Of a DNA stretch of 64,000 nucleotides, positions 1-64,000 are shown piece by piece (position 1 is the first letter of the stretch; each line of letters opens with the position of its first letter). The translations under genes were made by a program, and so were the position numbers. The stretch covers positions 3,100,001 to 3,164,000 of the forward strand of contig NZ_CP062165.1 in the NCBI RefSeq assembly GCF_014844075.1, written 5' to 3'. Source of the stretch: Paenibacillus sp. JNUCC-31 (GTDB taxonomy: Bacteria; Bacillota; Bacilli; Paenibacillales; Paenibacillaceae). The notes below the pieces were generated by a model, which searched no databases, was not told where the DNA came from, and was given only the letters and a program-made list of their open reading frames with translations.

Positions 1-2100
1 GCCTACAACCTCCGCCGCCGTATGCTGCTGAACACCCGGCTGAAGTGCCGGCATGGTTAACGTTACTGCCAGTGCAATACAACAACCCACCGCATGCAGG
101 AAGACGATATAACCCTGCACGATTCGATCACGCAAAAGCTTCACTTTGCCCAATCCATAAGCCAAGGCAAGGGTCAGCGCAGCGAACATCAGCCACTTGT
201 AGAACAGGTATAACAGGAATGAGTCATCGACGACTTTCATATACAATTCATTCGACTCATACAGTACATATATCCACAGATTGGCGAGTGTCGCGTACTT
301 GAATGCATTCAGGAAACCGATCTCTGTCAAGCTATAGTGGTATTTCTCTGCGGACAGAGAGCCGTTGCGATCCATGGCGTAATAGAGCGTAATAAGCAGC
401 GCACCAAGCGTGATGCAGGAGTATTTTAGCATGAAATAAGATTGCTCCCCCATAATGAACAGCACCAGCACATCATAGTACACAAAGGTGAACATGCACA
501 GCAGCACGATGCCCCATCCGGCACGCTCCACCAGCTTGAATCGCTTCAGATGTCCGAGCGTAACCAGTAGAACCCCTTCGATCAGCCAGCCCATGGACAG
601 CCACTTTGCACCAAATTGGAACGGTATAATCAGAATGGCAAAGGTCAGAGAAGTCACGTAGAACAATAGAAGGGTCTGCTTTTCCTGAGGCATCCTCTGT
701 TGGACAAACCGGGCAAGCCCGAAATAGACCATAGCGAAAATCAGAGCAAGCAAGCCCTGTGCGTCATTCCAACCCGCGGCATCGAACAATACATACAACA
801 TCAGACAGCTGATGCTCGTATTCATCGCCAGCAGTGCAAAGTCCCACCAGGTTAACTTCACCCGATGTTTGAATGGATAAGCCAGTGTTATGCCGAGATA
901 TAATGCAAACGTCACAATGGAATACACCATGCCGATCTGCTCACTTGGCGAGAGCCATAACAGGATGAGCATGGACGGTGTGTTGAACAGAAAACTGATA
1001 TAGTGCACAATCGGCCACCGTTTGCCAAATGAAATCCATACAATAATTCCGTTTAAGAGCAACAGATAGATCATGGCAACATACACAGCCGAACCTTGAA
1101 GGCCAAAATAGGCCATGTAGGAGATTAACGGTAGATACCCTCCAACCAAACCAAGGGAGCAGATTGTCCTGGACTGATACCTCAACGATAGCAGCACGGA
1201 TACCGCCGAAACCAGGACCGACAAGGCAAGGCCTGTATATAACCCGATCATATGCAGCAGAAAGTAACTGTAGAAGATGGAGCCAAACAGAACGGAAATG
1301 CCGCCGCCCAGCAGCCCCATCGCGAACGTCTGCCGTCTGCGCCGGAACAGCCACTCACCTCCGGCAAGCATGAGCACGCCAAGGAGGAAAAAAGCGCCGC
1401 CTTTCATCTCATCGTTGAACCAGGTAGCGTATGAGTAGCGAAACGCCGCTCCAACCCCGAGAATAATGAGCAGGATGGCGACCTTGTTGATCCAGCTTAG
1501 GCCAATCTTCATCTCCATCCGGTTCTGGCGAATGCGCCGCTGGATGATCTCTTCGCTTAATCCCTCTTCCGCCATATGCTCGTATCCCTGCTGCATCTGC
1601 CCACGCAGCGCCTCTTCTCTCTCCCACAGGGTCTGTCTGTGCGCCTCAATACGTTCCTGCACCTCAGCAGCCAGATAATCAATTCTCTCCTTCATCTCGG
1701 TGGCTTCGCTCTGAAGCTCCTCTGAAGCCCTGTTGAATATGGCATTCAAATTCACTTTGGCACGATGTTCATGCGCCGCGAGCCGATCATTATGTACACT
1801 CGTCTTTCCCCGAAAATACGTCTCCATCTTCTCCTGGGATACACGAATGAGATTTAATTTCTCATCCAGCATCTGTTCGGACAGAGCCATCCGAAGACGG
1901 GCATTCTCTTCCTCCATCTTGCGAGTGCGTACTTCAAGCTGTTGCAGCTTGAGTTGATGCGCCTCATATTGTGCTCGCAGATGTTCATTCTGCACGATCA
2001 GATCATCGGATTGATACTCCTGGAGCAGCGCATTATATTCCTTCAACAGCTGTTTCTGCTGCTCCTGAACCTGGTGAAGCCGATCCTTGAACTCTTTCAT
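1..2100 (-). CDS. DUF2339-type multi-pass membrane protein (C-terminus beyond window)
   Basis: The frame is open for 700 codons from the ATG at 2100 to the window edge, so the end is missing. Residues 1 to about 175 are a Gln/Glu/Lys-rich, coiled-coil-like segment (KDRLHQVQEQQKQLLKEYN near the start). After that come many hydrophobic helices beginning near WINKVAILLIILGVGAAF, with basic loops such as WLFRRRRQ and the glycine run MGLLGGGISVLF. A coiled-coil head on a long membrane array fits the DUF2339 family, which has no assigned reaction. A GGAGGA ribosome site lies 6 bases upstream of the ATG. The family call is by pattern; the membrane topology is clear. Confidence 0.75.
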   Translation of the reverse strand, partial: MKEFKDRLHQVQEQQKQLLKEYNALLQEYQSDDLIVQNEHLRAQYEAHQLKLQQLEVRTRKMEEENARLRMALSEQMLDEKLNLIRVSQEKMETYFRGKTSVHNDRLAAHEHRAKVNLNAIFNRASEELQSEATEMKERIDYLAAEVQERIEAHRQTLWEREEALRGQMQQGYEHMAEEGLSEEIIQRRIRQNRMEMKIGLSWINKVAILLIILGVGAAFRYSYATWFNDEMKGGAFFLLGVLMLAGGEWLFRRRRQTFAMGLLGGGISVLFGSIFYSYFLLHMIGLYTGLALSVLVSAVSVLLSLRYQSRTICSLGLVGGYLPLISYMAYFGLQGSAVYVAMIYLLLLNGIIVWISFGKRWPIVHYISFLFNTPSMLILLWLSPSEQIGMVYSIVTFALYLGITLAYPFKHRVKLTWWDFALLAMNTSISCLMLYVLFDAAGWNDAQGLLALIFAMVYFGLARFVQQRMPQEKQTLLLFYVTSLTFAILIIPFQFGAKWLSMGWLIEGVLLVTLGHLKRFKLVERAGWGIVLLCMFTFVYYDVLVLFIMGEQSYFMLKYSCITLGALLITLYYAMDRNGSLSAEKYHYSLTEIGFLNAFKYATLANLWIYVLYESNELYMKVVDDSFLLYLFYKWLMFAALTLALAYGLGKVKLLRDRIVQGYIVFLHAVGCCIALAVTLTMPALQPGVQQHTAAEVVG

Positions 2101-2248
2101 GAGCTTCCTCCGTTGGTTGATGTTGATTTTGTTTCCTATATTTTACTATATGTATGCCATAAAGTGGGGTTTAAGGAATAGAATCATTTACCGTTCTCTG
2201 TGGATTGGAAGTCGTTATGGGATTTATACAAAAAAATGCTTACATAAC

Positions 2249-2282
2249 AAAAAGCCCGGGAAGCATCAGCTCCCAGGACTCT
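2249..2282 (-). terminator. Intrinsic terminator after the LCP gene
   Basis: On the minus strand CCTGGGA and TCCCGGG form a stem around a short loop, followed by a CTTTTTGTT tract. It lies about 70 bases past the stop of the LCP gene and before the start region of the DUF2339 gene. Confidence 0.6.
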
Positions 2283-2352
2283 CATTCATTGATATAGTCA
2301 TTCTGCACACGTATACAACTTCCGGTCATCTTACTGAGCCTCGGATACTTGC

Positions 2353-3387
2353 TTACGCCGGATCTTTCGTATCCGCCGTCTCCGGCTCCATAATTTCGGT
2401 GGTATCCGGGTCTAGCCAGTTCGCGATCATCCCTCGCACATATTGCAGATCACTCTCTGACAAATCATAGTACCATGTGCCGCTACGCGTTGCTCCCTCA
2501 CCCTTCAGCATGTAATTGCTGATTGTTGGTGCGTTGTCTTTCATATATAGAGACTCGGCAAATTTCATAATGAAATCCGAGTTCATGTTGGTTGTAAAAT
2601 TCGATCCAGCGATCTGGATAACGTCCGGGATCTTGGTGAGATTTTTGACCTCAAGCGCACGATTCATGAAGGCACTTAGAAAAAGACGGTGCCGCATCGT
2701 CCGATTGAAATCGGAATCTTCCCGGTAACGTACATAGCCCAGCGCTTCCTCTCCGCTGTAGATCGGTTTGTTGGCTTCAACAAACAGCTTCTCATGCGTT
2801 TTCAATTTGTTCTCAATATTTTTCTTAATTGGCAATTCAACACCGCCAACCGCATCAACAATATCCTTGAGTCCGTTAAAATTAATTGCGGCATAGAAAT
2901 CGACTTTGTTTTCCAACAGATGTTCTACGGTATCCATCGCCATCTTGGCTTCACCATGAGCATACGCAGAATTAATCTTCGATTTCACATCCCGGCCGAT
3001 AATATCGGTATAGGAGTCACGCGGAATCGACAGCAGCAACACTTTATTTTCCTCCGGACGAACGACAGAATAGATGATCGTATCCGAACGACTAGGTTCG
3101 TTATCCCGTTGGTCAATCCCTAGCAGCAACAGCGAGAATGGATCGGTATGTTCTACAACGGGTGCATCCTTATCGCCAACCGGCTTGAAGGATTCATCAA
3201 GGGCTTCCTTTACAGTACCCGAGGCAAACAGGTTAAATGCCAGCAGGACGAGTTGTTTTTGATAGATAAATCCGACTCCTCCCAGCACAATGAGTGTGCT
3301 AAGGATGATAATTAGAGGCTTCTTCCATCTCTTCTTCGGCTTCTTCGGCTTCCGTCGGGTTAAATGTGCAGCATTGTTCTCCATCAT
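2353..3387 (-). CDS. LytR-CpsA-Psr (LCP) family cell-wall polymer ligase
   Basis: LCP proteins transfer anionic glycopolymers from a lipid carrier to peptidoglycan on the outer face of the membrane. The protein has a Lys/Arg-rich cytoplasmic tail (RRKPKKPKKRWKK), one membrane anchor (about 25-45) and an LCP domain. Visible LCP motifs are FSLLLLGIDQRD, SRSDTIIYSVV, LLSIPRDSY, KINSAYAHG and later YVRYREDSDFNRTMRHR, carrying the conserved Asp and Arg residues of the pyrophosphate-lipid pocket. Length (344) is normal. The AGGAG site lies only about 2 bases from the first ATG, so the second ATG at 3384 may be the true start. It is transcribed alone, divergently from the aldo/keto reductase. The natural polymer is not visible from context. 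Confidence 0.9.
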   Translation of the reverse strand: MMENNAAHLTRRKPKKPKKRWKKPLIIILSTLIVLGGVGFIYQKQLVLLAFNLFASGTVKEALDESFKPVGDKDAPVVEHTDPFSLLLLGIDQRDNEPSRSDTIIYSVVRPEENKVLLLSIPRDSYTDIIGRDVKSKINSAYAHGEAKMAMDTVEHLLENKVDFYAAINFNGLKDIVDAVGGVELPIKKNIENKLKTHEKLFVEANKPIYSGEEALGYVRYREDSDFNRTMRHRLFLSAFMNRALEVKNLTKIPDVIQIAGSNFTTNMNSDFIMKFAESLYMKDNAPTISNYMLKGEGATRSGTWYYDLSESDLQYVRGMIANWLDPDTTEIMEPETADTKDPA

Positions 3388-3497
3388 ATCTCCTTTAATA
3401 ACGGTCTTAGAATCATTTAACTATATTAATAACACGTTTTCAATAGATTACGTTATAATCTCCTATACAAGAAATGACAGAGAAGGAGCGATGAACG

Positions 3498-4472
3498 ATG
3501 GAATATCGACGTTTGGGGAATAGCGGTCTACGTGTTTCCGCACTTGGACTCGGCACCAATGCCTTTGGTAAACGGGCGGACGACCCGACTTCGATCCGCA
3601 TTATTCATGCGGCACTGGATCAGGGAATTAATTTTATCGATACCGCCAACATCTACGCCGGAACGGAATCAGAGCGGATTATCGGACAGGCCCTTACAGG
3701 TCGACGGGAAAACGCTGTGCTTGCTACCAAAGCCGGACTCCCCCGGCATGACGGTCCCCATGGGCGCGGTTCCTCCCGCTACCATTTGCAGCAAGAGCTT
3801 GAACATAGCCTGCGGCGCCTGCAAACGGACTATGTGGATCTGTATCAGATCCATACCTTTGATCCGCACACACCGCTGGATGAGACGCTGCGCACATTAG
3901 ACGATATGGTCACTTCTGGCAAAGTCCGCTATATCGGAGCTTCCAACTATGCAGCCTGGGAGCTGATGAAAGCTCTTGGTACCAGCGAGCTGAAAGGATA
4001 TGTACGTTATATCTCGACCCAAACCAGCTACTCTCTGGCTGATCGCACACCTGAACTTGAACTCGTGCCGATGTGCCTTGATCAAGGTGTCGGCATCATA
4101 CCGTATTTCCCGCTGGCTGGTGGCATTCTGACAGGCAAATACAATGGCGAAGCTGGCGTACCTTCCGGTTCCAGAGCGGATACCGATCCGGCCTTCAATC
4201 GTTTCCTGCTTGAGCGTAACATTAATTTAGGTGAACAAGTGAGCCAAAAAGCAGCCGAATTCGGATGCTCCCCGAGTGTACTTTCACTCGCCTGGCTGCT
4301 GGCAAGACCTGCCGTTTCAACCGTAATTGTGGGCGCTACCCGTCCCGAACAGCTGGAGCATAATCTCGCCAGCCTGGACATGAAGCTGACCAAGGATATG
4401 ATCGCCGAGCTGGATCAGCTTAGCGATTCATTCCGCCATGGTGAGCCTTTTGCCACGTACCGCTTAGATTAA
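3498..4472 (+). CDS. Aldo/keto reductase (YhdN/Tas-like)
   Basis: NAD(P)H-dependent TIM-barrel reductase of aldehydes and ketones. It starts with the family signature MEYRRLGNSGLRVSALGLGT. The catalytic tetrad is visible as Asp in INFIDTANIY, Tyr in the same segment, Lys in VLATKAG and His in YQIHTFDP. The C-terminal nucleotide-binding part includes STVIVGATRPEQLEHN. Length 324 is typical. GGAG sits 9-10 bases before the ATG. It converges on the MarR gene across a shared terminator. The substrate cannot be told from sequence. Confidence 0.92.
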   Translation: MEYRRLGNSGLRVSALGLGTNAFGKRADDPTSIRIIHAALDQGINFIDTANIYAGTESERIIGQALTGRRENAVLATKAGLPRHDGPHGRGSSRYHLQQELEHSLRRLQTDYVDLYQIHTFDPHTPLDETLRTLDDMVTSGKVRYIGASNYAAWELMKALGTSELKGYVRYISTQTSYSLADRTPELELVPMCLDQGVGIIPYFPLAGGILTGKYNGEAGVPSGSRADTDPAFNRFLLERNINLGEQVSQKAAEFGCSPSVLSLAWLLARPAVSTVIVGATRPEQLEHNLASLDMKLTKDMIAELDQLSDSFRHGEPFATYRLD

Positions 4473-4513
4473 AACCAACCTCCCTGCGAATAAGTTCGAG
4501 GGAGGTTGGTTGG
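4473..4513. terminator. Bidirectional terminator between aldo/keto reductase and MarR genes
   Basis: AACCAACCTCCC and GGGAGGTTGGTT form a 12-bp stem starting immediately after the reductase stop codon, around a loop of about 15 bases. A-rich and T-rich flanks suggest function in both directions between convergent genes. Confidence 0.8.
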
Positions 4514-4621
4514 TTTATGTTGGACATTCTGAATGTCGTATTTGTATTCGTATATTATAATTAATCCCAATTCCACTACAATCTGTAGTTTAATCGGATA
4601 TAGAAAAAAAATCGCTATGAA

Positions 4622-5083
4622 CTAACGATCTGATTTATGTTTGATAAATGTCTGCATGATCTCCATGTACTCTTCTTTCCGATCACTGATAAGGTCGAAA
4701 AATGCATTGTCTGCTGCCTCAGCCAATTCGATCCCCTCAATTGCCAATCGCGTTCCTTCCGGCGTGGTTGTAATAATGTTGGCACGAGTATCGGTCAGAT
4801 GACGATTACGGACAATCAGTCCTCTTTTTTCAAGAGTTCGAAGCACCTGGGAAGTCACGTTAACATCAACGTTGGCAAATTGGGCAAGTTGGACTTGGGT
4901 TACGCCTTTCCCCTCTTGATCGTGTTCATTCAGCCATACACAGGCATGTAATAACACAAACTGGGGTTGTGTCAGTCCAAGAGGCTCCAGAACCCTACGC
5001 ATTTCCTTTTGCCACATCGTGGTGACCTGCCATAACAGGTACCCCGGACTTTCTTGTGCGTTTTTATATCGTGAAATTTTCAT
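4622..5083 (-). CDS. MarR family transcriptional regulator
   Basis: A 153-residue winged-helix dimeric regulator. The MarR core is visible: LGLTQPQFVLLHACVWL, then VTQVQLAQFANVDVNVTSQV (recognition helix) and LRTLEKRGLIVRNRHLTDTR (wing with the conserved D-R). A good GGAGG site lies 7 bases before the ATG. A near-palindrome 47 bases upstream of the start is a likely autoregulatory operator. The convergent aldo/keto reductase is a possible but unproven target. The ligand is unknown. Confidence 0.88.
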   Translation of the reverse strand: MKISRYKNAQESPGYLLWQVTTMWQKEMRRVLEPLGLTQPQFVLLHACVWLNEHDQEGKGVTQVQLAQFANVDVNVTSQVLRTLEKRGLIVRNRHLTDTRANIITTTPEGTRLAIEGIELAEAADNAFFDLISDRKEEYMEIMQTFIKHKSDR

Positions 5084-5129
5084 TTTATACCTCCATCGTT
5101 GATACCTTGAGCTTAACCTTATAACGTTT

Positions 5130-5151
5130 GTTGAAGCGAATCCGTTTCAAC
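5130..5151. promoter_or_regulatory. Candidate MarR operator
   Basis: A 22-bp near-palindrome with half-sites GTTGAA and TTCAAC, matching its own reverse complement at 18 of 22 positions, lies in the short space between the MarR start and the AIM24 stop. Size and place fit an autoregulatory MarR site. This is an inference from symmetry alone. Confidence 0.45.
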
Positions 5152-5174
5152 GTTGTACATTCTATAGGGAATAA

Positions 5175-5852
5175 TTAGCGCGAAGGAATAAATTGTTTCA
5201 CCCATTGTCCAAATCCCTGCGGATTACGACTCTGGATCAGGACAATCCCCTCACCCCGGAATCGGCATACCAGTCCTTCACCGCTGGTCACGCTGGATAA
5301 CCACCCTTGTGAAGCCTTCTCAATGCGATAATCCATATAATTGGGCCATGCCACCAAGTGAGCATTATCCACGATCACTTCTTCACCCGCAGTCAGATGG
5401 ATAGCATGGATTGCACCGTATGACGACAAGAACACGGTTCCTCGTCCGCTGATCTCTATAATAAAGAAACCCTCTCCCGAGAAGAGGCCTTTCTTCAAGT
5501 TTTGCATTTTGGTATTCACCTGAATACCTTCGGTTCCGGCCAGAAATCCATCTTTCTGTACATAGAGCGAATAAGAGCCATCCAGTTCAATCGCCTCCAC
5601 ATCCCCCATGCTTGATGGTGAGAGCAGAATTTCCGCAGATCCCCCTGCAGCCGTCAATTCCTGAAAGAAAAATTTCTCGCCACTGAGCATTCGTCCGATT
5701 CCGCCGAACATGCCGCCCTCAGCAGATCCCTTCAAATCAACGGTTGGCGTCATGGATACCATTGCCCCGCTCTCTGCCTTGAACCGTTCTCCCCGCTGCA
5801 AGTGAATCTTGAGCATCGCAAATGCACCATCGTATAAAATTTCATAGTTCAT
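5175..5852 (-). CDS. AIM24/TIGR00266 family protein
   Basis: A 225-residue soluble beta-rich protein of the AIM24 family. Family features are the N-terminal ERFKAESGAMVSMTPTVDL, the glycine-rich GGMFGGIGRMLSGEKFFFQ and the C-terminal SGEGLVCRFRGEGIVLIQSR. The biochemical role of bacterial members is not established. It overlaps the end of the HxlR gene by 4 bases (ATGA), so the two are probably translated together. It has no signal peptide or membrane helix. Confidence 0.85.
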   Translation of the reverse strand: MNYEILYDGAFAMLKIHLQRGERFKAESGAMVSMTPTVDLKGSAEGGMFGGIGRMLSGEKFFFQELTAAGGSAEILLSPSSMGDVEAIELDGSYSLYVQKDGFLAGTEGIQVNTKMQNLKKGLFSGEGFFIIEISGRGTVFLSSYGAIHAIHLTAGEEVIVDNAHLVAWPNYMDYRIEKASQGWLSSVTSGEGLVCRFRGEGIVLIQSRNPQGFGQWVKQFIPSR

Positions 5853-6244
5853 GGCTTCATCAGCTCCTTGTTGTCCGTGTTAAAATCATTTAGCCCATTA
5901 TCCTCCAACACGGAGGATTTGTCTCCGTATTCCTTAATAATATGCTGATCTCCCCAATTACATAGTGCATTTAGAATCGGTTCCAAACTTCGGCCATAGT
6001 CGCTCAGCTCATACTCTACTTTGGGAGGAACCTGATTATATACGATTCGGTTCACAATCCCGTCATCTTCAAGCTCTCTAAGCTGTTGAGTCAACATTTT
6101 CTGCGTAATTGCGGGCATAATACGCTTGAGATCACTCGTCCGTTTCTTCCCGTGTGTCAGATGGCAGAGGATGACGCATTTCCACTTGCCACCGATGACT
6201 TCAAGCGTTGCTTCAACTGAAATATTATATTTCTTTCTGATCAT
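5849..6244 (-). CDS. HxlR family transcriptional regulator
   Basis: A 131-residue HxlR winged-helix protein. Diagnostic parts are LEVIGGKWKCVILCHLTHGK, then RTSDLKRIMPAITQKMLTQQ and LRELEDDGIVNRIVYNQVPP, followed by VEYELSDYGRSLEPIL. Members of this family (YodB, CatR, HypR) often sense electrophiles or oxidants through a Cys near the N-terminus; this protein has Cys in KWKCVILC and LCNWGD. It lies divergent from an MFS exporter, with palindromic sites between them, so control of the exporter and of itself is likely. Confidence 0.92.
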   Translation of the reverse strand: MIRKKYNISVEATLEVIGGKWKCVILCHLTHGKKRTSDLKRIMPAITQKMLTQQLRELEDDGIVNRIVYNQVPPKVEYELSDYGRSLEPILNALCNWGDQHIIKEYGDKSSVLEDNGLNDFNTDNKELMKP

Positions 6245-6294
6245 GCTGCATGTCCTCCCTGGGATTGTTATTCATAAAAGCAATGGCTATATAG

Positions 6295-6333
6295 GCACTA
6301 AAAAGTACGTAGGGTACTAAAAAGTACGTACTA
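6295..6333. promoter_or_regulatory. Tandem HxlR-type operators between regulator and MFS exporter
   Basis: A 15-bp direct repeat (ACTAAAAAGTACGTA at 6297-6311 and 6316-6330, 19 bp apart) contains GCACT-AAAA-AGTAC at 6295-6308 and the perfect palindrome GTACT-AAAA-AGTAC at 6314-6327. A further palindrome AGTACGTACT lies at 6324-6333. TACT-n-AGTA symmetry matches the type of site bound by HxlR/YodB proteins. The array lies 51-89 bases before the HxlR start and about 76 bases before the exporter. Confidence 0.7.
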
Positions 6334-6408
6334 TTCATTTTATGTCGAATAACTCATAATAGCATTTGCCGGTACGTAAATCTACATTCTGGGGAGTTGA
6401 ACAAGACA

Positions 6409-7635
6409 ATGTTACATGATTCAAAACGCAGTACCTGGGCATTGCTGGCGCTGGCAATCAGTGCGTTTGCCATCGGCACCACTGAATTTATCAGCGTTGG
6501 TCTGCTGCCCCTTATTGCAGATGACCTGGGCATTTCCGTAACGACAGCGGGACTGACCGTTACTTTATATGCATTAGGCGTAACCTTCGGGGCACCGATT
6601 CTGACCTCATTGACGTCAACGGTGTCACGCAAGACGCTGCTGCTTGCCATTATGGTTGTTTTTATCGTTGGTAACACCATGGCGGCGCTCTCAAGTGGAA
6701 TTACCATGCTGCTCATAGCACGAATCATCTCCGCTCTGGCACACGGCGTATTCATGTCCATTGGTTCCACCATTGCGGCAGACCTGGTCCCTGCAAACCG
6801 CCGGGCGAGCGCTATTGCTATCATGTTCTCTGGCCTGACCATTGCTACAGTAACCGGTGTACCCCTGGGTACACTCATCGGTCAAAACTTGGGCTGGCGC
6901 GCAGCTTTCATTCTTATCGTTGTCGTAGGTGTTGTGGCCTTTATCGGCAACATGCTTCTCGTGCCATCCACGTTGCAACGCGGAACGCGAACTGCATTCC
7001 GTGAACAACTGAAGCTGGTCACAGGCGGACGGTTGTTGCTGGCTTTTGCCATTACAGCTGTGGGATATGGGGGAACGTTTGTGGTGTTCACTTACCTGTC
7101 CCCACTATTGCACGATATCAGCGGATATTCCGAGAAAACGGTCGCGGGAATTCTGCTGCTGTACGGGATCGCCATTGCTATCGGTAATATTATTGGAGGG
7201 AAAGCAGCCAACCGCAATCCGCTCCGAGCACTCTTCTATATGTTTATCATTCAGACCGTCATTCTGGGCATACTATATTTCACAGTTCCCTTTAAGCTAG
7301 CAGCATTACTCACCATACTCGGCATGGGCCTGCTTGCCTTCATGAATGTGCCAGGGCTTCAGATGTACGTCGTGACGCTCGCAGAACGTTATGCTCCACA
7401 GGCCAAAGACGTCGCCTCCGCCTTTAACATCGCAGCCTTTAACGCAGGTATCGCAATTGGTGCATATTTAGGCGGTGTAATTACGGACTCCATCGGTCTG
7501 ATTCATACCACATGGGTTGGTGCAATTATGGTTCTGGCTGCTGTGCTTCTGACTGGCTGGGCAAGAGTGCTTGATCGTAGAGATCCCTCTTCTCCATCAG
7601 AGACAGAGTCAGGTTCAGTCAGAACCGCAGGCTAG
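6409..7635 (+). CDS. MFS drug/metabolite exporter (AraJ/YdhP-like)
   Basis: A 12-helix major-facilitator exporter of about 408 residues. It begins with WALLALAISAFAIGTTEF and LLPLIADDLGISVTTAGLTV, typical of the AraJ/YdhP subfamily; helix 4-5 carries ARIISALAHGVFMSIGSTIA and FSGLTIATVTGVPLGTLIG (antiporter motif C-like). Export substrate is unknown. A TTG at 6397 is also in frame, but the GGGGAG site (6391-6396) touches it directly, so the ATG at 6409 is preferred, with a long 12-base spacer. It is divergent from the HxlR gene. Confidence 0.88.
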   Translation: MLHDSKRSTWALLALAISAFAIGTTEFISVGLLPLIADDLGISVTTAGLTVTLYALGVTFGAPILTSLTSTVSRKTLLLAIMVVFIVGNTMAALSSGITMLLIARIISALAHGVFMSIGSTIAADLVPANRRASAIAIMFSGLTIATVTGVPLGTLIGQNLGWRAAFILIVVVGVVAFIGNMLLVPSTLQRGTRTAFREQLKLVTGGRLLLAFAITAVGYGGTFVVFTYLSPLLHDISGYSEKTVAGILLLYGIAIAIGNIIGGKAANRNPLRALFYMFIIQTVILGILYFTVPFKLAALLTILGMGLLAFMNVPGLQMYVVTLAERYAPQAKDVASAFNIAAFNAGIAIGAYLGGVITDSIGLIHTTWVGAIMVLAAVLLTGWARVLDRRDPSSPSETESGSVRTAG

Positions 7636-7699
7636 CATGCATCATTTCCCTGTGATGAAGTACCATTGCGGAACCGGTTTGCCCAATATTGTATTCTAG

Positions 7700-7750
7700 T
7701 ATAATACGTTGATTCTAATTCGATCTATAGTGATCTATAGTGATCTAATT
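7700..7750 (+). promoter_or_regulatory. TATAAT box and triple 10-bp direct repeat before the second aldo/keto reductase
   Basis: TATAAT at 7700-7705 has a poor -35 (TTTGCC, 16-base spacer). Directly downstream lie three in-phase copies of a 10-mer: CGATCTATAG, TGATCTATAG and TGATCTAATT at 7721-7750. One helical turn of spacing suits a protein-binding array, but no protein is assigned. Confidence 0.4.
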
Positions 7751-7822
7751 GAAGAATTCCTCTGGGCTAGACTGAAAAAGAAATATAATAATAATGGATA
7801 CAAAATTTGAGGAGGATTTCAC

Positions 7823-8668
7823 ATGACAGCACAACATTTACAATCCACAGTAACATTAAATAATGGCATTTCAATGCCTTGGTTTGGACTTGGCGTATTT
7901 AAGGTAGAAGAGGGAGCTGAACTCATCGAGGCTGTTAAACAAGCGATTGCTCACGGATACCGCAGTATTGATACAGCTGCTATATACGGCAACGAATCCG
8001 GTGTAGGTCAAGCGATTGCCGAGGCTTTGAAGGAAAATAATCTGAAGCGTGAAGATCTGTTCATTACCTCCAAAGTGTGGAACGCAGATCTTGGATATGA
8101 AGAGACGCTTGCGGCCTATGAAACAACGCTGAGCAAACTTGGGTTGGAATACCTGGACCTGTATCTGATTCACTGGCCAAAAGCAGGCAAATACAAAGGC
8201 GCATGGAAAGCAATGGAACAACTGTACAAAGCAGGCCGCATTAAAGCCATTGGCGTCAGTAACTTCCAGATTCACCACCTTGAAGATCTGATGCAGGATG
8301 CCGAATTGAAGCCAGCAATTAATCAGGTAGAGTACCACCCTCGTCTGACTCAAGTTCGTCTCAAAGCATTCTGTGAGAAAAACGGAATTCAATTGGAAGC
8401 TTGGTCCCCGCTGATGCAGGGTCAACTTCTGGACAATCCGGTTCTGACCGAAATTGCCACTGCGAAAGGTAAATCGGTAGCACAGGTCATCCTGCGCTGG
8501 GACTTGCAGAACGGTGTCATCACCATTCCGAAGTCTACCAAGGAAAAACGTATTGTCGAGAACTCTTCCATCTTCGACTTCGAATTGTCCAATGATGAGA
8601 TGGAGCGTATTAGCACCCTGAACGAAGATGTTCGCGTTGGACCTGATCCGGACAACTTTGATTTCTAA
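7823..8668 (+). CDS. Aldo/keto reductase (YvgN/YtbE-like, AKR5-type)
   Basis: A 281-residue NADPH-dependent reductase resembling glyoxal/methylglyoxal reductase YvgN and 2,5-diketogluconate reductases. The catalytic residues appear in order: Asp in YRSIDTAAIYGNE, Tyr in the same segment, Lys in FITSKVWNAD and His in DLYLIHWPKAG. Later motifs KAIGVSNFQIHHLE, NQVEYHPRL and TIPKSTKEKRIVEN are all present. GAGGAGG precedes the ATG. It is followed by its own terminator, so it is monocistronic. It is not closely related in sequence to the reductase at 3498. Confidence 0.93.
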   Translation: MTAQHLQSTVTLNNGISMPWFGLGVFKVEEGAELIEAVKQAIAHGYRSIDTAAIYGNESGVGQAIAEALKENNLKREDLFITSKVWNADLGYEETLAAYETTLSKLGLEYLDLYLIHWPKAGKYKGAWKAMEQLYKAGRIKAIGVSNFQIHHLEDLMQDAELKPAINQVEYHPRLTQVRLKAFCEKNGIQLEAWSPLMQGQLLDNPVLTEIATAKGKSVAQVILRWDLQNGVITIPKSTKEKRIVENSSIFDFELSNDEMERISTLNEDVRVGPDPDNFDF

Positions 8669-8718
8669 TTTGAAAGATAACTAAATAAGCTAATGCCTAT
8701 ACAGGTAAAAAAGCAGGC

Positions 8719-8768
8719 AAAACCTCCAATCTTCGCTATGTGCGAAGTTGAAGGTTTTCCTTCTTTTT
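8719..8768 (+). terminator. Intrinsic terminator of the second aldo/keto reductase
   Basis: AAAACCTCCAATCTTCGC pairs with GCGAAGTTGAAGGTTTT around a 5-base loop, with two mismatches, and is followed by CCTTCTTTTTT. Confidence 0.85.
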
Positions 8769-8804
8769 TGGCTTCAGTAATTCCTTCGTCCCTAAAATAC
8801 CCCA

Positions 8805-9551
8805 TCAGCTTGAATAACCTTTTGCCATTTCTATTTTAGAAGGCTCCCATTTCCCATTAACAAATGCATATCTAACGATCGCATCCCCTAAATAATGACT
8901 TGTTGAAATCTGAATTGGTAACTCCGCAATAAGCTGGTTATCCTGTATCTCAAATCTCAATATATTCTGAACCATAGGTTGTTTAAACCAATCGTTGGAA
9001 TCGCTCTCGCTGAACTCAAAGGAGTGCTCCTGACCATCAACGGAAACTGTATACTGTCGAATCTCCTTATGTGTTTTTAGATCAACTTTAATATGACTGA
9101 GAACAAATTTTCTCGGGTCCGATACCAGTATTTCTGTAAAATCTGATTGAAGCACATGCACTTCCGAATCATGTACTCCAGTCCCCGTCCCTTTGGTCAG
9201 AATAATGATAATTTCATCTTCCCCATCTGCATCTAAATCAACGACCGATATTTGAGGATAAAAGGAAGGATTGGCTACATTGCTCCAATTGAATGTTTTC
9301 ATTTCCCCGTTTACTTCTACATCTAAAGATGAAAATATATCTTTTTGTATTTTATCCCGAACACCATAAATAGCTATTTTCTGATCTGAAGTCTCGGATA
9401 GTCGTGTATTGAGAGTCGATGTAGCTGGTGGTGTAGCATTTAATCCAGAAGCGGCCTCATATGTATTTGCAGGACTTGAAGACTGATTATCTGCCCCACA
9501 TCCAGATAACAAAATAGCTCCCACCATTGTGACAATACTGATTTTTTTCAA
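8805..9551 (-). CDS. Lipoprotein with VCBS/FG-GAP-like calcium-type motif
   Basis: A secreted lipoprotein of about 248 residues. The signal peptide MKKISIVTMVGAILLSGC ends in a lipobox with the acylated Cys. A longer frame starts at 9572, but a GGAGG site lies inside it, 9 bases before the TTG at 9551, so that TTG is taken as start. The mid-region VVDLDADGEDEIIIILTKG resembles the Asp-rich loop of VCBS/FG-GAP repeats. The rest is Ser/Asp-rich with no recognised domain. Function is unknown. Confidence 0.75.
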   Translation of the reverse strand: MKKISIVTMVGAILLSGCGADNQSSSPANTYEAASGLNATPPATSTLNTRLSETSDQKIAIYGVRDKIQKDIFSSLDVEVNGEMKTFNWSNVANPSFYPQISVVDLDADGEDEIIIILTKGTGTGVHDSEVHVLQSDFTEILVSDPRKFVLSHIKVDLKTHKEIRQYTVSVDGQEHSFEFSESDSNDWFKQPMVQNILRFEIQDNQLIAELPIQISTSHYLGDAIVRYAFVNGKWEPSKIEMAKGYSS

Positions 9552-10050
9552 AAAGTGTATCCTCCAGTTCATTTTTTTTGCTATCGATCAATGTCCCGCT
9601 CTTAGACCTGAACTGCGAAGAACCTCGGCTGCCCTTAACGGTACAAGGGATATGTTCACAAGCCTAATTTAGTGCCATCTGGTGTCGACTTTTATGTGGA
9701 AGCATTTGGGCAAGAGGGCCGTGGGGACGTAAACATACGTGCTCATTTTCTAAGGAACACAGGCCGTCTTATTTAGAGCCAAAGCCCTCTTTTTCAATAG
9801 TAAGGAACACCTGACACGCTATTTTTCTAAAACACCCTATAAAAATGCTAAACACTACCTTAAATTCGGATATAACGTGTCTCCGATTCCTTAGCCTTAT
9901 ACAGGCGCTTCAAAACCCTGAATAAGACGTCTCAGATTCGTTAGTGCTCCGCCCACAAGCGAGAGGGGCGATTTCGAATACCCAGTCGAAACGAAGGTCT
10001 ACAATACAGAAAATTACTCTTGCAACGACTAGATTAATTGCTTACCGTTC
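9552..10050. other. Gene-free stretch holding an inverted repeat
   Basis: No reading frame with a ribosome site was found on either strand. The main content is the repeat at 9750-9944. The flanks (9552-9749 and 9945-10050) show nothing recognisable. Confidence 0.5.
9750..9944. repeat. 195-bp inverted repeat made of four 25-bp units
   Basis: Two plus-oriented units (9750-9774, 9800-9824) and two minus-oriented units (9870-9894, 9920-9944) share the pattern CTAAGGAA, about 10 variable bases, then cGTnTTATTT. Units within each pair start exactly 50 bp apart. The two pairs are placed exactly symmetrically around a 45-bp centre, so the 75-bp arms can fold into a long interrupted hairpin. The 25-bp spacers between paired units are poorly conserved. 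The same paired unit recurs at 34232-34306. Confidence 0.75.
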
Positions 10051-10809
10051 TTATTCAGCAATTAATTGCTTCTTGCTCAAATCGAGTTTATAAAGAGCGT
10101 CTTTTGCGTCTTCTTTAGGGGTACCCGCTCCAACGGGCGGATGAACAACTAAACCGTCATTTTCGACACTTGGCAAAGGTTCGGATTCAGAATACAGAAG
10201 TTTCTCAGAAACTTGGCCCTCTTTAACGATCTCTAATAGGAATGCATCTCCACTTTGTTTGGTGACCGCGAATAAATAACCTTCCAATCCATGCCCTGTT
10301 TGGTATTGTGGGGTGAGGATATAAACATCAGCATCTTCAAAACTCACCCTTTCAAAGGTTAATGTTTTGTCAGATGGCTGAACAAATAAATATGCCGGTA
10401 GTTCCAATAAAACTTTATCCTGATCTTCGTGTCTGTAGACAATAGAATAATTACTCTGGAAGGTCTGATCTCCCTCTTGTCCCTCCGTACTAGAAACGTT
10501 TAAATGTCCTCTTTCTTCCTTACCATCGGAAACCATAAGCAGGGTTCCCTTCTCCGTTTGTTGTTCTGCCTGAATTGATTGGTCTTCATTAACTGAATCA
10601 ATGGTAATTGAATCCGTGAGATCCGACTTGGGAAATACACTAGATATATCACCCGAAGAATTTTGTTCTGGTGTAGAAGAATTATTGGTGGTTTCTTGAT
10701 TGGTATTTTTGCCGGGTGTAGTCGCACCACTGTCTTTTTGATTATTACAGGCGAGGAGCCCACTAAACAGCAATACCGATGACGCTAATAACAAAGTATA
10801 TTTCTTAAT
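10051..10809 (-). CDS. Hypothetical lipoprotein, apparent AUU start
   Basis: A lipoprotein of about 252 residues with no recognised domain. The mature part starts with a Cys followed by a Ser/Thr/Asn/Gln linker of about 50 residues and then a beta-rich region. The longest frame with a usual start begins at the TTG at 10794, which has no ribosome site. GGGAG lies 6 bases before an in-frame ATT at 10809. Reading from there adds five residues (Met-Lys-Lys-Tyr-Thr) and gives a normal positively charged signal peptide ending LLFSGLLAC. Start choice is an inference. It is a single gene near the repeat. Confidence 0.65.
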   Translation of the reverse strand: MKKYTLLLASSVLLFSGLLACNNQKDSGATTPGKNTNQETTNNSSTPEQNSSGDISSVFPKSDLTDSITIDSVNEDQSIQAEQQTEKGTLLMVSDGKEERGHLNVSSTEGQEGDQTFQSNYSIVYRHEDQDKVLLELPAYLFVQPSDKTLTFERVSFEDADVYILTPQYQTGHGLEGYLFAVTKQSGDAFLLEIVKEGQVSEKLLYSESEPLPSVENDGLVVHPPVGAGTPKEDAKDALYKLDLSKKQLIAE

Positions 10810-10980
10810 TGTAAACTCCCGCTTTCATATACAAATTTTCCTAACATTATACCAATCCATTTATCCAATAAGTTTAATAAATGTATTTCTTTGTTTAAAA
10901 TCGCGTAATATTTAAGTTCTAATTTAAAATTCATTTAGAGAACTTCATCACTTTTTTCCTCATGATCTGTTAATATTAAA

Positions 10981-11012
10981 GGGCGAGTGAACCCGGCAAA
11001 AGTTTCTCGCCC
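10981..11012 (-). terminator. Terminator after the Spo0E-like gene
   Basis: On the minus strand GGGCGAG and CTCGCCC form a 7-bp stem around an 18-base loop, followed by TTTAATATT, 13 bases past the stop codon. A second hairpin, AGTCGATTG to CAATCGGCT followed by T6, overlaps the gene end and points the other way. Confidence 0.55.
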
Positions 11013-11024
11013 AAAGTCGATTGT

Positions 11025-11204
11025 TTATTCAATCGGCTTTTTTATTTGTGCTTTCTCTCTATTATACTGATTGATTAAATCATCCAATACCATTGACTGT
11101 TTGATTACTGCGGGGTGTTGAACCCCCCTGTGCTTTTTTGCCAGGGCGTGAAGGCGAGTCCTGGCACGTTCAATACGCAACTGTATGAGAAGGCTTCTTT
11201 TCAT
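11025..11204 (-). CDS. Spo0E-like aspartyl-phosphate phosphatase
   Basis: A 59-residue two-helix protein. Spo0E-family phosphatases remove phosphate from Spo0A~P and delay sporulation. The sequence shows the expected layout: a basic first helix (LLIQLRIERARTRLHALAKK), a turn (HRGVQHPAVI) and a second helix with the signature-like SMVLDDLINQYNRE (family pattern S-x-x-LD-x-LI-x-x-Y). The start is at the ATG at 11204 because AAAGGAGGA lies 8 bases upstream; the frame is open to 11273. It lies downstream of, and on the same strand as, the peptide-regulator pair but has its own region behind a terminator. Confidence 0.8.
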   Translation of the reverse strand: MKRSLLIQLRIERARTRLHALAKKHRGVQHPAVIKQSMVLDDLINQYNREKAQIKKPIE

Positions 11205-11470
11205 AGAACCCCATCCTCCTTTATGATATTTTAGGATATGTTGACAGATAATAACATAATCTTTTAAAGGCACAAAAACGATGAAAGCTAACTCTTAGGA
11301 AACTCGAAAATACCTTGTGGTAAATTTTCTATTTCATGAACCCTCTCAAAGATTCAGTATTGAACCATTTGAACAAATCATTTACATAAGATCAGAATCA
11401 AACATGCGTATTCCCCAATATTGCATCCCATATCCATAATTCAGGAAAGCAATCATTTCTTAAACAAACG

Positions 11471-11503
11471 AAAAAGGGCGCTCCCGAGGATCAGGAACAC
11501 CCT
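11471..11503 (-). terminator. Terminator of the HTH-TPR regulator / peptide operon
   Basis: On the minus strand AGGGTGTTCC pairs with GGGAGCGCCCT around an 8-base loop and is followed by TTTTT. It lies about 20 bases past the peptide gene stop. The remaining gap to 11205 holds no other recognisable feature. Confidence 0.75.
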
Positions 11504-11521
11504 ATATACTTTTGCTTCATG

Positions 11522-11623
11522 TTAAGTACCCCAACCATGCCCCATTGTAGCCAACATTATTGGCGTAGATACGACAATAGCAACACTACAGAGAACCAAG
11601 TAGTATAACGTTTTTTTTCGCAT
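11522..11623 (-). CDS. Small exported peptide, candidate AloP/Phr-like signal precursor
   Basis: A 33-residue peptide: basic start MRKK, a hydrophobic segment LYYLVLCSVAIVVSTPIML, and a short polar Gly-rich tail ATMGHGWGT. This is the layout of Phr, PapR and AimP-type pro-peptides, which are exported, cut, and read inside neighbouring cells by a TPR regulator. The gene overlaps the 3' end of the HTH-TPR regulator gene by 38 bases on the same strand, as phr and aimP genes often do. GAGGTG lies 12 bases before the ATG, the same ribosome-site word as the regulator uses. The mature signal would be the last five to seven residues, for example GHGWGT. Not proven. Confidence 0.7.
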   Translation of the reverse strand: MRKKTLYYLVLCSVAIVVSTPIMLATMGHGWGT

Positions 11624-12986
11624 TGAGCCGATGCACCTCACTTGATAGTTTTTTGAATTTCTCTTTCGCTTCGAGATCCGCACAATCTCTATATTGCTCA
11701 AAAAGAGCCATACAAGTAATGATATTTTTTCCACTATTTATTGTAATCGATAAATTCAAACCTTCTAACACAAGTTTTATTGCAGTATCAGCATCCTTGC
11801 TTGCATTGAAACGATACACAGCCAGATCACCGAGGAATTGGGCGTAGCTCTCTTTTAAAATAGTCGGCTTATACTCCCCAAACTCCGTTTTGTCTGATTG
11901 ATAGGGGATATATGCTGCAAAACGCTCTAAGATGCTATCAATATCCAATCCATATAAATTGGCTGCTTGGACCATGTACCTTACAGCAATAAATATTTCA
12001 TCTTCTTGCGATGCTATGTAATCCGCATATACGTGCAAAACATCCACTTCTCCGGACATTAAGCGATAGAGAAATGTGTTCGCAACGGCCCATTCCGAAA
12101 ATTGTCCAACAATCCGTTTGGCTTCCTCATCCTTTTCTTGAACCCAACTTTTCCCGCCAGCATACAGGGATACAAATTCCAATGCTCTTTTGTAGTCTCC
12201 ACACTCTTCACTGGCCACTGATCGAGCCAGATAAGCATAAAGAATATAGTAATACAAAGGTCGTTCCGTCCCTTTCTGGGCTTCTTCTGATCGTTCAGAT
12301 CGACATTGTAAATCATACTGAATCGTTGCAATCCGATGCATTTCCTTGGCTAAAGCATCGACTTTTGCCCATTTGTGAACCATTCCAAAAACGTGCATCA
12401 ATTGTTTTAAAGCTTCAAGCTGATCCGCTTCATCGAGACGGTTAACGTACAGCTCAAATTGAGTTGCCGCACGCACATTCTCTTCCAAATCCTCTCCCAA
12501 ATCAATCAGGAACAAACGGTAATGACACAGCGCGAGCCGCTCAGAATGCTGATACTTTTCTGCCTCACGCACACTCCTATATAAAATCCCTGCAGCCGAA
12601 CGTTTGTTATTGGCAAACAACTTTTCAGCTATATCAAAAAGCACAGAGACATAGGAGAGATCATCCAATAGACGATTAACAATTTGTTCGACACAATCCA
12701 AACGATCTAATTCAGCGCAACGAATAATAAACGGCCGGATGCGCCGGATGGAGATCAAAAAGGAAAAGCATTCATCTATGTAATCATCAAAAAAGAAGTC
12801 TTCGGGTAATCCCATCCCTGCGGTAATAGCGACAAGCTGGCTCATAGATATGGGTTTATTCCCCTGCAAAATACGGCTAAGTGTACCGGAATTAATACCA
12901 GATATTTCAGCAAACTGAGAATGTATAATATAGTTACTTTGCATATGTTGCATCAGTTTTTTTCGAATTGAATTTGTAGACTCCAA
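11586..12986 (-). CDS. HTH-TPR regulator, AimR/AloR-like (RNPP-type) peptide receptor
   Basis: A 466-residue cytoplasmic regulator. Residues 5-60 form an XRE-like helix-turn-helix (FAEISGINSGTLSRILQGNK, then PISMSQLVAITAGMGLPEDF). The rest is all-helical with TPR-like pairs (AAGILYRSVREAEKYQHSER, DYKRALEFVSLYAGG, DADTAIKLVLEGLNLS). This fits RNPP receptors and the AimR-like AloR proteins described in Paenibacillus. The frame opens at 13001, but GAGGTG sits 7 bases before the TTG at 12986, which is taken as start. The small peptide gene overlaps its end. A small XRE gene lies divergent. Target genes are unknown. Confidence 0.8.
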   Translation of the reverse strand: MESTNSIRKKLMQHMQSNYIIHSQFAEISGINSGTLSRILQGNKPISMSQLVAITAGMGLPEDFFFDDYIDECFSFLISIRRIRPFIIRCAELDRLDCVEQIVNRLLDDLSYVSVLFDIAEKLFANNKRSAAGILYRSVREAEKYQHSERLALCHYRLFLIDLGEDLEENVRAATQFELYVNRLDEADQLEALKQLMHVFGMVHKWAKVDALAKEMHRIATIQYDLQCRSERSEEAQKGTERPLYYYILYAYLARSVASEECGDYKRALEFVSLYAGGKSWVQEKDEEAKRIVGQFSEWAVANTFLYRLMSGEVDVLHVYADYIASQEDEIFIAVRYMVQAANLYGLDIDSILERFAAYIPYQSDKTEFGEYKPTILKESYAQFLGDLAVYRFNASKDADTAIKLVLEGLNLSITINSGKNIITCMALFEQYRDCADLEAKEKFKKLSSEVHRLNAKKNVILLGSL

Positions 12987-13045
12987 TACAAAACACCTCA
13001 CGCAAAAAAAACCAAAAAATAGGATTACATACCTATATATAACTT

Positions 13046-13074
13046 ATCTTAGTTAGGAATCAACCATCGGTCAA
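13046..13074 (-). promoter_or_regulatory. Likely sigma-A promoter of the HTH-TPR regulator
   Basis: On the minus strand TTGACC (13074-13069) and TAAGAT (13051-13046) are separated by 17 bases, about 60 bases before the TTG start. The 13002-13302 gap otherwise holds the hairpin at 13096 and two AACTATAG words near 13204 and 13217. Confidence 0.5.
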
Positions 13075-13095
13075 CAATAAATGTATTATTTAGAA

Positions 13096-13127
13096 AAAAG
13101 CTCCTACAAAAATATTGTAAGAGCTTT
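13096..13127. terminator. Hairpin between the divergent regulator genes
   Basis: AAAGCTCCTACAA pairs with TTGTAAGAGCTTT around a short AT loop with one mismatch. It is followed on the plus strand by a C/T tract rather than a clean T run, so it may be a weak terminator or attenuator ahead of the XRE gene. Confidence 0.4.
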
Positions 13128-13302
13128 CCCCTTCCCCTATAAATAACCCGGCAAAGGCTTCTGGAAAGCCGTTAAATTTGGCCAATCTAATTATACATAA
13201 CGAACTATAGATCTACAACTATAGTACATGTTTATTAGATCGTTATAACTTCAACGCAACTCATATACAATTTTGTCTATACCATGTATAAGGGGTTATA
13301 AC

Positions 13303-13521
13303 GTGAAATTAAAAGAGGCACGCGAAGCAGCAGGATATACACAAGAATCTCTAGTATTAAAAATCAACGAATTTATGAAATGTACCCTACGACATTATCA
13401 GAATATCGAATATGGACTAAAAATCCCCAGTGTTGTCCTCGGCCTACTTATCGCTAAATTGTGCCGGATCGATGCGAATACTGTGGACGAATGGAAGATC
13501 AGGAATAAAGAAATTCAGTAA
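13303..13521 (+). CDS. Small XRE family DNA-binding protein
   Basis: A 72-residue single-domain helix-turn-helix protein. The Cro/CI fold is visible as LKEAREAAGYTQESLVLKIN, FMKCTLRHYQNIEYGLKIPS and LGLLIAKLCRIDANTVDEWK. GTG at 13303 is taken as start because AGGGG lies 8 bases upstream; the frame could be read from a TTG at 13273. It faces away from the HTH-TPR receptor, which suggests a shared regulatory region. The target is unknown. Confidence 0.75.
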   Translation: MKLKEAREAAGYTQESLVLKINEFMKCTLRHYQNIEYGLKIPSVVLGLLIAKLCRIDANTVDEWKIRNKEIQ

Positions 13522-13618
13522 TTTGAAAAGCTCTGTATCCCTGATTCTGTTGACCACATCACGACGATCCAGACGAATTGCCGGATGCATACCACGACGA
13601 GAGCTTCATTCATATGGG

Positions 13619-13655
13619 CAAAAAACCACCGGATCAAGGACCGGTGGTTTTTCTT
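13619..13655. terminator. Bidirectional terminator between XRE and chitinase genes
   Basis: AAAAACCACCGG and CCGGTGGTTTTT form a 12-bp stem with an 8-base loop, with A-rich and T-rich flanks. It lies 46 bases past the chitinase stop on the minus strand and about 100 bases past the XRE stop. Confidence 0.8.
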
Positions 13656-13700
13656 GTCTACTGCAGATTTCAGTTAAAAATGTTGTAATTCAATTTTTAA

Positions 13701-15800
13701 CTATTGAAGCTGCCACAAGGCAGGAACGTTAGATGGCTCCCACCCTGCCAAGGAGGTGTGGGACTGCAAACATTTATACGTCTTACCGCTATATGTGACC
13801 AATTGTCCTGCAGTATAAGCTGTGTTGACCTGCCATGCGGATACGCCGGGATTCGTCGTTCCTGCCGAAGTTTTCACGCTCACAGCGTTGCTCGCTGGCG
13901 ACACATTGCCTGCCGCATCTTTTGCTTTTACCGTAAATGTATACGAGGTATCCGCCGCAAGCCCGCTGATCGTTGCCGTCGTTCCGGTTACCGTGGTTGC
14001 CAGTGCCGTTCCATTGTACACGTCATAACCCGTTACACCCACATTGTCATTGGATGCTGTCCAGCTCAGCGTGATGCTGGATGTTGTTTGCGCAGTAGAC
14101 GCAAGGTTCGCTGGTGCAGTTGGTGCTTGCGTATCGCCTCCTGGCTGAGCTGTTGTGCTTACAGTTACAGCATTACTGGCTGCAGACAGATTACCTGCCC
14201 CATCTTTTGCTTTTACCGTGAAGGTATATGAAGTTCCCGCTGTAAGTCCGCTGATTGTTGCTGTCGTTCCTGTGACCGTTGTCGCAAGATTAGCGCCATT
14301 ATAGACGTTATAACCGGTAACCCCTACATTATCCGTTGAAGCATTCCAAGCCAGCGTCACTGAGTTTGCCGTCACACCTGTCGAACGGGCATTCCCGGGT
14401 ACGCTTGGTGCCGTCGTATCTACTGGTGGCACTGTACCTCCGGTAGGCAGATCGGCTTTCAGTTTGTTTTGGAGTGTTTTGTTACGGTCACCGCTGAGCT
14501 CCCAGAACATCGCTCCGCCGAGTCCTTTGCTTTTGATATATGCCGTTTTATATCCAACGGACTCTGCATCATCATAACTGATAAAGCGCTTGTTGGACGC
14601 ATTATAGAGATATGGTACTTTGGCCGTGTCATTCCAGTAACGCGTGTATCCATTTTTGTTGATGTAATTGGCTTCCAGATCGTAGAAGTCAAAGGAACCT
14701 GCTTCCCATGTTCCAACGGAAGAACCACCTGTGCACGTCTGATACTGGCCGTTTCCTGCCTGTGCACATCCATCCCAGCCACGGCCATAGAATGGAACAC
14801 CAAGCACGAGTTTAGCGGCCGGTACGCCTGCATCCAGATGCCCTTGTGCTCCGGCTGCCACATTAAATGTATTGGCATCTGGCACGCCAGCGGCTGAAGC
14901 CGCAGGATCATAGTTCAATGGCGCATTATGTGCGCTGATCTTTTGCCAAGCGCCGTTAAAATCGTATGTCATAATGTTAATCCAGTCGACGATGGCGGCA
15001 ATTTTTGCAAGCTCGGTATTGGCAGCATAGGTCGCAGACGCGCCGCTTGCAATCGTAAGCAGATACTTCTTGCCGTCTACAGCTCCTGCTGCATCCAGCT
15101 TTTCACGGATTTTGCTCAGGAGAAGAGTATAGTTTTGCTTATCTTCAGGACGTTTGCTGTTACCATCAAGTCCGCCTGATACCGGGTACTCCCAGTCCAG
15201 ATCCACTCCATCAAAATTGTACTTCCGCAGGAAATCGACGGCGGAATTCGCAAAGACCTCTCGGGTTGCAGCCGTGGCGGCTACATCGGAGAAACGGTTG
15301 GACCACGTCCATCCTCCGACGGAGATAATAGTCTTCAGGTTTGGATTGGTTTGTTTCAGCTTGTTAAGCTGATTGATATTGCCTGCAATGGGCTGATCCC
15401 ACGTATCCCCTGCAAATGTCTTGCCCGTATCGATCCATGGATCGCCGAGCACAATCGTTCCGTTCGGGACATTAATCGTTTGGCTTTTTTCATTCTGACA
15501 GGTCCAGGTTACCGGATTGGGTCCCGAAGGGTCCGGATTTCCATGAATGCCGTTCCAGCAAATATCAGCAAACGCATAGTTGATATGCGTCACTTTGGTC
15601 GGGTCGATATCGGCTACATTATAGTTTCTGCCGTACGCAGCCCAGGACGGATAGTAACCAACGATTTTATAAGAATCTGCTGCTTCGGCCGTAGCAGGTT
15701 GGAGCGTGAAGGAAGGAACAATGACGGATAAGAGCAGGGACAGACCAAGGAAAAACTTTGCAGTCTTCTTAAAAGCAGTGTGTTTATTTAAATTGATCAT
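13701..15800 (-). CDS. Secreted GH18 chitinase, GH18-FnIII-FnIII-CBM5/12
   Basis: An endo-acting chitinase exported by a signal peptide (cut near the Ala-rich site around residue 40). The GH18 barrel spans about 45-455; the catalytic motif DGVDLDWE is at 197-204 with acid Glu204, and [10 protein letters not shown] and the C-terminal MFWELSGD strand are present. Two FnIII domains (about 464-550 and 558-645) share nearly identical strands such as DNVGVTGY and [12 protein letters not shown]. The last 47 residues are a CBM5/12 chitin-binding module ([33 protein letters not shown]). Its ATG directly follows the stop of the upstream chitinase, with GAGGAGG inside that gene's end, so translation is coupled. 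Confidence 0.95.
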
Positions 15801-17372
15801 TTAATACACAACCTCCTCTGTCTTTTGCGTGCTAAGTCCATTCAGGAATGGACGATGTGCGTTCGAAAACTGGTTATTCGTATACGCGTCCCAGTTGATT
15901 GACCAGGTCATAATGCCCTTGAGACCGGCATAGCCCGCAGGCTGGCGCAAGGTATAAGAACCGCCGTATGTTACTCCTTTGATCAGATAGTTCAATGCCT
16001 TTTGCAGCTCGGCTGGTGCCGTATAGCCGCCTCCAGCCGCCTGCTGGGAAGCTGGTACGCCAATCGCAATCTGATCCGGGCGGAGAGGACTAAAGAATGG
16101 ACCTGAGCTTCCGCCTACGTTAAACCCTTGAAGCAGCATTTCGGCCATGGCGACATGAAAATCGGCTGTCCCTTGAGCGTAAGAACGTCCATCCAGCCCC
16201 ACCATCGAACCGGTGTTATAGTGCTGCACATGAAGCAGGGTCAGGTCATTGCGCAAGGCATGGATCACTGGAAGATACGCCCCCCATGGACCACCATAGT
16301 TCAGATATCCGCCCTGTACGTAGGCCGTTTCCGGTGCAGCGGTCAGGACAAAATTAGCACCAAAGTATGATTTAAGCGCTTTCACGCCGTTAATCAGGTT
16401 CACGATCTTCGGAGTCGTTGGACTGCGAAAGTCGGTATCGCCCGCATTTAAAGACAGGGAGCTTCCTTCAAGATCGATGTCGAGACCATTGAATCCGTAA
16501 GTCGAAATAATAGATTTGAGGGAATTCTCGAACTGTTGTCTCTTGGTCGCATCTGTGAGCTCAATCGTGCCATTGGCTCCTCCCATAGATATCAGTACCT
16601 TCTTCCCTTGGCTTTGAAGGTACGCAATGTCCGACTTGAACTCTTCTACCGTAGCGTTATACGGAGTAAAAGCGAGCGTTCCGCTGCCGGGTGAAATCGG
16701 CTCGGCAAAGGAGACATTAATAACGTCATAGGCTGATGACACGTTGCGCAGTTTAATATTGGTAGAGCCATTGTCGAAGTTGTGCCAGTAGCCGATCAGC
16801 CATTTGCTGCCGCTAGGCCCAGGATTCGAAGATCCGGTGGAAGTGGTAACGCTGAGAGAGGTGCTTGCTGCGGACAGATTGCCTGCCGCATCTTTGGCTT
16901 TAACTGTAAAAACATATGTGGTGCCGGCTGTCAGTCCTGTTACTACAGCCGTAGGCGTTGGAGTGTTCGCCGCGAGAGTACCGTTCCGGTACACTTCATA
17001 TCCGGTGACACCCACATTGTCCGTGGATGCGTTCCAGGTAAGATTGACCGATGTCTGCGTGACGAAGGATGAGGTTAAACCTGCTGGGACGGAAGGTGGT
17101 GTCGTATCCAGAGTTGGAGTTCCCCCTCCAGTACCTTCCCCGACGTATTTCCACAATGCAGGCACATTTGAGGGCTCCCATCCGGTCAAAGCCGTATGGG
17201 GCTGAATACATTCATAATCTTTATTTAAATAGGTTACTAGATCTCCTTTTTTGTATGCGGTGCCTGCCTGCCATTGGGCAGCGGCATCTGCTCTTGGTGC
17301 AAACCATGTAATAATCAGAAGAAATGCCAAAGCGAATGTAATGACCGGGCGGAATCGAACAGCTTGATTCAA
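15801..17372 (-). CDS. Secreted GH18 chitinase (ChiD-like), CBM5/12-FnIII-GH18
   Basis: A second exported chitinase, with modules in the reverse order. A signal peptide (about 1-30, ending PRADA) is followed by a CBM5/12 (33-77, [13 protein letters not shown]), one FnIII (89-178) and a GH18 domain (about 188-515). The catalytic motif reads NGLDIDLEG with Glu302, the form seen in ChiD-type enzymes. The barrel strand KVLISMGGANG and the terminal GIMTWSINWD are present. The start is a TTG with GGAGGG 8 bases upstream. It is the first gene of a two-chitinase operon. Different GH18 subfamilies in one transcript suggest complementary attack on chitin chains. Confidence 0.94.
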   Translation of the reverse strand: MNQAVRFRPVITFALAFLLIITWFAPRADAAAQWQAGTAYKKGDLVTYLNKDYECIQPHTALTGWEPSNVPALWKYVGEGTGGGTPTLDTTPPSVPAGLTSSFVTQTSVNLTWNASTDNVGVTGYEVYRNGTLAANTPTPTAVVTGLTAGTTYVFTVKAKDAAGNLSAASTSLSVTTSTGSSNPGPSGSKWLIGYWHNFDNGSTNIKLRNVSSAYDVINVSFAEPISPGSGTLAFTPYNATVEEFKSDIAYLQSQGKKVLISMGGANGTIELTDATKRQQFENSLKSIISTYGFNGLDIDLEGSSLSLNAGDTDFRSPTTPKIVNLINGVKALKSYFGANFVLTAAPETAYVQGGYLNYGGPWGAYLPVIHALRNDLTLLHVQHYNTGSMVGLDGRSYAQGTADFHVAMAEMLLQGFNVGGSSGPFFSPLRPDQIAIGVPASQQAAGGGYTAPAELQKALNYLIKGVTYGGSYTLRQPAGYAGLKGIMTWSINWDAYTNNQFSNAHRPFLNGLSTQKTEEVVY

Positions 17373-17662
17373 GCAAAATCCCTCCTGTATTCAAATTATT
17401 TTCACCTTGCAAACAATGCTTCACTGGTGCACATACATGTGATCCGCGATCTATAGAGCTCATACAACCGTCTAACGATGAGTATTCCTTCACTCCCTTT
17501 CCTTATCAAAATGGACCTTCCCTCTCGTTTCTCTTTTTAGCAGACATCATCCAATTTTACAGGGAATTTACAGATCCTCACCCTGTATTTAATCAGTAAA
17601 ATGCAATTGAGATAAGGGATAAATTATTTCTATTGGGGGCGAAAAATGTAATATACCGCACA

Positions 17663-17710
17663 AAAAAGGCTCTCCACCAAGTCCTTAGGAGACTTGAAAG
17701 ACAGCCTTTT
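17663..17710 (-). terminator. Terminator of the pectin operon; rest of gap empty
   Basis: On the minus strand AAAAGGCT...CAAGTC pairs with GACTTG...AGCCTTTTTT around a 7-base loop, about 40 bases past the pectinesterase stop. The rest of the 17373-17751 gap should hold the chitinase promoter, but no clear -35/-10 pair or cre site was found. Confidence 0.8.
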
Positions 17711-17751
17711 ATCTTTTATTTCGCAGAGAAGAGGGCATCTCTTGCCGCCGA

Positions 17752-18807
17752 TTAGCCTCCCTCCCCTTCGAAAGGTTGCCACCCGTCCACACCAGACAGA
17801 ATCAGAGGTACAGCATACTCGGCCGCCTCCTGCTCACTGAGTATTCTCGCCCATGGTACTCGGCCCATGGCATTGCCAGCCCCAGGTCCGGCACTTTGGT
17901 ATTCTGCGTAAACCACCGTCGTTTCCGCATCAGTTTTGTTCCAATTATGCCAGCCCTCCTGCTTCACATGCACCCCCATCCAGCAGTTCAGGAAGCAGAC
18001 TTTGGCATGATTACGCCACGGTCTCCCCAGATATACGGACTGAGCGGGGGCGTTGCTGGTCAGATCGCAATCGATAAACACATACCCATAACGAACATCC
18101 TCAGGTGTGGAAGCCGCGGTAATCCAGCCATTCACTTCTCCCTCCGCAGCAGCGACATCGCTTAAGCGATTCTTCGCAAAGATCTCACAGCCCTGGAACA
18201 CCGCCGTAGCCGAGCCAAAAATAAAATCCACATCGCCCTCAATGTAACAGTTCTCATAATATTGGCGCAGCTTCCGCCGCTCTGCCCCGTCACGCGGCCC
18301 CCCGAAGAAACTCCGGTCAATCGGCTGCTCCGGCAGCGGTCCGGTAAAGATCGTGTCCTGGTGACCCATAAATCGGCAGCGGCGAAAGGCCGCCCGGTCT
18401 CCATCTACGTAAACGGCCAATGCCTGCCCCACGTCCTTGCCCGGTCCGGCAGAGTTGACAAAAGAAATCCCCTCTGCCGTAAAATCATCAGCACCGATAA
18501 AAACCGTATAGGAATGAAAGGTATGATACAACTCCCCGTTCGGGAATTTCTTGAGCGCATAATCACCATACGTAACTATCGTCTGCTCTGCGCTTTCCCC
18601 AATAAGGTGAACTTTCGATTTTACGATATCCAGCTTCTCCACATAGGTTCCCGGCTTAATGCGAATCTTGAACTTATCGTTGTAGTTGGACGGAATGGCA
18701 TCAATGGCCGCTTGGATCGTGGAATAATCGCCGCTTCCATCCGCAGCAACCAGATAACCCTTCATGCCCAGATCCAGATTCGAGCCTTGTGACATAGGCT
18801 TGTTCAT
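17752..18807 (-). CDS. Pectin methylesterase, CE8, cytoplasmic
   Basis: Removes methyl groups from galacturonate residues of pectin fragments. The right-handed beta-helix CE8 motifs are all present: GQALA (Gln128), GHQDT (Gln150, Asp151), GDVDFIFG (Asp194) and YLGRPW (Arg). There is no signal peptide, so it works inside the cell on imported methylated oligogalacturonides. Its ATG overlaps the GH105 stop by 4 bases. It is the last gene of the operon and is followed by a strong terminator. Length 351 is normal for non-secreted members. Confidence 0.93.
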   Translation of the reverse strand: MNKPMSQGSNLDLGMKGYLVAADGSGDYSTIQAAIDAIPSNYNDKFKIRIKPGTYVEKLDIVKSKVHLIGESAEQTIVTYGDYALKKFPNGELYHTFHSYTVFIGADDFTAEGISFVNSAGPGKDVGQALAVYVDGDRAAFRRCRFMGHQDTIFTGPLPEQPIDRSFFGGPRDGAERRKLRQYYENCYIEGDVDFIFGSATAVFQGCEIFAKNRLSDVAAAEGEVNGWITAASTPEDVRYGYVFIDCDLTSNAPAQSVYLGRPWRNHAKVCFLNCWMGVHVKQEGWHNWNKTDAETTVVYAEYQSAGPGAGNAMGRVPWARILSEQEAAEYAVPLILSGVDGWQPFEGEGG

Positions 18808-19916
18808 GGCAATCGCTCCATCTCCAGCGCAGCCAGCAGAAGCGGGGCCAAACCCATGAAAGAGTCACTTACAATCTGCTCGCCGACATAATAACTGTAT
18901 GAACCATCCCGATCCAGACTGAGCCCTGCCCCGTGACAGATCGCATTCAGCTTCACGCCTTCCTCCGTTTCTTCCACCAATCGGGACGTCAATCCTTGCC
19001 ATCCCTTCTTTGCGGCCTGCCTGAAATGCGGCTCAAGGTAACGCAAGCGAACACCCTTCGCCATGGCATACACAAACATGCTTGAACCGGAAGCTTCCAG
19101 ATAATTGCCCTTGCGGAATCCCTGATCCAGCACCTGGAACCAGAGTCCGCTATCCTGCTCCTGTACACGTACCAAGGCATGACACATACGCTCAAAGATG
19201 CCAATGATGGTGCCCCGTTTCGGATGATGAATCGGGAAGTGCTCCAGACTATCCACGATCGCCATCGCATACCAGCCCATCGCCCGGCTCCAGAAGTGTG
19301 CGGAGCATCCGGTTACGGAATCGGCCCAGATCTGCTCCTTCGATTCATCCCAGCCATGATAGAGCAGACCCGTGCGCGGATCACGCGTCTTGCGTTCGAT
19401 TAGCAAAATCTGATGAGCCACTTCATCCCACAGATCAGGCCGGTCAAAAGCCTTGGCATATTGGGCCAGGAATGGAGACGACATATACAATCCATCCAGC
19501 CACATCTGGAACGGATAGATTTTTTTGTGCCAGAATCCACCCTCCGACGTTCGAGGCTGTCCTGCGAGCTGGGTTGCGAGCAGATGTGCAGCTTCAGCGT
19601 ATCGCTGATCCCCGGTAGTTTCCAGCAGTTCGAACAGGTTCTTGCCCTGATTGATCTGGTCGAGATTGTACTCTTCCAGGAAATACGTTCCGATCGAACC
19701 ATCCTCCTGAACATACAGATCCATATGTCTTTTCATAAAAGAAACATACTCGTCCTTGCCGTATTGCTTACCGGTACGTGCCATTGCAATTAACGTCATT
19801 CCCTGGACATATGCCCACCGTTCTGAAGGAAACACATGATAGCCCTTTCCATCACATTGTTGGATAATCGTTTCCGCTATTCGCTCCGACCAAGATAACT
19901 GCGTTTGTACCTGCAT
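18804..19916 (-). CDS. GH105 unsaturated rhamnogalacturonyl/glucuronyl hydrolase (YteR/YesR-like)
   Basis: Hydrates and releases the unsaturated uronic acid at the end of lyase products of pectin. The 370-residue alpha-barrel shows WAYVQGM near the start and GGFWHKKIYPFQMWLDGLYM with the catalytic Asp at about 141 (Asp143 in YteR). It has no signal peptide, which fits hydrolysis in the cytoplasm. GGGAGGG precedes the ATG. It lies 44 bases after the LacI stop and overlaps the pectinesterase by 4 bases. Exact specificity between rhamnogalacturonan and other unsaturated oligomers cannot be told. Confidence 0.92.
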   Translation of the reverse strand: MQVQTQLSWSERIAETIIQQCDGKGYHVFPSERWAYVQGMTLIAMARTGKQYGKDEYVSFMKRHMDLYVQEDGSIGTYFLEEYNLDQINQGKNLFELLETTGDQRYAEAAHLLATQLAGQPRTSEGGFWHKKIYPFQMWLDGLYMSSPFLAQYAKAFDRPDLWDEVAHQILLIERKTRDPRTGLLYHGWDESKEQIWADSVTGCSAHFWSRAMGWYAMAIVDSLEHFPIHHPKRGTIIGIFERMCHALVRVQEQDSGLWFQVLDQGFRKGNYLEASGSSMFVYAMAKGVRLRYLEPHFRQAAKKGWQGLTSRLVEETEEGVKLNAICHGAGLSLDRDGSYSYYVGEQIVSDSFMGLAPLLLAALEMERLP

Positions 19917-19960
19917 AAAAGAACCCTCCCTGGACCTTGAATGTTGTACTCAGCCTATCA

Positions 19961-20950
19961 TTAATGCTCAGACACTTGCTGCCGACAAACGGCCGTCGAA
20001 TTGCGATGATTCAGCTTCGGTTGGATAATCACCGGATAATCCGTCTGCTCATCACGAATCAACGATACGATTAGCTCTGCTGCCTGTGCTGCCAGTTCAT
20101 CCAGCGGCGGGCCAATAGTTGTTAGCGCCACTTCGGCATACTGCATATCCGGCAAATCATCATAACCGATTAACGAGATATCATTTGGCACATTGTAGCC
20201 AGCTTCCAGCAAAGCCCTCAGCGCACCTCGGGTCACCAGGTTGTTCAAGCCAATAAATGCCGTTGGCGAATCGGGTCCAAACGTATAATTCCGAATGGCA
20301 AAATACCCATCCTCCCAAGAGGAATATGCAGGCAGCACATGGCGGTGATCAAATTCGAGTCCTGTGCGCTGCAATGCTTCCCGATACCCTTCAAGCTTGA
20401 TATTTTGAGAGTTTCCAATGAAACCAATCCGGCGATGTCCCAGTGATTTTAGATGCTCAACCGCTTTGTATATGCCCTCTTTCCGGTCGATCTTGATGTA
20501 AGGGGAATTCGGGGCTTCATCTGTACCAAGCACGAAACATGGCATGTTCAGTGTTGCAAACTTCTTCCAGAAGGCATCCCGATTGTCCAGCGCATAATCC
20601 CACAGGATACATCCATCCACGCGAAGCTGGCTAAAAACATCCACCCCATCATCCGCGACGACCAAAATCATCTGGTATCCCCGCTTCTTCAGCTCCGCAT
20701 GCAGATTGCCCGATATATTCGAGAACAACGGATTGCTCAGTTCATCAAGAACAAAGCCAATAATGTTGCTTCTGCCGGTGGAAAGCTGCTGTGCCATAAT
20801 GTTTTTTCGATATTGATGCTTCTCCGCAACCGCGAGCACCTTCTGCCGGGTCGCCGGTTTGATGCGGGGATCACCGTTGAGTGCCTTGGATACCGTGCTG
20901 TAGCTCACTCCCGCCAGTTTGGCAATGTCCTTAATGGTTATCAAAATCAA
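19961..20950 (-). CDS. LacI family regulator of the pectin operon
   Basis: A 329-residue repressor. The LacI helix-turn-helix is TIKDIAKLAGVSYSTVSKAL, with the hinge FRIKPATR-like NGDPRIKPATRQKVLAVAEK and a periplasmic-binding-type effector domain (NIIGFVLDELSNPLFSNIS). The start is one of two TTG codons (20950 or 20944) after GAGAGGTG. It sits inside the operon it probably controls, between the binding-protein and GH105 genes. Two palindromes upstream of the first operon gene are the likely operators, with an oligogalacturonide as the likely inducer. Confidence 0.9.
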   Translation of the reverse strand: MILITIKDIAKLAGVSYSTVSKALNGDPRIKPATRQKVLAVAEKHQYRKNIMAQQLSTGRSNIIGFVLDELSNPLFSNISGNLHAELKKRGYQMILVVADDGVDVFSQLRVDGCILWDYALDNRDAFWKKFATLNMPCFVLGTDEAPNSPYIKIDRKEGIYKAVEHLKSLGHRRIGFIGNSQNIKLEGYREALQRTGLEFDHRHVLPAYSSWEDGYFAIRNYTFGPDSPTAFIGLNNLVTRGALRALLEAGYNVPNDISLIGYDDLPDMQYAEVALTTIGPPLDELAAQAAELIVSLIRDEQTDYPVIIQPKLNHRNSTAVCRQQVSEH

Positions 20951-20976
20951 TCAACACCTCTCAACCCTTGGGAAGC

Positions 20977-22572
20977 TTATTGCTGTGCAGCCTTATACCG
21001 GTCATATTGCGCCTGTCTGCCGGCAATAACCTGCTCAATGTTCATTTTTTTCAAAGTCTCGATATAACTGTCAAACTGATCCAGACTGGTATCTCCGCTT
21101 ATAAATTTGAAGTTCATCTCTTCCACATACGTCGTAATATCCGGCATGGACATGCTCTCTACACTCGCTTCATCCGGCAGAGCATATACGAATGGAAACG
21201 GCTCGTGGATGTATGGCTCCAATTCCTTGTCGAGCTTGGCATGCCATTCGGCCACAACGGAATCGGCCGAATCCGTAGACTGAATGTTCGGCAGATTCAC
21301 GGGACCAATGCCGAGTTTCTGGATATAGTCATTGTCCTTGCCTTTGTCCGTGAATGTCTTCACGCCATTTTCTTCGGTATACGTATCACCCTTAATGCCC
21401 CACGTATAATACGTCTGCGCTTCTTCACTTACCGCATAATCCAGGAAACGGAAGGCGAGCTCCGGATTTTTGCTATCCTTGGAGATTCCAAAAATGCCGC
21501 TCACAGGCGTACGTCCGATATAAAACTGGTCTCCATGCGGGCCTTTCAGTGGCAGAATGCCTTTGAAGATAGGCTCCGCCGGATCATAATCCTTGAATAG
21601 CGGACTGTAGACCATCGACATGTACCAGCTAAAATTAAACGTGGCTCCAGTTACATCCTGCGAGATACGGGAGGTCACCTGATCGCTTGTGGTACTGGCA
21701 TAGTCCACCCCGAGCAGACCTTCTTTGTACAGCCCATTGAGGTATGTCAGATATTCTTTGTAGGCGGGCTCATAATAGCTGAAATGCACCTTACCCTGGT
21801 CATCGGCATAGAACTGATTGGACAGATCGAGGCCAAAAGCAGGACCAAATGCCATCGGCACAAACTTGGATTCCATGGACAACGGTATTTCATCCGCCTC
21901 GCCGTTGCCGTTCGGATCATCTGTCTTGAATTTGCGCAGCATCGCTGTGAACTCATCCAGTGTTGTTGGTTCATTCAGTCCCAGCTTCTTCAGCCAGCGT
22001 TCATTGACCATAAACAATGGCATGTAGTTTTTCGTAAGCGTTTGCTGCGGAACATAATACATTTTACCATCTGGCGTCGTTAAACTGGCTTTGACCGATG
22101 GGGATTTGTCGTATATTTTTTTGAGATTCACACCATACTTCTCTACCAGGTCATTAAGCGGAATAAACAGGCCACTATTAATGTATTTCATGAGCTGATC
22201 CTGATCCGGCAGATAGACGATATCCGGCAATCCCGTTCCAGCCGCAAGTCTTGGATTCACCGCATCCGCGTAGTTCTGCGGCGGAATGAGATCCCAATCG
22301 ACCTTTACCCCGGCGTTACTCTCAATCTTCTTCACAATTTCGGCAGTCGATAGATCCACGTTGGTTGTCCATGCATTGGTCCCGAGAATGGATAGCTTGG
22401 CATCCTTCTGATCCGTTACCGGCCCTGCACCTGTGTAGTTGAACGCTGGCTCCGAGCTTGGTGAGGCACTTCCTGTGTCTCCCCCTGTCCCTGTACCGCT
22501 GCTGCATCCGGCGAGACTAATGGCAAGTATCACCGCGAGAACACTTTTTCTTCCGGCCCCTCTGATTATCAT
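20977..22572 (-). CDS. Extracellular solute-binding lipoprotein (LplA/YtcQ-like)
   Basis: A 531-residue sugar-oligomer binding protein tethered to the membrane. The signal peptide ends at LAISLAGC with the acylated Cys, followed by a Gly/Ser/Thr linker. The long two-lobe body (KFKTDDPNGNGEADEIPLSM, a typical Asp/Asn calcium-like loop, and RFLDYAVSEEAQTYYTWGIK) is typical of large binding proteins for pectin or complex glycan oligomers in Paenibacillus. AAGGAGG precedes the ATG. It is third in the operon, after the two permeases. The ligand is inferred from the enzymes downstream. Confidence 0.92.
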   Translation of the reverse strand: MIIRGAGRKSVLAVILAISLAGCSSGTGTGGDTGSASPSSEPAFNYTGAGPVTDQKDAKLSILGTNAWTTNVDLSTAEIVKKIESNAGVKVDWDLIPPQNYADAVNPRLAAGTGLPDIVYLPDQDQLMKYINSGLFIPLNDLVEKYGVNLKKIYDKSPSVKASLTTPDGKMYYVPQQTLTKNYMPLFMVNERWLKKLGLNEPTTLDEFTAMLRKFKTDDPNGNGEADEIPLSMESKFVPMAFGPAFGLDLSNQFYADDQGKVHFSYYEPAYKEYLTYLNGLYKEGLLGVDYASTTSDQVTSRISQDVTGATFNFSWYMSMVYSPLFKDYDPAEPIFKGILPLKGPHGDQFYIGRTPVSGIFGISKDSKNPELAFRFLDYAVSEEAQTYYTWGIKGDTYTEENGVKTFTDKGKDNDYIQKLGIGPVNLPNIQSTDSADSVVAEWHAKLDKELEPYIHEPFPFVYALPDEASVESMSMPDITTYVEEMNFKFISGDTSLDQFDSYIETLKKMNIEQVIAGRQAQYDRYKAAQQ

Positions 22573-22627
22573 CCGTTATTCCTCCTTGTTATGAACAACC
22601 TTGGGTGATGCATGGTGATCAATAAGG

Positions 22628-23509
22628 CTATCCTTTCACGGCTCCGAGGGTAATCCCCTTGACGAAGTACCGCTGGATAAAAGGGTAAATCGTAACGATG
22701 GGCAGAATGCTGACCACAATCGACACATACCGAACCTGAAGGGTGGACACCGCCAGTGCGCCCGTGGTCATCGTACCCCCCATCTTTTGCATGACCTCGG
22801 GTGAAGCCATAATGAGGACCCGGCGCAGGAACATCTGCAAGGGCTGCATATCCTGTTTGCCCAGATATAGAAGGGCCGAGAAGAAGTTGTTCCAATGGAA
22901 AACCGCGTAATATAACGTCAGCACGGCAAGTGTCGGCTTAATGATAGGTACCGCCAGGCGATAAAGCATCGTCAGTTCATTGGCCCCGTCGATGCTGGCG
23001 CTTTCGAAGATTTCATTCGGAATACCCTCGAAAGCTGAGCGGCAGATCATGACGTTAAACGTAATGACCAGCACAGGAAGTACCATCACCCAGCGGGTGT
23101 TATATAGCCCCAGTGACGTAATCAGCATGTAGACCGGGATGAGCCCACCCGAGAAATACATGGTGAAGGCGATGAAAAAGTTCAGCTTTCTGCGCAGGAA
23201 AAATTGTTGTCTGGATAACGGAAATGCAGCGAGGCACGTAGCTACAATATTCAGCAGTGTACCTATAACGGTGTACCACAGAGTGTTATAGAAGGACACC
23301 CACAACTCCCGGTATTGCAGCACCATTTTGTACCCGGACAAGGTGAATCCTACTGGCCACAACGCAACCTTTTGTTTGTCGATCGCATCAACCGAGCTGA
23401 ATGAAACGCTGATCACGTACAGAAAAGGATACAGCGTAACGACGACTGCCAATATGGTCAGCAGGTAGACAAATCCGTAGAATAACCGGTCACTTCTCGA
23501 TTTTTGCAT
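22628..23509 (-). CDS. Carbohydrate ABC permease (LplC/YtcP-like)
   Basis: A 293-residue inner permease with six helices. It shows the MalG-type cytoplasmic loop EIFESASIDGANELTMLYRL followed by AVPIIKPTLAVLTLYYAVFH, the site where the ATPase docks. AAGGAG precedes the ATG. It pairs with the permease 29 bases upstream. The operon has no ATPase gene, so a shared MsmX-type ATPase encoded elsewhere is expected; that is inference from related systems. Confidence 0.92.
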   Translation of the reverse strand: MQKSRSDRLFYGFVYLLTILAVVVTLYPFLYVISVSFSSVDAIDKQKVALWPVGFTLSGYKMVLQYRELWVSFYNTLWYTVIGTLLNIVATCLAAFPLSRQQFFLRRKLNFFIAFTMYFSGGLIPVYMLITSLGLYNTRWVMVLPVLVITFNVMICRSAFEGIPNEIFESASIDGANELTMLYRLAVPIIKPTLAVLTLYYAVFHWNNFFSALLYLGKQDMQPLQMFLRRVLIMASPEVMQKMGGTMTTGALAVSTLQVRYVSIVVSILPIVTIYPFIQRYFVKGITLGAVKG

Positions 23510-23538
23510 ACAGGTCTCCTTTGGGTCGGGATATGGTC

Positions 23539-24456
23539 TTACCAGAGTGACATCTTGGTCAGACGCCGGGTCATCGTATTAGCCGCGAACACAAGCACAA
23601 AGGTGATAATAGAGTTGAACAGGCCGACGGCTGTCGCAAATCCGTAGTTCTGTCCTTCAATCCCCATTCGGTATACGTAGGTGGATAACACGTCTGCGGT
23701 CTCATAGGTAGCACCGTTATAGAGCAGATATACTTTCTCAAATCCTACGCTCATAATGCCTCCAAGCGACAGGAGCAGCAGGATGACAATCGTTGGTTTA
23801 ATACTGGGAAGGGTTAGATGCCACAACTCCTGGAACTTGTTAACCCCGTCAATTTTGCCGGAATCGTACATTTCGGGGTCAATGCCCATAATGGCTGCAA
23901 TGTAGATAATGGAGCTGAAGCCAAAGCTCTGCCAGATATCGGAGCTGGTGAATATCGTTCGGAACCATCCGGCGTCCATCATGAAGTTCACTTTCTCCAT
24001 ACCGAGCTTGGCAATCAGGGTGTTCACGATCCCGTCCGTGGGTGACAGGAAGTTAATAATCATGCCCGCGACCACGACGGTGGAGATGAAATGCGGAAGG
24101 TAGGTGACAGTCTGGGCGAACCGCTTGAACGTCTGATTCTTGATTTCTACAATACAGACGGCGAACAGAATGGGGATGGAGAAGCCGAACAGGAGCGGCA
24201 GGAAGGCGAGCAAAAACGTATTGCGCAGCAGCCTCCAGAAGTAGATGGAATTCACGAACTGATCAAACCACCTCAGGCCCACCCATTCCCCGCTGAACAT
24301 TCCCTGCCCCGGCATGAAATTGCGGAAGGCCAGCAGCATGCCCGGCATGGGAACATACATGAAGATGACGTAATACAGAAAAATGGGTGAGAACATCAGC
24401 AGCAAATACTTATCCCGTTTGATCAGGCTGAATAGCGTGGACATGCGATTTTTCAC
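23539..24456 (-). CDS. Carbohydrate ABC permease (LplB/YteP-like), first gene of pectin operon
   Basis: A 305-residue permease with six helices and the MalF-type docking loop MYDSGKIDGVNKFQELWHLT followed by LPSIKPTIVILLLLSLGG. The N-terminal FSPIFLYYVIFMYVPMPGML matches LplB/YteP proteins. Two starts are possible: GTG at 24456 (GGGGTG 9 bases upstream) or ATG at 24444 (AAAGGTG 9 bases upstream). It heads six same-strand genes with gaps of 26-55 bases and one 4-base overlap. Operators and a cre site lie upstream. Confidence 0.92.
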   Translation of the reverse strand: MKNRMSTLFSLIKRDKYLLLMFSPIFLYYVIFMYVPMPGMLLAFRNFMPGQGMFSGEWVGLRWFDQFVNSIYFWRLLRNTFLLAFLPLLFGFSIPILFAVCIVEIKNQTFKRFAQTVTYLPHFISTVVVAGMIINFLSPTDGIVNTLIAKLGMEKVNFMMDAGWFRTIFTSSDIWQSFGFSSIIYIAAIMGIDPEMYDSGKIDGVNKFQELWHLTLPSIKPTIVILLLLSLGGIMSVGFEKVYLLYNGATYETADVLSTYVYRMGIEGQNYGFATAVGLFNSIITFVLVFAANTMTRRLTKMSLW

Positions 24457-24480
24457 CTTTCAGACACCCCTTCGCATTAA

Positions 24481-24498
24481 AATTACAACGTTTGAATT
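24481..24498. promoter_or_regulatory. Second, imperfect LacI-type operator
   Basis: AATTACAACGTTTGAATT copies the perfect palindrome at 24635 with two or three changes. It lies 25-42 bases before the GTG of the first permease, where a bound repressor would block transcription. Confidence 0.6.
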
Positions 24499-24634
24499 TT
24501 CAGGCACAAACATGCCGCTTCATGCATCATTCGGTGAAATCCACTTGAACATAAAATACATTTTGTCCCTTTAAAAATGGAATATTAAGACAAACAAGAA
24601 GCGAATAAAGACGTAGACATAAACACAAAACCAT

Positions 24635-24652
24635 AATTACAACGTTGTAATT
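24635..24652. promoter_or_regulatory. Perfect 18-bp LacI-type operator palindrome
   Basis: AATTACAACGTTGTAATT is a perfect palindrome with a central CG, as expected for a LacI-family site. It lies about 180 bases upstream of the first permease and about 154 bp centre-to-centre from the second copy. Binding by the operon's own LacI protein is an inference. Confidence 0.75.
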
Positions 24653-24662
24653 TCACCCTAAA

Positions 24663-24676
24663 TGTATACGCTTACA
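24663..24676. promoter_or_regulatory. Candidate cre site (CcpA)
   Basis: TGTATACGCTTACA matches the cre consensus TGWAANCGNTNWCA at 13 of 14 positions. It lies 10 bases from the perfect operator, so carbon catabolite repression of the pectin operon is likely. The rest of the 24457-24930 gap shows nothing else. Confidence 0.65.
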
Positions 24677-24930
24677 AAAACTATTTTTCCCATCTTAGCA
24701 AAGTCCATCGGGTTTGGCAACAACAAAAATCAGTGTTTGCTTGCGAAGAGATCTATATGCTTTTACCGATCTGGGAGACATGTTAGCGGGCAAAAAAGCG
24801 AGAAAAAAGGGCAACGAACGAATATCTCCCGTTCTGCCCCTCTACTGTCCTGCCTCCACCAGCGTTCTGGTGCAGCGCAGAATTGTTCTATTTTTGAAAC
24901 GTGTGCCTGTGGCTTCAACCTCTTCGGATT

Positions 24931-25830
24931 CTACATCTGGTTTCGATACTCCATCGGTGTTACACCCGTCACGCGCTGAAACGCCCTCTAGAACTGACTG
25001 ACATTGGAGAACCCCAACCCAAAGCTGATGGTGGTCACAGAATCTGTTGTATGGCGCAGTCGTCGGGTGGCTTCCTCCACACGCAAATTCAGCACATACT
25101 GATACGGCGTTGAACCCGTCAGTGCCTTGAAGGAACGCATAAAGTGATATCGGCTCTGGTGCGCAATCGCCGCCATCGATTCAATGTCCATTGGACTTGT
25201 ATAGTCACTGTGTATATACTCCAGCACGCGCCGCAGATGGGGGTCAATGAACGCTCCGCCGTTGCTGCTTGTTCGCTGAAGCAGATTCTGAAACTGCCCG
25301 TAAACCAGACCAGCCCCCACGCTCCCCGCCATACCTGTTCCTGAAGTTGCCAGCGTCAGGTTACGGTTACTGCCATTTGGTTCACCTGTCAGCATCCGTC
25401 CAAGATAGGTCTCTACGGCAAGCTCCGTTTCCTGTATCTGCAATGGTTCAGGCGCATCGTCCAGCAAAATGGCGTTCCAGCCTCGAAACAGTCTGCTAAT
25501 TTCAGCAGGATCGAAGCTTTGTGTGGTCCGAAATTCGGTCTGCGCCCCTTGCCTCCCTGAATCCTCCAAGCCGCCAACTGGCGGATTACGAAACTTGATC
25601 ACGATAACCGCCGAATCCGAACCAATCTCGAAAAAGTGCTCCATCCGGGGATGGGCAATAATCCCCAGTCCTGCTTGCAAAGGATACGTCTGCTGTTCCT
25701 GCACCAGATGACACTCACCTCTTACCGGCAGCGTTACCTGATACCAGTCATCATGCACATGGGGTTCGTTGGCGAATCCGCCAGAAGCCTTCCACAATTC
25801 CAATCCATTCAGCATCATGTTTAATTCCAT
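24931..25830 (-). pseudogene. AraC family regulator interrupted by an in-frame TAG
   Basis: The N-terminal half is a cupin-like sensor (HVHDDWYQVTLPVRGECHLV); the C-terminal half is an AraC HTH pair (MDIESMAAIAHQSRYHFMRS, then TTISFGLGFSNVSQF). The frame stops at a TAG (24990-24988) right after SQF. If that codon is read through, the same frame gives RAFQRVTGVTPMEYRNQM and a normal stop at 24931, which is the usual AraC family ending. One base change (TAC to TAG) explains it. The loss removes part of the last DNA-contacting unit. Start is taken at 25830 or 25833 behind GGTGAGG; the frame is open to 25851. It is divergent from the MFS pump. Confidence 0.85.
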
Positions 25831-25948
25831 CATTTCCTCACCTGCTGACATTATAGCAAATCGTGCTCACTTTCCAAGCACTTTTCACAAAGACAATATC
25901 TGTCTGTATCTTTTATCATGGTAAAAAAATAATTCGAGGTGATCTCCC

Positions 25949-27175
25949 GTGGCACAAGCCGCTGTAAGCAAAATGCAAATCAATCACTCCGCCAATTGGG
26001 CGCTTGCCGGAGTCAGCTTCGCCCATCTGCTGAATGATGCGATGCAGACTGTTGTCCCGTCTGCTTTTCCGCTGTTCCAGCAAACGATGCAGCTCAGTTT
26101 CGCCCAGATGGGCTGGATTGCCTTCACATTGAATATTACCGCATCGGTCCTACAGCCACTGGTCGGTTATATGTCTGATCGCAAGCCGATGCCGATCCTG
26201 CTGCCCGGAGGTATGTTGTTCTCCCTGATCGGTGTTCTCGGCTTTGCCTTGTCTTCCGAGTTATGGATGCTGCTTGTCTCCGCAGCGTTGATTGGCATAG
26301 GCTCATCCATCCTGCATCCTGAATCCTCACGCGTCGCTCATTTGGCGGCAGGTCGAGGACGCGGAATGGCACAGTCCATCTTCCAGGTCGGTGGCAATAC
26401 AGGTCAGGCTCTCGCCCCGCTGCTGGTTGCCTTTATCCTGCTTCCGCATGGACAGCTTAGTTTTCTGTGGCTAATGGCTTTTGCTCTAATCGGGATCGTT
26501 ATCCAGTCTTCCGTTAGCCGTTGGTATAGAGACAAATTGGCGGATAATCGCAGCCGTCAGCAACAGCCTGTACAGGCAAATGGCATTGTGCAGCCTGCTG
26601 TTCAGCCTGCAAGTCGGAGATTTATCGCTTTTACGATGGGGATTCTCATCTTGCTGCTGTTTTCCAAATTCGTATATATTGCCGGCATGACCGGATACTA
26701 TGCATTCTATTACGCCGATGCGTATAACCTGCCTCTTTCGCAGGCACAGATCTGCCTGTTCGTTCTGCAATTTGCGGGTATGGTTGGCACCTTGCTCGGC
26801 GGCCCACTGGCTGACCGTTATGGACGCAAACCGATGATCTGGTTCTCCATCGCGGGTACTGCTCCATTTTCACTGCTGCTGCCGTATGCGGGACCTGCTT
26901 TATCGATAGTATTATGCGGCATCATCGGACTGATTCTCATGTCCGGCTTCAGCGTTATCATTGTATATGCACAGGAGTTGCTGCCACGTCATATCGGAAC
27001 GGTGTCCGGATTGTTCTTCGGCCTGTCATTCGGCATGGCGGGACTTGGATCGGTTGTGCTTGGTTCCCTGATTGATGTGACCAACATTTCATTCGTCATC
27101 AAACTATGTTCCTTTTTACCGCTGCTTGGGGTGTGTGCTGTATTCCTGCGCCGGGATCGGCCACGAAACGCCTAA
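25949..27175 (+). CDS. MFS transporter, fosmidomycin-resistance (Fsr)-like
   Basis: A 408-residue 12-helix exporter. Fsr-type features are SFAHLLNDAMQTVVPSAFPL in helix 1, the loop YMSDRKPMP, SSILHPESSRVAHLAAGRGR in helix 4 and FQVGGNTGQALAPLL in helix 5; the second half has GGPLADRYGRKP. The start is GTG behind GAGGTG. It lies divergent from the broken AraC regulator, which may once have controlled it. The substrate in this host is unknown. Confidence 0.9.
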   Translation: MAQAAVSKMQINHSANWALAGVSFAHLLNDAMQTVVPSAFPLFQQTMQLSFAQMGWIAFTLNITASVLQPLVGYMSDRKPMPILLPGGMLFSLIGVLGFALSSELWMLLVSAALIGIGSSILHPESSRVAHLAAGRGRGMAQSIFQVGGNTGQALAPLLVAFILLPHGQLSFLWLMAFALIGIVIQSSVSRWYRDKLADNRSRQQQPVQANGIVQPAVQPASRRFIAFTMGILILLLFSKFVYIAGMTGYYAFYYADAYNLPLSQAQICLFVLQFAGMVGTLLGGPLADRYGRKPMIWFSIAGTAPFSLLLPYAGPALSIVLCGIIGLILMSGFSVIIVYAQELLPRHIGTVSGLFFGLSFGMAGLGSVVLGSLIDVTNISFVIKLCSFLPLLGVCAVFLRRDRPRNA

Positions 27176-27265
27176 TATGCATTGAAACGTCAGTTGTTTT
27201 GTGACTACAATAGGGTCAGGATATTCGAATCGAGACAGAGGCTAAACAGAAGGAAGGAATAACCC

Positions 27266-28045
27266 ATGATCATTGATGTACAGCATGTTACTTGGAAAAG
27301 GGGGCCAATCACCCTGCTGAACGATGTCAGCTGGCGTGTAAACGAAGGGGAACATTGGGCACTGCTCGGCCTGAATGGTTCCGGTAAAACCACCCTCCTG
27401 AACATGATCACCGGATATCTCTGGCCGACAGAAGGCACGATAACCGTGCTCGGACACCGTTACGGGGATGTGGATTTGCGCGAGCTGCGGAAGTCGATCG
27501 GCTGGGTCAGCTCCTCCCTTCAGGAGAAATTATATGGCACCGACCGTACACAATATGTCGTGATCAGCGGTAAACATGCCACCATCGGACTGTACGATAA
27601 ACTTTCGGATGAGGATCTGGATCAGGCAAGGGAATTGATGCGTACGCTCGGCTGTCAGCATCTGTGGGACCGCGAATACCGTACCTGTTCCCAGGGAGAG
27701 AAGCAGAAACTGCTCATTGCCCGAGCTCTGATGGCTAATCCGCGTGTGCTCATTCTGGACGAACCCTGCAATGGGCTTGACCTGTTCTCCAGAGAGCGGC
27801 TGCTGGAAAGTATCCGTGAGCTGACACAGAAACCGGACACCCCTTCGCTCATCTACGTGACCCATCATACGGAGGAAATATTGCCAGTATTCAGCCACAG
27901 CCTGCTGCTTCGGCGGGGCGAGATTGTGAATAGCGGATTAACCAGTGAGTTGATGAACCGGGATGTACTGAGCAGCTTTTTTGAAGCGCCTGTGGATGTA
28001 GATCGGCATGGACAACGGGTCTACGTAAGGGCAGCAGAACAATAA
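27266..28045 (+). CDS. Orphan ABC ATPase (YlmA/ModF-like)
   Basis: A 259-residue single ABC cassette. Walker A is GLNGSGKTT (about 36-44), the signature is CSQGEKQK, Walker B is RVLILDEP followed by CNGLDLFSRE, and the switch His is in IYVTHHTEEI. The Q-loop is VSSSLQEKLYG. There is no permease or binding-protein gene next to it, and no membrane segment, as with ModF/YlmA-type soluble ATPases. It lies 90 bases after the Fsr-like gene and is followed by a strong terminator, so both may share a transcript. Transport role unproven. Confidence 0.85.
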   Translation: MIIDVQHVTWKRGPITLLNDVSWRVNEGEHWALLGLNGSGKTTLLNMITGYLWPTEGTITVLGHRYGDVDLRELRKSIGWVSSSLQEKLYGTDRTQYVVISGKHATIGLYDKLSDEDLDQARELMRTLGCQHLWDREYRTCSQGEKQKLLIARALMANPRVLILDEPCNGLDLFSRERLLESIRELTQKPDTPSLIYVTHHTEEILPVFSHSLLLRRGEIVNSGLTSELMNRDVLSSFFEAPVDVDRHGQRVYVRAAEQ

Positions 28046-28074
28046 TTTCTGCATCTATTCACAGTCAGAACAAT

Positions 28075-28126
28075 CCAAGCAGCCCAAAAATCTTATCCAC
28101 ATGTGGACAGGTTTTTGGGCTGCTTG
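28075..28126. terminator. Strong terminator between ABC ATPase and methyltransferase remnant
   Basis: CAAGCAGCCCAAAAA pairs almost perfectly with TTTTTGGGCTGCTTGG around a loop that itself contains CCACATGTGG. The A5 and T5 runs let it work on both strands. Confidence 0.85.
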
Positions 28127-28160
28127 GCTATATTATGAATTATCCACAGTTTTCTGTGTA

Positions 28161-28586
28161 TTATTTGCGGGCAGACAGGAATAAAAACAACGGAATGCGC
28201 TGTCTGCGCAGGTACGTCTCCTCGTTCACAAAATACGGACGCTGAGGCGCCGATTCCCGCAGATGCTGTACTTGAAATCCTGCCTGCTGTAATGCCATGT
28301 AGTAGGATTCGATGGAGCGATGCATTTTTTTCACCGTGCCTCCAAGCCATTGCTGCTCCCGGTATCCCTCTACAAAATACTGATCAACCACCCAGTTGGT
28401 TCGGGTCCCCGAAGGCTGCAACGTCGACGTAATTACAGGATGTTCTACCGAAAATATGAACGTACCATTCTCTTTTAACGTGTGGTATACCTTGCTGAAC
28501 AGGCTATTCACATCTTCAATATAATGAATCGCCAGTCTGGAAATGGCCAGATCATATGTATCCGCGGGATAGCTCCAGTCTTCCAT
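28161..28586 (-). pseudogene. 5'-truncated SAM-dependent methyltransferase
   Basis: The 141 residues match the C-terminal part of class I methyltransferases: YDLAISRLAIHYIEDVNSLF (post-II region), VYHTLKENGTFIFSVEHPV, and a C-terminal EESAPQRPYFV-like segment. The SAM-binding motif I (GxGxG) that should lie about 60-100 residues earlier is absent. The same frame stays open upstream for about 35 codons (IKGQNAQIEQAF fits the family) up to a TAA, and no ribosome site precedes the internal ATG. An AAGAGGA site with an ATG about 20 bases past the next gene's stop may be the original start. An N-terminal deletion is the best explanation. Confidence 0.7.
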
Positions 28587-28738
28587 GAACGCTTGTTCAA
28601 TCTGTGCGTTCTGGCCCTTTATCGATTCATGGGCAGCCTGGAAGATTATACACCTCCGGAAGTTAACTCGGGAATACCTTTCAGATTAGGAATTGGCAAA
28701 CCTCGAATAAATATACATGCCAACGTCCTCTTTCTCTG

Positions 28739-29287
28739 CTATAGAAAAGCATGGATCAAGAACAATACAGCAAAAGCGAGACCCGATCTCAGATGCCACT
28801 GCCGATCCAGCTTCTTGTAACGGAAAAACCCAGCAATCGGAACAGGTAGCAGAGCCAGACCGGCGAGCAGACCCGTAATATGGCTAAAGTCCAGCTTAAA
28901 ATCGAACAAAAAGGCTCCGACCACATGAAGCGCAATCAAACCCATCGCAACCATGGCAACCGGGACGTGTACTCGCCGGGCAATACCCAGCAGCTTTACA
29001 GCCAGCTTCCTGATTCCCGCCCAGGCGTCAAGCCACTTTCGTTTTATCACAAACAGGATCACGTAATAAGCCAGCACAACAAACAGCAAGATTCGGGCTT
29101 GAGAGCCATAAACCTTATACGCCTCGCTGATGTGATGGTCGTTCCAATTTGTTGTACTGTGATACAGATGAATTAAACTCCACAGACCGTAAGCCAAAAT
29201 AACTGCGGTTAACACCAGACTGATCCCTATCCATTTGCGGTCTTTTTGAGGAATATAAGCCTTCTTCTTCACGGCTGACTTGTTCAT
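28739..29287 (-). CDS. Five-helix membrane protein, possibly b-type cytochrome-like
   Basis: About 182 residues with a basic N-terminus and five membrane helices. Histidines occur at helix positions in RRVHVPVAM, LIALHVVGAF, DFSHITGLLA, QWHLRSGLAF and LFLIHAFL. Such spacing suggests haem ligation as in four-helix cytochrome b or ferric-reductase-like domains, but no family is recognised with confidence. The ATG at 29287 is preferred (GAAGGGA 8 bases upstream) over the GTG at 29293. A terminator separates it from the GT2 operon. Confidence 0.65.
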   Translation of the reverse strand: MNKSAVKKKAYIPQKDRKWIGISLVLTAVILAYGLWSLIHLYHSTTNWNDHHISEAYKVYGSQARILLFVVLAYYVILFVIKRKWLDAWAGIRKLAVKLLGIARRVHVPVAMVAMGLIALHVVGAFLFDFKLDFSHITGLLAGLALLPVPIAGFFRYKKLDRQWHLRSGLAFAVLFLIHAFL

Positions 29288-29356
29288 GATCACTGTCCCT
29301 TCCCCTATCAGGGATCGAATGTAACGAAATTTAACCTCTCTGGTATTATAAGAACA

Positions 29357-29381
29357 GGCGGCTCTGCTTTGCAGAACCGCC
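29357..29381 (-). terminator. Terminator of the exopolysaccharide cluster
   Basis: On the minus strand GGCGGTTCTGC pairs with GCAGAGCCGCC around a 3-base loop, followed by TGTTCTTAT. It lies about 28 bases past the GT2 stop. Confidence 0.7.
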
Positions 29382-29408
29382 CGGCTCGTGGTTGGTCAAG
29401 TAGCTTAC

Positions 29409-30704
29409 TCAGCCAAAGCGCTGTGTTTTGTACCATTTGCTCTCACGTTTCTTGATCTTGTCCATAACCAAAGAGTAGAAAGCCTTGATCGAGATGATAA
29501 TGAACAGCTGTGCATACGTAAAGTAGGATACGCAGGCGTAAATAAAATTACGCGTATTACTCTGTCCAATATCTGCCGCGAGTGCAAGATTAATCTGTAA
29601 TACATATATAAAGTACATTAATGCCCATCCAATGACGAGGAACACATAGGCATCTCCGGCAAACTGGAACGGCGAACTCACGTCCGGTTTAAATATTGCA
29701 ATGATCTGGTAGACGAGATTAACAAGAAAGATAATATCCGATACAATAATGGCGAGCATAAACCAAAAATAGCTGACCGCATAATAGAGAACTAATAACT
29801 TGTTGCGCCAGCTGGATCGGTTGAACAGGTTATGGATATTATCCAGAACGACCTGATAGTTCCCTTTTGCCCACCGTTCACGCTGCTTCATATACACGCT
29901 GAGCTTCTCCGGCTCTTGCTGGTACGCTTCTGCTTGGGGTGCAAGGGCAACAAACTGACCACGATTCAGAATCTCAAAGGATAATGCTGTATCTTCCGTG
30001 ATCGCTGTAACATCCCAGCCGCCGATCTCCCGGATCAGCTTTGTTTTAATTATATAATTGGTCCCCGGAATGGAACCGAGCTGGAATAATTCCCACAGCC
30101 CTGTATGATACACCCGCTGAGATGTGATAATCTCCAGATTAATGCATTGGGAAAGGAAATTTTGTCCCCGGTTCCGTGCTTTATTCCGGCCAAACACCAC
30201 ACCGTATTGTTCCGGGTTTTCCAAAGCCTTCTGTGTCAAGAACATCAGGGAATTCCGCTCAGGGGCAGCATCGGCATCAAAGATGCAAATCCACTCTCCG
30301 GTGGATATGTCCAGACCGTCATTCAATGCACCGGACTTGCCTCCTGTACCCTTACGCTCCATAACGGTCACATTCCGATGTACATAACTGGTTTTAGTCA
30401 AAAATGTCCGAAGCTTCTCCGCTGTATCATCGGTGCAGTTATCTGCAATAACGATAACCTGGACTTTATCCTCCGGATAATTCAGGCGCAGGATATGCTC
30501 TACAGTAGCCACAATAACCAAACCTTCATTATGTGCAGGTACCATAATGGTTACGGTCGGATAATGATCCATATTTACGGGAATCTGAATCCCCTTTTTA
30601 TCCTGTTTTTGGATAAAACGAATGGCTCCAGCCATAATGACTATGGATTCAAATACGGCAATCCATATACTAAATATCGATAACAGCAATATAAAGTCAG
30701 CCAC
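29409..30704 (-). CDS. Processive GT2 glycosyltransferase (YdaM/PgaC-like synthase)
   Basis: A membrane-embedded synthase that polymerises and exports a polysaccharide. One helix at 5-25 is followed by the GT-A domain with TVTIMVPAHNE (50-60), DAD at 143-145, TED at 237-239 (catalytic base) and QRERW at 274-278, then four C-terminal helices. This order is the BcsA/PgaC/HasA pattern. No PilZ domain is present, so c-di-GMP control must come from a partner. The GTG start overlaps the small membrane protein gene by 8 bases with GGAGG just upstream. Product sugar unknown. Confidence 0.9.
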   Translation of the reverse strand: MADFILLLSIFSIWIAVFESIVIMAGAIRFIQKQDKKGIQIPVNMDHYPTVTIMVPAHNEGLVIVATVEHILRLNYPEDKVQVIVIADNCTDDTAEKLRTFLTKTSYVHRNVTVMERKGTGGKSGALNDGLDISTGEWICIFDADAAPERNSLMFLTQKALENPEQYGVVFGRNKARNRGQNFLSQCINLEIITSQRVYHTGLWELFQLGSIPGTNYIIKTKLIREIGGWDVTAITEDTALSFEILNRGQFVALAPQAEAYQQEPEKLSVYMKQRERWAKGNYQVVLDNIHNLFNRSSWRNKLLVLYYAVSYFWFMLAIIVSDIIFLVNLVYQIIAIFKPDVSSPFQFAGDAYVFLVIGWALMYFIYVLQINLALAADIGQSNTRNFIYACVSYFTYAQLFIIISIKAFYSLVMDKIKKRESKWYKTQRFG

Positions 30705-30840
30705 TTACCTTCCTCCGATCGTACTTGCGATTCACCTTGGAGCGAAAACGAAGAGTGGCAATCGTTAATGCAATTGTAAAAACTGCGAGTATACAACTGA
30801 CGATGATACAGATCGGGATGAACCAGGACATATATTCCAC
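30697..30840 (-). CDS. 47-residue single-pass membrane protein, coupled to the GT2 synthase
   Basis: A short gene with one membrane helix (about residues 5-30, WFIPICIIVSCILAVFTIAL) and a basic cytoplasmic tail (RFRSKVNRKYDRRK). AGGAGAG lies 7 bases before the GTG start, and its stop overlaps the GT2 start by 8 bases. It sits where small partner subunits of synthases (such as PgaD) are found, but shows no sequence similarity that I recognise. A role as synthase partner is inference. Confidence 0.7.
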   Translation of the reverse strand: MEYMSWFIPICIIVSCILAVFTIALTIATLRFRSKVNRKYDRRKVSG

Positions 30841-30865
30841 AGAGCATCTCTCCTTTCCTACTAGT

Positions 30866-31741
30866 TTAGATATACTCTCCTATGAGATCTGTCTCTGTGT
30901 TCCGTTCCAGTGCAGCAATAACAGCATCAATATCCTCATACTTTCCGAACTGTTCCTTCTGGAAAACCAGTGCACCGGATCGAATAACCGTCTGTAGTTC
31001 ATTTCCTTTTTTATCAATCATCTGCAGATCCATCATCGCTTTTTTGATCCGTTTTGTAAGCACTGGCAAGTACTCCACATCGGTCATCGGGCAAATGATC
31101 ACAAACCGTCCCCGACCCACAAAAAACTTGTAATCCTCATACCGGATTTGCTTCTGGATCGTATTGGACAACTCTAGCAGAAACTGTGCATATCGTATGG
31201 AACCAAGCGATTCCAGCACCAGTGGCAAAAATTCAATCTTGAACATCGCCATGCTGAACCCATAGTGCTCCGAGTAACGTCTGGCGAGATTGCTTTGCTT
31301 CATGACCGTATCGGCAAGAGCTTCCTTGTTGCCCAAGGATGTATCCGGGTCAATCTGCGGAATACGTTCTTGCAACTCCTGCAGACGTTCCATGACGCGG
31401 GCAGTGCGCACAAGGCTTGCCTTGATAAAAGCAGCCACAGCCACATTGGCCGGGATTAATAGCCACCATGAGAACGTAAGCACATTCGCATCCGCATAGG
31501 TAACAAGCCAGACAAAATAAGAGACCAGATATACAAATCCGGCAACGACAGACACCCCGACAGGTATCACAAAACCAAGAACCAGCGCTACAAGCGATGC
31601 GATGCTGAACACCACATCCAGTGGGGTATAGCTCTGATTCATTTCAATTTTTAGATAGACAACGAGTTGCTGGATCACAGCTAATCCGATCAAAATGGCA
31701 TATCCCCATGCCATACGAAGAATGGGTGCTTTGTTCCTCAT
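30866..31741 (-). CDS. Membrane protein with degenerate GGDEF domain (YdaK-like c-di-GMP receptor)
   Basis: About four N-terminal helices (10-110), then a coiled stretch and a GGDEF-fold domain starting at DPDTSLGNKEALADTV (131-146). The active-site GGDEF is replaced by GRGRF (209-213), so it should not make c-di-GMP. The inhibitory-site motif RxxD is kept as RYED at 200-203, exactly five residues before, as in c-di-GMP-binding GGDEF domains. This is the arrangement described for B. subtilis YdaK. It lies 25 bases upstream of the small membrane protein and GT2 genes. Confidence 0.82.
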   Translation of the reverse strand: MRNKAPILRMAWGYAILIGLAVIQQLVVYLKIEMNQSYTPLDVVFSIASLVALVLGFVIPVGVSVVAGFVYLVSYFVWLVTYADANVLTFSWWLLIPANVAVAAFIKASLVRTARVMERLQELQERIPQIDPDTSLGNKEALADTVMKQSNLARRYSEHYGFSMAMFKIEFLPLVLESLGSIRYAQFLLELSNTIQKQIRYEDYKFFVGRGRFVIICPMTDVEYLPVLTKRIKKAMMDLQMIDKKGNELQTVIRSGALVFQKEQFGKYEDIDAVIAALERNTETDLIGEYI

Positions 31742-31865
31742 AGTGACCTTCTCTCCGGTTAATGGATTTGTGATGTCTAAGTGATGTCTAAGTTACGACA
31801 AATTACGACATGAAAACACAAATATTATGCTAACACATTAACCAAAATATAAAATGACATTTATA

Positions 31866-32981
31866 TTACTTTTTAAGTGTTTTTTGCAATTCAGTCTCAC
31901 CAAGCAGCGGAAACAAGTTGTCAAACATATGTGTATTTCCATCAAATACATATCCTCCTGGATAAGCTTTATCCAGATTGCGAAGGGTGATCATATGGTT
32001 ATACAGCTGCTTGGCCCATTTTGGATCACCCGATCGAACAGCGAGCAGTATGGCGAGTCCATAGACGGATGGAGATTCATAGGATACCGCAGAGGTTCGC
32101 TCCGAGCGTTTATATTGACCCGGCAACCGATGACGGGTATTGAATTCCTTTTTCAGAAAGGTAATGAGCTTGTCCGGTTTCCGGCCGGTTACCGTAAGAT
32201 GATTAGCCACAATCAACTGGTCAATCAGGTTGACCGTGTCATCATATGTATATTTTTTCGTTTCGACATCAAAGGTTTTAGGATAAAACAAGCCGTCATC
32301 CGGCATGCTTTTCAGCAGTGATTCGTATTTAGCATAGGTTCCAGGCTCCAGCATCTCATGCTGTTCCATCGCCTGGAGAGCCCGCAGGTCAACATAAACC
32401 AGGCTTAATGTACCCGTATCGGGGGTGTTTCCATGGGCGAAATCGTGAAAATCAACATAATATCCCTTGTTCTGAACGGATTGTGTCAGGGTACGAACAA
32501 TATCCGACGCTGTGGTCAGCTTCTCTTCCCGGCTCTGTCCCCATTGATCTGCTGCCTTCAATAAAGCATCGACAATTCGAAAATCATCACCAAGCGCATT
32601 GGTAGTCACATGTGATGCCCCGTTCGCGTCCAGTTTCCAGGCAATGTAGTTTTGCGGCATCAGAAAATAGGTCGTTAACCGATCATAAGCCTGCTCAAAT
32701 AACACTTGATCGTTCTTGGCGACGGCGTATTGCATCCACAGACCAAGAGATTCAGACAACGCCTCTCGGCCTGCCACGATATCTTCATCTTCTGACGGAG
32801 CATCCTGGAGATACGTTGCCAGTGTGCCATTGGGGTTGGTCATATGATGCTGGACAAATGAAACGGTTGGGGACAGCTCGTTCATGACAAATCGCTCCTT
32901 TATGAAAATAATCCATGCTGCTGCGATGCTGACGGCCAGTATGACCAGCCATACCAGTCTTTTCCGATTCATGATCTGCAT
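31866..32981 (-). CDS. GH8-like exported protein (YdaJ-like)
   Basis: A 371-residue protein with an N-terminal signal-anchor (KRLVWLVILAVSIAAAWIIF) and an all-helical (alpha/alpha)6-type body resembling the GH8-like YdaJ of B. subtilis. Visible parts include ALSESLGLWMQYAV, LGDDFRIVDALLKAADQWG, KYTYDDTVNLIDQLIVANHL and SVYGLAILLAVRSGD. A likely role is trimming or aiding export of the polysaccharide made by the GT2. The frame opens at 33086, overlapping the MarR stop, but AGGAGG lies 5 bases before the ATG at 32981, which is preferred. Hydrolase activity is not shown. Confidence 0.75.
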   Translation of the reverse strand: MQIMNRKRLVWLVILAVSIAAAWIIFIKERFVMNELSPTVSFVQHHMTNPNGTLATYLQDAPSEDEDIVAGREALSESLGLWMQYAVAKNDQVLFEQAYDRLTTYFLMPQNYIAWKLDANGASHVTTNALGDDFRIVDALLKAADQWGQSREEKLTTASDIVRTLTQSVQNKGYYVDFHDFAHGNTPDTGTLSLVYVDLRALQAMEQHEMLEPGTYAKYESLLKSMPDDGLFYPKTFDVETKKYTYDDTVNLIDQLIVANHLTVTGRKPDKLITFLKKEFNTRHRLPGQYKRSERTSAVSYESPSVYGLAILLAVRSGDPKWAKQLYNHMITLRNLDKAYPGGYVFDGNTHMFDNLFPLLGETELQKTLKK

Positions 32982-33082
32982 GCTGTCCTCCTGCGTTGTT
33001 TCAACTTTCGAATAACTACTCTTCTCCTTGAGATAGGGCTTGCTAAGTTCTGGGATGTAAGGATCAAGGGTAGAGGTATGTT

Positions 33083-33559
33083 TCATTCAGATTGATCCAT
33101 ATAAGGCCGGCGGCCGCCCTTTTTGACAAATTTCCAATCCACTTCAATGTTATGACGCATCCGGCGCAGAAGCTGAACGGCAATCTCGATCTCTTCATCC
33201 GTTAAGCCCTCCAGCGTTACCTGGTCGGAATGAACACCCTCTCTGCGGATAAACTCCCAAGCTTCCAGGCCAGCGTCAGTCGGATATAACAGCTTATTCT
33301 TTTTATTACCCATTGCCGACTGTTTGACGACAAACCCGTCCGATTCCAGTTTACTAATGGCTCTGGCCGCCGTGGTACGATCGACTTTAATTAATTCAGC
33401 CAACTGGTTGGGAATAATGCCTGGATTTTCGCAAATGCGATAAAGATACAGATACTGTCCACGAGACAGGTTTAAATGTTGGAATTCAACGTTACTAATC
33501 GAATCCAGACAGCGGGCAATCATACCAATTTCACGCAACACTTCTTTTTTTTCAGTCAA
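33083..33559 (-). CDS. MarR family regulator of the exopolysaccharide cluster
   Basis: About 158 residues. The MarR fold is visible as LSRGQYLYLYRICENPGIIP, NQLAELIKVDRTTAARAISK and LESDGFVVKQSAMGNKKNKL, with a C-terminal dimer helix. TTG at 33559 is taken as start (AAGGAGA 9 bases upstream); the GTG at 33568 touches the ribosome site. It is the first gene of the cluster, directly before the YdaJ-like gene, and a palindrome lies 24 bases upstream of its start. Confidence 0.88.
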   Translation of the reverse strand: MTEKKEVLREIGMIARCLDSISNVEFQHLNLSRGQYLYLYRICENPGIIPNQLAELIKVDRTTAARAISKLESDGFVVKQSAMGNKKNKLLYPTDAGLEAWEFIRREGVHSDQVTLEGLTDEEIEIAVQLLRRMRHNIEVDWKFVKKGGRRPYMDQSE

Positions 33560-33582
33560 TGTCTTCACTCTCCTTATTAAAT

Positions 33583-33598
33583 TGTTGCATTCGCAACA
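33583..33598. promoter_or_regulatory. Candidate MarR operator before the exopolysaccharide cluster
   Basis: TGTTGCATTCGCAACA is a 16-bp palindrome (six-base arms around a 4-base centre) in the usual TTGC-n4-GCAA form of MarR-family sites. Its place just upstream of the MarR gene suggests autoregulation of the whole cluster. Confidence 0.6.
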
Positions 33599-33731
33599 TA
33601 ATTGATGATATAAATGATTGGAATCGATTTAAATTTTAATCATAACAACACATGTAATAGGTTTACATTCATGCTATGTACCAGTTTACCATGTCAGGAT
33701 AGGATTACTATTGACCAAAGGAGAAACATTC

Positions 33732-34172
33732 ATGAAAACAACTATTGTTGAAGCGAATAACCAGGAGGTGCTCGACGCCTGCTTTGCCATTCGTACCGCT
33801 ATTTTCGTTGAAGAACAAGGCGTGTCTGCCGAGGATGAGTTTGATGCCTATGACGCCCTGGGTACAGAAGCAAGACATATTCTACTTTACGTGGACGGTG
33901 TACCGGCCGCTTCATCCAGACTGCGTGTGGTCGAAAATGTTGCCAAATTGGAGCGAATCTGTGTGATGCTGAATTATCGTAAACATGGACTGGGTCGTGT
34001 TCTGATTGGTAAGCTTGAGCAGATGGCGCTCGATCAAGGGTTGGAGAAGGCCAAGCTGCACGCACAGGTACAAGCCTCTGGGTTCTACGAACGTCTCGGA
34101 TATATGGCAGCCTCGGACATATTTATGGAAGACGGCATTCCTCATCTGCTGATGACCAAAAAACTGAAATAA
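33732..34172 (+). CDS. GNAT N-acetyltransferase (YjcF/ElaA-like)
   Basis: A 146-residue acyl-CoA-dependent acetyltransferase. FAIRTAIFVEEQGVSAEDEF is the typical start of the YjcF group; the acetyl-CoA loop is YRKHGLGRVLIGKLEQMA (Q/RxxGxG/A type), and the C-terminal ASGFYERLGYM is present. ATG at 33732 is taken because AAAGGAG lies 9 bases upstream; the frame could open at 33711. It is monocistronic with a terminator. Substrate unknown. Confidence 0.88.
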   Translation: MKTTIVEANNQEVLDACFAIRTAIFVEEQGVSAEDEFDAYDALGTEARHILLYVDGVPAASSRLRVVENVAKLERICVMLNYRKHGLGRVLIGKLEQMALDQGLEKAKLHAQVQASGFYERLGYMAASDIFMEDGIPHLLMTKKLK

Positions 34173-34176
34173 CGAC

Positions 34177-34226
34177 AAAAAGAGCATCCTCAAAGGTCTG
34201 GAACAGGACTTGGGGATGCTCTTTTT
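34177..34226 (+). terminator. Terminator of the GNAT gene
   Basis: AAAAAGAGCATCC pairs with GGATGCTCTTTTT around a partly paired 20-base loop. It starts just after the stop codon. Confidence 0.85.
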
Positions 34227-34231
34227 GAGTT

Positions 34232-34306
34232 CTAAGGAACCCAGCAAGTGTTATTATTGGCGATTTAGCCATTTGGGGAATGTAAGGAATCTTACACACC
34301 TTATTT
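34232..34306 (+). repeat. Second locus of the paired 25-bp repeat
   Basis: Two units (34232-34256 and 34282-34306) begin CTAAGGAA/GTAAGGAA and end in GTGTTATTA or CCTTATTT. They start 50 bp apart, exactly as in the arms at 9750-9824. The copy lies between the GNAT terminator and the rlmN stop. Here only one arm is present. Confidence 0.7.
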
Positions 34307-34340
34307 TCTGTTTTGTAAACCTAACTTGTACTTCTTATCC

Positions 34341-35435
34341 TCATCCCAAAGCCAGACGGCCTGGCTGAGGTTCAGCGGCGTTATTTTTCATCTGTTTACT
34401 GCGCAATTGTCCGCAAGCCGCATCGATATCGGTACCATGCTCCATACGCACAGTGGCGTTAATGTTATTCTTTTTCAATGTATCATAGAATCCCAGAATG
34501 GATTCTTCTGTACTCCGCTGATATTGACTGTGCTCATCCACCGGATTATACGGAATCAGATTGATGCTGACCATACTTTTGCGACTGGACAACAGTTCAG
34601 CCAGTTCTGCGGCATGCTCCCGCTTGTCGTTGACGTCCCGAAGCAAAATATACTCAAACATAATACGCTTGTTTGTCGTAGCCAGGTAATAATCCACCGC
34701 GTCCATCAATTGTTCAATCGGGAAGGCCCGGTTGATCTTCATGATCTGTGTACGCAGTTCGTTATTCGGTGCGTGCAGGGAAATCGCCAGATTGACCTGA
34801 AGATTGCTGTCTGCAAATTCCTTGATCTTGTCAGGCAGCCCACTCGTGGATACGGTAATCCGCTTGGCAGCAAGCGCCAGACCTTTACGATCCTTGATCA
34901 CTTCGATGAAGTCAGACATGTTCTTGAAATTATCAAACGGTTCGCCAATACCCATTACGACCACGTTCGTTACCCGCTCACCTTGACCAGCTGCATCAAG
35001 ATACTGTTGTACATGCATAATCTGTTCCACAATTTCGCCACCGGACAGATCCCGGCTCTTCTTGATCAGCCCGCTCGCGCAAAAGCTGCAGCCAATGTTA
35101 CATCCCACTTGGGTGGTTACACATACAGTTAGCCCATACTTTTGGCGCATTAAGACCGTTTCAATCAGATTGCCGTCCTGCATACGAAGCAGAAATTTCA
35201 CCGTACCGTCCGCCGATTCCTGCTTCACATGTTCACTCAGCGAGTTCATCGTGAAATGCTCGGCAATGACATCCAGACATTCCTGACGGACGTCGGTCAT
35301 CTCTGTAAAATCATTCACACGTTCCTGATATAACCACTCCCAGATGCGGGAAGCGCGGGATTTCTTCTGCCCGTGCTCCGGCAGCCAGGCACGTAATTGC
35401 TCTAATGTTAATCCATATATGGATGATTTAATCAT
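34341..35435 (-). CDS. rlmN: 23S rRNA (adenine-C2) methyltransferase RlmN
   Basis: Radical-SAM enzyme that methylates A2503 of 23S rRNA. The cluster motif is [12 protein letters not shown] (Cys112, 116, 119 from the ATG at 35435). RlmN-like blocks [21 protein letters not shown] and [11 protein letters not shown] are present, and the C-terminal IDAACGQL carries the catalytic Cys. It differs from Cfr, whose matching blocks are GMGEAL and STIGI. The ATG at 35435 follows AGAGGA; the frame opens at 35456. Paenibacilli may carry several paralogues, so this could be a second copy. Confidence 0.88.
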
Positions 35436-35614
35436 GTTATTGTCCTCTTTTCGCAAAAAGCATATGGCTCATCGGTTCAATCGAAAAAACCTCTACTCTG
35501 TATTGTCCCAAAATTGACGAGGGAACACAAGGGCTTTTGCATTTCTTCCAAGAGGTTTTATTCATGGCAAATCTGCACAGCAGCTTTATGTCAAACAACT
35601 ACACTCCTCTGTAT

Positions 35615-36979
35615 TTAGAAGTGGATAATACCGGAGGTATGCAGCAGAACCAGAAACACCAGAATCGGCGCTACGTAACGCAGCATAAACAGCCATACCC
35701 GGAACCAGCCTGCACGCAGGCCGGATGCTTCGGCTGCCTTTTTCCAGAAGTAACCGGCAAAAATGGTCACCAGCAATCCACCAATCGGAAGTAAAATGTT
35801 GGACGCCACAAAGTCCATCCAGTCGAACACACTCTTCGAGCCAATGGTCCATTCAGGGAACAATCCGAGTGACAGTACCGATGGAAGCCCAACGATGAAG
35901 ACTGCAAGTGAGATAATCCATACCGCACGGCTTCGGCTCCAGGACAATCTCTCCATAAAATATTTCACTGGAACTTCCAGCAAGGATACCGCCGATGTTA
36001 ACGCCGCAATCGCGAGGAGCACGAAGAACAACCCGCCAAACAAGAAGCCCAGCGGCATAGCTGAGAAGGCTGCCGGAAGAGCCACAAAGATCAGCGACGG
36101 TCCCTGATCGGGTGCAATCCCAAAGGAGAATGTCGTTGGGAAGATAATCAAACCTGCAATGAACGCATAGATCAGGTCTCCCGCACCCACGGCTATCGTT
36201 GCTGCACCGAGGGATTGATTTTTATCAACATACGAACCATACGTCACAAGAATACCCATACCCAGCGATAGGGAGAAGAACGCATGTCCAAGCGCAACCA
36301 GTGCTGATTCGGTCGTAAGCTGCGAGAAGTCAGGATTCAGGAAGAAGGACACTCCCGCACCGGCTCCTGGCAAAGTCACTGCACGGACCATCAGGATAAT
36401 GAGCAGTACAAGCATTGCGGGAATCAGTACCTTGTTAAACTTCTCAATCCCGTTGGATACCCCTTTGGCAACAATCCAGCCTGTGATCAGGACTGCAACC
36501 AGTTGCCATACAATCGGCAAATAACCACCCACGAAGTTGCCAAATTGTCCGGCATAATCCGGATTGCTATACAACGTACCACTGAAGGACGTTACTGCAT
36601 ATTGAAGCGTCCAGCCCGCAATAATGACATAAAAGGAAAGGATGATAAACGGCGTCAGTACTTGCAGCAAACCAGCCGCAAGCCACCCTTTTTGCCCACC
36701 TGCCTTGATAAAGGCCGTAGCCGCGCTACCTCTGCCGCTCCGACCAATTGCAAGCTCAGCCAGCAGAACAGGCAGACCAATCAACAGGAGGCAGACGATA
36801 AAGAGCAGGAAAAACGCAGCTCCCCCGTTCTCTCCCGTAATATAAGGAAACTTCCACATGTTGCCGAGACCGACTGAACTGCCAATGGCAGCCAGAATGA
36901 AACCGGCCTGTGAGAAGCGTTCACCCTTGTTGGCTCCGTCTTGATTCAAATTGGGATTATTAGACTTACTCAAATTCAT
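35615..36979 (-). CDS. Sodium-dependent (NSS/SNF) symporter, YocR-like
   Basis: A 454-residue LeuT-fold transporter. The sodium-site signature in helix 1 is FILAAIGSSVGLGNMWKFPY, followed by NGGAAFFLLFIVCLL and LPVLLAELAIGR. Helices 6-8 (LGHAFFSLSLGMGILVTYGS) are clear. It imports an amino acid or related compound with Na+. No neighbouring gene points to the substrate. GGAG precedes the ATG. A good promoter lies about 35-65 bases upstream. Confidence 0.92.
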   Translation of the reverse strand: MNLSKSNNPNLNQDGANKGERFSQAGFILAAIGSSVGLGNMWKFPYITGENGGAAFFLLFIVCLLLIGLPVLLAELAIGRSGRGSAATAFIKAGGQKGWLAAGLLQVLTPFIILSFYVIIAGWTLQYAVTSFSGTLYSNPDYAGQFGNFVGGYLPIVWQLVAVLITGWIVAKGVSNGIEKFNKVLIPAMLVLLIILMVRAVTLPGAGAGVSFFLNPDFSQLTTESALVALGHAFFSLSLGMGILVTYGSYVDKNQSLGAATIAVGAGDLIYAFIAGLIIFPTTFSFGIAPDQGPSLIFVALPAAFSAMPLGFLFGGLFFVLLAIAALTSAVSLLEVPVKYFMERLSWSRSRAVWIISLAVFIVGLPSVLSLGLFPEWTIGSKSVFDWMDFVASNILLPIGGLLVTIFAGYFWKKAAEASGLRAGWFRVWLFMLRYVAPILVFLVLLHTSGIIHF

Positions 36980-37013
36980 TCTATCTACTCCATCTGTTCT
37001 AAGATTTTCCGTT

Positions 37014-37042
37014 ATTATATAACAGTCGTCCCCTCAGGTCAT
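37014..37042 (-). promoter_or_regulatory. Promoter of the NSS symporter gene
   Basis: On the minus strand ATGACC (37042-37037) and TATAAT (37019-37014) are 17 bases apart. Three TCGAAA words lie just upstream (37043-37067). The rest of the 36980-37400 gap shows no gene or recognised riboswitch. Confidence 0.6.
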
Positions 37043-37333
37043 TCGAAAATCGAAATTAATCGAAATGTTATTTATTTACAGCAATGTCTGCATTAAATAT
37101 GGCTCCCCTTCCTTCTTCGCTTAACAAAGAAAGCAGTGTGCAATGTGCAGCCCCTGTGAACCTCCTCAGAAGCAGTATGTGATAAAAAGGAGCGCGCCAA
37201 CCCTGCCCTGTTGTTCGGCACATCCGCAGATGAGCTGCAAACCTAACTAAACCATGTAACCAGGCAAATCATTCGTTTTCTCTAAACCTCAACTACCACC
37301 TAACCATAAGGGAGGCCCTGTTAGCTTGTCCTC

Positions 37334-37385
37334 AAAAAAAAGAGGTGTTCCACACAGCCAATTTCGTAGCTGAAGGGACACCTCT
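37334..37385 (-). terminator. Terminator of greA
   Basis: On the minus strand AGAGGTGTCCC pairs with GGAACACCTCT across a roughly 25-base loop and is followed by T8. It lies 16 bases past the greA stop. Confidence 0.8.
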
Positions 37386-37400
37386 ATCCATATATCCATA

Positions 37401-37877
37401 TTAGATTTTAATTTCAAGCAACTCATATTTGATAATGCCCATTGGCGCATTGACATGAATGACACTGCCTACTTCTTTGCCCATCAGTTCTTTGCCAAGC
37501 GGGCTCTCATACGATATTTTGTTATCGGCAACATCAGCCTCGGCTGGACCAACCAGCTTGTATTCAATCTTCTCGGCAAATTCAATATCATTAAGCAAAA
37601 TGGTTGAGCCAATGCTTACTTTATTCGAATCGATATTGTCCGAAGTGATGACTCTTGCTTTGGTCAGCATTTTCTCCAGAATCAAAATGCGGGTTTCCAT
37701 AAAAGCCTGATCATCTTTGGCTGAATGATACTCACTATTTTCCTTCAGGTCACCGTAACTGATTGCGAGCTTCAGACGCGCCGCCAGTTCCTTACGCTTC
37801 ACCGTCTTTAAATCCCTCAGTTCGTCCTCCAGCTTTTCCAAGCCTTCCTGTGTCAAAATCACTTCATCATTAGCCAT
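37401..37877 (-). CDS. greA: Transcription elongation factor GreA
   Basis: Rescues backtracked RNA polymerase by stimulating transcript cleavage. Length 158 is exact for the family. The N-terminal coiled coil (residues 1-75) carries LTQEGLEKLEDELRDLKTVK and the tip GDLKENSEYHSAKDDQAFME with the conserved acidic pair. The C-terminal FKBP-like domain has SIGSTILLNDIEF and SYESPLGKELMGKEVGSVIH. AGGAGATG precedes the ATG. Confidence 0.97.
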   Translation of the reverse strand: MANDEVILTQEGLEKLEDELRDLKTVKRKELAARLKLAISYGDLKENSEYHSAKDDQAFMETRILILEKMLTKARVITSDNIDSNKVSIGSTILLNDIEFAEKIEYKLVGPAEADVADNKISYESPLGKELMGKEVGSVIHVNAPMGIIKYELLEIKI

Positions 37878-38147
37878 TTTTCCATCTCCTAATCCTGCTT
37901 TCTATCTATATTCTAACCTATATCCCCTCCAAACGGTTAACATACCCCAGAAAAAGAAATTACACTCCCATTCATGGAAAGATGTGTATGCGGCATAACC
38001 TTTATAGTTCACTATCCCCTAAACTGTACTGGTACAATCACAGTAAACCTATATGTTCATCTTAACTATTCACTTTTACAATGAAATCAGGGAGCAGCCC
38101 TTCATAACGGGTACCTGCAGCCCACTACATGACTTGAGGTGATCTGG

Positions 38148-39020
38148 ATGAATGTTACATTGACTCAACCTGAAATACGGGCCTACCTGAAACGGATAGG
38201 CATTGATGATATCAAGGAGCCTACACTGGAATTTCTATCCGAAATCCAGCGGGCACATGTGCAGCATCTATCCTGGCAAACGGTCGATATTTTTGCTGGT
38301 CGGCCTGCGGGCATCGATCTTCAGGAATCGATCCAGCTTATATTACAAGGACGCAGTGGTTACTGTTTCCATCTGAATGGAGCATTCAGTATTCTGCTTC
38401 GCTCCCTGGGATATATGGTGCATTGGCATCGTGCCGGAGTTCAGCCACATGGAGAGCAGCCCCGAGTGAACTCGTTCCATCTTGGTCTTTCCGTCCTTCT
38501 GCCAGATGCAGACCCGAATGTGGAGCGTTGGATTGTGGATGTCGGCCTGGGCGGCATGCCCTTTGAACCTCTCCCTCTTCGTTATGGAACCTACGGTAAA
38601 GCGCCGTTTACTTATACATTGTTGCCATCATCCGTTGTCTCTGGCGGATGGCGACTTGAATATGAACCCAATGGGCCAAGTGAAGGTGTCGACTACGCTC
38701 CCGAAGAGCTTACCCGTCTGGAAGAGTTCCTTCCCAAGCATGAATTCTACAGTCAGTCAGCCGAATCACCTTGGCATAACGCATTTTTGCTCCGTCAGAG
38801 GGATGCAGCCCACAGCAACGAGCTGCGAGGATGCATGCTCCGCACGCATGGGATCGAAGGTATACGCAAAATGGAGATTCAAACCTACAGCGAATGGAAA
38901 GATGTACTAGCTGAGCGATTCCACGAACCGTTGGTGAATTATACGGAACTGGAACGCAGAGAAATGTGGAATCGAGTACGGGCTGCACATGAGGAATGGA
39001 AAAGAACACAACTGGCCTGA
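38148..39020 (+). CDS. Arylamine N-acetyltransferase (NAT) family protein
   Basis: A 290-residue acetyl-CoA-dependent N-acetyltransferase. The Cys-His-Asp triad is Cys73 in GRSGYCFHLN, His111 in VNSFHLGL and Asp131 in WIVDVGLGG. The N-terminal EIQRAHVQHLSWQTVDIFAG matches the family. ATG at 38148 lies 8 bases after GAGG; the frame could open at the GTG at 38139. It is 80 bases upstream of sfp on the same strand, but a functional link is not evident. Confidence 0.9.
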   Translation: MNVTLTQPEIRAYLKRIGIDDIKEPTLEFLSEIQRAHVQHLSWQTVDIFAGRPAGIDLQESIQLILQGRSGYCFHLNGAFSILLRSLGYMVHWHRAGVQPHGEQPRVNSFHLGLSVLLPDADPNVERWIVDVGLGGMPFEPLPLRYGTYGKAPFTYTLLPSSVVSGGWRLEYEPNGPSEGVDYAPEELTRLEEFLPKHEFYSQSAESPWHNAFLLRQRDAAHSNELRGCMLRTHGIEGIRKMEIQTYSEWKDVLAERFHEPLVNYTELERREMWNRVRAAHEEWKRTQLA

Positions 39021-39102
39021 GGCGACATGAGGAAGACGCGAGAAACCGGAGGAATATAAAGGAAAGCCCGCCATAGATGCCGAATACATCGTCAGGTGAT
39101 AA

Positions 39103-39795
39103 ATGATGATAACTATTCGTGTTCTGCAAGTTCCGGCAGAATTGCCGGAAGGCTACTGGAACTTTTTCCTGTCGCACGTATCGGAGGAAAGACGGGAACA
39201 AGCTTCACGGTTCGTTCGTCTGGCGGATGCATATCGCTCTGTTCTGGGTGAGGTGTTGACTCGGGTGACGCTAAGCAAGCTGACTGGCCAAAAGCCGGGG
39301 GAGCTGTTCTTTACCCGTAACCAATACGGCAAACCTGCCCTCAGTCACGCTTCCAATGTCCAATTTAATGTTTCACACTCCGGGGATTGGATTGCTTTAA
39401 TCTCTGGCGCTGGCGCTACCGCTGATCTGGGTGTAGATGTGGAAAAAATAGCGCCGATCGACATGAAGATTGCGGAACGCTTCTTCTCGCTAACAGAGAG
39501 CAGCTTTCTGGCTGCCGAGCCCGCTGAGATGCAGCTGGAGACGTTCTATCGCCTATGGACGCTCAAGGAAAGCTACATCAAGGCCGTCGGCATGGGTCTG
39601 TCCATGCCGCTCGATTCTTTCTCCATGATCCGCAACGCTGACGGGAACTGGCACTCGCCGGAAGCCGCTTCTTATCCATTCCTTAGTCTGCGGCTGGATC
39701 AAGGACATATGTTGGCAGCTTGTTCCGCAGGTGAAGAATTGCCTGCCCAGCTTGATGTCATCACAATGGAAGAGTTGTATCAGGCATTAATATGA
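39103..39795 (+). CDS. sfp: 4'-phosphopantetheinyl transferase (Sfp type)
   Basis: Attaches the phosphopantetheine arm from CoA to carrier-domain serines of DhbB and DhbF. Sfp motifs are FNVSHSGDW (88-96), GVDVEKI with magnesium ligands Asp112 and Glu114, and WTLKESYIKA (152-161) with Lys155. Length 230 is typical. It lies tail-to-tail with the bacillibactin operon, which needs it, and ends in a strong terminator. AGGTG precedes the start. Confidence 0.94.
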   Translation: MMITIRVLQVPAELPEGYWNFFLSHVSEERREQASRFVRLADAYRSVLGEVLTRVTLSKLTGQKPGELFFTRNQYGKPALSHASNVQFNVSHSGDWIALISGAGATADLGVDVEKIAPIDMKIAERFFSLTESSFLAAEPAEMQLETFYRLWTLKESYIKAVGMGLSMPLDSFSMIRNADGNWHSPEAASYPFLSLRLDQGHMLAACSAGEELPAQLDVITMEELYQALI

Positions 39796-40018
39796 CAGAA
39801 TCCCTGGCGAACCCCGCCAGGGATTTTTGATATTCAATGGACTGCATCCACATACTCTGATCTGAATGGATATCTTGTTCAACTGGGTTAATCCCCAGCT
39901 CCTCACTGATAATTCGTCGTATTTTGTTCAAGAAAGTTCCATTCATGCCCCCATCTAGCAGCATCAGCACGTAGACAATAATGACAATGGCGAGCCTAGG
40001 ATTCAGACCGAATTTCAT
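39761..40018 (-). CDS. Unrecognised 85-residue ORF after mbtH-like gene
   Basis: An open frame that overlaps the mbtH-like gene stop by 4 bases (ATGA) and so could be translated by coupling; its own ribosome site is weak. It has one hydrophobic segment (LAIVIIVYVLMLLDGG) followed by a charged region. The last 22 or so residues are encoded through the sfp terminator hairpin and the sfp 3' end, which makes a native C-terminus doubtful. It could be a small membrane protein or the start of a lost transporter. No family recognised. Confidence 0.4.
   Translation of the reverse strand: MKFGLNPRLAIVIIVYVLMLLDGGMNGTFLNKIRRIISEELGINPVEQDIHSDQSMWMQSIEYQKSLAGFARDSVILMPDTTLPL
39799..39827 (+). terminator. 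Terminator of sfp
   Basis: TCCCTGGCG and CGCCAGGGA form a 9-bp perfect stem with a 4-5 base loop, followed by TTTTT. It starts a few bases past the sfp stop. Confidence 0.85.
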
Positions 40019-40251
40019 CTGATACTCTCATGAACAGCACCAGGCATGCCTAGTTCATCACAGAGGCTCAATGGTTTCAGATCTGTCCATTGTTCAGCGA
40101 TGTAATCGAGGCATACCCGACGCTTGGCTTTGCCAAGCATCATGGTCCAACCTGCGGGTACCGCAAGGGAAGCAGGCCAAAGGGAATATTGACCTTCCTC
40201 ATTAATTAACACCAGATAATTGCTGTCTTCATGTTCAAAAGGGTTACTCAT
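40015..40251 (-). CDS. MbtH-like protein
   Basis: A 78-residue partner protein that binds and supports NRPS adenylation domains. Family motifs are NPFEHEDSNYLVLINEEGQY, SLWPASLAVPAGW and CLDYIAEQWTDLKPLSL, with the conserved Trp residues. It starts 12 bases after the dhbF stop, behind GGAGGA. Its place after dhbF matches other bacillibactin operons. Confidence 0.95.
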   Translation of the reverse strand: MSNPFEHEDSNYLVLINEEGQYSLWPASLAVPAGWTMMLGKAKRRVCLDYIAEQWTDLKPLSLCDELGMPGAVHESIR

Positions 40252-40263
40252 CGCCTTATCCTC

Positions 40264-43200
40264 CTATTTATGTTGAATGTTGCGCTTGTTCAGCTCTTCC
40301 AGCTTGGCAGCCAGTGTTCGGCAGATGTCCTCCAGCGGGCCAGGCTGACAGAGGTCCTTGTGACGACAAGCAATATCATGACGCTCCAATTGGCCTCCGA
40401 TATATGCATTCCACATTTCCGGTTCAATCGGGTCGAACCATTCCGGAATAATGGTGGAACGGAAGAAGATCAGCTCCCCCTCGAATCGGGATGGCGTGTA
40501 GGCCCCCAAGATTCGTACGGAATTTTCATAGGTCTTCCGCAGCTTCATGATGGTTTCTTCGTCCAAACTCGCCAGCGCACTGCCCTCACTGCGCAGTATG
40601 CGCATAGCTGTTGCCATATCCAGCGGCCCATCCCCAATGCTGTCCGGATCATAGCCACCCAGTGCAAGCAATGCGGTTAACGCTTCTTCCTCATCCGGTT
40701 CTCCACGAATCGGCAGATAATGGCTCGGATACGCATCCAGCATGGCGAGGAACTCTACTTCTTCGCCTTCGGACTCCAGCTGCACCGCCATGGCCTGAGC
40801 AACGTTACCTCCGAGAGACCAGCCCAGCAGACGGTAAGGCCCTTCAGGTTGTATCGAGCGGATATGACGGATGTAATCGGCCGTCATCTCTTCCAGTGTC
40901 GGCGGAAGTTCCTCAATCTCGGCAATGCCTCTGGCCTGTAACCCATAGAGCGGATACTCCATGCCCAGATGTTTCATCAGCCCCGCATAACACCAGCTTA
41001 GCCCTCCTGCTGGATGGACACAGAATAGGGGCAGATGCTTCCCATGCGTTCTAAGCGGCAGTAACACCTGAAGCGAACTTTTCCCTGAATCCGAATCCAT
41101 CTCCAACCGCTCTGCCAGTCCCGCTACGGTGGCTGTTTCGAACAGAATGCCGATTCCCGGCTCCCGGCCCATAGCCTCACGAATGCGACTCATCAGGCGA
41201 ACAGCGAGCAGGGAATGCCCACCCAGTTCGAAGAAACTATCGTCGATGCTTACACTTCGCAACCCCAGTACTTCGGCAAATAAATCACAGAGGATCTGCT
41301 CTTGCGGGTTACGGGGTGCTCTGCCACCTGTCGTTAACTGCATCTCCGGTGCAGGAAGTGCTTTGCGATCCAGCTTGCCATTCGGAGTAAGCGGCAGGGT
41401 CTCCATCGCAACGACCGCCGATGGAACCATATAATCGGGAAGGCTGGCGGATGCATGACGACGCAAAGCAGCAGATTCCAGCTCCCCCCCATCTGATGCC
41501 GGAACGATATAAGCTACAAGACGCTTATCTCCCGGCTGATCTTCACGGACAATTACTGCAGTCTGGGCCACGCCTGAAAATCTTGCCAGTGCCGCTTCAA
41601 TCTCGCCAAGCTCAATACGGAACCCACGTATTTTCACCTGCTGATCCGCCCGGCCCAAATAATCGAGCGAGCCATCGTACAGGCGCTTTGCTAGATCTCC
41701 CGTCCGGTACATGCGGGTACCCGGGGGGCCATATGGATCAGCGACGAATCGCTCTGCTGTAAGATCCGGCCGATTCCAATAACCACGGGCCAGGCCCGCT
41801 CCGGCTACATACATCTCTCCGGTTACTCCTGTCGGTACAGGCTCCAGATGATCATCCAGCACGTATACCCGAAGATCCGGAATAGCGCAACCGATCCAAC
41901 TGCTCGCCCCCTCCGTAGAACTGCCTGCATGCAGTTCCTGGTAGCTAACGTGAACCGTCGTCTCGGTGATGCCATACATATTGATGAGTTTTGGTGCATC
42001 ATCCGCATGACGTTCATACCAATCGGCCAAGCGGCCAAGCTCCAGTGCCTCGCCTCCAAAAATCACGTAGCGGAGCGCGAGCTGCTGCCCCCAGACCGGA
42101 TTTTCCCGATCCGCCTGCATGAGTTGGTAGAATGCGGATGGCGTCTGGTTCAATACGGTTACCTTTTGCTTAACAAGCAATTGCAGGAACGCTCCCGGTG
42201 AACGGCTGATCTCATGAGGCACAACGACCAATCGCCCTCCATGCAGCAATGGTCCCCAAGTTTCCCACACGGAGAAATCAAATGCATAGGAATGGAACAG
42301 GGTCCACACATCGCTCGCGTCAAAATGGAACCAGTGCTGCGTAGCATCCAACAAACGGATGACATTGGCATTCGGAATAACAACCCCTTTGGGCTTACCT
42401 GTCGAACCTGAGGTATAGATCATGTAAGCCGGGCTCAGCTCAGTTACACGTCCGTTACGTTCACTGTCTGCCGGATTTCGCTCATCCATGGCTTCCAATT
42501 GCCACAGGGTATGCGGATCGTCCATATTAATACACTGAACTTCCGCTACCTGCGGAAGCAAGGCATACACCTCTGTACTCGTTATCATCACTTTTGGTGC
42601 TGCATCTGTCAGCATATGTCTCAATCGGTCTGCCGGATAATTCGGGTCCAGTGGTAGATAAGCTGCGCCTGCTTTGAGTACGGCAAGAATACCAATGACC
42701 ATCTCCACCGAGCGAGGCAAGGCCAGCGCCACCATCTGTTCCGGCCCAGTACCTTCAGCGATCAGTAACCTGGCAAGCCGGTTGGCTCTTGCATTCAGTT
42801 CCCCGTAGCTCAAGGTGATATCCTCATAATTCAGGGCTGTCGCTTCCGGATGGGCTGCTGCTGTTATTTCAAACCGCTCAGCTATGGTCAAATGCGCATC
42901 TTCACTCAACGTAAAGGACCCGTCCTTTTCAAGCTGCGCCTGCTCTGTCGGAGTCAAGACATGAAATCTGCTGATCCGTTCATCCATCTGTTGCACTGCA
43001 TCCTCAAGCACCTGAATCCATCGGACCACAAGTTCGCCTGCGGTAGATTCCCGGAAGAGATCCGCACTATATTCCAGCACACCTTCAATTCCGGCTGGAG
43101 ATCCGTTATGCTCACGCCGCTCTGTCAGCTCTAGCGTCAGATCAAATTTGGATGAACCCACACCATGCATGCAGGTTTCCGCCGTAACACCCGGCAGATC

Positions 43201-46200
43201 GAGACGAATGTCCGGTGTATTTTGCAGTACAAGCATCACTTGGAAGAGTGGATGTTTGGAACGGGATCGCGGCGGATTTAACACTTCAACCAATCGTTCA
43301 AAGGGCAAATCCTGATGTTCATATGCAGCCAGATCGATCTCCCGCACACGGGCCAGCAGTTCGCGGAATGTGGGATCACCTGAAGTATCGGTACGCAGCA
43401 CAAGGGTATTAATGAACATGCCAACGACTTCATCCAGCGCATCATCGTTGCGTCCGGCAATTGGTGTTCCTATTGCAATATCCGTTCCTGCCCCCATTCG
43501 GGTAAGCAGCAAGGACAGTGCCGAGTGCAGCACCATGAACAGGCTGACTTTATTCTCACGTGCGGTTACCATCAGTTGCTCATGCAGACGTTGGCTGATC
43601 GTAAAGGGAACTGACCCGCCGCGGTAACTGGACACGACTGGACGGGCATAGTCAGTAGGGAACGTAACCTGCTCCGGTAAATGGGCCAGCTGGTTGGTCC
43701 AGAATTCCATCTGCCTTGCCATCAAACTGTCCTGCTGCTTCTCATCCCCCAGCAATCTCTCCTGCCATACCGCATAGTCGGCATATTGAATGCGAAGTGG
43801 CTCCCAAGCAGGGGCAGAACCCCGCAAACGTGCCGTATAAGCCTCCGACAGATTCCGGATCAGCGGCGACAATGACCATCCATCTCCGGCAATATGATGG
43901 AGCAGCAACAGCAGCACATGCTCATCTGCCCCGGTTCTGAATAATTCGGCGCGGATGCCCGGCTCAGTGGAGAGTTGAAAGCTGTAGCGTGACGCTTCTG
44001 TCAGAAGCTCGGGAAGCTCCTCCTCGGTAGCAGCGGTTACATTCCATTTCACTTTGACATCAGCGGCATTCAGGATATGCTGGCTCGCAGAACCCAGTTC
44101 AGGCGGATACAACGTTCGTAATGTCTCATGACGGTGTACAATATCCTGTAGAGCGTTCTCCAAAGCATCCGCATCCAGCTCCCCGGTCAAGCGGGCAACC
44201 AGCGGAATATTATACGTCGGATTGGCGCCTTCCAGACAATACATGAACCATAATCTCTGCTGGGCAAAAGAAAGTGGAAGCTCGCCCTGACGTGGAACAG
44301 GCTGAATAACAGGTCTCACCGATTTCGTCTGATCCAATCGTTGGGCTAGTCCTGCTGCGGTTGGAGCTTCAAATACACTGCCAATGGTTAGATCTGCACC
44401 GAAAACATCACGGATTCGTGCTGTAATTCGCCCGGCAAGCAGGGAATGTCCACCCAGTTCAAAGAAATCATCGTCAATGCCCACACGACCTACACCCAGA
44501 ATTTCAGCAAACAGACTGCACAGAATTTCCTCCTGTGGTGTACGCGCCTCCCGTCCATTGGCATTTGATAGCAAAGTGGGTACAGGAAGCCGTTTACGAT
44601 CGATCTTTTTATTCGGTGTCAGCGGCATCTCGGGCAGCAGCATGAATGCAGAAGGCACCATGTAATCCGGCAACGCATCAGCTACATATGCTCTCAGTTC
44701 TGCCAGATCCATACGATTTTCGAGTTCATACTCAGCTACTACATACGCTGCCAGCCGCTGGTTTCCCGGTTGGTCTTCGCGAGCCATGACCGTGACCTGA
44801 GTTACGCCCGGATATCTGGAGATTACCGATTCGATCTCGCCCAGTTCAATTCGGAATCCTCTAATTTTGATCTGATGATCTGCGCGACCCAAATAATCGA
44901 TGGAACCATCCGGCAGCCATTTCGCCAAATCACCTGTGCGGTACATCCGACTGCCTGGCTGACCGAAGGGATTGGCTACAAAGCGTTCTGCGGTCAGATC
45001 AGGCCTGCCCAAATACCCCCGCGCAAGTCCCTCACCCGCGATATACAGCTCCCCTGCTACACCCGGAGGTACTGGCTTCAAGCCTTGATCCAACACATAT
45101 AACTGCGTGTTGCGAACCGGACCACCAATCGACGGTTTCCCCATTGCCCCTGTCTCCAGTGCTGCTGCCGTCGAATAAATGGTCGTCTCGGTCGGTCCGT
45201 ACTGATTATTGACGTGACACCCCAGCTCCTGCAAAGAAAGCTTCAGTTCCACCGTCAATGCCTCTCCTCCGGTAATCACGGTTAGCCCGTCGAATCGCCC
45301 CGGACGGCTCGTCACCAAAGACTGCCATAACGTAGGCGTGGCCTGCATGATGGTGGTTTCCCGTTCTCTCATCTTCTCAGCGAGAGCTACCGGATCAAGA
45401 ATTGTCTCTTTATGTGCAATATCCAGCCGGGCCCCCGTCGTAAGCGGCAGAAATACTTCCAGTACGGATATGTCAAAAGCAATCGTCGTTACCGACAGCC
45501 AGCGGTCCTGCGGACCCACCCGTAATCTCGTCTTCATATCCTCAAGCAGGTTCGCCAGCCCCAGATGGGTTACGGCTACGCCCTTGGGCTTACCTGTGGA
45601 ACCTGAAGTATAGATAATATAAGAAGGATTGAGCAGAGAAGCTGTTCCTGTCAGATCATCACCTTCGGGATTCGTTTTGAGCTGGCTACTGACTTTCATT
45701 GCCATAGCCGGTTCATCCATCACCATGACAGGTGCACTGGACAGGGTCGGCAGATTGGAAACATTGCTCATCACCGTCACTACACAAGCAGGCTTGGCAT
45801 CCTCAAGCATGTAGATCAGGCGCTCTTCGGGATAGTCAGGATCAAGCGGCAGATAAGCAGCCCCCGTTTTGTGAACAGCCACAATGGCAATAATCACGTC
45901 CAGTGAACGGGGCAGAGCAATGGCTACCTTCTGTTCTGGTCCTGCCTGATATCGCTGTATCAATTCATGCGCCAACTGATTCGCCCGTTCATTCAGCTCC
46001 GCATACGTCAGGGATTCCCCTTCGAATGTCAACGCCGTTGCAGAAGGCGTGCGGCGGACCTGCTGTTCAAACCGTGCTGCCGAATGGCTGTCGGCTGGCA
46101 CCTCTCCTGTTCCATTCCATGTAACCAGTACTTGCTCACGTTCGAAAGGGAGCAGCAATTCCAGACGCCCAACCGTTTCCGTCTCCATCCCTTCCTGCAT

Positions 46201-47496
46201 CACCTGGTTCAGAAGCTGCATATAACGCAGCTGATGGTTCAGCAGTTCGGAATCACTGTAGATGGACGGATTGGCATCAAAATCAATACTTAGCCCATAA
46301 CCATGACCCTGGTCCACCACATGAATGGACAGATCATCCACCGGACCCGTGGACAGATTATGAATCATGCCGCGCTGCCCCGCGAAGTTCAATTCATGGT
46401 GGAATGGCATCACATTAATCATGGGTCCGAACAACCGACGATTCTCCCCAAGCAGCTTGAGATCACGCCGCAGATCCTGGTGACGATAGCGCTGATGTTT
46501 GCGTACCACCCGAATCTCCTGGACAACCTGTTTCAGCAACTCTGACACGGTCATTGTTGACTCCACGTTGAGACGCAGCGGAAGCACGTTCATGACCATG
46601 CCCGGTACCCGAAGAGATGCTGATCCCAATCGGCACATTACGGGCAGAGCCAGCACAACGTCCGTCGCCCCTGTCATCCGGTGAACGTAGATGGCCGTTG
46701 CCGCTATAAACAAATCCGGCCAGGTCGAACCGAACCTTGCCGCTGCCGCCTGCATTTGCTCGCGCTGTGGCTGTGTAAGCAGACCGCTCTGCCGCAGGAA
46801 GTAGGTAGATGTTCGCGAAGCTCGTTCCCCCAGACTGACAACATCCGGTTTGTCTGTGTAGCGGTCCATCCAGAACTGACGATCCTGCTCTTTGTCCGCC
46901 GAGGCAAGATACGCCTCGTCTTCCTGAAGAACGGCGGATAACGAGCCGAACGATGCCGCTCGCTGTACTTGGTCTGCAGCTTCCCCTCTTACACTTGCGG
47001 AGTATAGGCTGGCCACCCTGCGGGTAATGAGTGAAACACCATATCCGTCAATCGCAATATGATGAATGCGCTGGTACCAGTAATAACACTCATGGCTCAC
47101 CTGGAACAGCGCCTCCGTGAAGAGTTGCCCTGTCGCCAGATTGACGGGATGGGCCAGATCCTTTTTCATCCACGTCAGTGCTGCTGTATGGGGCTCCGCT
47201 TCTTCCCTCACATCAATAACATGAAATGTCCATGTATCCGTGGCATTCAAAGACTGCCACGGACCTTGTTCATTTTCGCCATAAACCATATTCAGCGACT
47301 CAGCTTCCGAAACGGTCTGACGCACACTCTCTTCGAATCGTCTGGCGTCTACGTTGCCCTGAATGACCACATACTCGGCGGTGTTGTACATCGGATTGTC
47401 CGGATTCAACTGCTGCGCGAACCAGATGCCGGACTGTGCAGAGGATAGGGGCCAAGCCGTGTTCCGACTGTGCGGCGTATGCACGGCCCCGCTCAA
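40264..47496 (-). CDS. dhbF: Bacillibactin non-ribosomal peptide synthetase DhbF
   Basis: A 2410-residue two-module synthetase, C-A-T-C-A-T-TE, the size and layout of DhbF. C1 carries HHIAIDG (145-151); A1 about 460-960 with [11 protein letters not shown] near 630; T1 GGHSL with Ser near 1018; C2 HHIAGDG near 1202; A2 about 1530-2030; T2 Ser near 2095; TE GWSLGG with Ser near 2227. Hand-aligned specificity residues are D-I-L-Q-I-G-Q-I-Y for A1 (glycine-like) and D-F-W-N-I-G-M-V-H for A2, the threonine code. It builds and cyclises (DHB-Gly-Thr)3. The TTG start overlaps the dhbB stop by 4 bases. Confidence 0.96.
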
Positions 47497-48542
47497 AAGT
47501 AGTCTCCGTTCGGGAGTACTTTCGTATAGGCCTTATCCAGCAACGCCGCCCATGCAGCCAATGTAGGCAGTTCTGCCAAATCCACAAACGTTATTCCCGC
47601 TCCTTCCACACGAAAGCGCTCAGCCAGATTCATAATACGAATGGAATCCAGTCCCCAGTGCTGAATCAGATCATCATGCTCTCCAATGTGGGCAGGCTGC
47701 TCCTGCAGCATCTCTCCGACCTGGTTTCTCAATGCTTCCAATGTCACATGGTCAACGCCATGACTTCCCTCCTGGAGCCTCTCCGCTACAGATGCCCTCT
47801 GCTGCTCAGCCTCCGATACAACCTCCTGAGCAGGTGAGGCATAGGATTGGCCCTCTTGCTTACCCGCCTCGGATTTCAGCACTCCTCCAATTATGTCTGT
47901 GGCTGAATCATTTAGAGCCTCAAGCAAACGCCCGGTTGTCAGTGTTACCGCGCATCGTTCTGCTGCATACGTCAGAGCCATGCGATGTTTTTCAGCCGAA
48001 AAATCAGCTACTGCATCCGCAACCAGGAATGCCTGAATGTCACGCATAAAGGCTTCACAAGAGGTCATCAGACATCCGATATGGGCATAAATGCCGCAGA
48101 CGATCAGTTGATCGCGACCATGCTGCTGCATGAGTTCAAACAATTCTGTCTTTTGGAAGGCGCTGTATCGCCATTTGGTCATGAAGGTATCTTGCGGAGC
48201 GGGTGTGAGCGTTTCAATAATTTCTTTTTGCACAGGCCCTCCATCAATCCCAGCCCCCCAAAAGTCCAGCTGTAACCCGCGCTGCTCCGGTGTCTGTCCG
48301 CCCGGTTGTGCGGAGTAGACCACCGGAATGCCAAGCTCATGACACTTCGTACGAAGTTGTGAGATATGATCGATCAGCTCTACTACAGGGGATTCCCCTG
48401 CCGTAAAGGCGTTCATGAAATATTGCTGCATATCGTGAATCAGGAGTACTGAGCGCTTCGCATCCGGCGTCCACGCTACCTTGTTGCCAGGAAGCTCCGA
48501 CTCTATAGGCATTGCATAAGGTTGAATCTTTGGAAGTGCCAT
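47493..48542 (-). CDS. dhbB: Isochorismatase with aryl carrier domain, DhbB
   Basis: Bifunctional: the N-terminal domain (about 1-210) cleaves isochorismate to 2,3-dihydro-2,3-dihydroxybenzoate; the C-terminal carrier (about 270-349) holds the activated acid on Ser in [10 protein letters not shown]. Isochorismatase motifs are [26 protein letters not shown] and [19 protein letters not shown] at 48542 is taken (AGAGGG upstream); the frame can open at a GTG at 48560. It lies 85 bases after the dhbE stop and overlaps dhbF. Confidence 0.95.
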
Positions 48543-48627
48543 GAATATCCCTCTTTTCACCTATATTTATCCCAATCTTGTTCATGGTTCATCGTTGCCC
48601 TGCAACGCTATCGTTCAGGAATCACTA

Positions 48628-50241
48628 TCAGGAGATGGGCTGTTTGGTGGTAATCATCTCGCGTAACGCTTTTTTGCTGACCTTGCCAACTTGCGTCTTG
48701 GGAAAAGATTGTACAAACTCAATCCGATCCGGGATCTTATAGCTGGCCAGTCCCCTGTTACGCAGAAAAGACTTGATCTCGGCAGCAGCCGGAACCTCAC
48801 CACTCGGCACGATAAACGCACAGGAACGCTCACCCAAATATTCATCCGGCATGGATACAAGTGCCGCATCATGTACGGCAGGATGGGCCAGCAGATGATT
48901 TTCCACTTCCTCGGCTGCCACTTTATCGCCGCCACGGTTAATCTGATCCTTCGCCCGTCCTTCCACAACGAGATATCCATCAGCCGTAAGGCTGGCAATA
49001 TCCCCCGTACGGTAGAAGCCCTCCGTGGTAAAGGATCTGACATTATGTTCGTCTGCCTTGTAATAACCTCGAATCGTGTATGGTCCCCGCGTCAGCAAAT
49101 GTCCCGATTGTCCCTGTTCCACTTCAATGTCCTCGTCATCCACGATTCGTACTTCGTCATACGGAGACATTGGCTTACCCTGAGTGTTAACGATGACATG
49201 CATCGGGTCATCCAGACGGGTGTAGTTCACCAGTCCTTCTGCCATGCCGAACACTTGCTGCAAGGTGCAGCCAAGGACAGGTTGGACACGCGCAGCTACC
49301 TCGGCGCTGAATTTGGCTCCCCCAACCTGAAGCACCTCAAGTGAGGGAAACTTGATCCCCCTTGTAGCCGCTGAGTTCAACCATATGAGCGCAAGTGGTG
49401 GTACTAGAGCCGTGATAGTCACCTGATGGCGCAGAATGAGTGGAAAAGCTTCATCCGGGCTTGATCCCCGTGACAGCACAATCGTTCCACCCGCGTACAG
49501 CGTACCCAGAAAACCTGGTGAGCTCATCGGATAGTTATGTGCTATAGGCAGCACGGCCAGATAAACACTCTCCGGGCTAAGCCCGCAGACCTCCACACTT
49601 CTACGCAAACTGTAGATGTAGTCATCATGGGTGCGGGGGATCATTTTGGACAGCCCGGTACTTCCACCGGACAACTGTAGAAAAGCAACGTCGGAAGAAA
49701 CCGGCTCATCCGGCAATTTAATCGGATCTGCATAGACATCTTCCAGAGCCGTGAATCGCCCCGCTTCTCCCGCCACGAATACATGCTGAAGCCCCGGGAC
49801 CTCTGCCTGAACCTCTTCTGCCAGTGTTCGGTAGTCAAACCCTCCGTCCTGATCAGGAATGACGTATGCTACGGCTTCGGAGAACCGGGCAAAATACGTG
49901 ATTTCGCTCTTCCGATGCAGAGGTAGTGCGTATACAGGCAGTGCACCAATGCGGAATAAAGCGAAACACACCTCGATAAACGCTGTGATATTGGGCAGCT
50001 GGATAATAACTCGATCATGCTGTCGTATTCCCTTTGCATATAAGCCAGAAGCCAGACGATCCACCCGTTCGTTCAGCTCCGCATAAGTTAATTGTTGTTC
50101 ACCGCTGATAACGGCTACTCGATTGCCATATAGATCCGCGCGCTGGCGTAGCATTTTTCCAAACGTAATGCCTTCCCAGCAGCCTTCCTGACGATAACGC
50201 TTTGCAACTTCTTCAGGCCAGGCCTGAAATCCTGATAGCAT
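48628..50241 (-). CDS. dhbE: 2,3-dihydroxybenzoate-AMP ligase DhbE
   Basis: Stand-alone adenylation enzyme that activates 2,3-dihydroxybenzoate and loads it on DhbB. Motifs in order: [34 protein letters not shown] (P-loop-like), [37 protein letters not shown] and [20 protein letters not shown], plus the C-terminal [12 protein letters not shown] with catalytic Lys. Length 537 matches DhbE/EntE. ATG at 50241 sits 8 bases after AAGGAGG and directly follows the dhbC stop. Confidence 0.96.
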
Positions 50242-50244
50242 CAC

Positions 50245-51579
50245 TCATGCCTCCTTCATACTGGACACAGATGAATTCAAGCCCATGGCAAGCAGCATCG
50301 TTCTGAACTTCGCTGAGGTCTCTGCCAGCTCCGCTTCTGCTGTGGAACCTGCAACAATACCTGCTCCAGCGAATAGTTTAAGGGTTTTGCCTCCCACTTC
50401 CGCACATCGGATCGTTACGGCCCACTCGCCGTCACCGTCACTGTCACACCAGCCCACCATGCCGGTAAATAGCCCACGTTCGAACGGTTCCTGCTCTCGG
50501 ATGGTTTCCCGGGCGGCCTGGACAGGCGTGCCGCAAATTGCAGGTGTAGGATGAAGAGCAAAGGCCAGTTCCAAGGACGATGTATTCATGTCGGCAAGCT
50601 CCCCGTGAATTTCCGTAGATAAATGCCACATGGTCCGTGTCTGGATCAAGGAAGGTTCTGCCGGGACGGATAGCTGCTTGCACAGCGGACGCAGTGCTTC
50701 CGCGACAGACTCAATGACTACGGCATGTTCATGGCGATCTTTGGCTGAAGCCAGTAGCGCTTCTGCGCGGCGGCGGTCCTCAGCCGGATCTTCACTCCGG
50801 GCAGCAGACCCGGCAAGTGGATTGGCTCTGACTTTGGACCCTTTTCGGGTAACCAGCAATTCGGGACTTGCCCCGATGTAAGTCCGATGGGTTTCTTTCC
50901 CCACCTCAACATTGGCACGTTTATCCGTTGTTATATTACTTTTTAAAGAAGGGAGATTCGTAATCGGAACGGCAAATGTATACCCATGTGTGTTATCCCT
51001 GAACAAATTACGGAGTAATTGATGCGTGTCCACGAAGCTCTGTGAAGTTATCTGCAGCGTACGGGATAGAACAACTTTGTCCAGATTCCCTAGGTTCAGA
51101 TCAACCAAAACGTTGTTGACGCTTTGCTGAAATATAGCTCCGGCAGGTTCTTCACGCACCTTACAACCCAATGCGACTGGACGTTTTTCCACCTTTGCTC
51201 TGGAGTCCGGGGATAGCGGTTCAGCCCATTGCACCGTCTCTGGCACAAATAGCTCAGTAGAAGAATCAAGCGGATCAAATGGAATGGCCCCGACCACCAT
51301 GGGTTTGGTTTGCCCTGCACGTCTGGCCTCATCCATAAGCTTTTCTATTCGATCAATGAAGAGATGCGTTTCTTCGCCACGCTTTTGCTCACTAATATCC
51401 ATGGCAGCATAAGAATTTGGGTTGTTTTCATCTGTAACATTTACATCAGACCATCGAATTCGTTTCCCTTGAGCCAGCAAGGTATGTTGCGGCGAAGACC
51501 AGAAAAAGGACGTCCCCTCCCGATATTGATCCAGAAGGTGTAAGGCGGAAGCTGTAACAACGGTACCCGCTTTTGACAT
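50245..51579 (-). CDS. dhbC: Isochorismate synthase DhbC
   Basis: Converts chorismate to isochorismate, the committing step toward 2,3-dihydroxybenzoate. The chorismate-binding enzyme C-terminal half is clear: [75 protein letters not shown] and [23 protein letters not shown] at 51579 is used (AAGGAGA upstream), giving 444 residues; the longer frame to 51636 overlaps dhbA. It is 23 bases after the dhbA stop. Confidence 0.95.
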
Positions 51580-51602
51580 GATTATCATCTCCTTATCTTG
51601 AT

Positions 51603-52388
51603 TCAGGCACCCAGCGTGGCGCCTCCATCCACACACAAGTCATGCATCGTAATATGTCTGGCCTGATCCGATACCATAAACAGCACACTATCCGCGATAT
51701 CCGATGGCAGGGCCAGACGGTTTAGCGGTATGCCCAGACGGTAATCCTCTTGGGAACCAGCGATAACCGCCTGAGCTCCCTGCTCGTCCTGCCATAATGC
51801 TCGCTGCATGGCAGTATCCGTCGAGCCTGGGGACACAATATTGCAGCGAATATGCTGTGAGGCGTACTCCAGGGCCAGGCATTTGGTGAAGATGGTCGAA
51901 GCCGCTTTGGACGCTGCGTAGGCAGACATATGCATCCGGGGTACGCCCGAAGCATTTGAACCAACTGTGACGATCGCCCCCGATTGACGTTCGGCCATGT
52001 TTCGTACCACTGCACGTGACATGTAAAATACGCCATGCGTGTTCACATCAAAGGTCTTTGTCCATTCCTCATCACGAAGTTCACTCACTGCCCCCGTGTA
52101 GAGTACCCCTGCTGCATTCACCAGAATGCCAATGGGGCCCACGGTTTCTTCAATTAGTTGAACGACTGCTTCGACGGCTTGGTGATCCGATATATCCACA
52201 GGACAGGCTGTTGCCTGATGGCTCTGATTTCGCAGATCTGTGACCAGCTGATTCAACTGATCCTCGCGTATGTCGACAGCGGCAATTATAGCCCCTTGCT
52301 GCGCAAGCAATCTCGCCACGGCCTCACCGATGCCTTGCGCAGCGCCGGTAACCACGGCTACTTTTCCATCAATCCCTGTGTAACTCAC
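51603..52388 (-). CDS. dhbA: 2,3-dihydro-2,3-dihydroxybenzoate dehydrogenase DhbA
   Basis: Short-chain dehydrogenase that oxidises the DhbB product to 2,3-dihydroxybenzoate with NAD+. The cofactor motif is [28 protein letters not shown], the catalytic Ser in [10 protein letters not shown] and YAASKAA (Tyr and Lys) are present. Start is GTG behind GGGAGGA. Length 261 matches DhbA/EntA. It follows besA by about 170 bases. Confidence 0.95.
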
Positions 52389-52555
52389 TCCTGTTCCTCC
52401 CTTAGCATTACTGCTACCTCTCCTGTTAGAGAGATATGTTAGCCTGCTGAACCCGATTGGCTCATCCGTAAATCCGTAACATTTCTGTCCGCTTGTCTTT
52501 CGCCCAATCTCCCATACCGATCCCTCTGATTGAAAAATGCTCCGTCTCTTTCCAC

Positions 52556-53416
52556 CTACGACTCCGGGCTGCAGGCAAAACGCATCGTACGACTAATCAG
52601 AAACGGCAATACGGATACATGATTCTCTTCTTCAAACTCGGTATATTTAATGTCCAGACCCGGCTGATTCAGCGCAGATAACCGTTCCGTAAGACTCGAA
52701 GCCTTATCATTGTTGCGCGCAGGATGTGTCTTCTCCTGTTCACCCATGCCAATCCACACCTTGACGTTCACAGGATGCTGCTCCAGCCGTGCGACAAATT
52801 CCTGTTCCTCCGCCTGCATGACGTTCTGATTCCAGTGAAGCGAAGGGCTGCCTGCAATGTAATAGTGAAAAGCTTCCGGTTTCTTGAACAAGGTATGCAG
52901 CACGAACAATCCACCAAGCGAATGTCCAAATATGGCCTGTCTGCTCCGATCGATCCGGAACTGTTGTTCAATATCCGGTTTCAGCTCCTCCTCAATAAAC
53001 TGCAAGAACTCATCGGCCCCGCCCTGTTCCGGCAAAGGGGTTCCGTCCGACTTCCGGGTATATTCCGTAGTGGCCTGCGGGGTAAAGTCATAGTATCGGT
53101 GCGGCGAAAAAGGGCCTGACGTTGGATATCCAATGCCAACAACAATGGCCGGAAGTGCTCCGGTCTTCTCCGGTCTGCGTCCCTGTACACGAACGGCTTC
53201 CACCATCGTTCCGAACACAGAGTTGGCATCCAGCAGATAGATCACCGGATACCCCGAAGGCGGTGGCGCTTCTGCCGGTTGGAACACCATGATCTGATAG
53301 GCATGATTGCCGTTGCGGGATTTCATGGTCCATTGTTCGGCGCGCGGAATCTGTATGGTACTGCGTTCGATATGTTTAAGGGGGTCAGATGCGGGTTGAT
53401 TGGGCTGAAACGTCAT
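52556..53416 (-). CDS. besA: Ferric bacillibactin esterase BesA-like
   Basis: An alpha/beta hydrolase of the Fes/IroE/BesA group, which opens the trilactone of ferric bacillibactin in the cytoplasm to release iron. The nucleophile elbow is [15 protein letters not shown] (Ser about 166), the strand motif is [15 protein letters not shown] and the C-terminal catalytic His is in EENHVSVLP. There is no signal peptide. ATG at 53416 is taken because GAGGAGG lies about 10 bases upstream; the frame can open at 53473. It is the first gene after the Fur-type promoter, so it heads the dhb operon. Confidence 0.9.
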
Positions 53417-53507
53417 TACGGATGGTTCCTCCTCGTTGTTCTGCGTATATAAGTTGAATACTGAACTACACATACACTCCGCCGTCAGAATAACCTTCCA
53501 ATCGCTG

Positions 53508-53560
53508 TTATCTCCAGATTTCCTCTATCCCCTTTTATAAAGGGAGAAATCCGGAGATAA
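53508..53560 (-). repeat. 53-bp inverted repeat in the leader of the besA-dhb operon
   Basis: TTATCTCCAGATTTC (53508-53522) pairs with GAAATCCGGAGATAA (53546-53560) with one mismatch, and the centre CCCTTTTATAAAGGG is itself a palindrome. The hairpin lies between the Fur-type promoter and the besA start, so it would be in the mRNA leader. No T run follows, so it is not a standard terminator. The rest of 53417-53908 holds the promoter, the Fur box and the feuA terminator. Confidence 0.6.
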
Positions 53561-53662
53561 AGGCGAACGCTCCGCTTCTCCAGGTTGTTTCTGACGTCTC
53601 CGTTTCTGTGTAGTCATAAACTCAACTTATACTGTTATGTTTAATAATATTATTGAAATGTG

Positions 53663-53689
53663 TGAGATTGATTCTCATTACCAATTATA
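53663..53689 (-). promoter_or_regulatory. Fur box and -10 of the besA-dhb operon
   Basis: TGAGATTGATTCTCA (53663-53677) matches the 7-1-7 Fur consensus TGATAATNATTATCA at 12 of 14 defined positions. On the minus strand TATAAT (53689-53684) lies just upstream, so bound Fur would cover the transcription start. The -35 is weak. Confidence 0.75.
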
Positions 53690-53788
53690 AGAGAGTCGAT
53701 CCGGCTGTCCCATGGACGATATCCAGAAATGATTTTGATTATCTCCATATTTCTATATTTGTGTAATCGACCTGGTTGCACGTAAAAA

Positions 53789-53863
53789 CAAAAGAACTCC
53801 CTCACGGCATACCTGAAACGCTGGAATCATGTCCGGTTTCGGGTGCTCCGCGGGGAGCTGTAC
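53789..53863 (-). terminator. Terminator after feuA
   Basis: On the minus strand AGCTCCCCGCGG pairs imperfectly with CCGTGAGGGAGTT, around an inner region that also folds, followed by CTTTTGTTTTT. It ends the btr-feuA transcript before the dhb promoter. Confidence 0.6.
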
Positions 53864-53908
53864 TTCTCATGTCATATGGAAGATCAATTCATTAATAAAA
53901 TTCCTGGG

Positions 53909-54955
53909 TTATTGCGTTAACGCCTTCAACGTATCGTCAATGACATGACCATAAGCGATCAAACCTCCACCCAGCCACGGGGCCGGCTCCACAGCGTATA
54001 CATGTCCTGCCTTAACCGCAGGCATGCTATTCCAGACTTTGGTATCCGTCAGTTCTTTCATGCTGCCAGGACCTTGTTCCACCGTAAAAATAAAGTCGGC
54101 ATCAATCTCAGGCAACACCTCGGTAGACACCGTTGCGCTGTTCTCGGTTTGCACCAGTGCAGGCTTGCCAAGCCCTAATTGCTGATAAACCACATAACCG
54201 CTGAAATAGTTACCGCCCATCATGCTGATACCCCGAGGAGCAAAACGAATAATGGCTGCTTTCTTGCCCTCGGTCACTTTTGCGAGCTTGGCTTTCGCGT
54301 CATCGACCTTCGCATGGTACGTCTCAATGGCTTTTTCAGCCTCAGCCTTTTTGCCCAGCAAATCGCCGATTACCTGCAAAGACTTCTCTACATCACCTGA
54401 AGCATTCGTAAATACGTAGGTGGGTGCAATTTTGGAATAACTCTCATATACACCGTTCTCGGCATATTGGGCCGTGTGTAAAATGATAAAATCCGGATTG
54501 TACGCCATCAGCGCTTCCGGGGAGGGCAATCCGCTGGAGAAATCGAGGGTAGGTATACCGCTCAGTTGATCCTGGAGGTAAACATGCCCTTGCGTTCCGC
54601 TTGCCCATTGGGCTACCGGTTTGATACCTAGTGTCAGCAGAGAATCCTCCAGGTACGGTGCAAAGACACGCTCTGTATGCTCAGGAACGAGTACATCATG
54701 TCCCAAGTCATCTTTTACCGTTCGTTCACCTGTAGTTTCTTCCTTTGCATCTTCTGCCACTGACGTTCCAGATGATGCCGTGGTCGATGCCTCCGTTGTT
54801 GGCTGCTCTTTCTGTGCTTCTCCCGCATTTTCTGATTTGGTACCACAGGCAGACAGCAGCCCCGTAATCAATACCAGTACGAGCATGGCCGAGAAACCGG
54901 CACTACGAAATGGACGAACGGAACGGAGTCCGTAATCTTTTTTCTGTTTAAACAT
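53909..54955 (-). CDS. feuA: Ferric siderophore-binding lipoprotein, FeuA-like
   Basis: A 348-residue class III binding protein for ferric bacillibactin/enterobactin. The signal peptide ends at ITGLLSAC, followed by a Ser/Thr/Glu linker. The body shows VKDDLGHDVLVPEHTERVFA, the inter-lobe helix AIETYHAKVDDAKAKLAKVT and GGNYFSGYVVYQQLGLGKPA. AAGGGGG precedes the ATG. It follows btr by 49 bases with its own Fur box in the gap. No feuB/feuC-type permease or ATPase follows; the next genes face other roles. Confidence 0.88.
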   Translation of the reverse strand: MFKQKKDYGLRSVRPFRSAGFSAMLVLVLITGLLSACGTKSENAGEAQKEQPTTEASTTASSGTSVAEDAKEETTGERTVKDDLGHDVLVPEHTERVFAPYLEDSLLTLGIKPVAQWASGTQGHVYLQDQLSGIPTLDFSSGLPSPEALMAYNPDFIILHTAQYAENGVYESYSKIAPTYVFTNASGDVEKSLQVIGDLLGKKAEAEKAIETYHAKVDDAKAKLAKVTEGKKAAIIRFAPRGISMMGGNYFSGYVVYQQLGLGKPALVQTENSATVSTEVLPEIDADFIFTVEQGPGSMKELTDTKVWNSMPAVKAGHVYAVEPAPWLGGGLIAYGHVIDDTLKALTQ

Positions 54956-54968
54956 GACTTATCCCCCT

Positions 54969-54983
54969 TGATAAACATTCTCA
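54969..54983. promoter_or_regulatory. Fur box before feuA
   Basis: TGATAAACATTCTCA matches the Fur 7-1-7 consensus at 12 of 14 positions and lies 14 bases before the feuA start, overlapping the ribosome-site region side of the promoter. Confidence 0.7.
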
Positions 54984-55004
54984 TTTAGATAGATGGATTA
55001 TATG

Positions 55005-56222
55005 TCATGTTGCCCGGGAATCACCATGGACGTTATCCAGATATACATTTGGACAATATCCCGTGAAAATCAGCAGAGCTTCATCCAGCATACGCATCAC
55101 GCCTACGGCGGAGTAATCAAACCAGGGATCACCTGTAATCAGATGAATCTGATATTGCTTTACTGCCTTAAGCTGACGCCATACAGGCGAATGTTGTAAG
55201 CTGAGCCAGTATGCCCGCGATGCTGCCTCAGGACACACCATAACGAGAATCCGATCCGGATTTAGCAAAGCCAGCTGTTCCAATGTTAACGGCGTGTTGG
55301 CCTGAACATCAGGGAACGTATCCAGCCGTAAACCATTATCGTACAAAACCTCTTCAATACCCGGATTACGATATAGATATAGATGCTGCCCGTACACTCG
55401 GACAACGATGACCTTCTCCCGGCCCACTTTCTGCTGTACGGAATCGCGCGCCTTCTGGACTCGTTGGTTGTATACACTGATCCATTGTTCCGCCTGTTCT
55501 TCCCTCTCCAGAAAAGCGGCAATCATGCGTAACTGTGCACGCCAATCCAGGTGATACTTCGGCACAAAACAACAAGGTGCAATCTCAGCCAGTTTGGCCT
55601 GATCCTGATCACTGATCTGATCCGTACCCACAACAGCGTCCGGCCGAATATGAACCAGTCGTTCCACGTTGGCTTCAAATCTCAAGCTGGTATACGGATC
55701 TGTCAGTCTCAAGTGTGACTGAATCTCTGTACGGTGCGCGTTATAATAATAAGCGGTCCATTTGGGATCAATCGGCGCAGCGACAGGCATGACATTAAGC
55801 GCCAGAAGCTGTCCAATGATGCTGGAGGAGCAGGTGGCGATGCGTTTTCTCGCATTTTTGGCATAATCCGAAGGAGATACGCCCACTTCCTTTTTAAATT
55901 TGCGACTAAAATAATACTCATCGCTATAGCCTACCCTCAGCGCGATTTCACGAAGTTTGTACCCGGTTTCTTTCAGATATCGTTTGGCCCGATTGATGCG
56001 AAGATCGGTCAGATATTCCATTGCACTCTGTCCATAGGTCTTCTTGAAGAGATCCACGAAATATTTCGCACTGATATTGGCTTTGTGGGCGAGATCCGCA
56101 ATAGACAATGGTTCGTCATAGTGCTCGTCCATATATCCTTTTACCTTGGCAAGATCCGTCTTGGGACTGCGGCCGGTAACGGGCAAGTGCGCAGAGGTCT
56201 GCGAATCATTTTCCAGTAACAT
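55005..56222 (-). CDS. btr: Btr-like AraC activator with siderophore-binding domain
   Basis: A 405-residue cytoplasmic activator. The AraC HTH pair is at the N-terminal side (SIADLAHKANISAKYFVDLF and LREIALRVGYSDEYYFSRKF, then KEVGVSPSDYAKNARK). The C-terminal 270 residues look like a class III siderophore-binding protein (NVERLVHIRPDAVVGTDQIS, GIEEVLYDNGLRLDTFPDVQ). This fusion is the Btr layout, which senses ferric bacillibactin and activates feu genes. AAAGGAG precedes the ATG. A perfect Fur box lies upstream. Confidence 0.92.
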   Translation of the reverse strand: MLLENDSQTSAHLPVTGRSPKTDLAKVKGYMDEHYDEPLSIADLAHKANISAKYFVDLFKKTYGQSAMEYLTDLRINRAKRYLKETGYKLREIALRVGYSDEYYFSRKFKKEVGVSPSDYAKNARKRIATCSSSIIGQLLALNVMPVAAPIDPKWTAYYYNAHRTEIQSHLRLTDPYTSLRFEANVERLVHIRPDAVVGTDQISDQDQAKLAEIAPCCFVPKYHLDWRAQLRMIAAFLEREEQAEQWISVYNQRVQKARDSVQQKVGREKVIVVRVYGQHLYLYRNPGIEEVLYDNGLRLDTFPDVQANTPLTLEQLALLNPDRILVMVCPEAASRAYWLSLQHSPVWRQLKAVKQYQIHLITGDPWFDYSAVGVMRMLDEALLIFTGYCPNVYLDNVHGDSRAT

Positions 56223-56307
56223 AAGGCCACTCCTTTCGATCTGCTTGATCGGTTTGATATGAGATGTACAGTGAATTAAAGCTGTTACTATATCGCCTTA
56301 ACGAAAA

Positions 56308-56322
56308 TGATAATCATTATCA
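56308..56322. promoter_or_regulatory. Perfect Fur box upstream of btr
   Basis: TGATAATCATTATCA is an exact match to the 7-1-7 Fur consensus. It lies 86-100 bases before the btr start. Confidence 0.9.
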
Positions 56323-56410
56323 ATTAAAATATCACATTCTTTTCCATTCAGTCAATTCATATATGAAAAAACGGACACAATCCGATGTTAAGACAATCCA
56401 ATAAACGCCG

Positions 56411-56448
56411 AAAAAGCTAACTGCATGCTTGAGCACGAGTTAGCTTTT
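56411..56448 (-). terminator. Terminator of the Bax-inhibitor-like gene
   Basis: On the minus strand CAAAAGCTAACT pairs with AGTTAGCTTTTT around a 15-base loop containing its own partial pairing. It lies about 45 bases past the stop. Confidence 0.75.
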
Positions 56449-56494
56449 GATGATGAATTGCATGATTGGATTGGATTGGAAAAGTTGAAGTGAA

Positions 56495-57244
56495 TTAATC
56501 CCGGCTCCGCAGCTTGCCAAGCAGACGAATGATTTCAATATATAACCATACCAACGTAACCATTAATCCGAATGCACCGTACCACTCCATATATTTCGGA
56601 GCACCGTTGTCGGCACCACTTTCAATAAAATCAAAATCAAGCACCAGATTCAACGCGGCCACAATGACGATTACGACAGAAATGCCAATTCCGATCAGGC
56701 TATTGTCATGCAGATAGGGAACGGTAATACCGAAGAAACCAAGTACAAAACTCAGGAGATACATGATCATGATGCCCCCGGTTGCAGCTACAACACCCAG
56801 CTTGAAGTTCTCCGTAGCTTTGATCAGTCTTGTCTTGTATGCCATCAGCAGCGCGATGAATACTGCCATGGTCAATAAAGCAGCCTGCAACGTAATGCCG
56901 TTGTACAACGACTCATACGTAGCCGAGAGCGCACCCAGAAACAGCCCTTCTGCGACCGCATAGATCGGTACAAGGTAAGGCGCCGCAACAGGCTTGAACG
57001 AAATAATCAATGCGAGGATAAATCCGGCGATTGCCCCTCCGTATGCGAGAGGAAGCACTTCCTGCCCATTGAAAAACATCATCCAGGTTGCAAATGCACT
57101 GCCCAGCAGGATGATCAGCGTAATAAACGCCTTGTTTACCGTACCGTTGATCGTCATGTTACTTTGATACCGATCATCTCCATACCCGCTGGAGTTTTCA
57201 AATGTACTATCTTTGAGTGTTGGGTTACCGCTACGTCCGATCAA
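56495..57244 (-). CDS. Bax inhibitor-1/YccA-like membrane protein
   Basis: About 249 residues with seven hydrophobic helices. The BaxI_1-type features are MTINGTVNKAFITLIILLGS, YAVAEGLFLGALSATYESLY and the acidic last part LVLDFDFIESGADNGAPKYM followed by EWYGAFGLMVTLVWLYIEII; the paired Asp/Glu fit the proton/calcium site of the superfamily. TTG at 57244 is taken because GAGGTG lies 6 bases upstream; the frame can open at 57253. Role in the cell is not established. Confidence 0.85.
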   Translation of the reverse strand: MIGRSGNPTLKDSTFENSSGYGDDRYQSNMTINGTVNKAFITLIILLGSAFATWMMFFNGQEVLPLAYGGAIAGFILALIISFKPVAAPYLVPIYAVAEGLFLGALSATYESLYNGITLQAALLTMAVFIALLMAYKTRLIKATENFKLGVVAATGGIMIMYLLSFVLGFFGITVPYLHDNSLIGIGISVVIVIVAALNLVLDFDFIESGADNGAPKYMEWYGAFGLMVTLVWLYIEIIRLLGKLRSRD

Positions 57245-57505
57245 AACAATCACCTCTTCTATGTATTTGGTTCATCCTGTACTACCATCTCTACGTTCTA
57301 CATTGCTCATTTTACGAATTACATATTAAAAAAATCTAATGCTACTAAGCAGACGTGGGATGCAATCCGCAGATCACATCCTTGTCTGTTGACGCAAGGT
57401 ATAGGCTATATGTCCCAAACGTTACGAAGAATACTTTTACACTTATTCTGCACATTCCATCATTTGATTCTGATTCTTATCGCTCTTGGGCTATATTCGA
57501 GATAC

Positions 57506-57862
57506 CTATTTGTACAGCACCTTGTCTACATTGTATTTCGCACGCATCGTGTTGATGATATAGGTCTCGTAAATTTCGCGATCGACCGGATCTTCAATAA
57601 CACACACTTCGATGGTGGTTACTTCCTCGCGGTGTGACTTCATGGGTGATACGGTATCTTCAAAATGCTTTTTGATGCGCGGTCTTAATTTTCGTGCTTT
57701 ACCGACAAATAACAACTCACCAGCGGCATTGTAAAACATAAAGATACCGCCTTTTTCCCTTGTAATCAGGTGGAAATCGGTGAATCCATAAATGTGGCTG
57801 AGCTGTGGGTCAGCCTGCTTCGTGATGGTGACATCTGGTGTTGGCACAGTAATATTAATCAA
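57506..57862 (-). CDS. GIY-YIG domain protein (UvrC N-terminal-like)
   Basis: About 118 residues. The nuclease fold is seen as GGIFMFYNAAGELLFVGKAR (GIY-YIG strands, here GIF and FVG), KLRPRIKKHFEDTV (conserved Arg) and EIYETYIINTMRAKYN (conserved Glu and Asn). It lacks the rest of UvrC. The two Tyr of the name motif are replaced by Phe, which may affect catalysis. The start is unsure: TTG at 57862 follows GAGG at 11 bases; a GTG at 57871 and the frame opening at 57913 are alternatives. Confidence 0.75.
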   Translation of the reverse strand: MINITVPTPDVTITKQADPQLSHIYGFTDFHLITREKGGIFMFYNAAGELLFVGKARKLRPRIKKHFEDTVSPMKSHREEVTTIEVCVIEDPVDREIYETYIINTMRAKYNVDKVLYK

Positions 57863-58016
57863 TAGGCTCACTTCCTCGTTATCTATAGGTTTACATCCTA
57901 TCATATATCCCATAAGGACACCATTTCATTCTATATGACGCACAATTCACGCTTTTTTCAACTATTACGACAAATATTTCAAAAAAAAGGTTAACTTCCC
58001 TGATTCAAAGTGGTAC

Positions 58017-58434
58017 TATAGGGGTATGAGGAAGAATTTGGGCACTAAGACATACGTCTTTATATCTACTTCCGTCTATTGTACCCTATGATTGATGATC
58101 TTTTTCATACTGAATTCTGTTACGCGCGCACGACAGGAGTACAGTTAGCAAGAACCCAGACCTATAGCTTTCCGATTCAACATCTATTCGACCCTTGCAG
58201 CAAGCAAACGAAGAAAGATCCTAGAATTTTAACTGGCCATTGTAGAAATGGATTCACTTAGAAAGCCTGCAATTATAGCCGTACGAGAGTAAATAGACAC
58301 ACGTAGAAGGACAGATAGCTATCGATCCTAGAGAGATTAGTCATGCAGCGCCACCTAGAACGTCATAGCAGCAGAACTATAAAAAGACGGATCACCGTTT
58401 CACCCCAGCCCGGCATAATGCCTGGGCTTTTTTA
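58017..58434 (+). ncRNA. Candidate unassigned RNA, promoter to terminator without ORF
   Basis: TTAACT and TACTAT are separated by 17 bases (about 57991-58019), and an intrinsic terminator lies at 58407-58433 (AGCCCGGCAT/ATGCCTGGGCT then T6). The 400 bases between hold no reading frame with a ribosome site. The 5' end ATAGGGGTA can pair with TACCCTAT near 58080. It lacks recognisable marks of tmRNA, RNase P RNA, SRP RNA, 6S RNA or T-box. It could also be a long leader or decayed sequence. Confidence 0.35.
58407..58433 (+). terminator. Intrinsic terminator upstream of the MocR gene
   Basis: AGCCCGGCAT and ATGCCTGGGCT form a 10-bp stem with one G-T type mismatch and almost no loop beyond a few bases, followed by T6. 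No plus-strand gene precedes it within 400 bases. Confidence 0.75.
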
Positions 58435-58451
58435 CGTTTGCGCAAACAACC

Positions 58452-58505
58452 AACCACTCCGTAGGGAAACAGAGGTATCGTGGTTCTTTCTGCTGGGGTT
58501 ATAAT
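58452..58505 (+). promoter_or_regulatory. Promoter/operator of the MocR-ddl operon
   Basis: TATAAT at 58500-58505 lacks a good -35. An inverted repeat AACCAC (58452-58457) and GTGGTT (58480-58485) lies where the -35 should be. A weak -35 with adjacent repeats is common for MocR-controlled promoters. Inference. Confidence 0.45.
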
Positions 58506-58536
58506 ATGGCAAGATTGCAAAAGAGGGAGTGATGGG

Positions 58537-59988
58537 ATGTATTCCGATCTGCAACTCACGGAGGACCGCCCTGTATATATACAAGTCAAAGATTATATGA
58601 AGCGATTGATGCTTAAAGGCGGCCTGCAAGCCAAACAAAAGCTTCCTTCCACCCGTGAACTCAGCACACTTATGAAAGTGAGCCGCAGCACGGTCCTGCT
58701 CGCCTATGCTGAACTAGAAGAGGAGGGTCTGATTTACGCGGTCAAAGGCAAAGGCAACTACGTCAGCTCCACTGTTGAAACGCCTGAGGCTTCAGCCGGG
58801 TGGCAGGTGGACTGGAACGAGCGTGTCAGCGACTACGCGATTCAGGCGGAGCAATATGATCTGATGAAGCATGGCTCCGGCTCGGAGCGCGGTGAGATTT
58901 CATTTACCAGCATTGCACCCGATGAGAAGCTGTTTGACATGCACAATGTAAAAAGGGCCTTCCTCGATCGGATGTCTCTTGAAGGCGAAGTGCTGCTGAA
59001 TTACGGATATGCGCAAGGCTACAGGCCTCTCATGAAGTATCTGCTGCGTTATATGGAAAATAAGGGTGTTGACCTAAGCGGCAAAGATATTCTAATCACC
59101 AATGGATTTACGGAAGGTTTCGATCTGGTCCTGAGCGCACTACGCAAAAAAAGCGGCAGGGCCCTGTGTGAGAACCCGACACATCATACTGCGGTCAAAA
59201 ATCTGAGGCTTCATCAATTTCAACTCACTGGTGTCGATATGGAGCCAGATGGCCTGAATCTGAGGCAGCTGGAACGGGAACTTGCAGCAAATCCGTATGA
59301 TCTGGCCTATCTCGTGCCCTCCTATCACAATCCAACCGGGATCGTGACATCACCTGCCAAACGTGCCGAGATTATTCGGTTGATGAACCAGTACCAGGTA
59401 CCGATCATCGAAGACGGCTTTAACGAGGAATTGCGCTATTCCGGCTCCCATGTCTCTCCCCTTATTGCCAGTGTGGGCAAAGGGAACGGGCTGGTGTATC
59501 TGGGCAGCTTCTCCAAGGTGCTGTTTCCGGGCCTGCGCGTAGGCTGGGTCATTGCGGATGCGGCATTGATTGATTATCTGGAAAGCATGAAACGAGCGCG
59601 CAGCATTCATACCTCGACACTGGACCAGTCCCTGCTCTATCAGTATTTGAGCAATGGCAATTTCGAGAAATATCTGAAGCGGGCCCGTACGGAATATAAG
59701 CGTAAATATGAGCTGGTCGTTCGCTGCTTGCGGCAGCATCTGCCGATGTGCCGGGTTTCAGGCGAAGGCGGTCTTCACCTGTTCGTACAATTCCCACCGG
59801 AATACCGGACGAGAGATCTGCTCACCGCTTGCAAGGCAAAGGGCGTTACCTTTATGCCCGGCGATACCTTTTATCTTGAACCGGGGCAGGGACAACATAC
59901 GATGCGTCTGGGCTTCTCCCGGGTCAGCGATGAGAACATTCGCAAAGGCATTCGTATCATTGGCGAAACCATTGCTCAAATGAGATGA
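58537..59988 (+). CDS. MocR/GabR-type regulator (DdlR-like)
   Basis: A 483-residue fusion of a GntR winged helix (about 1-75: PVYIQVKDYMKRLMLKGGLQ, LPSTRELSTLMKVSRSTVLL) and a PLP-dependent aminotransferase fold (about 110-480). The PLP Lys is in LGSFSKVLFPGLRVGW; VPSYHNPTGIV and EDGFNEELRYS carry the usual Asn and Asp. Such proteins act as regulators, not enzymes. Its stop overlaps the ddl region, and a MocR-type activator of ddl (DdlR) is known from Brevibacillus. ATG at 58537 follows GAGGGAG; the frame can open at 58480. Confidence 0.88.
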   Translation: MYSDLQLTEDRPVYIQVKDYMKRLMLKGGLQAKQKLPSTRELSTLMKVSRSTVLLAYAELEEEGLIYAVKGKGNYVSSTVETPEASAGWQVDWNERVSDYAIQAEQYDLMKHGSGSERGEISFTSIAPDEKLFDMHNVKRAFLDRMSLEGEVLLNYGYAQGYRPLMKYLLRYMENKGVDLSGKDILITNGFTEGFDLVLSALRKKSGRALCENPTHHTAVKNLRLHQFQLTGVDMEPDGLNLRQLERELAANPYDLAYLVPSYHNPTGIVTSPAKRAEIIRLMNQYQVPIIEDGFNEELRYSGSHVSPLIASVGKGNGLVYLGSFSKVLFPGLRVGWVIADAALIDYLESMKRARSIHTSTLDQSLLYQYLSNGNFEKYLKRARTEYKRKYELVVRCLRQHLPMCRVSGEGGLHLFVQFPPEYRTRDLLTACKAKGVTFMPGDTFYLEPGQGQHTMRLGFSRVSDENIRKGIRIIGETIAQMR

Positions 59989-59999
59989 GGAGGATACAC

Positions 60000-60920
60000 A
60001 TGAAAGTTGGCGTGATTATGGGTGGCACATCTTCGGAGCGGGATATTTCCCTGCTCACCGGACAGGAGATGATCAATCATCTGGATACAGTGAAGTATGA
60101 AGTTATTCCGGTGGAGATCAACAGCAAACGGGATCTCATTGAAAAAGCGGCGGGACTGGATGTCGCACTGCTCGCTCTGCATGGTAAGTATGGGGAGGAT
60201 GGTACCATACAGGGCACGTTGGAGTCGCTCGGCGTTCCATACACAGGCTGTGGTGTACTCGCAAGCAGCGTATGCATGGACAAAGATATGTCCAAACGCC
60301 TCATCCAGCATGCGGGCGTACCTACCGGCGAGTGGCTTCAGGTGAGCAGTTTGGATGAATTGTCATCAGCCACTGTGCAGCAATTAACCTATCCTGTGGT
60401 GGTAAAACCCAATTCAGGCGGTTCCAGCATCGGAACGCAAGTCGTGCAGGAACCTTCGGCTCTTCATGCAGCTGTAGAAGCGGCGCTTGTTTGGGACGAA
60501 GTTGTCATGATCGAACAATATATCGCTGGCGAGGAAATCACCTGCGCCGTTCTCGATGGTCAGATGCTTCCAGTAATCTCAATTCGTTCAAATGCGGAGT
60601 TTTTCGATTATACCTCCAAATACAATGATGGCGGCGCTGAAGAGCAGGTCGTCCATTTGCCTGCGGATTTGCATAAACGTGTAGAAGCTGCCGCACTCAC
60701 CTGTTACCGGGTTCTAAAATGCAGTGTCTATGCCCGTGTGGACATGATGATTCGGAACGGCATGCCCTATGTACTTGAGGTGAATACGCTGCCGGGGCTT
60801 ACGCGGAACAGCCTGCTGCCCAAAAGTGCAGCCGCTGCAGGTATTTCCTTTGCCAGTTTGCTGGATTCCATCATTGATCTCTCGTTAAAAGAACGTCAAA
60901 AGGAGGCGACTCGATCATGA
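60000..60920 (+). CDS. ddl: D-alanine--D-alanine ligase
   Basis: ATP-grasp ligase making D-Ala-D-Ala for peptidoglycan. Motifs: VIMGGTSSERDISLLTGQEM, LLALHGKYGEDGTIQGTLES, YTGCGVLASSVCMDKDMSK, PVVVKPNSGGSSIGTQVV, VDMMIRNGMPYVLEVNTLPG and LTRNSLLPKSA. All residues for two D-Ala sites and ATP are in place; it does not look like a Van-type D-Ala-D-Lac ligase, though hand reading cannot exclude altered specificity. ATG at 60000 follows GAGGAGG, 11 bases past the MocR stop. Length 306 is normal. Confidence 0.94.
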   Translation: MKVGVIMGGTSSERDISLLTGQEMINHLDTVKYEVIPVEINSKRDLIEKAAGLDVALLALHGKYGEDGTIQGTLESLGVPYTGCGVLASSVCMDKDMSKRLIQHAGVPTGEWLQVSSLDELSSATVQQLTYPVVVKPNSGGSSIGTQVVQEPSALHAAVEAALVWDEVVMIEQYIAGEEITCAVLDGQMLPVISIRSNAEFFDYTSKYNDGGAEEQVVHLPADLHKRVEAAALTCYRVLKCSVYARVDMMIRNGMPYVLEVNTLPGLTRNSLLPKSAAAAGISFASLLDSIIDLSLKERQKEATRS

Positions 60921-61375
60921 GTCTGAATATAACGATTCGTCACAGTTCAAACGAAGATCTGCAGGACATGGTCATTCTTATGGATCAACTCGGTTATCCA
61001 ACCACGTATGCCGAGATGAAGGAGCGTTATTCGCACATCGCTGCGGATTCAAATTTTGCAACGTTGGTTGCCGAAGTCCGTGGCCGTGTCGTTGGATTAA
61101 TTGGGTTACAGACATCTTACCTGTATGAAAAGAACGGACGACATTGCCGCATCCTGGCTCTGATCGTGCATGACCAGTTCAGAGGCACCGGCATAGGTCG
61201 TCAGCTTATTTTGGAAGCGGAGCAGTGGGCAGCCACTCATGGCGTGGACTCCTTGTCCCTGAACAGCAGCAATCGCCCGGATCGTGAAGCTGCGCATAAA
61301 TTCTACCAACAGATGGGCTTTACTGCGGGAAGTACCGGGTTTAGCAAAAAGCCGAAGGCCTTGCAGCATAGCTGA
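60917..61375 (+). CDS. GNAT N-acetyltransferase
   Basis: A 152-residue acetyltransferase with the acetyl-CoA loop VHDQFRGTGIGRQLILEAEQ and the C-terminal AAHKFYQQMGFTAGSTGFSK. Its ATG overlaps the ddl stop by 4 bases, so it is part of the mocR-ddl operon. An amino-acid or antibiotic substrate is possible but cannot be read from sequence. Confidence 0.9.
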   Translation: MSLNITIRHSSNEDLQDMVILMDQLGYPTTYAEMKERYSHIAADSNFATLVAEVRGRVVGLIGLQTSYLYEKNGRHCRILALIVHDQFRGTGIGRQLILEAEQWAATHGVDSLSLNSSNRPDREAAHKFYQQMGFTAGSTGFSKKPKALQHS

Positions 61376-61438
61376 CGCTGATGACATCATGACGGCTTCC
61401 GGATTGAATTCACCATTCTTTACAGGGTAACCACAAAA

Positions 61439-61475
61439 ACGCCCGTTTCCAGCACAAAGGCCGGAAACGGGCGTT
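61439..61475. terminator. Bidirectional terminator between GNAT and stalk-domain lipoprotein genes
   Basis: AACGCCCGTTTCC and GGAAACGGGCGTT form a 13-bp perfect stem around an 11-base loop. The minus strand has TTTTTG after it. It serves convergent genes. Confidence 0.9.
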
Positions 61476-61493
61476 ATCTAGGATTTCTACTAA

Positions 61494-63017
61494 TTATGGC
61501 CGGTCGATGAAAATCCAGCCTGTTTCTTTTTCCTGATCTACAGATGCTCCAAGAGATTCTGCCATAAAGCGCAGCGGAACATAGGTTTTGCCGTTTTTGC
61601 CTACATAAGCGGGTTCAACCATCGTTACTTCCTTGCCTGCAACGGTTGCCTTCTTGGAACCTACAGTCAGGACAATCTCATTGCCAGTGATATCGTCAAT
61701 GACAACGATTTTCTCCGATCCTTTGGTCCATTTTACTTCAGCATCCAATTCCTCGGACAGATAGCGCAGAGGAACAAATGTTGTATTTTTAACGGTGATT
61801 GCGCCATAGGATTCGTCGTCCGGATACAGCATGACATTTTTACGCGTAATGCCCGCTTCATCTTTCAACAGCTGATACATAAGTGAATTGGAATCAAAAT
61901 TACGCAGCATCTGACCTGGCGTGATGTCTCCTTGCATCAGATCGATTGCGCCACCCGTTTTGTCCACGGCATCCACAGTCACCGGTCCGCCAATATTCCA
62001 CAGTTCGCTATCACCGTATACGGATACCGATTTAATCGGCAGATCTTCCGAGGCAGGCAACGCTACTTTGAAATCGTAGTTCTGTTTACGAATATTCAAT
62101 GCGCTGTCCAGATAGAAGTCCAATTTGAGCTTGGTCTCTGTTCCGAACACCGTCTTCAGTTCAGGTGTCTCAGTCAACAAACTGTTGAGTTCCTTGTCGT
62201 AATTGGCCAGAATCTCGTCAAGACCACCCTTAATCATTTCGTACAATGAAGCAACCTCAGCATCCCGTGATTCGCTAATAACAGAAGGCAGGGCACTGCC
62301 GTCGCCAGGATCAACCGTGTTTATCGTAACGAGGATAGGGTAGAACACATCATACAGATCCCCAATCAGATCCTTGAGTCCTTGTTCATCCTGAGCAACA
62401 CTGGTCAGAAACGGTTTAACCATGGCAAGAAGCTCTTCCCCACTGATCTCCACATGCAGCTTGGAGAGGCTGAGTGATTCACCGTTAACCGATTCCTGTA
62501 CCGGAGTTACCGAAATATTTTTCGGGTTGGACAAATGCTTCAGCGCAAAGTTCAGCAGTTTCGGGGAAAGCTCCTCGATCTGCTTCTCCAACGCCTTCGT
62601 ATCTAGCATAGGAAGCGTGTTATCCGCCAAAGATATGTATAGAGGCTTCTGCGCTCCGTCAACATCAATGACCATTTCCGATTTATCCATCGACAGATGG
62701 AAAGGCAATTTCTTTCCTTGCATACTCAGTGTACCTTTGATAGACGCCGTGCTGGAGTCCTTCACTTTGGCATCATCAATATTCAATGAAACGGAATTAA
62801 TGAGTTCAATCATTTGAAACGCATCCTCATCGACGAGGTTTGCTGCAGGTTCAACTTTTATATGCATGGACTGTTTGGATTCACCGGATTTGACGGTTGT
62901 ACTGTTGGCAATGGCTTTGCCAATATCTACGCCACCTACGGCCTGACATCCCGTAAGCACAACCATCATTAAAACGAGTGGTACGGCAATCCACTTCAAT
63001 AGCTTGTGATTTTTGAT
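61494..63017 (-). CDS. Lipoprotein with C-terminal stalk (copper amine oxidase N-like) domain, apparent AUC start
   Basis: About 507 residues. The signal peptide ends VVLTGC. The N-terminal 350 residues have no recognised domain; the last 110 carry two stalk-type motifs, FVPLRYLSEELDAEVKW and YVPLRFMAESLGASV, common in Paenibacillus surface proteins. The usual call is the TTG at 62999, but AAGGAGGAG lies 23 bases from it. The same site is 5-7 bases before an in-frame ATC at 63017, which adds six residues rich in Lys/Asn/His, giving a normal charged N-terminus. Start choice is inference. Confidence 0.75.
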   Translation of the reverse strand: MKNHKLLKWIAVPLVLMMVVLTGCQAVGGVDIGKAIANSTTVKSGESKQSMHIKVEPAANLVDEDAFQMIELINSVSLNIDDAKVKDSSTASIKGTLSMQGKKLPFHLSMDKSEMVIDVDGAQKPLYISLADNTLPMLDTKALEKQIEELSPKLLNFALKHLSNPKNISVTPVQESVNGESLSLSKLHVEISGEELLAMVKPFLTSVAQDEQGLKDLIGDLYDVFYPILVTINTVDPGDGSALPSVISESRDAEVASLYEMIKGGLDEILANYDKELNSLLTETPELKTVFGTETKLKLDFYLDSALNIRKQNYDFKVALPASEDLPIKSVSVYGDSELWNIGGPVTVDAVDKTGGAIDLMQGDITPGQMLRNFDSNSLMYQLLKDEAGITRKNVMLYPDDESYGAITVKNTTFVPLRYLSEELDAEVKWTKGSEKIVVIDDITGNEIVLTVGSKKATVAGKEVTMVEPAYVGKNGKTYVPLRFMAESLGASVDQEKETGWIFIDRP

Positions 63018-63110
63018 ACGATCTCCTCCTTAGGAAAAATGTGGTTCACTCCTATTATGAGGGTTACAGGTAATTGTTGTAAACCGGATCGACAAATAAA
63101 TACCAAAAAA

Positions 63111-63132
63111 AGGCCGGACAGCTGTCCGACCT
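63111..63132 (-). terminator. Terminator after the acidic small protein
   Basis: On the minus strand AGGTCGGACA and TGTCCGGCCT form a stem around GC (the core CGGACAGCTGTCCG is a perfect palindrome), followed by T7. It ends the transcript from the DUF1877 and small acidic genes. Confidence 0.85.
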
Positions 63133-63207
63133 CTGATTGACGTTATTTTTCAACATGTATCGCCATTGAGTTTAATCGCACTATTGATGCAATCATCAAC
63201 AGTAAGT

Positions 63208-63345
63208 TTACTCTTGTTCTTTGCCCTCTGCCTCGCTGTCGCTGTTCTCATCCGCTTCTTCGCCATCGGCGCTTGCAGGGGACTCGAATTGATCCGGTTC
63301 GTCATCCTGAATGGCCTTGTTTTCTTCATTCTGGTCCTGTGTCAT
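63208..63345 (-). CDS. 45-residue strongly acidic protein
   Basis: Begins MTQDQNEENKAIQDDEPDQF and is almost entirely Asp, Glu, Gln, Asn, Ser and Ala, with no hydrophobic core, so it is probably disordered. AGAGGG lies 8 bases before the ATG. It has its own terminator downstream. The hydrophobic plus-strand frame over the same bases is its shadow. No family recognised. Confidence 0.6.
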   Translation of the reverse strand: MTQDQNEENKAIQDDEPDQFESPASADGEEADENSDSEAEGKEQE

Positions 63346-63442
63346 ATCGTATTCCCTCTCTTCTACCGGATTTTAAGCAAATATGCCCTCGTTTCTATCC
63401 ATAACCGGAATGATGATGAATTAAACAGACGGAGACAGGAAC

Positions 63443-63910
63443 TTAGAAAATATAAAAGACAATCCCGTTCCCGCTTGCAGCCGTTGCCAGATATAAAGCC
63501 TGAACATCGTCCAGTGTCTGAACGATTTCCTGGAATGTCTCCTCTGCGTCCCAATCATCCATGACAGGGTAAACACCCTCAGCCACCATTTGCTCCAGGC
63601 TAAACCGTTTCTTCAATTCCTCAGGTGTCAGTTGTTCTAACGCCATGTACGCCTCAAGGACCTGTTCGTTGGTCAGGAGGAACAGATCCATATCTGAATA
63701 ATTGCCTATATATTGTTCACCTGCCATAGGGACCACATAGCCCAGAGGGGGCTCTCCGTGCACCATGTCACCAGTCAATGTAAACTGAATCATCTGCCAC
63801 ATTTTATCGATATCCAGATCGACCGAACAATCATGCACACTGACTTCCCCTGATTTGATGGATTCAATCAATTCCTTGGTCACCACAAGATATCTGCCGG
63901 ACATGCCCAT
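63443..63910 (-). CDS. DUF1877 (YfbM-like) family protein
   Basis: A 155-residue soluble protein with the family layout: MGMSGRYLVVTKELIESI at the start, CSVDLDIDKMWQMIQFTLTG, a middle GEQYIGNYSDMDLFLLTNEQ and a C-terminal helix EETFQEIVQTLDDVQALYLA. Function is unknown; members are often accessory or stress genes. ATG at 63910 follows GGAGGG by about 8 bases; the frame opens at 63931. Confidence 0.85.
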   Translation of the reverse strand: MGMSGRYLVVTKELIESIKSGEVSVHDCSVDLDIDKMWQMIQFTLTGDMVHGEPPLGYVVPMAGEQYIGNYSDMDLFLLTNEQVLEAYMALEQLTPEELKKRFSLEQMVAEGVYPVMDDWDAEETFQEIVQTLDDVQALYLATAASGNGIVFYIF

Positions 63911-64000
63911 ACCCGTATCCCTCCTACGCATTGACTTCTCTTCTTTCCCATTAACCGTGCACGTTGTACAAGAATCGGGGTAAAGAGGTGAAAAGGAACA

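Follow-up and report, generated by a model that had tools for sequence, protein, structure and literature searches.

The locus described here belongs to a known signalling family of Paenibacillus and comprises the genes for a receptor and, overlapping it, a signal peptide, together with a likely target in sporulation control. It lies in a stretch of 64,000 nucleotides from Paenibacillus sp. JNUCC-31 (contig NZ_CP062165.1), which is referred to as the window. The gene anatomy, the membership in the AloR family, the conserved overlap and tail of the peptide gene and the linkage to spo0E are observed at the locus. Very probably it functions as a chromosomal Alo quorum-sensing unit, in which a propeptide would be exported, a six-residue signal (GHGWGT) would bind AloR and the expression of spo0E would be controlled.

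Organization of the locus

Table 1. Features of the Alo-type locus (window positions).
Feature	Position	Strand	Remarks
aloR-type receptor gene	11589..12986, stop codon 11586-11588	minus	466 aa
aloP-type propeptide gene	11522..11623	minus	33 codons plus stop, MRKKTLYYLVLCSVAIVVSTPIMLATMGHGWGT; offset and tail conserved
Codons for putative mature signal GHGWGT	11525..11542	minus	register of SHGRGG; variation at third base only
Terminator-like hairpin and T-run, 3' of aloP	11475..11503	minus	13 pairs
Promoter-like site of aloR (TTGACC, 17 nt, TAAGAT)	13046..13074	minus	scan and conservation
Conserved element TGTCA-N7-CTAAAATAT, directly before the spo0E ribosome site	11226..11246	minus	candidate promoter/operator element
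spo0E-like gene, likely target	11025..11204	minus	59 aa; PF09388

As stated in a preliminary description of the locus, the reading frames of the receptor (11586-13001, minus strand) and of the 33-codon peptide gene overlap by 38 nt (11586-11623). The likely start codon of the receptor gene is the TTG at 12986, 7 nt behind a GAGGTG sequence. The ATG of the peptide gene follows a second GAGGTG at a distance of 10 nt, and the propeptide ends with TMGHGWGT; the shared ribosome site and the MGHGWGT end noticed earlier are thus both present.

Where a terminator was reported to follow the pair, a terminator-like hairpin is found. Since a scan of the region gave five terminator-like sites versus 2.6 in shuffled sequences, a single site of this kind is weak evidence. 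The promoter scan gave eight sites versus 9.4 in shuffles and is therefore discounted; the weight of the promoter-like site of aloR rests on conservation, the TTGACC block being kept in most of 17 aligned upstream regions. Upstream of aloR and divergent from it lies a small HTH_3-like ORF (13273-13518, plus strand; E 1.8e-4, just under the cut-off).

The spo0E-like gene does not appear in the preliminary description. It starts approximately 270 nt beyond the terminator-like hairpin and matches PF09388 with 46.7 bits (cut-off 23).

The receptor is a member of the AloR family

AloR is listed as a validated RRNPP subfamily, and units of this type beside spo0E have been indicated for phages and for P. 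polymyxa (PMC10075063). AloR homologues were originally selected by an MMseqs2 E below 1e-10 and a length of at least 250 aa (PMC7425212). In the present analysis, which used programs other than those of the papers, the window receptor shares 33% identity with AloR13 over 444 aligned positions (466 and 460 aa, respectively; E 1.9e-73 in the genome search). Identity to a receptor (L158) encoded by plasmid NZ_CP024796.1 of P. polymyxa ATCC 842 is 39% over 466 aa, and the end of that receptor gene is overlapped by a 43-aa peptide ORF. In the genus genome G025 the published AloP13 propeptide is present letter for letter; the receptor preceding it (L141) is the one that gave the 33% identity. The TTG start is common to the window receptor gene and the AloR13 gene: the latter likewise reads TTGGAAAATGCAACC, and the published cloning primer begins ATGGAAAATGCAACC at this position.

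Alo receptors are characterized by an N-terminal HTH and a TPR-like domain at the C-terminus. The window receptor has a putative N-terminal HTH and a long C-terminal part resembling helical repeats. It had been introduced as an HTH-TPR protein. Its own Pfam matches are weak, with HTH foremost and HTH_3 under the cut-off; an HTH was found in most relatives. TPR repeats were not detected by Pfam in the window receptor, and TPR_2 was matched weakly in 11 of 105 relatives. Searching solved structures gave only weak matches, mainly small HTH proteins. Among 8000 candidates scored, 366 are receptor relatives at E up to 0.001, the closest being a protein of P. amylolyticus (94% identity).

The pair was previously likened to both AimR and AloR. 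The likeness to AloR stands, with the identities given above and a peptide tail in register with that of AloP13, whereas kinship with AimR is distant. AloR and AimR have been placed in one structural clan (PMC12700828), which explains the earlier comparison. An arbitrium (AimR-AimP) lysis-lysogeny module, or its domesticated remnant, would also comprise an HTH receptor and a peptide, and the AimR family model NF038310 gives weak hits to 23 of 105 relatives (E up to 0.1; best E 5.5e-6). However, the window receptor does not match this model (NCBIfam gave none for it up to E 1) and is much closer to AloR. Pfam revealed no phage families among 20 neighbouring ORFs in the range of 2.3 to 30.7 kb (two gave no match at all; some smaller ORFs lie outside the set), in agreement with the former view that phage genes do not surround the pair. 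Furthermore, 66 of 75 genus genomes (its own included) have relatives of the receptor (E up to 1e-100), scattered over their chromosomes. With the AimR model unmatched and the 20 neighbours free of phage families, an arbitrium module or remnant is extremely unlikely and was rejected. Because of the homology to AloR13, the conserved peptide ORF with its HGxG core and offset, and the lack of phage genes among the 20 neighbours, the locus is assigned to the Alo systems.

The propeptide carries a conserved HGxG tail

Homologous loci were collected from named genomes; of 297 confirmed ones, the best 80 were retained. All are titled Paenibacillus, except one titled 'Bacillus sp. FJAT-27264'. The Alo systems are delimited to hosts of the Paenibacillaceae, the family to which the host of the window locus belongs. 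A leader-type peptide ORF is found near the receptor end in 65 of these best 80 loci, and in 53 of the 65 it begins 38 nt inside the receptor gene. No intact peptide ORF was seen in the scan of the remaining 15. All 65 peptides contain HGxG within their last 20 residues, with the histidine 5-8 residues from the end in 60 and 15 residues from the end in five (L096, L105, L108, L112 and L121); at three loci a second candidate ORF without HGxG was passed over in the choice of the peptide. Elsewhere in the same loci, HGxG occupies this place in 12 of 5438 ORFs of 25-65 aa, which were filtered by length only, without the leader and ribosome-site filters. The comparison of homologues proposed in the preliminary description hence does not refute the pair: where the peptide ORF is intact, its tail is conserved.

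In 15 orthologous peptides, including that of the window, the histidine and both core glycines are invariant and their codons differ only at the third base, a pattern of purifying selection on the tail codons. The other residues of the putative signal vary: the first is Gly, Ser or Thr (11/3/1), the fourth Trp, Ala or Ser (12/2/1) and the last Thr or Gly (10/5). A chance ORF was rejected on the basis of the conserved ORF, offset and tail compared with the background, and of the third-base-only variation. The family does not share HGxG throughout: the tails of most G025 receptors other than AloR13 lack it (e.g. TIGGA, HIGGS, VGGS).

The window propeptide, with 33 aa, a hydrophobic stretch (Kyte-Doolittle window) and the overlap of 38 nt, falls within the definition of Alo propeptides, namely ORFs of 32-50 aa with a hydrophobic N-terminal helix that overlap the receptor gene or lie directly behind it. 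Of 14 predicted Alo peptides, nine were detected as fragments in the medium, and a six-residue signal, SHGRGG, was deduced for AloP13 (PMC7425212). By analogy, GHGWGT is the presumed signal of the window locus, and its processing and its control of spo0E would resemble those of AloP13. The exact ends of GHGWGT are putative.

A membrane-active, toxin-like small protein would also have a basic start, a single hydrophobic stretch and no long secreted part, and the ORF gives weak one-helix matches to PsbZ/Ycf9. Its conserved part, however, is the polar HGxG tail, and this aligns with a signal for which processing products were observed in the medium (PMC7425212). We therefore consider a toxin-like product very unlikely and retain the signal precursor. 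The PsbZ/Ycf9 matches (E 0.0005 and 0.006, under the cut-offs) were read as the match of one hydrophobic helix, and this identity of the peptide was rejected.

A receptor clade with short propeptides

A quick maximum-likelihood tree was calculated for 97 receptors; L075, L093 and L140 were dropped as too short. The window receptor is located in a clade of 21 tree rows (support 99) with 20 named members. A second receptor from one of the stretches (row L094) is positioned outside this clade, as are all 13 receptors of the P. polymyxa-like genome G025. AloR13 is found elsewhere in the tree, on a long branch.

An intact peptide is present in 14 of the 20 named clade members, and all 14 peptides have 31-34 aa (for L055, L056 and L060 a longer in-frame start is also present). 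The other named peptides have 40-51 aa in 49 of 51 cases, the exceptions being L097 and L117 with 33-34 aa. The short class has a gap of -2 to 9 residues between the hydrophobic core and the histidine, the long class one of 11 to 23. In the peptides of the window clade the leader is thus joined to the signal with hardly any linker or none.

For the other six named members the scan showed no intact peptide. Tail-like remnants persist at L045 and L053, and no peptide was seen at L050, L051, L062 and L070. A Spo0E-like gene is present at all six loci, and some of these receptors end early. They are possibly receptors without a signal of their own.

Because of the difference in length and the shorter core-to-histidine gap, the clade may represent a linkerless Alo subtype, in which a single cleavage at the leader's end would free the signal, with no second step from a secreted propeptide. 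We put this reading forward tentatively, as possible but short of probable. For AloP13 the data suggest a second-step release from the secreted propeptide (PMC7425212), and varied propeptide architectures and modes of maturation have been discussed (PMC9765709). Since a very short propeptide can be cut at few sites, it makes the question of RRNPP signal maturation easier to test.

Linkage to spo0E and a candidate upstream element

The spo0E-like gene of the window is placed as in the arrangement tested for Alo13. Within 1.6 kb, a Spo0E-like gene lies behind 12 of the 20 named members of the clade and behind 37 of the 80 named loci (best 80 of 297; for two of the 80 the sequence on that side ends short of 1.6 kb). 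Its absence from this range at the other 8 and 43 loci, respectively, would suit a true Alo pair that acts mainly on its own operon or on other alo loci. This is also suggested by the AloP13 peptide, which in P. polymyxa additionally lowers the expression of other aloP genes (PMC7425212). On the other hand, a Spo0E-like gene is present here and at three of the five other full-length receptors of the same genome, and direct control of spo0E was shown for Alo13. A main target other than spo0E is rather unlikely, and spo0E is kept as the likely target.

In several Alo clades the element TGNCA-N7-CTAAAATAT immediately precedes the ribosome site of spo0E, which makes it a lead to a candidate AloR operator. 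In the 7.55-Mb genome it has three exact sites, each before an alo-linked spo0E-like gene; two of these three sites had helped to shape the search pattern. With up to one mismatch there are nine sites versus 12 for the reversed control. The genome has eight spo0E-like genes, of which seven were compared in their upstream regions. No counterpart of the element is evident upstream of spo0E in Alo13. At G000:C1:3074347-3074546 (L160, L152), a spo0E-like gene is preceded by a one-mismatch element of the alo type and has no AloR match beside it.

Paralogues and relatives on mobile elements

Eight receptor matches (E up to 0.01) are present in the genome of the window, six of them full-length. A peptide ORF is found behind four of the six (that of the window, L003, L004 and L005); none was found behind L002 and L006. 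Four of the six also have a Spo0E-like gene behind them, namely the window receptor (L001), L003, L004 and L006. Two of the paralogue tails are NDHGLGT and NGHGTGS. L005 and L006 are tandem AloR paralogues (G000:C1:3830640-3833653). The first has a peptide with the tail STHGGAGL; two Spo0E-like genes lie behind the second.

In phage and plasmid collections, receptor relatives occur in two phage and 35 plasmid records, while the peptide alone as query matched one plasmid record. Phage units beside spo0E have been predicted before (PMC10075063). Brevibacillus phage SecTim467 (L156, KT151957.1, 2664-4487) encodes an AloR relative (29% over 96%, E 4e-45). A gene annotated as Spo0E directly precedes it, and the ORF that overlaps the receptor end has no hydrophobic leader. 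The relative in Brevibacillus phage Emery (L167, KC595516.1, 1908-3391) is 24% identical over 63% of the query and is followed by a 43-aa leader-type ORF (gp61) containing HGGIGW twice (...SAHGGIGWISGDIKPFHGGIGW). Judged by this repeat, gp61 possibly carries a phage Alo-like signal in two copies. The Paenibacillus sonchi plasmid NZ_CP068596.1 (L157, 2989-6109) bears an orthologue with 77.9% identity, behind which a frame with the GHGWGT tail is found (start codon ambiguous); a gene annotated as Spo0E family is located 1.5 kb downstream.

Proposed mechanism

In the proposed scheme, aloR and aloP would be transcribed as one short message and the AloP leader would export the propeptide. The C-terminal residues, approximately six (GHGWGT), would be released and build up with cell density. 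An oligopeptide permease would re-import GHGWGT, which would then bind AloR. Free AloR is expected to activate the promoter of the separate spo0E-like gene beyond the terminator and the bound form is not. Less Spo0E-type phosphatase would allow Spo0A-phosphate to rise, favoring sporulation or another stationary-phase behaviour. The six-residue signal, the sign of control and the target are carried over from AloR13, where the adjacent P. polymyxa spo0E-like gene is switched on by the receptor and off by SHGRGG (PMC7425212). Sec export and Opp uptake are presumed from descriptions of RRNPP systems (PMC7425212, PMC9765709).

Comparison with known systems

In the papers searched by text, 'GHGWGT', 'SHGWGT' and 'MGHGWG' did not occur, and 'SHGRGG' occurred in one. 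No paper on the window clade was listed. The main text of PMC7425212 does not use the word 'motif'; its figures and supplementary tables, which cover P. polymyxa and P. terrae peptides, may nevertheless include the clade as well as the HGxG core. Since the Alo system itself is already known, the surprise is modest, and the part worth testing is the short propeptide subtype. The locus adds one more crowd-sensing unit tied to Spo0E-type sporulation control in Paenibacillus, with HGxG as the common core of the 65 peptides read and GHGWGT as a testable code word for an Alo clade outside P. polymyxa.

The AimR-AimP systems of Bacillus phages resemble the locus in an HTH-TPR receptor (putative for the window), adjoining peptide gene and structural clan (PMC12700828). 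They differ in being phage-borne, in controlling lysis-lysogeny and in using DPG-type peptides (PMC12700828). Arbitrium receptors control a downstream aimX-type lysogeny regulator; the gene downstream of the window pair is Spo0E-like.

The L158 pair has the same architecture, but its 43-aa propeptide ends with STQGYIGGA and no spo0E-like gene is annotated in the stretch shown. Alo13 of P. polymyxa ATCC 842 (PMC7425212) shares the HTH-type receptor, the overlapping downstream propeptide, the spo0E-like gene downstream and a His-Gly-x-Gly hexapeptide tail in register (SHGRGG versus GHGWGT). It differs in its distant receptor on a separate tree branch, in the spo0E upstream region and in AloP13, which has 44 aa with a long linker, compared with 33 aa in the window.
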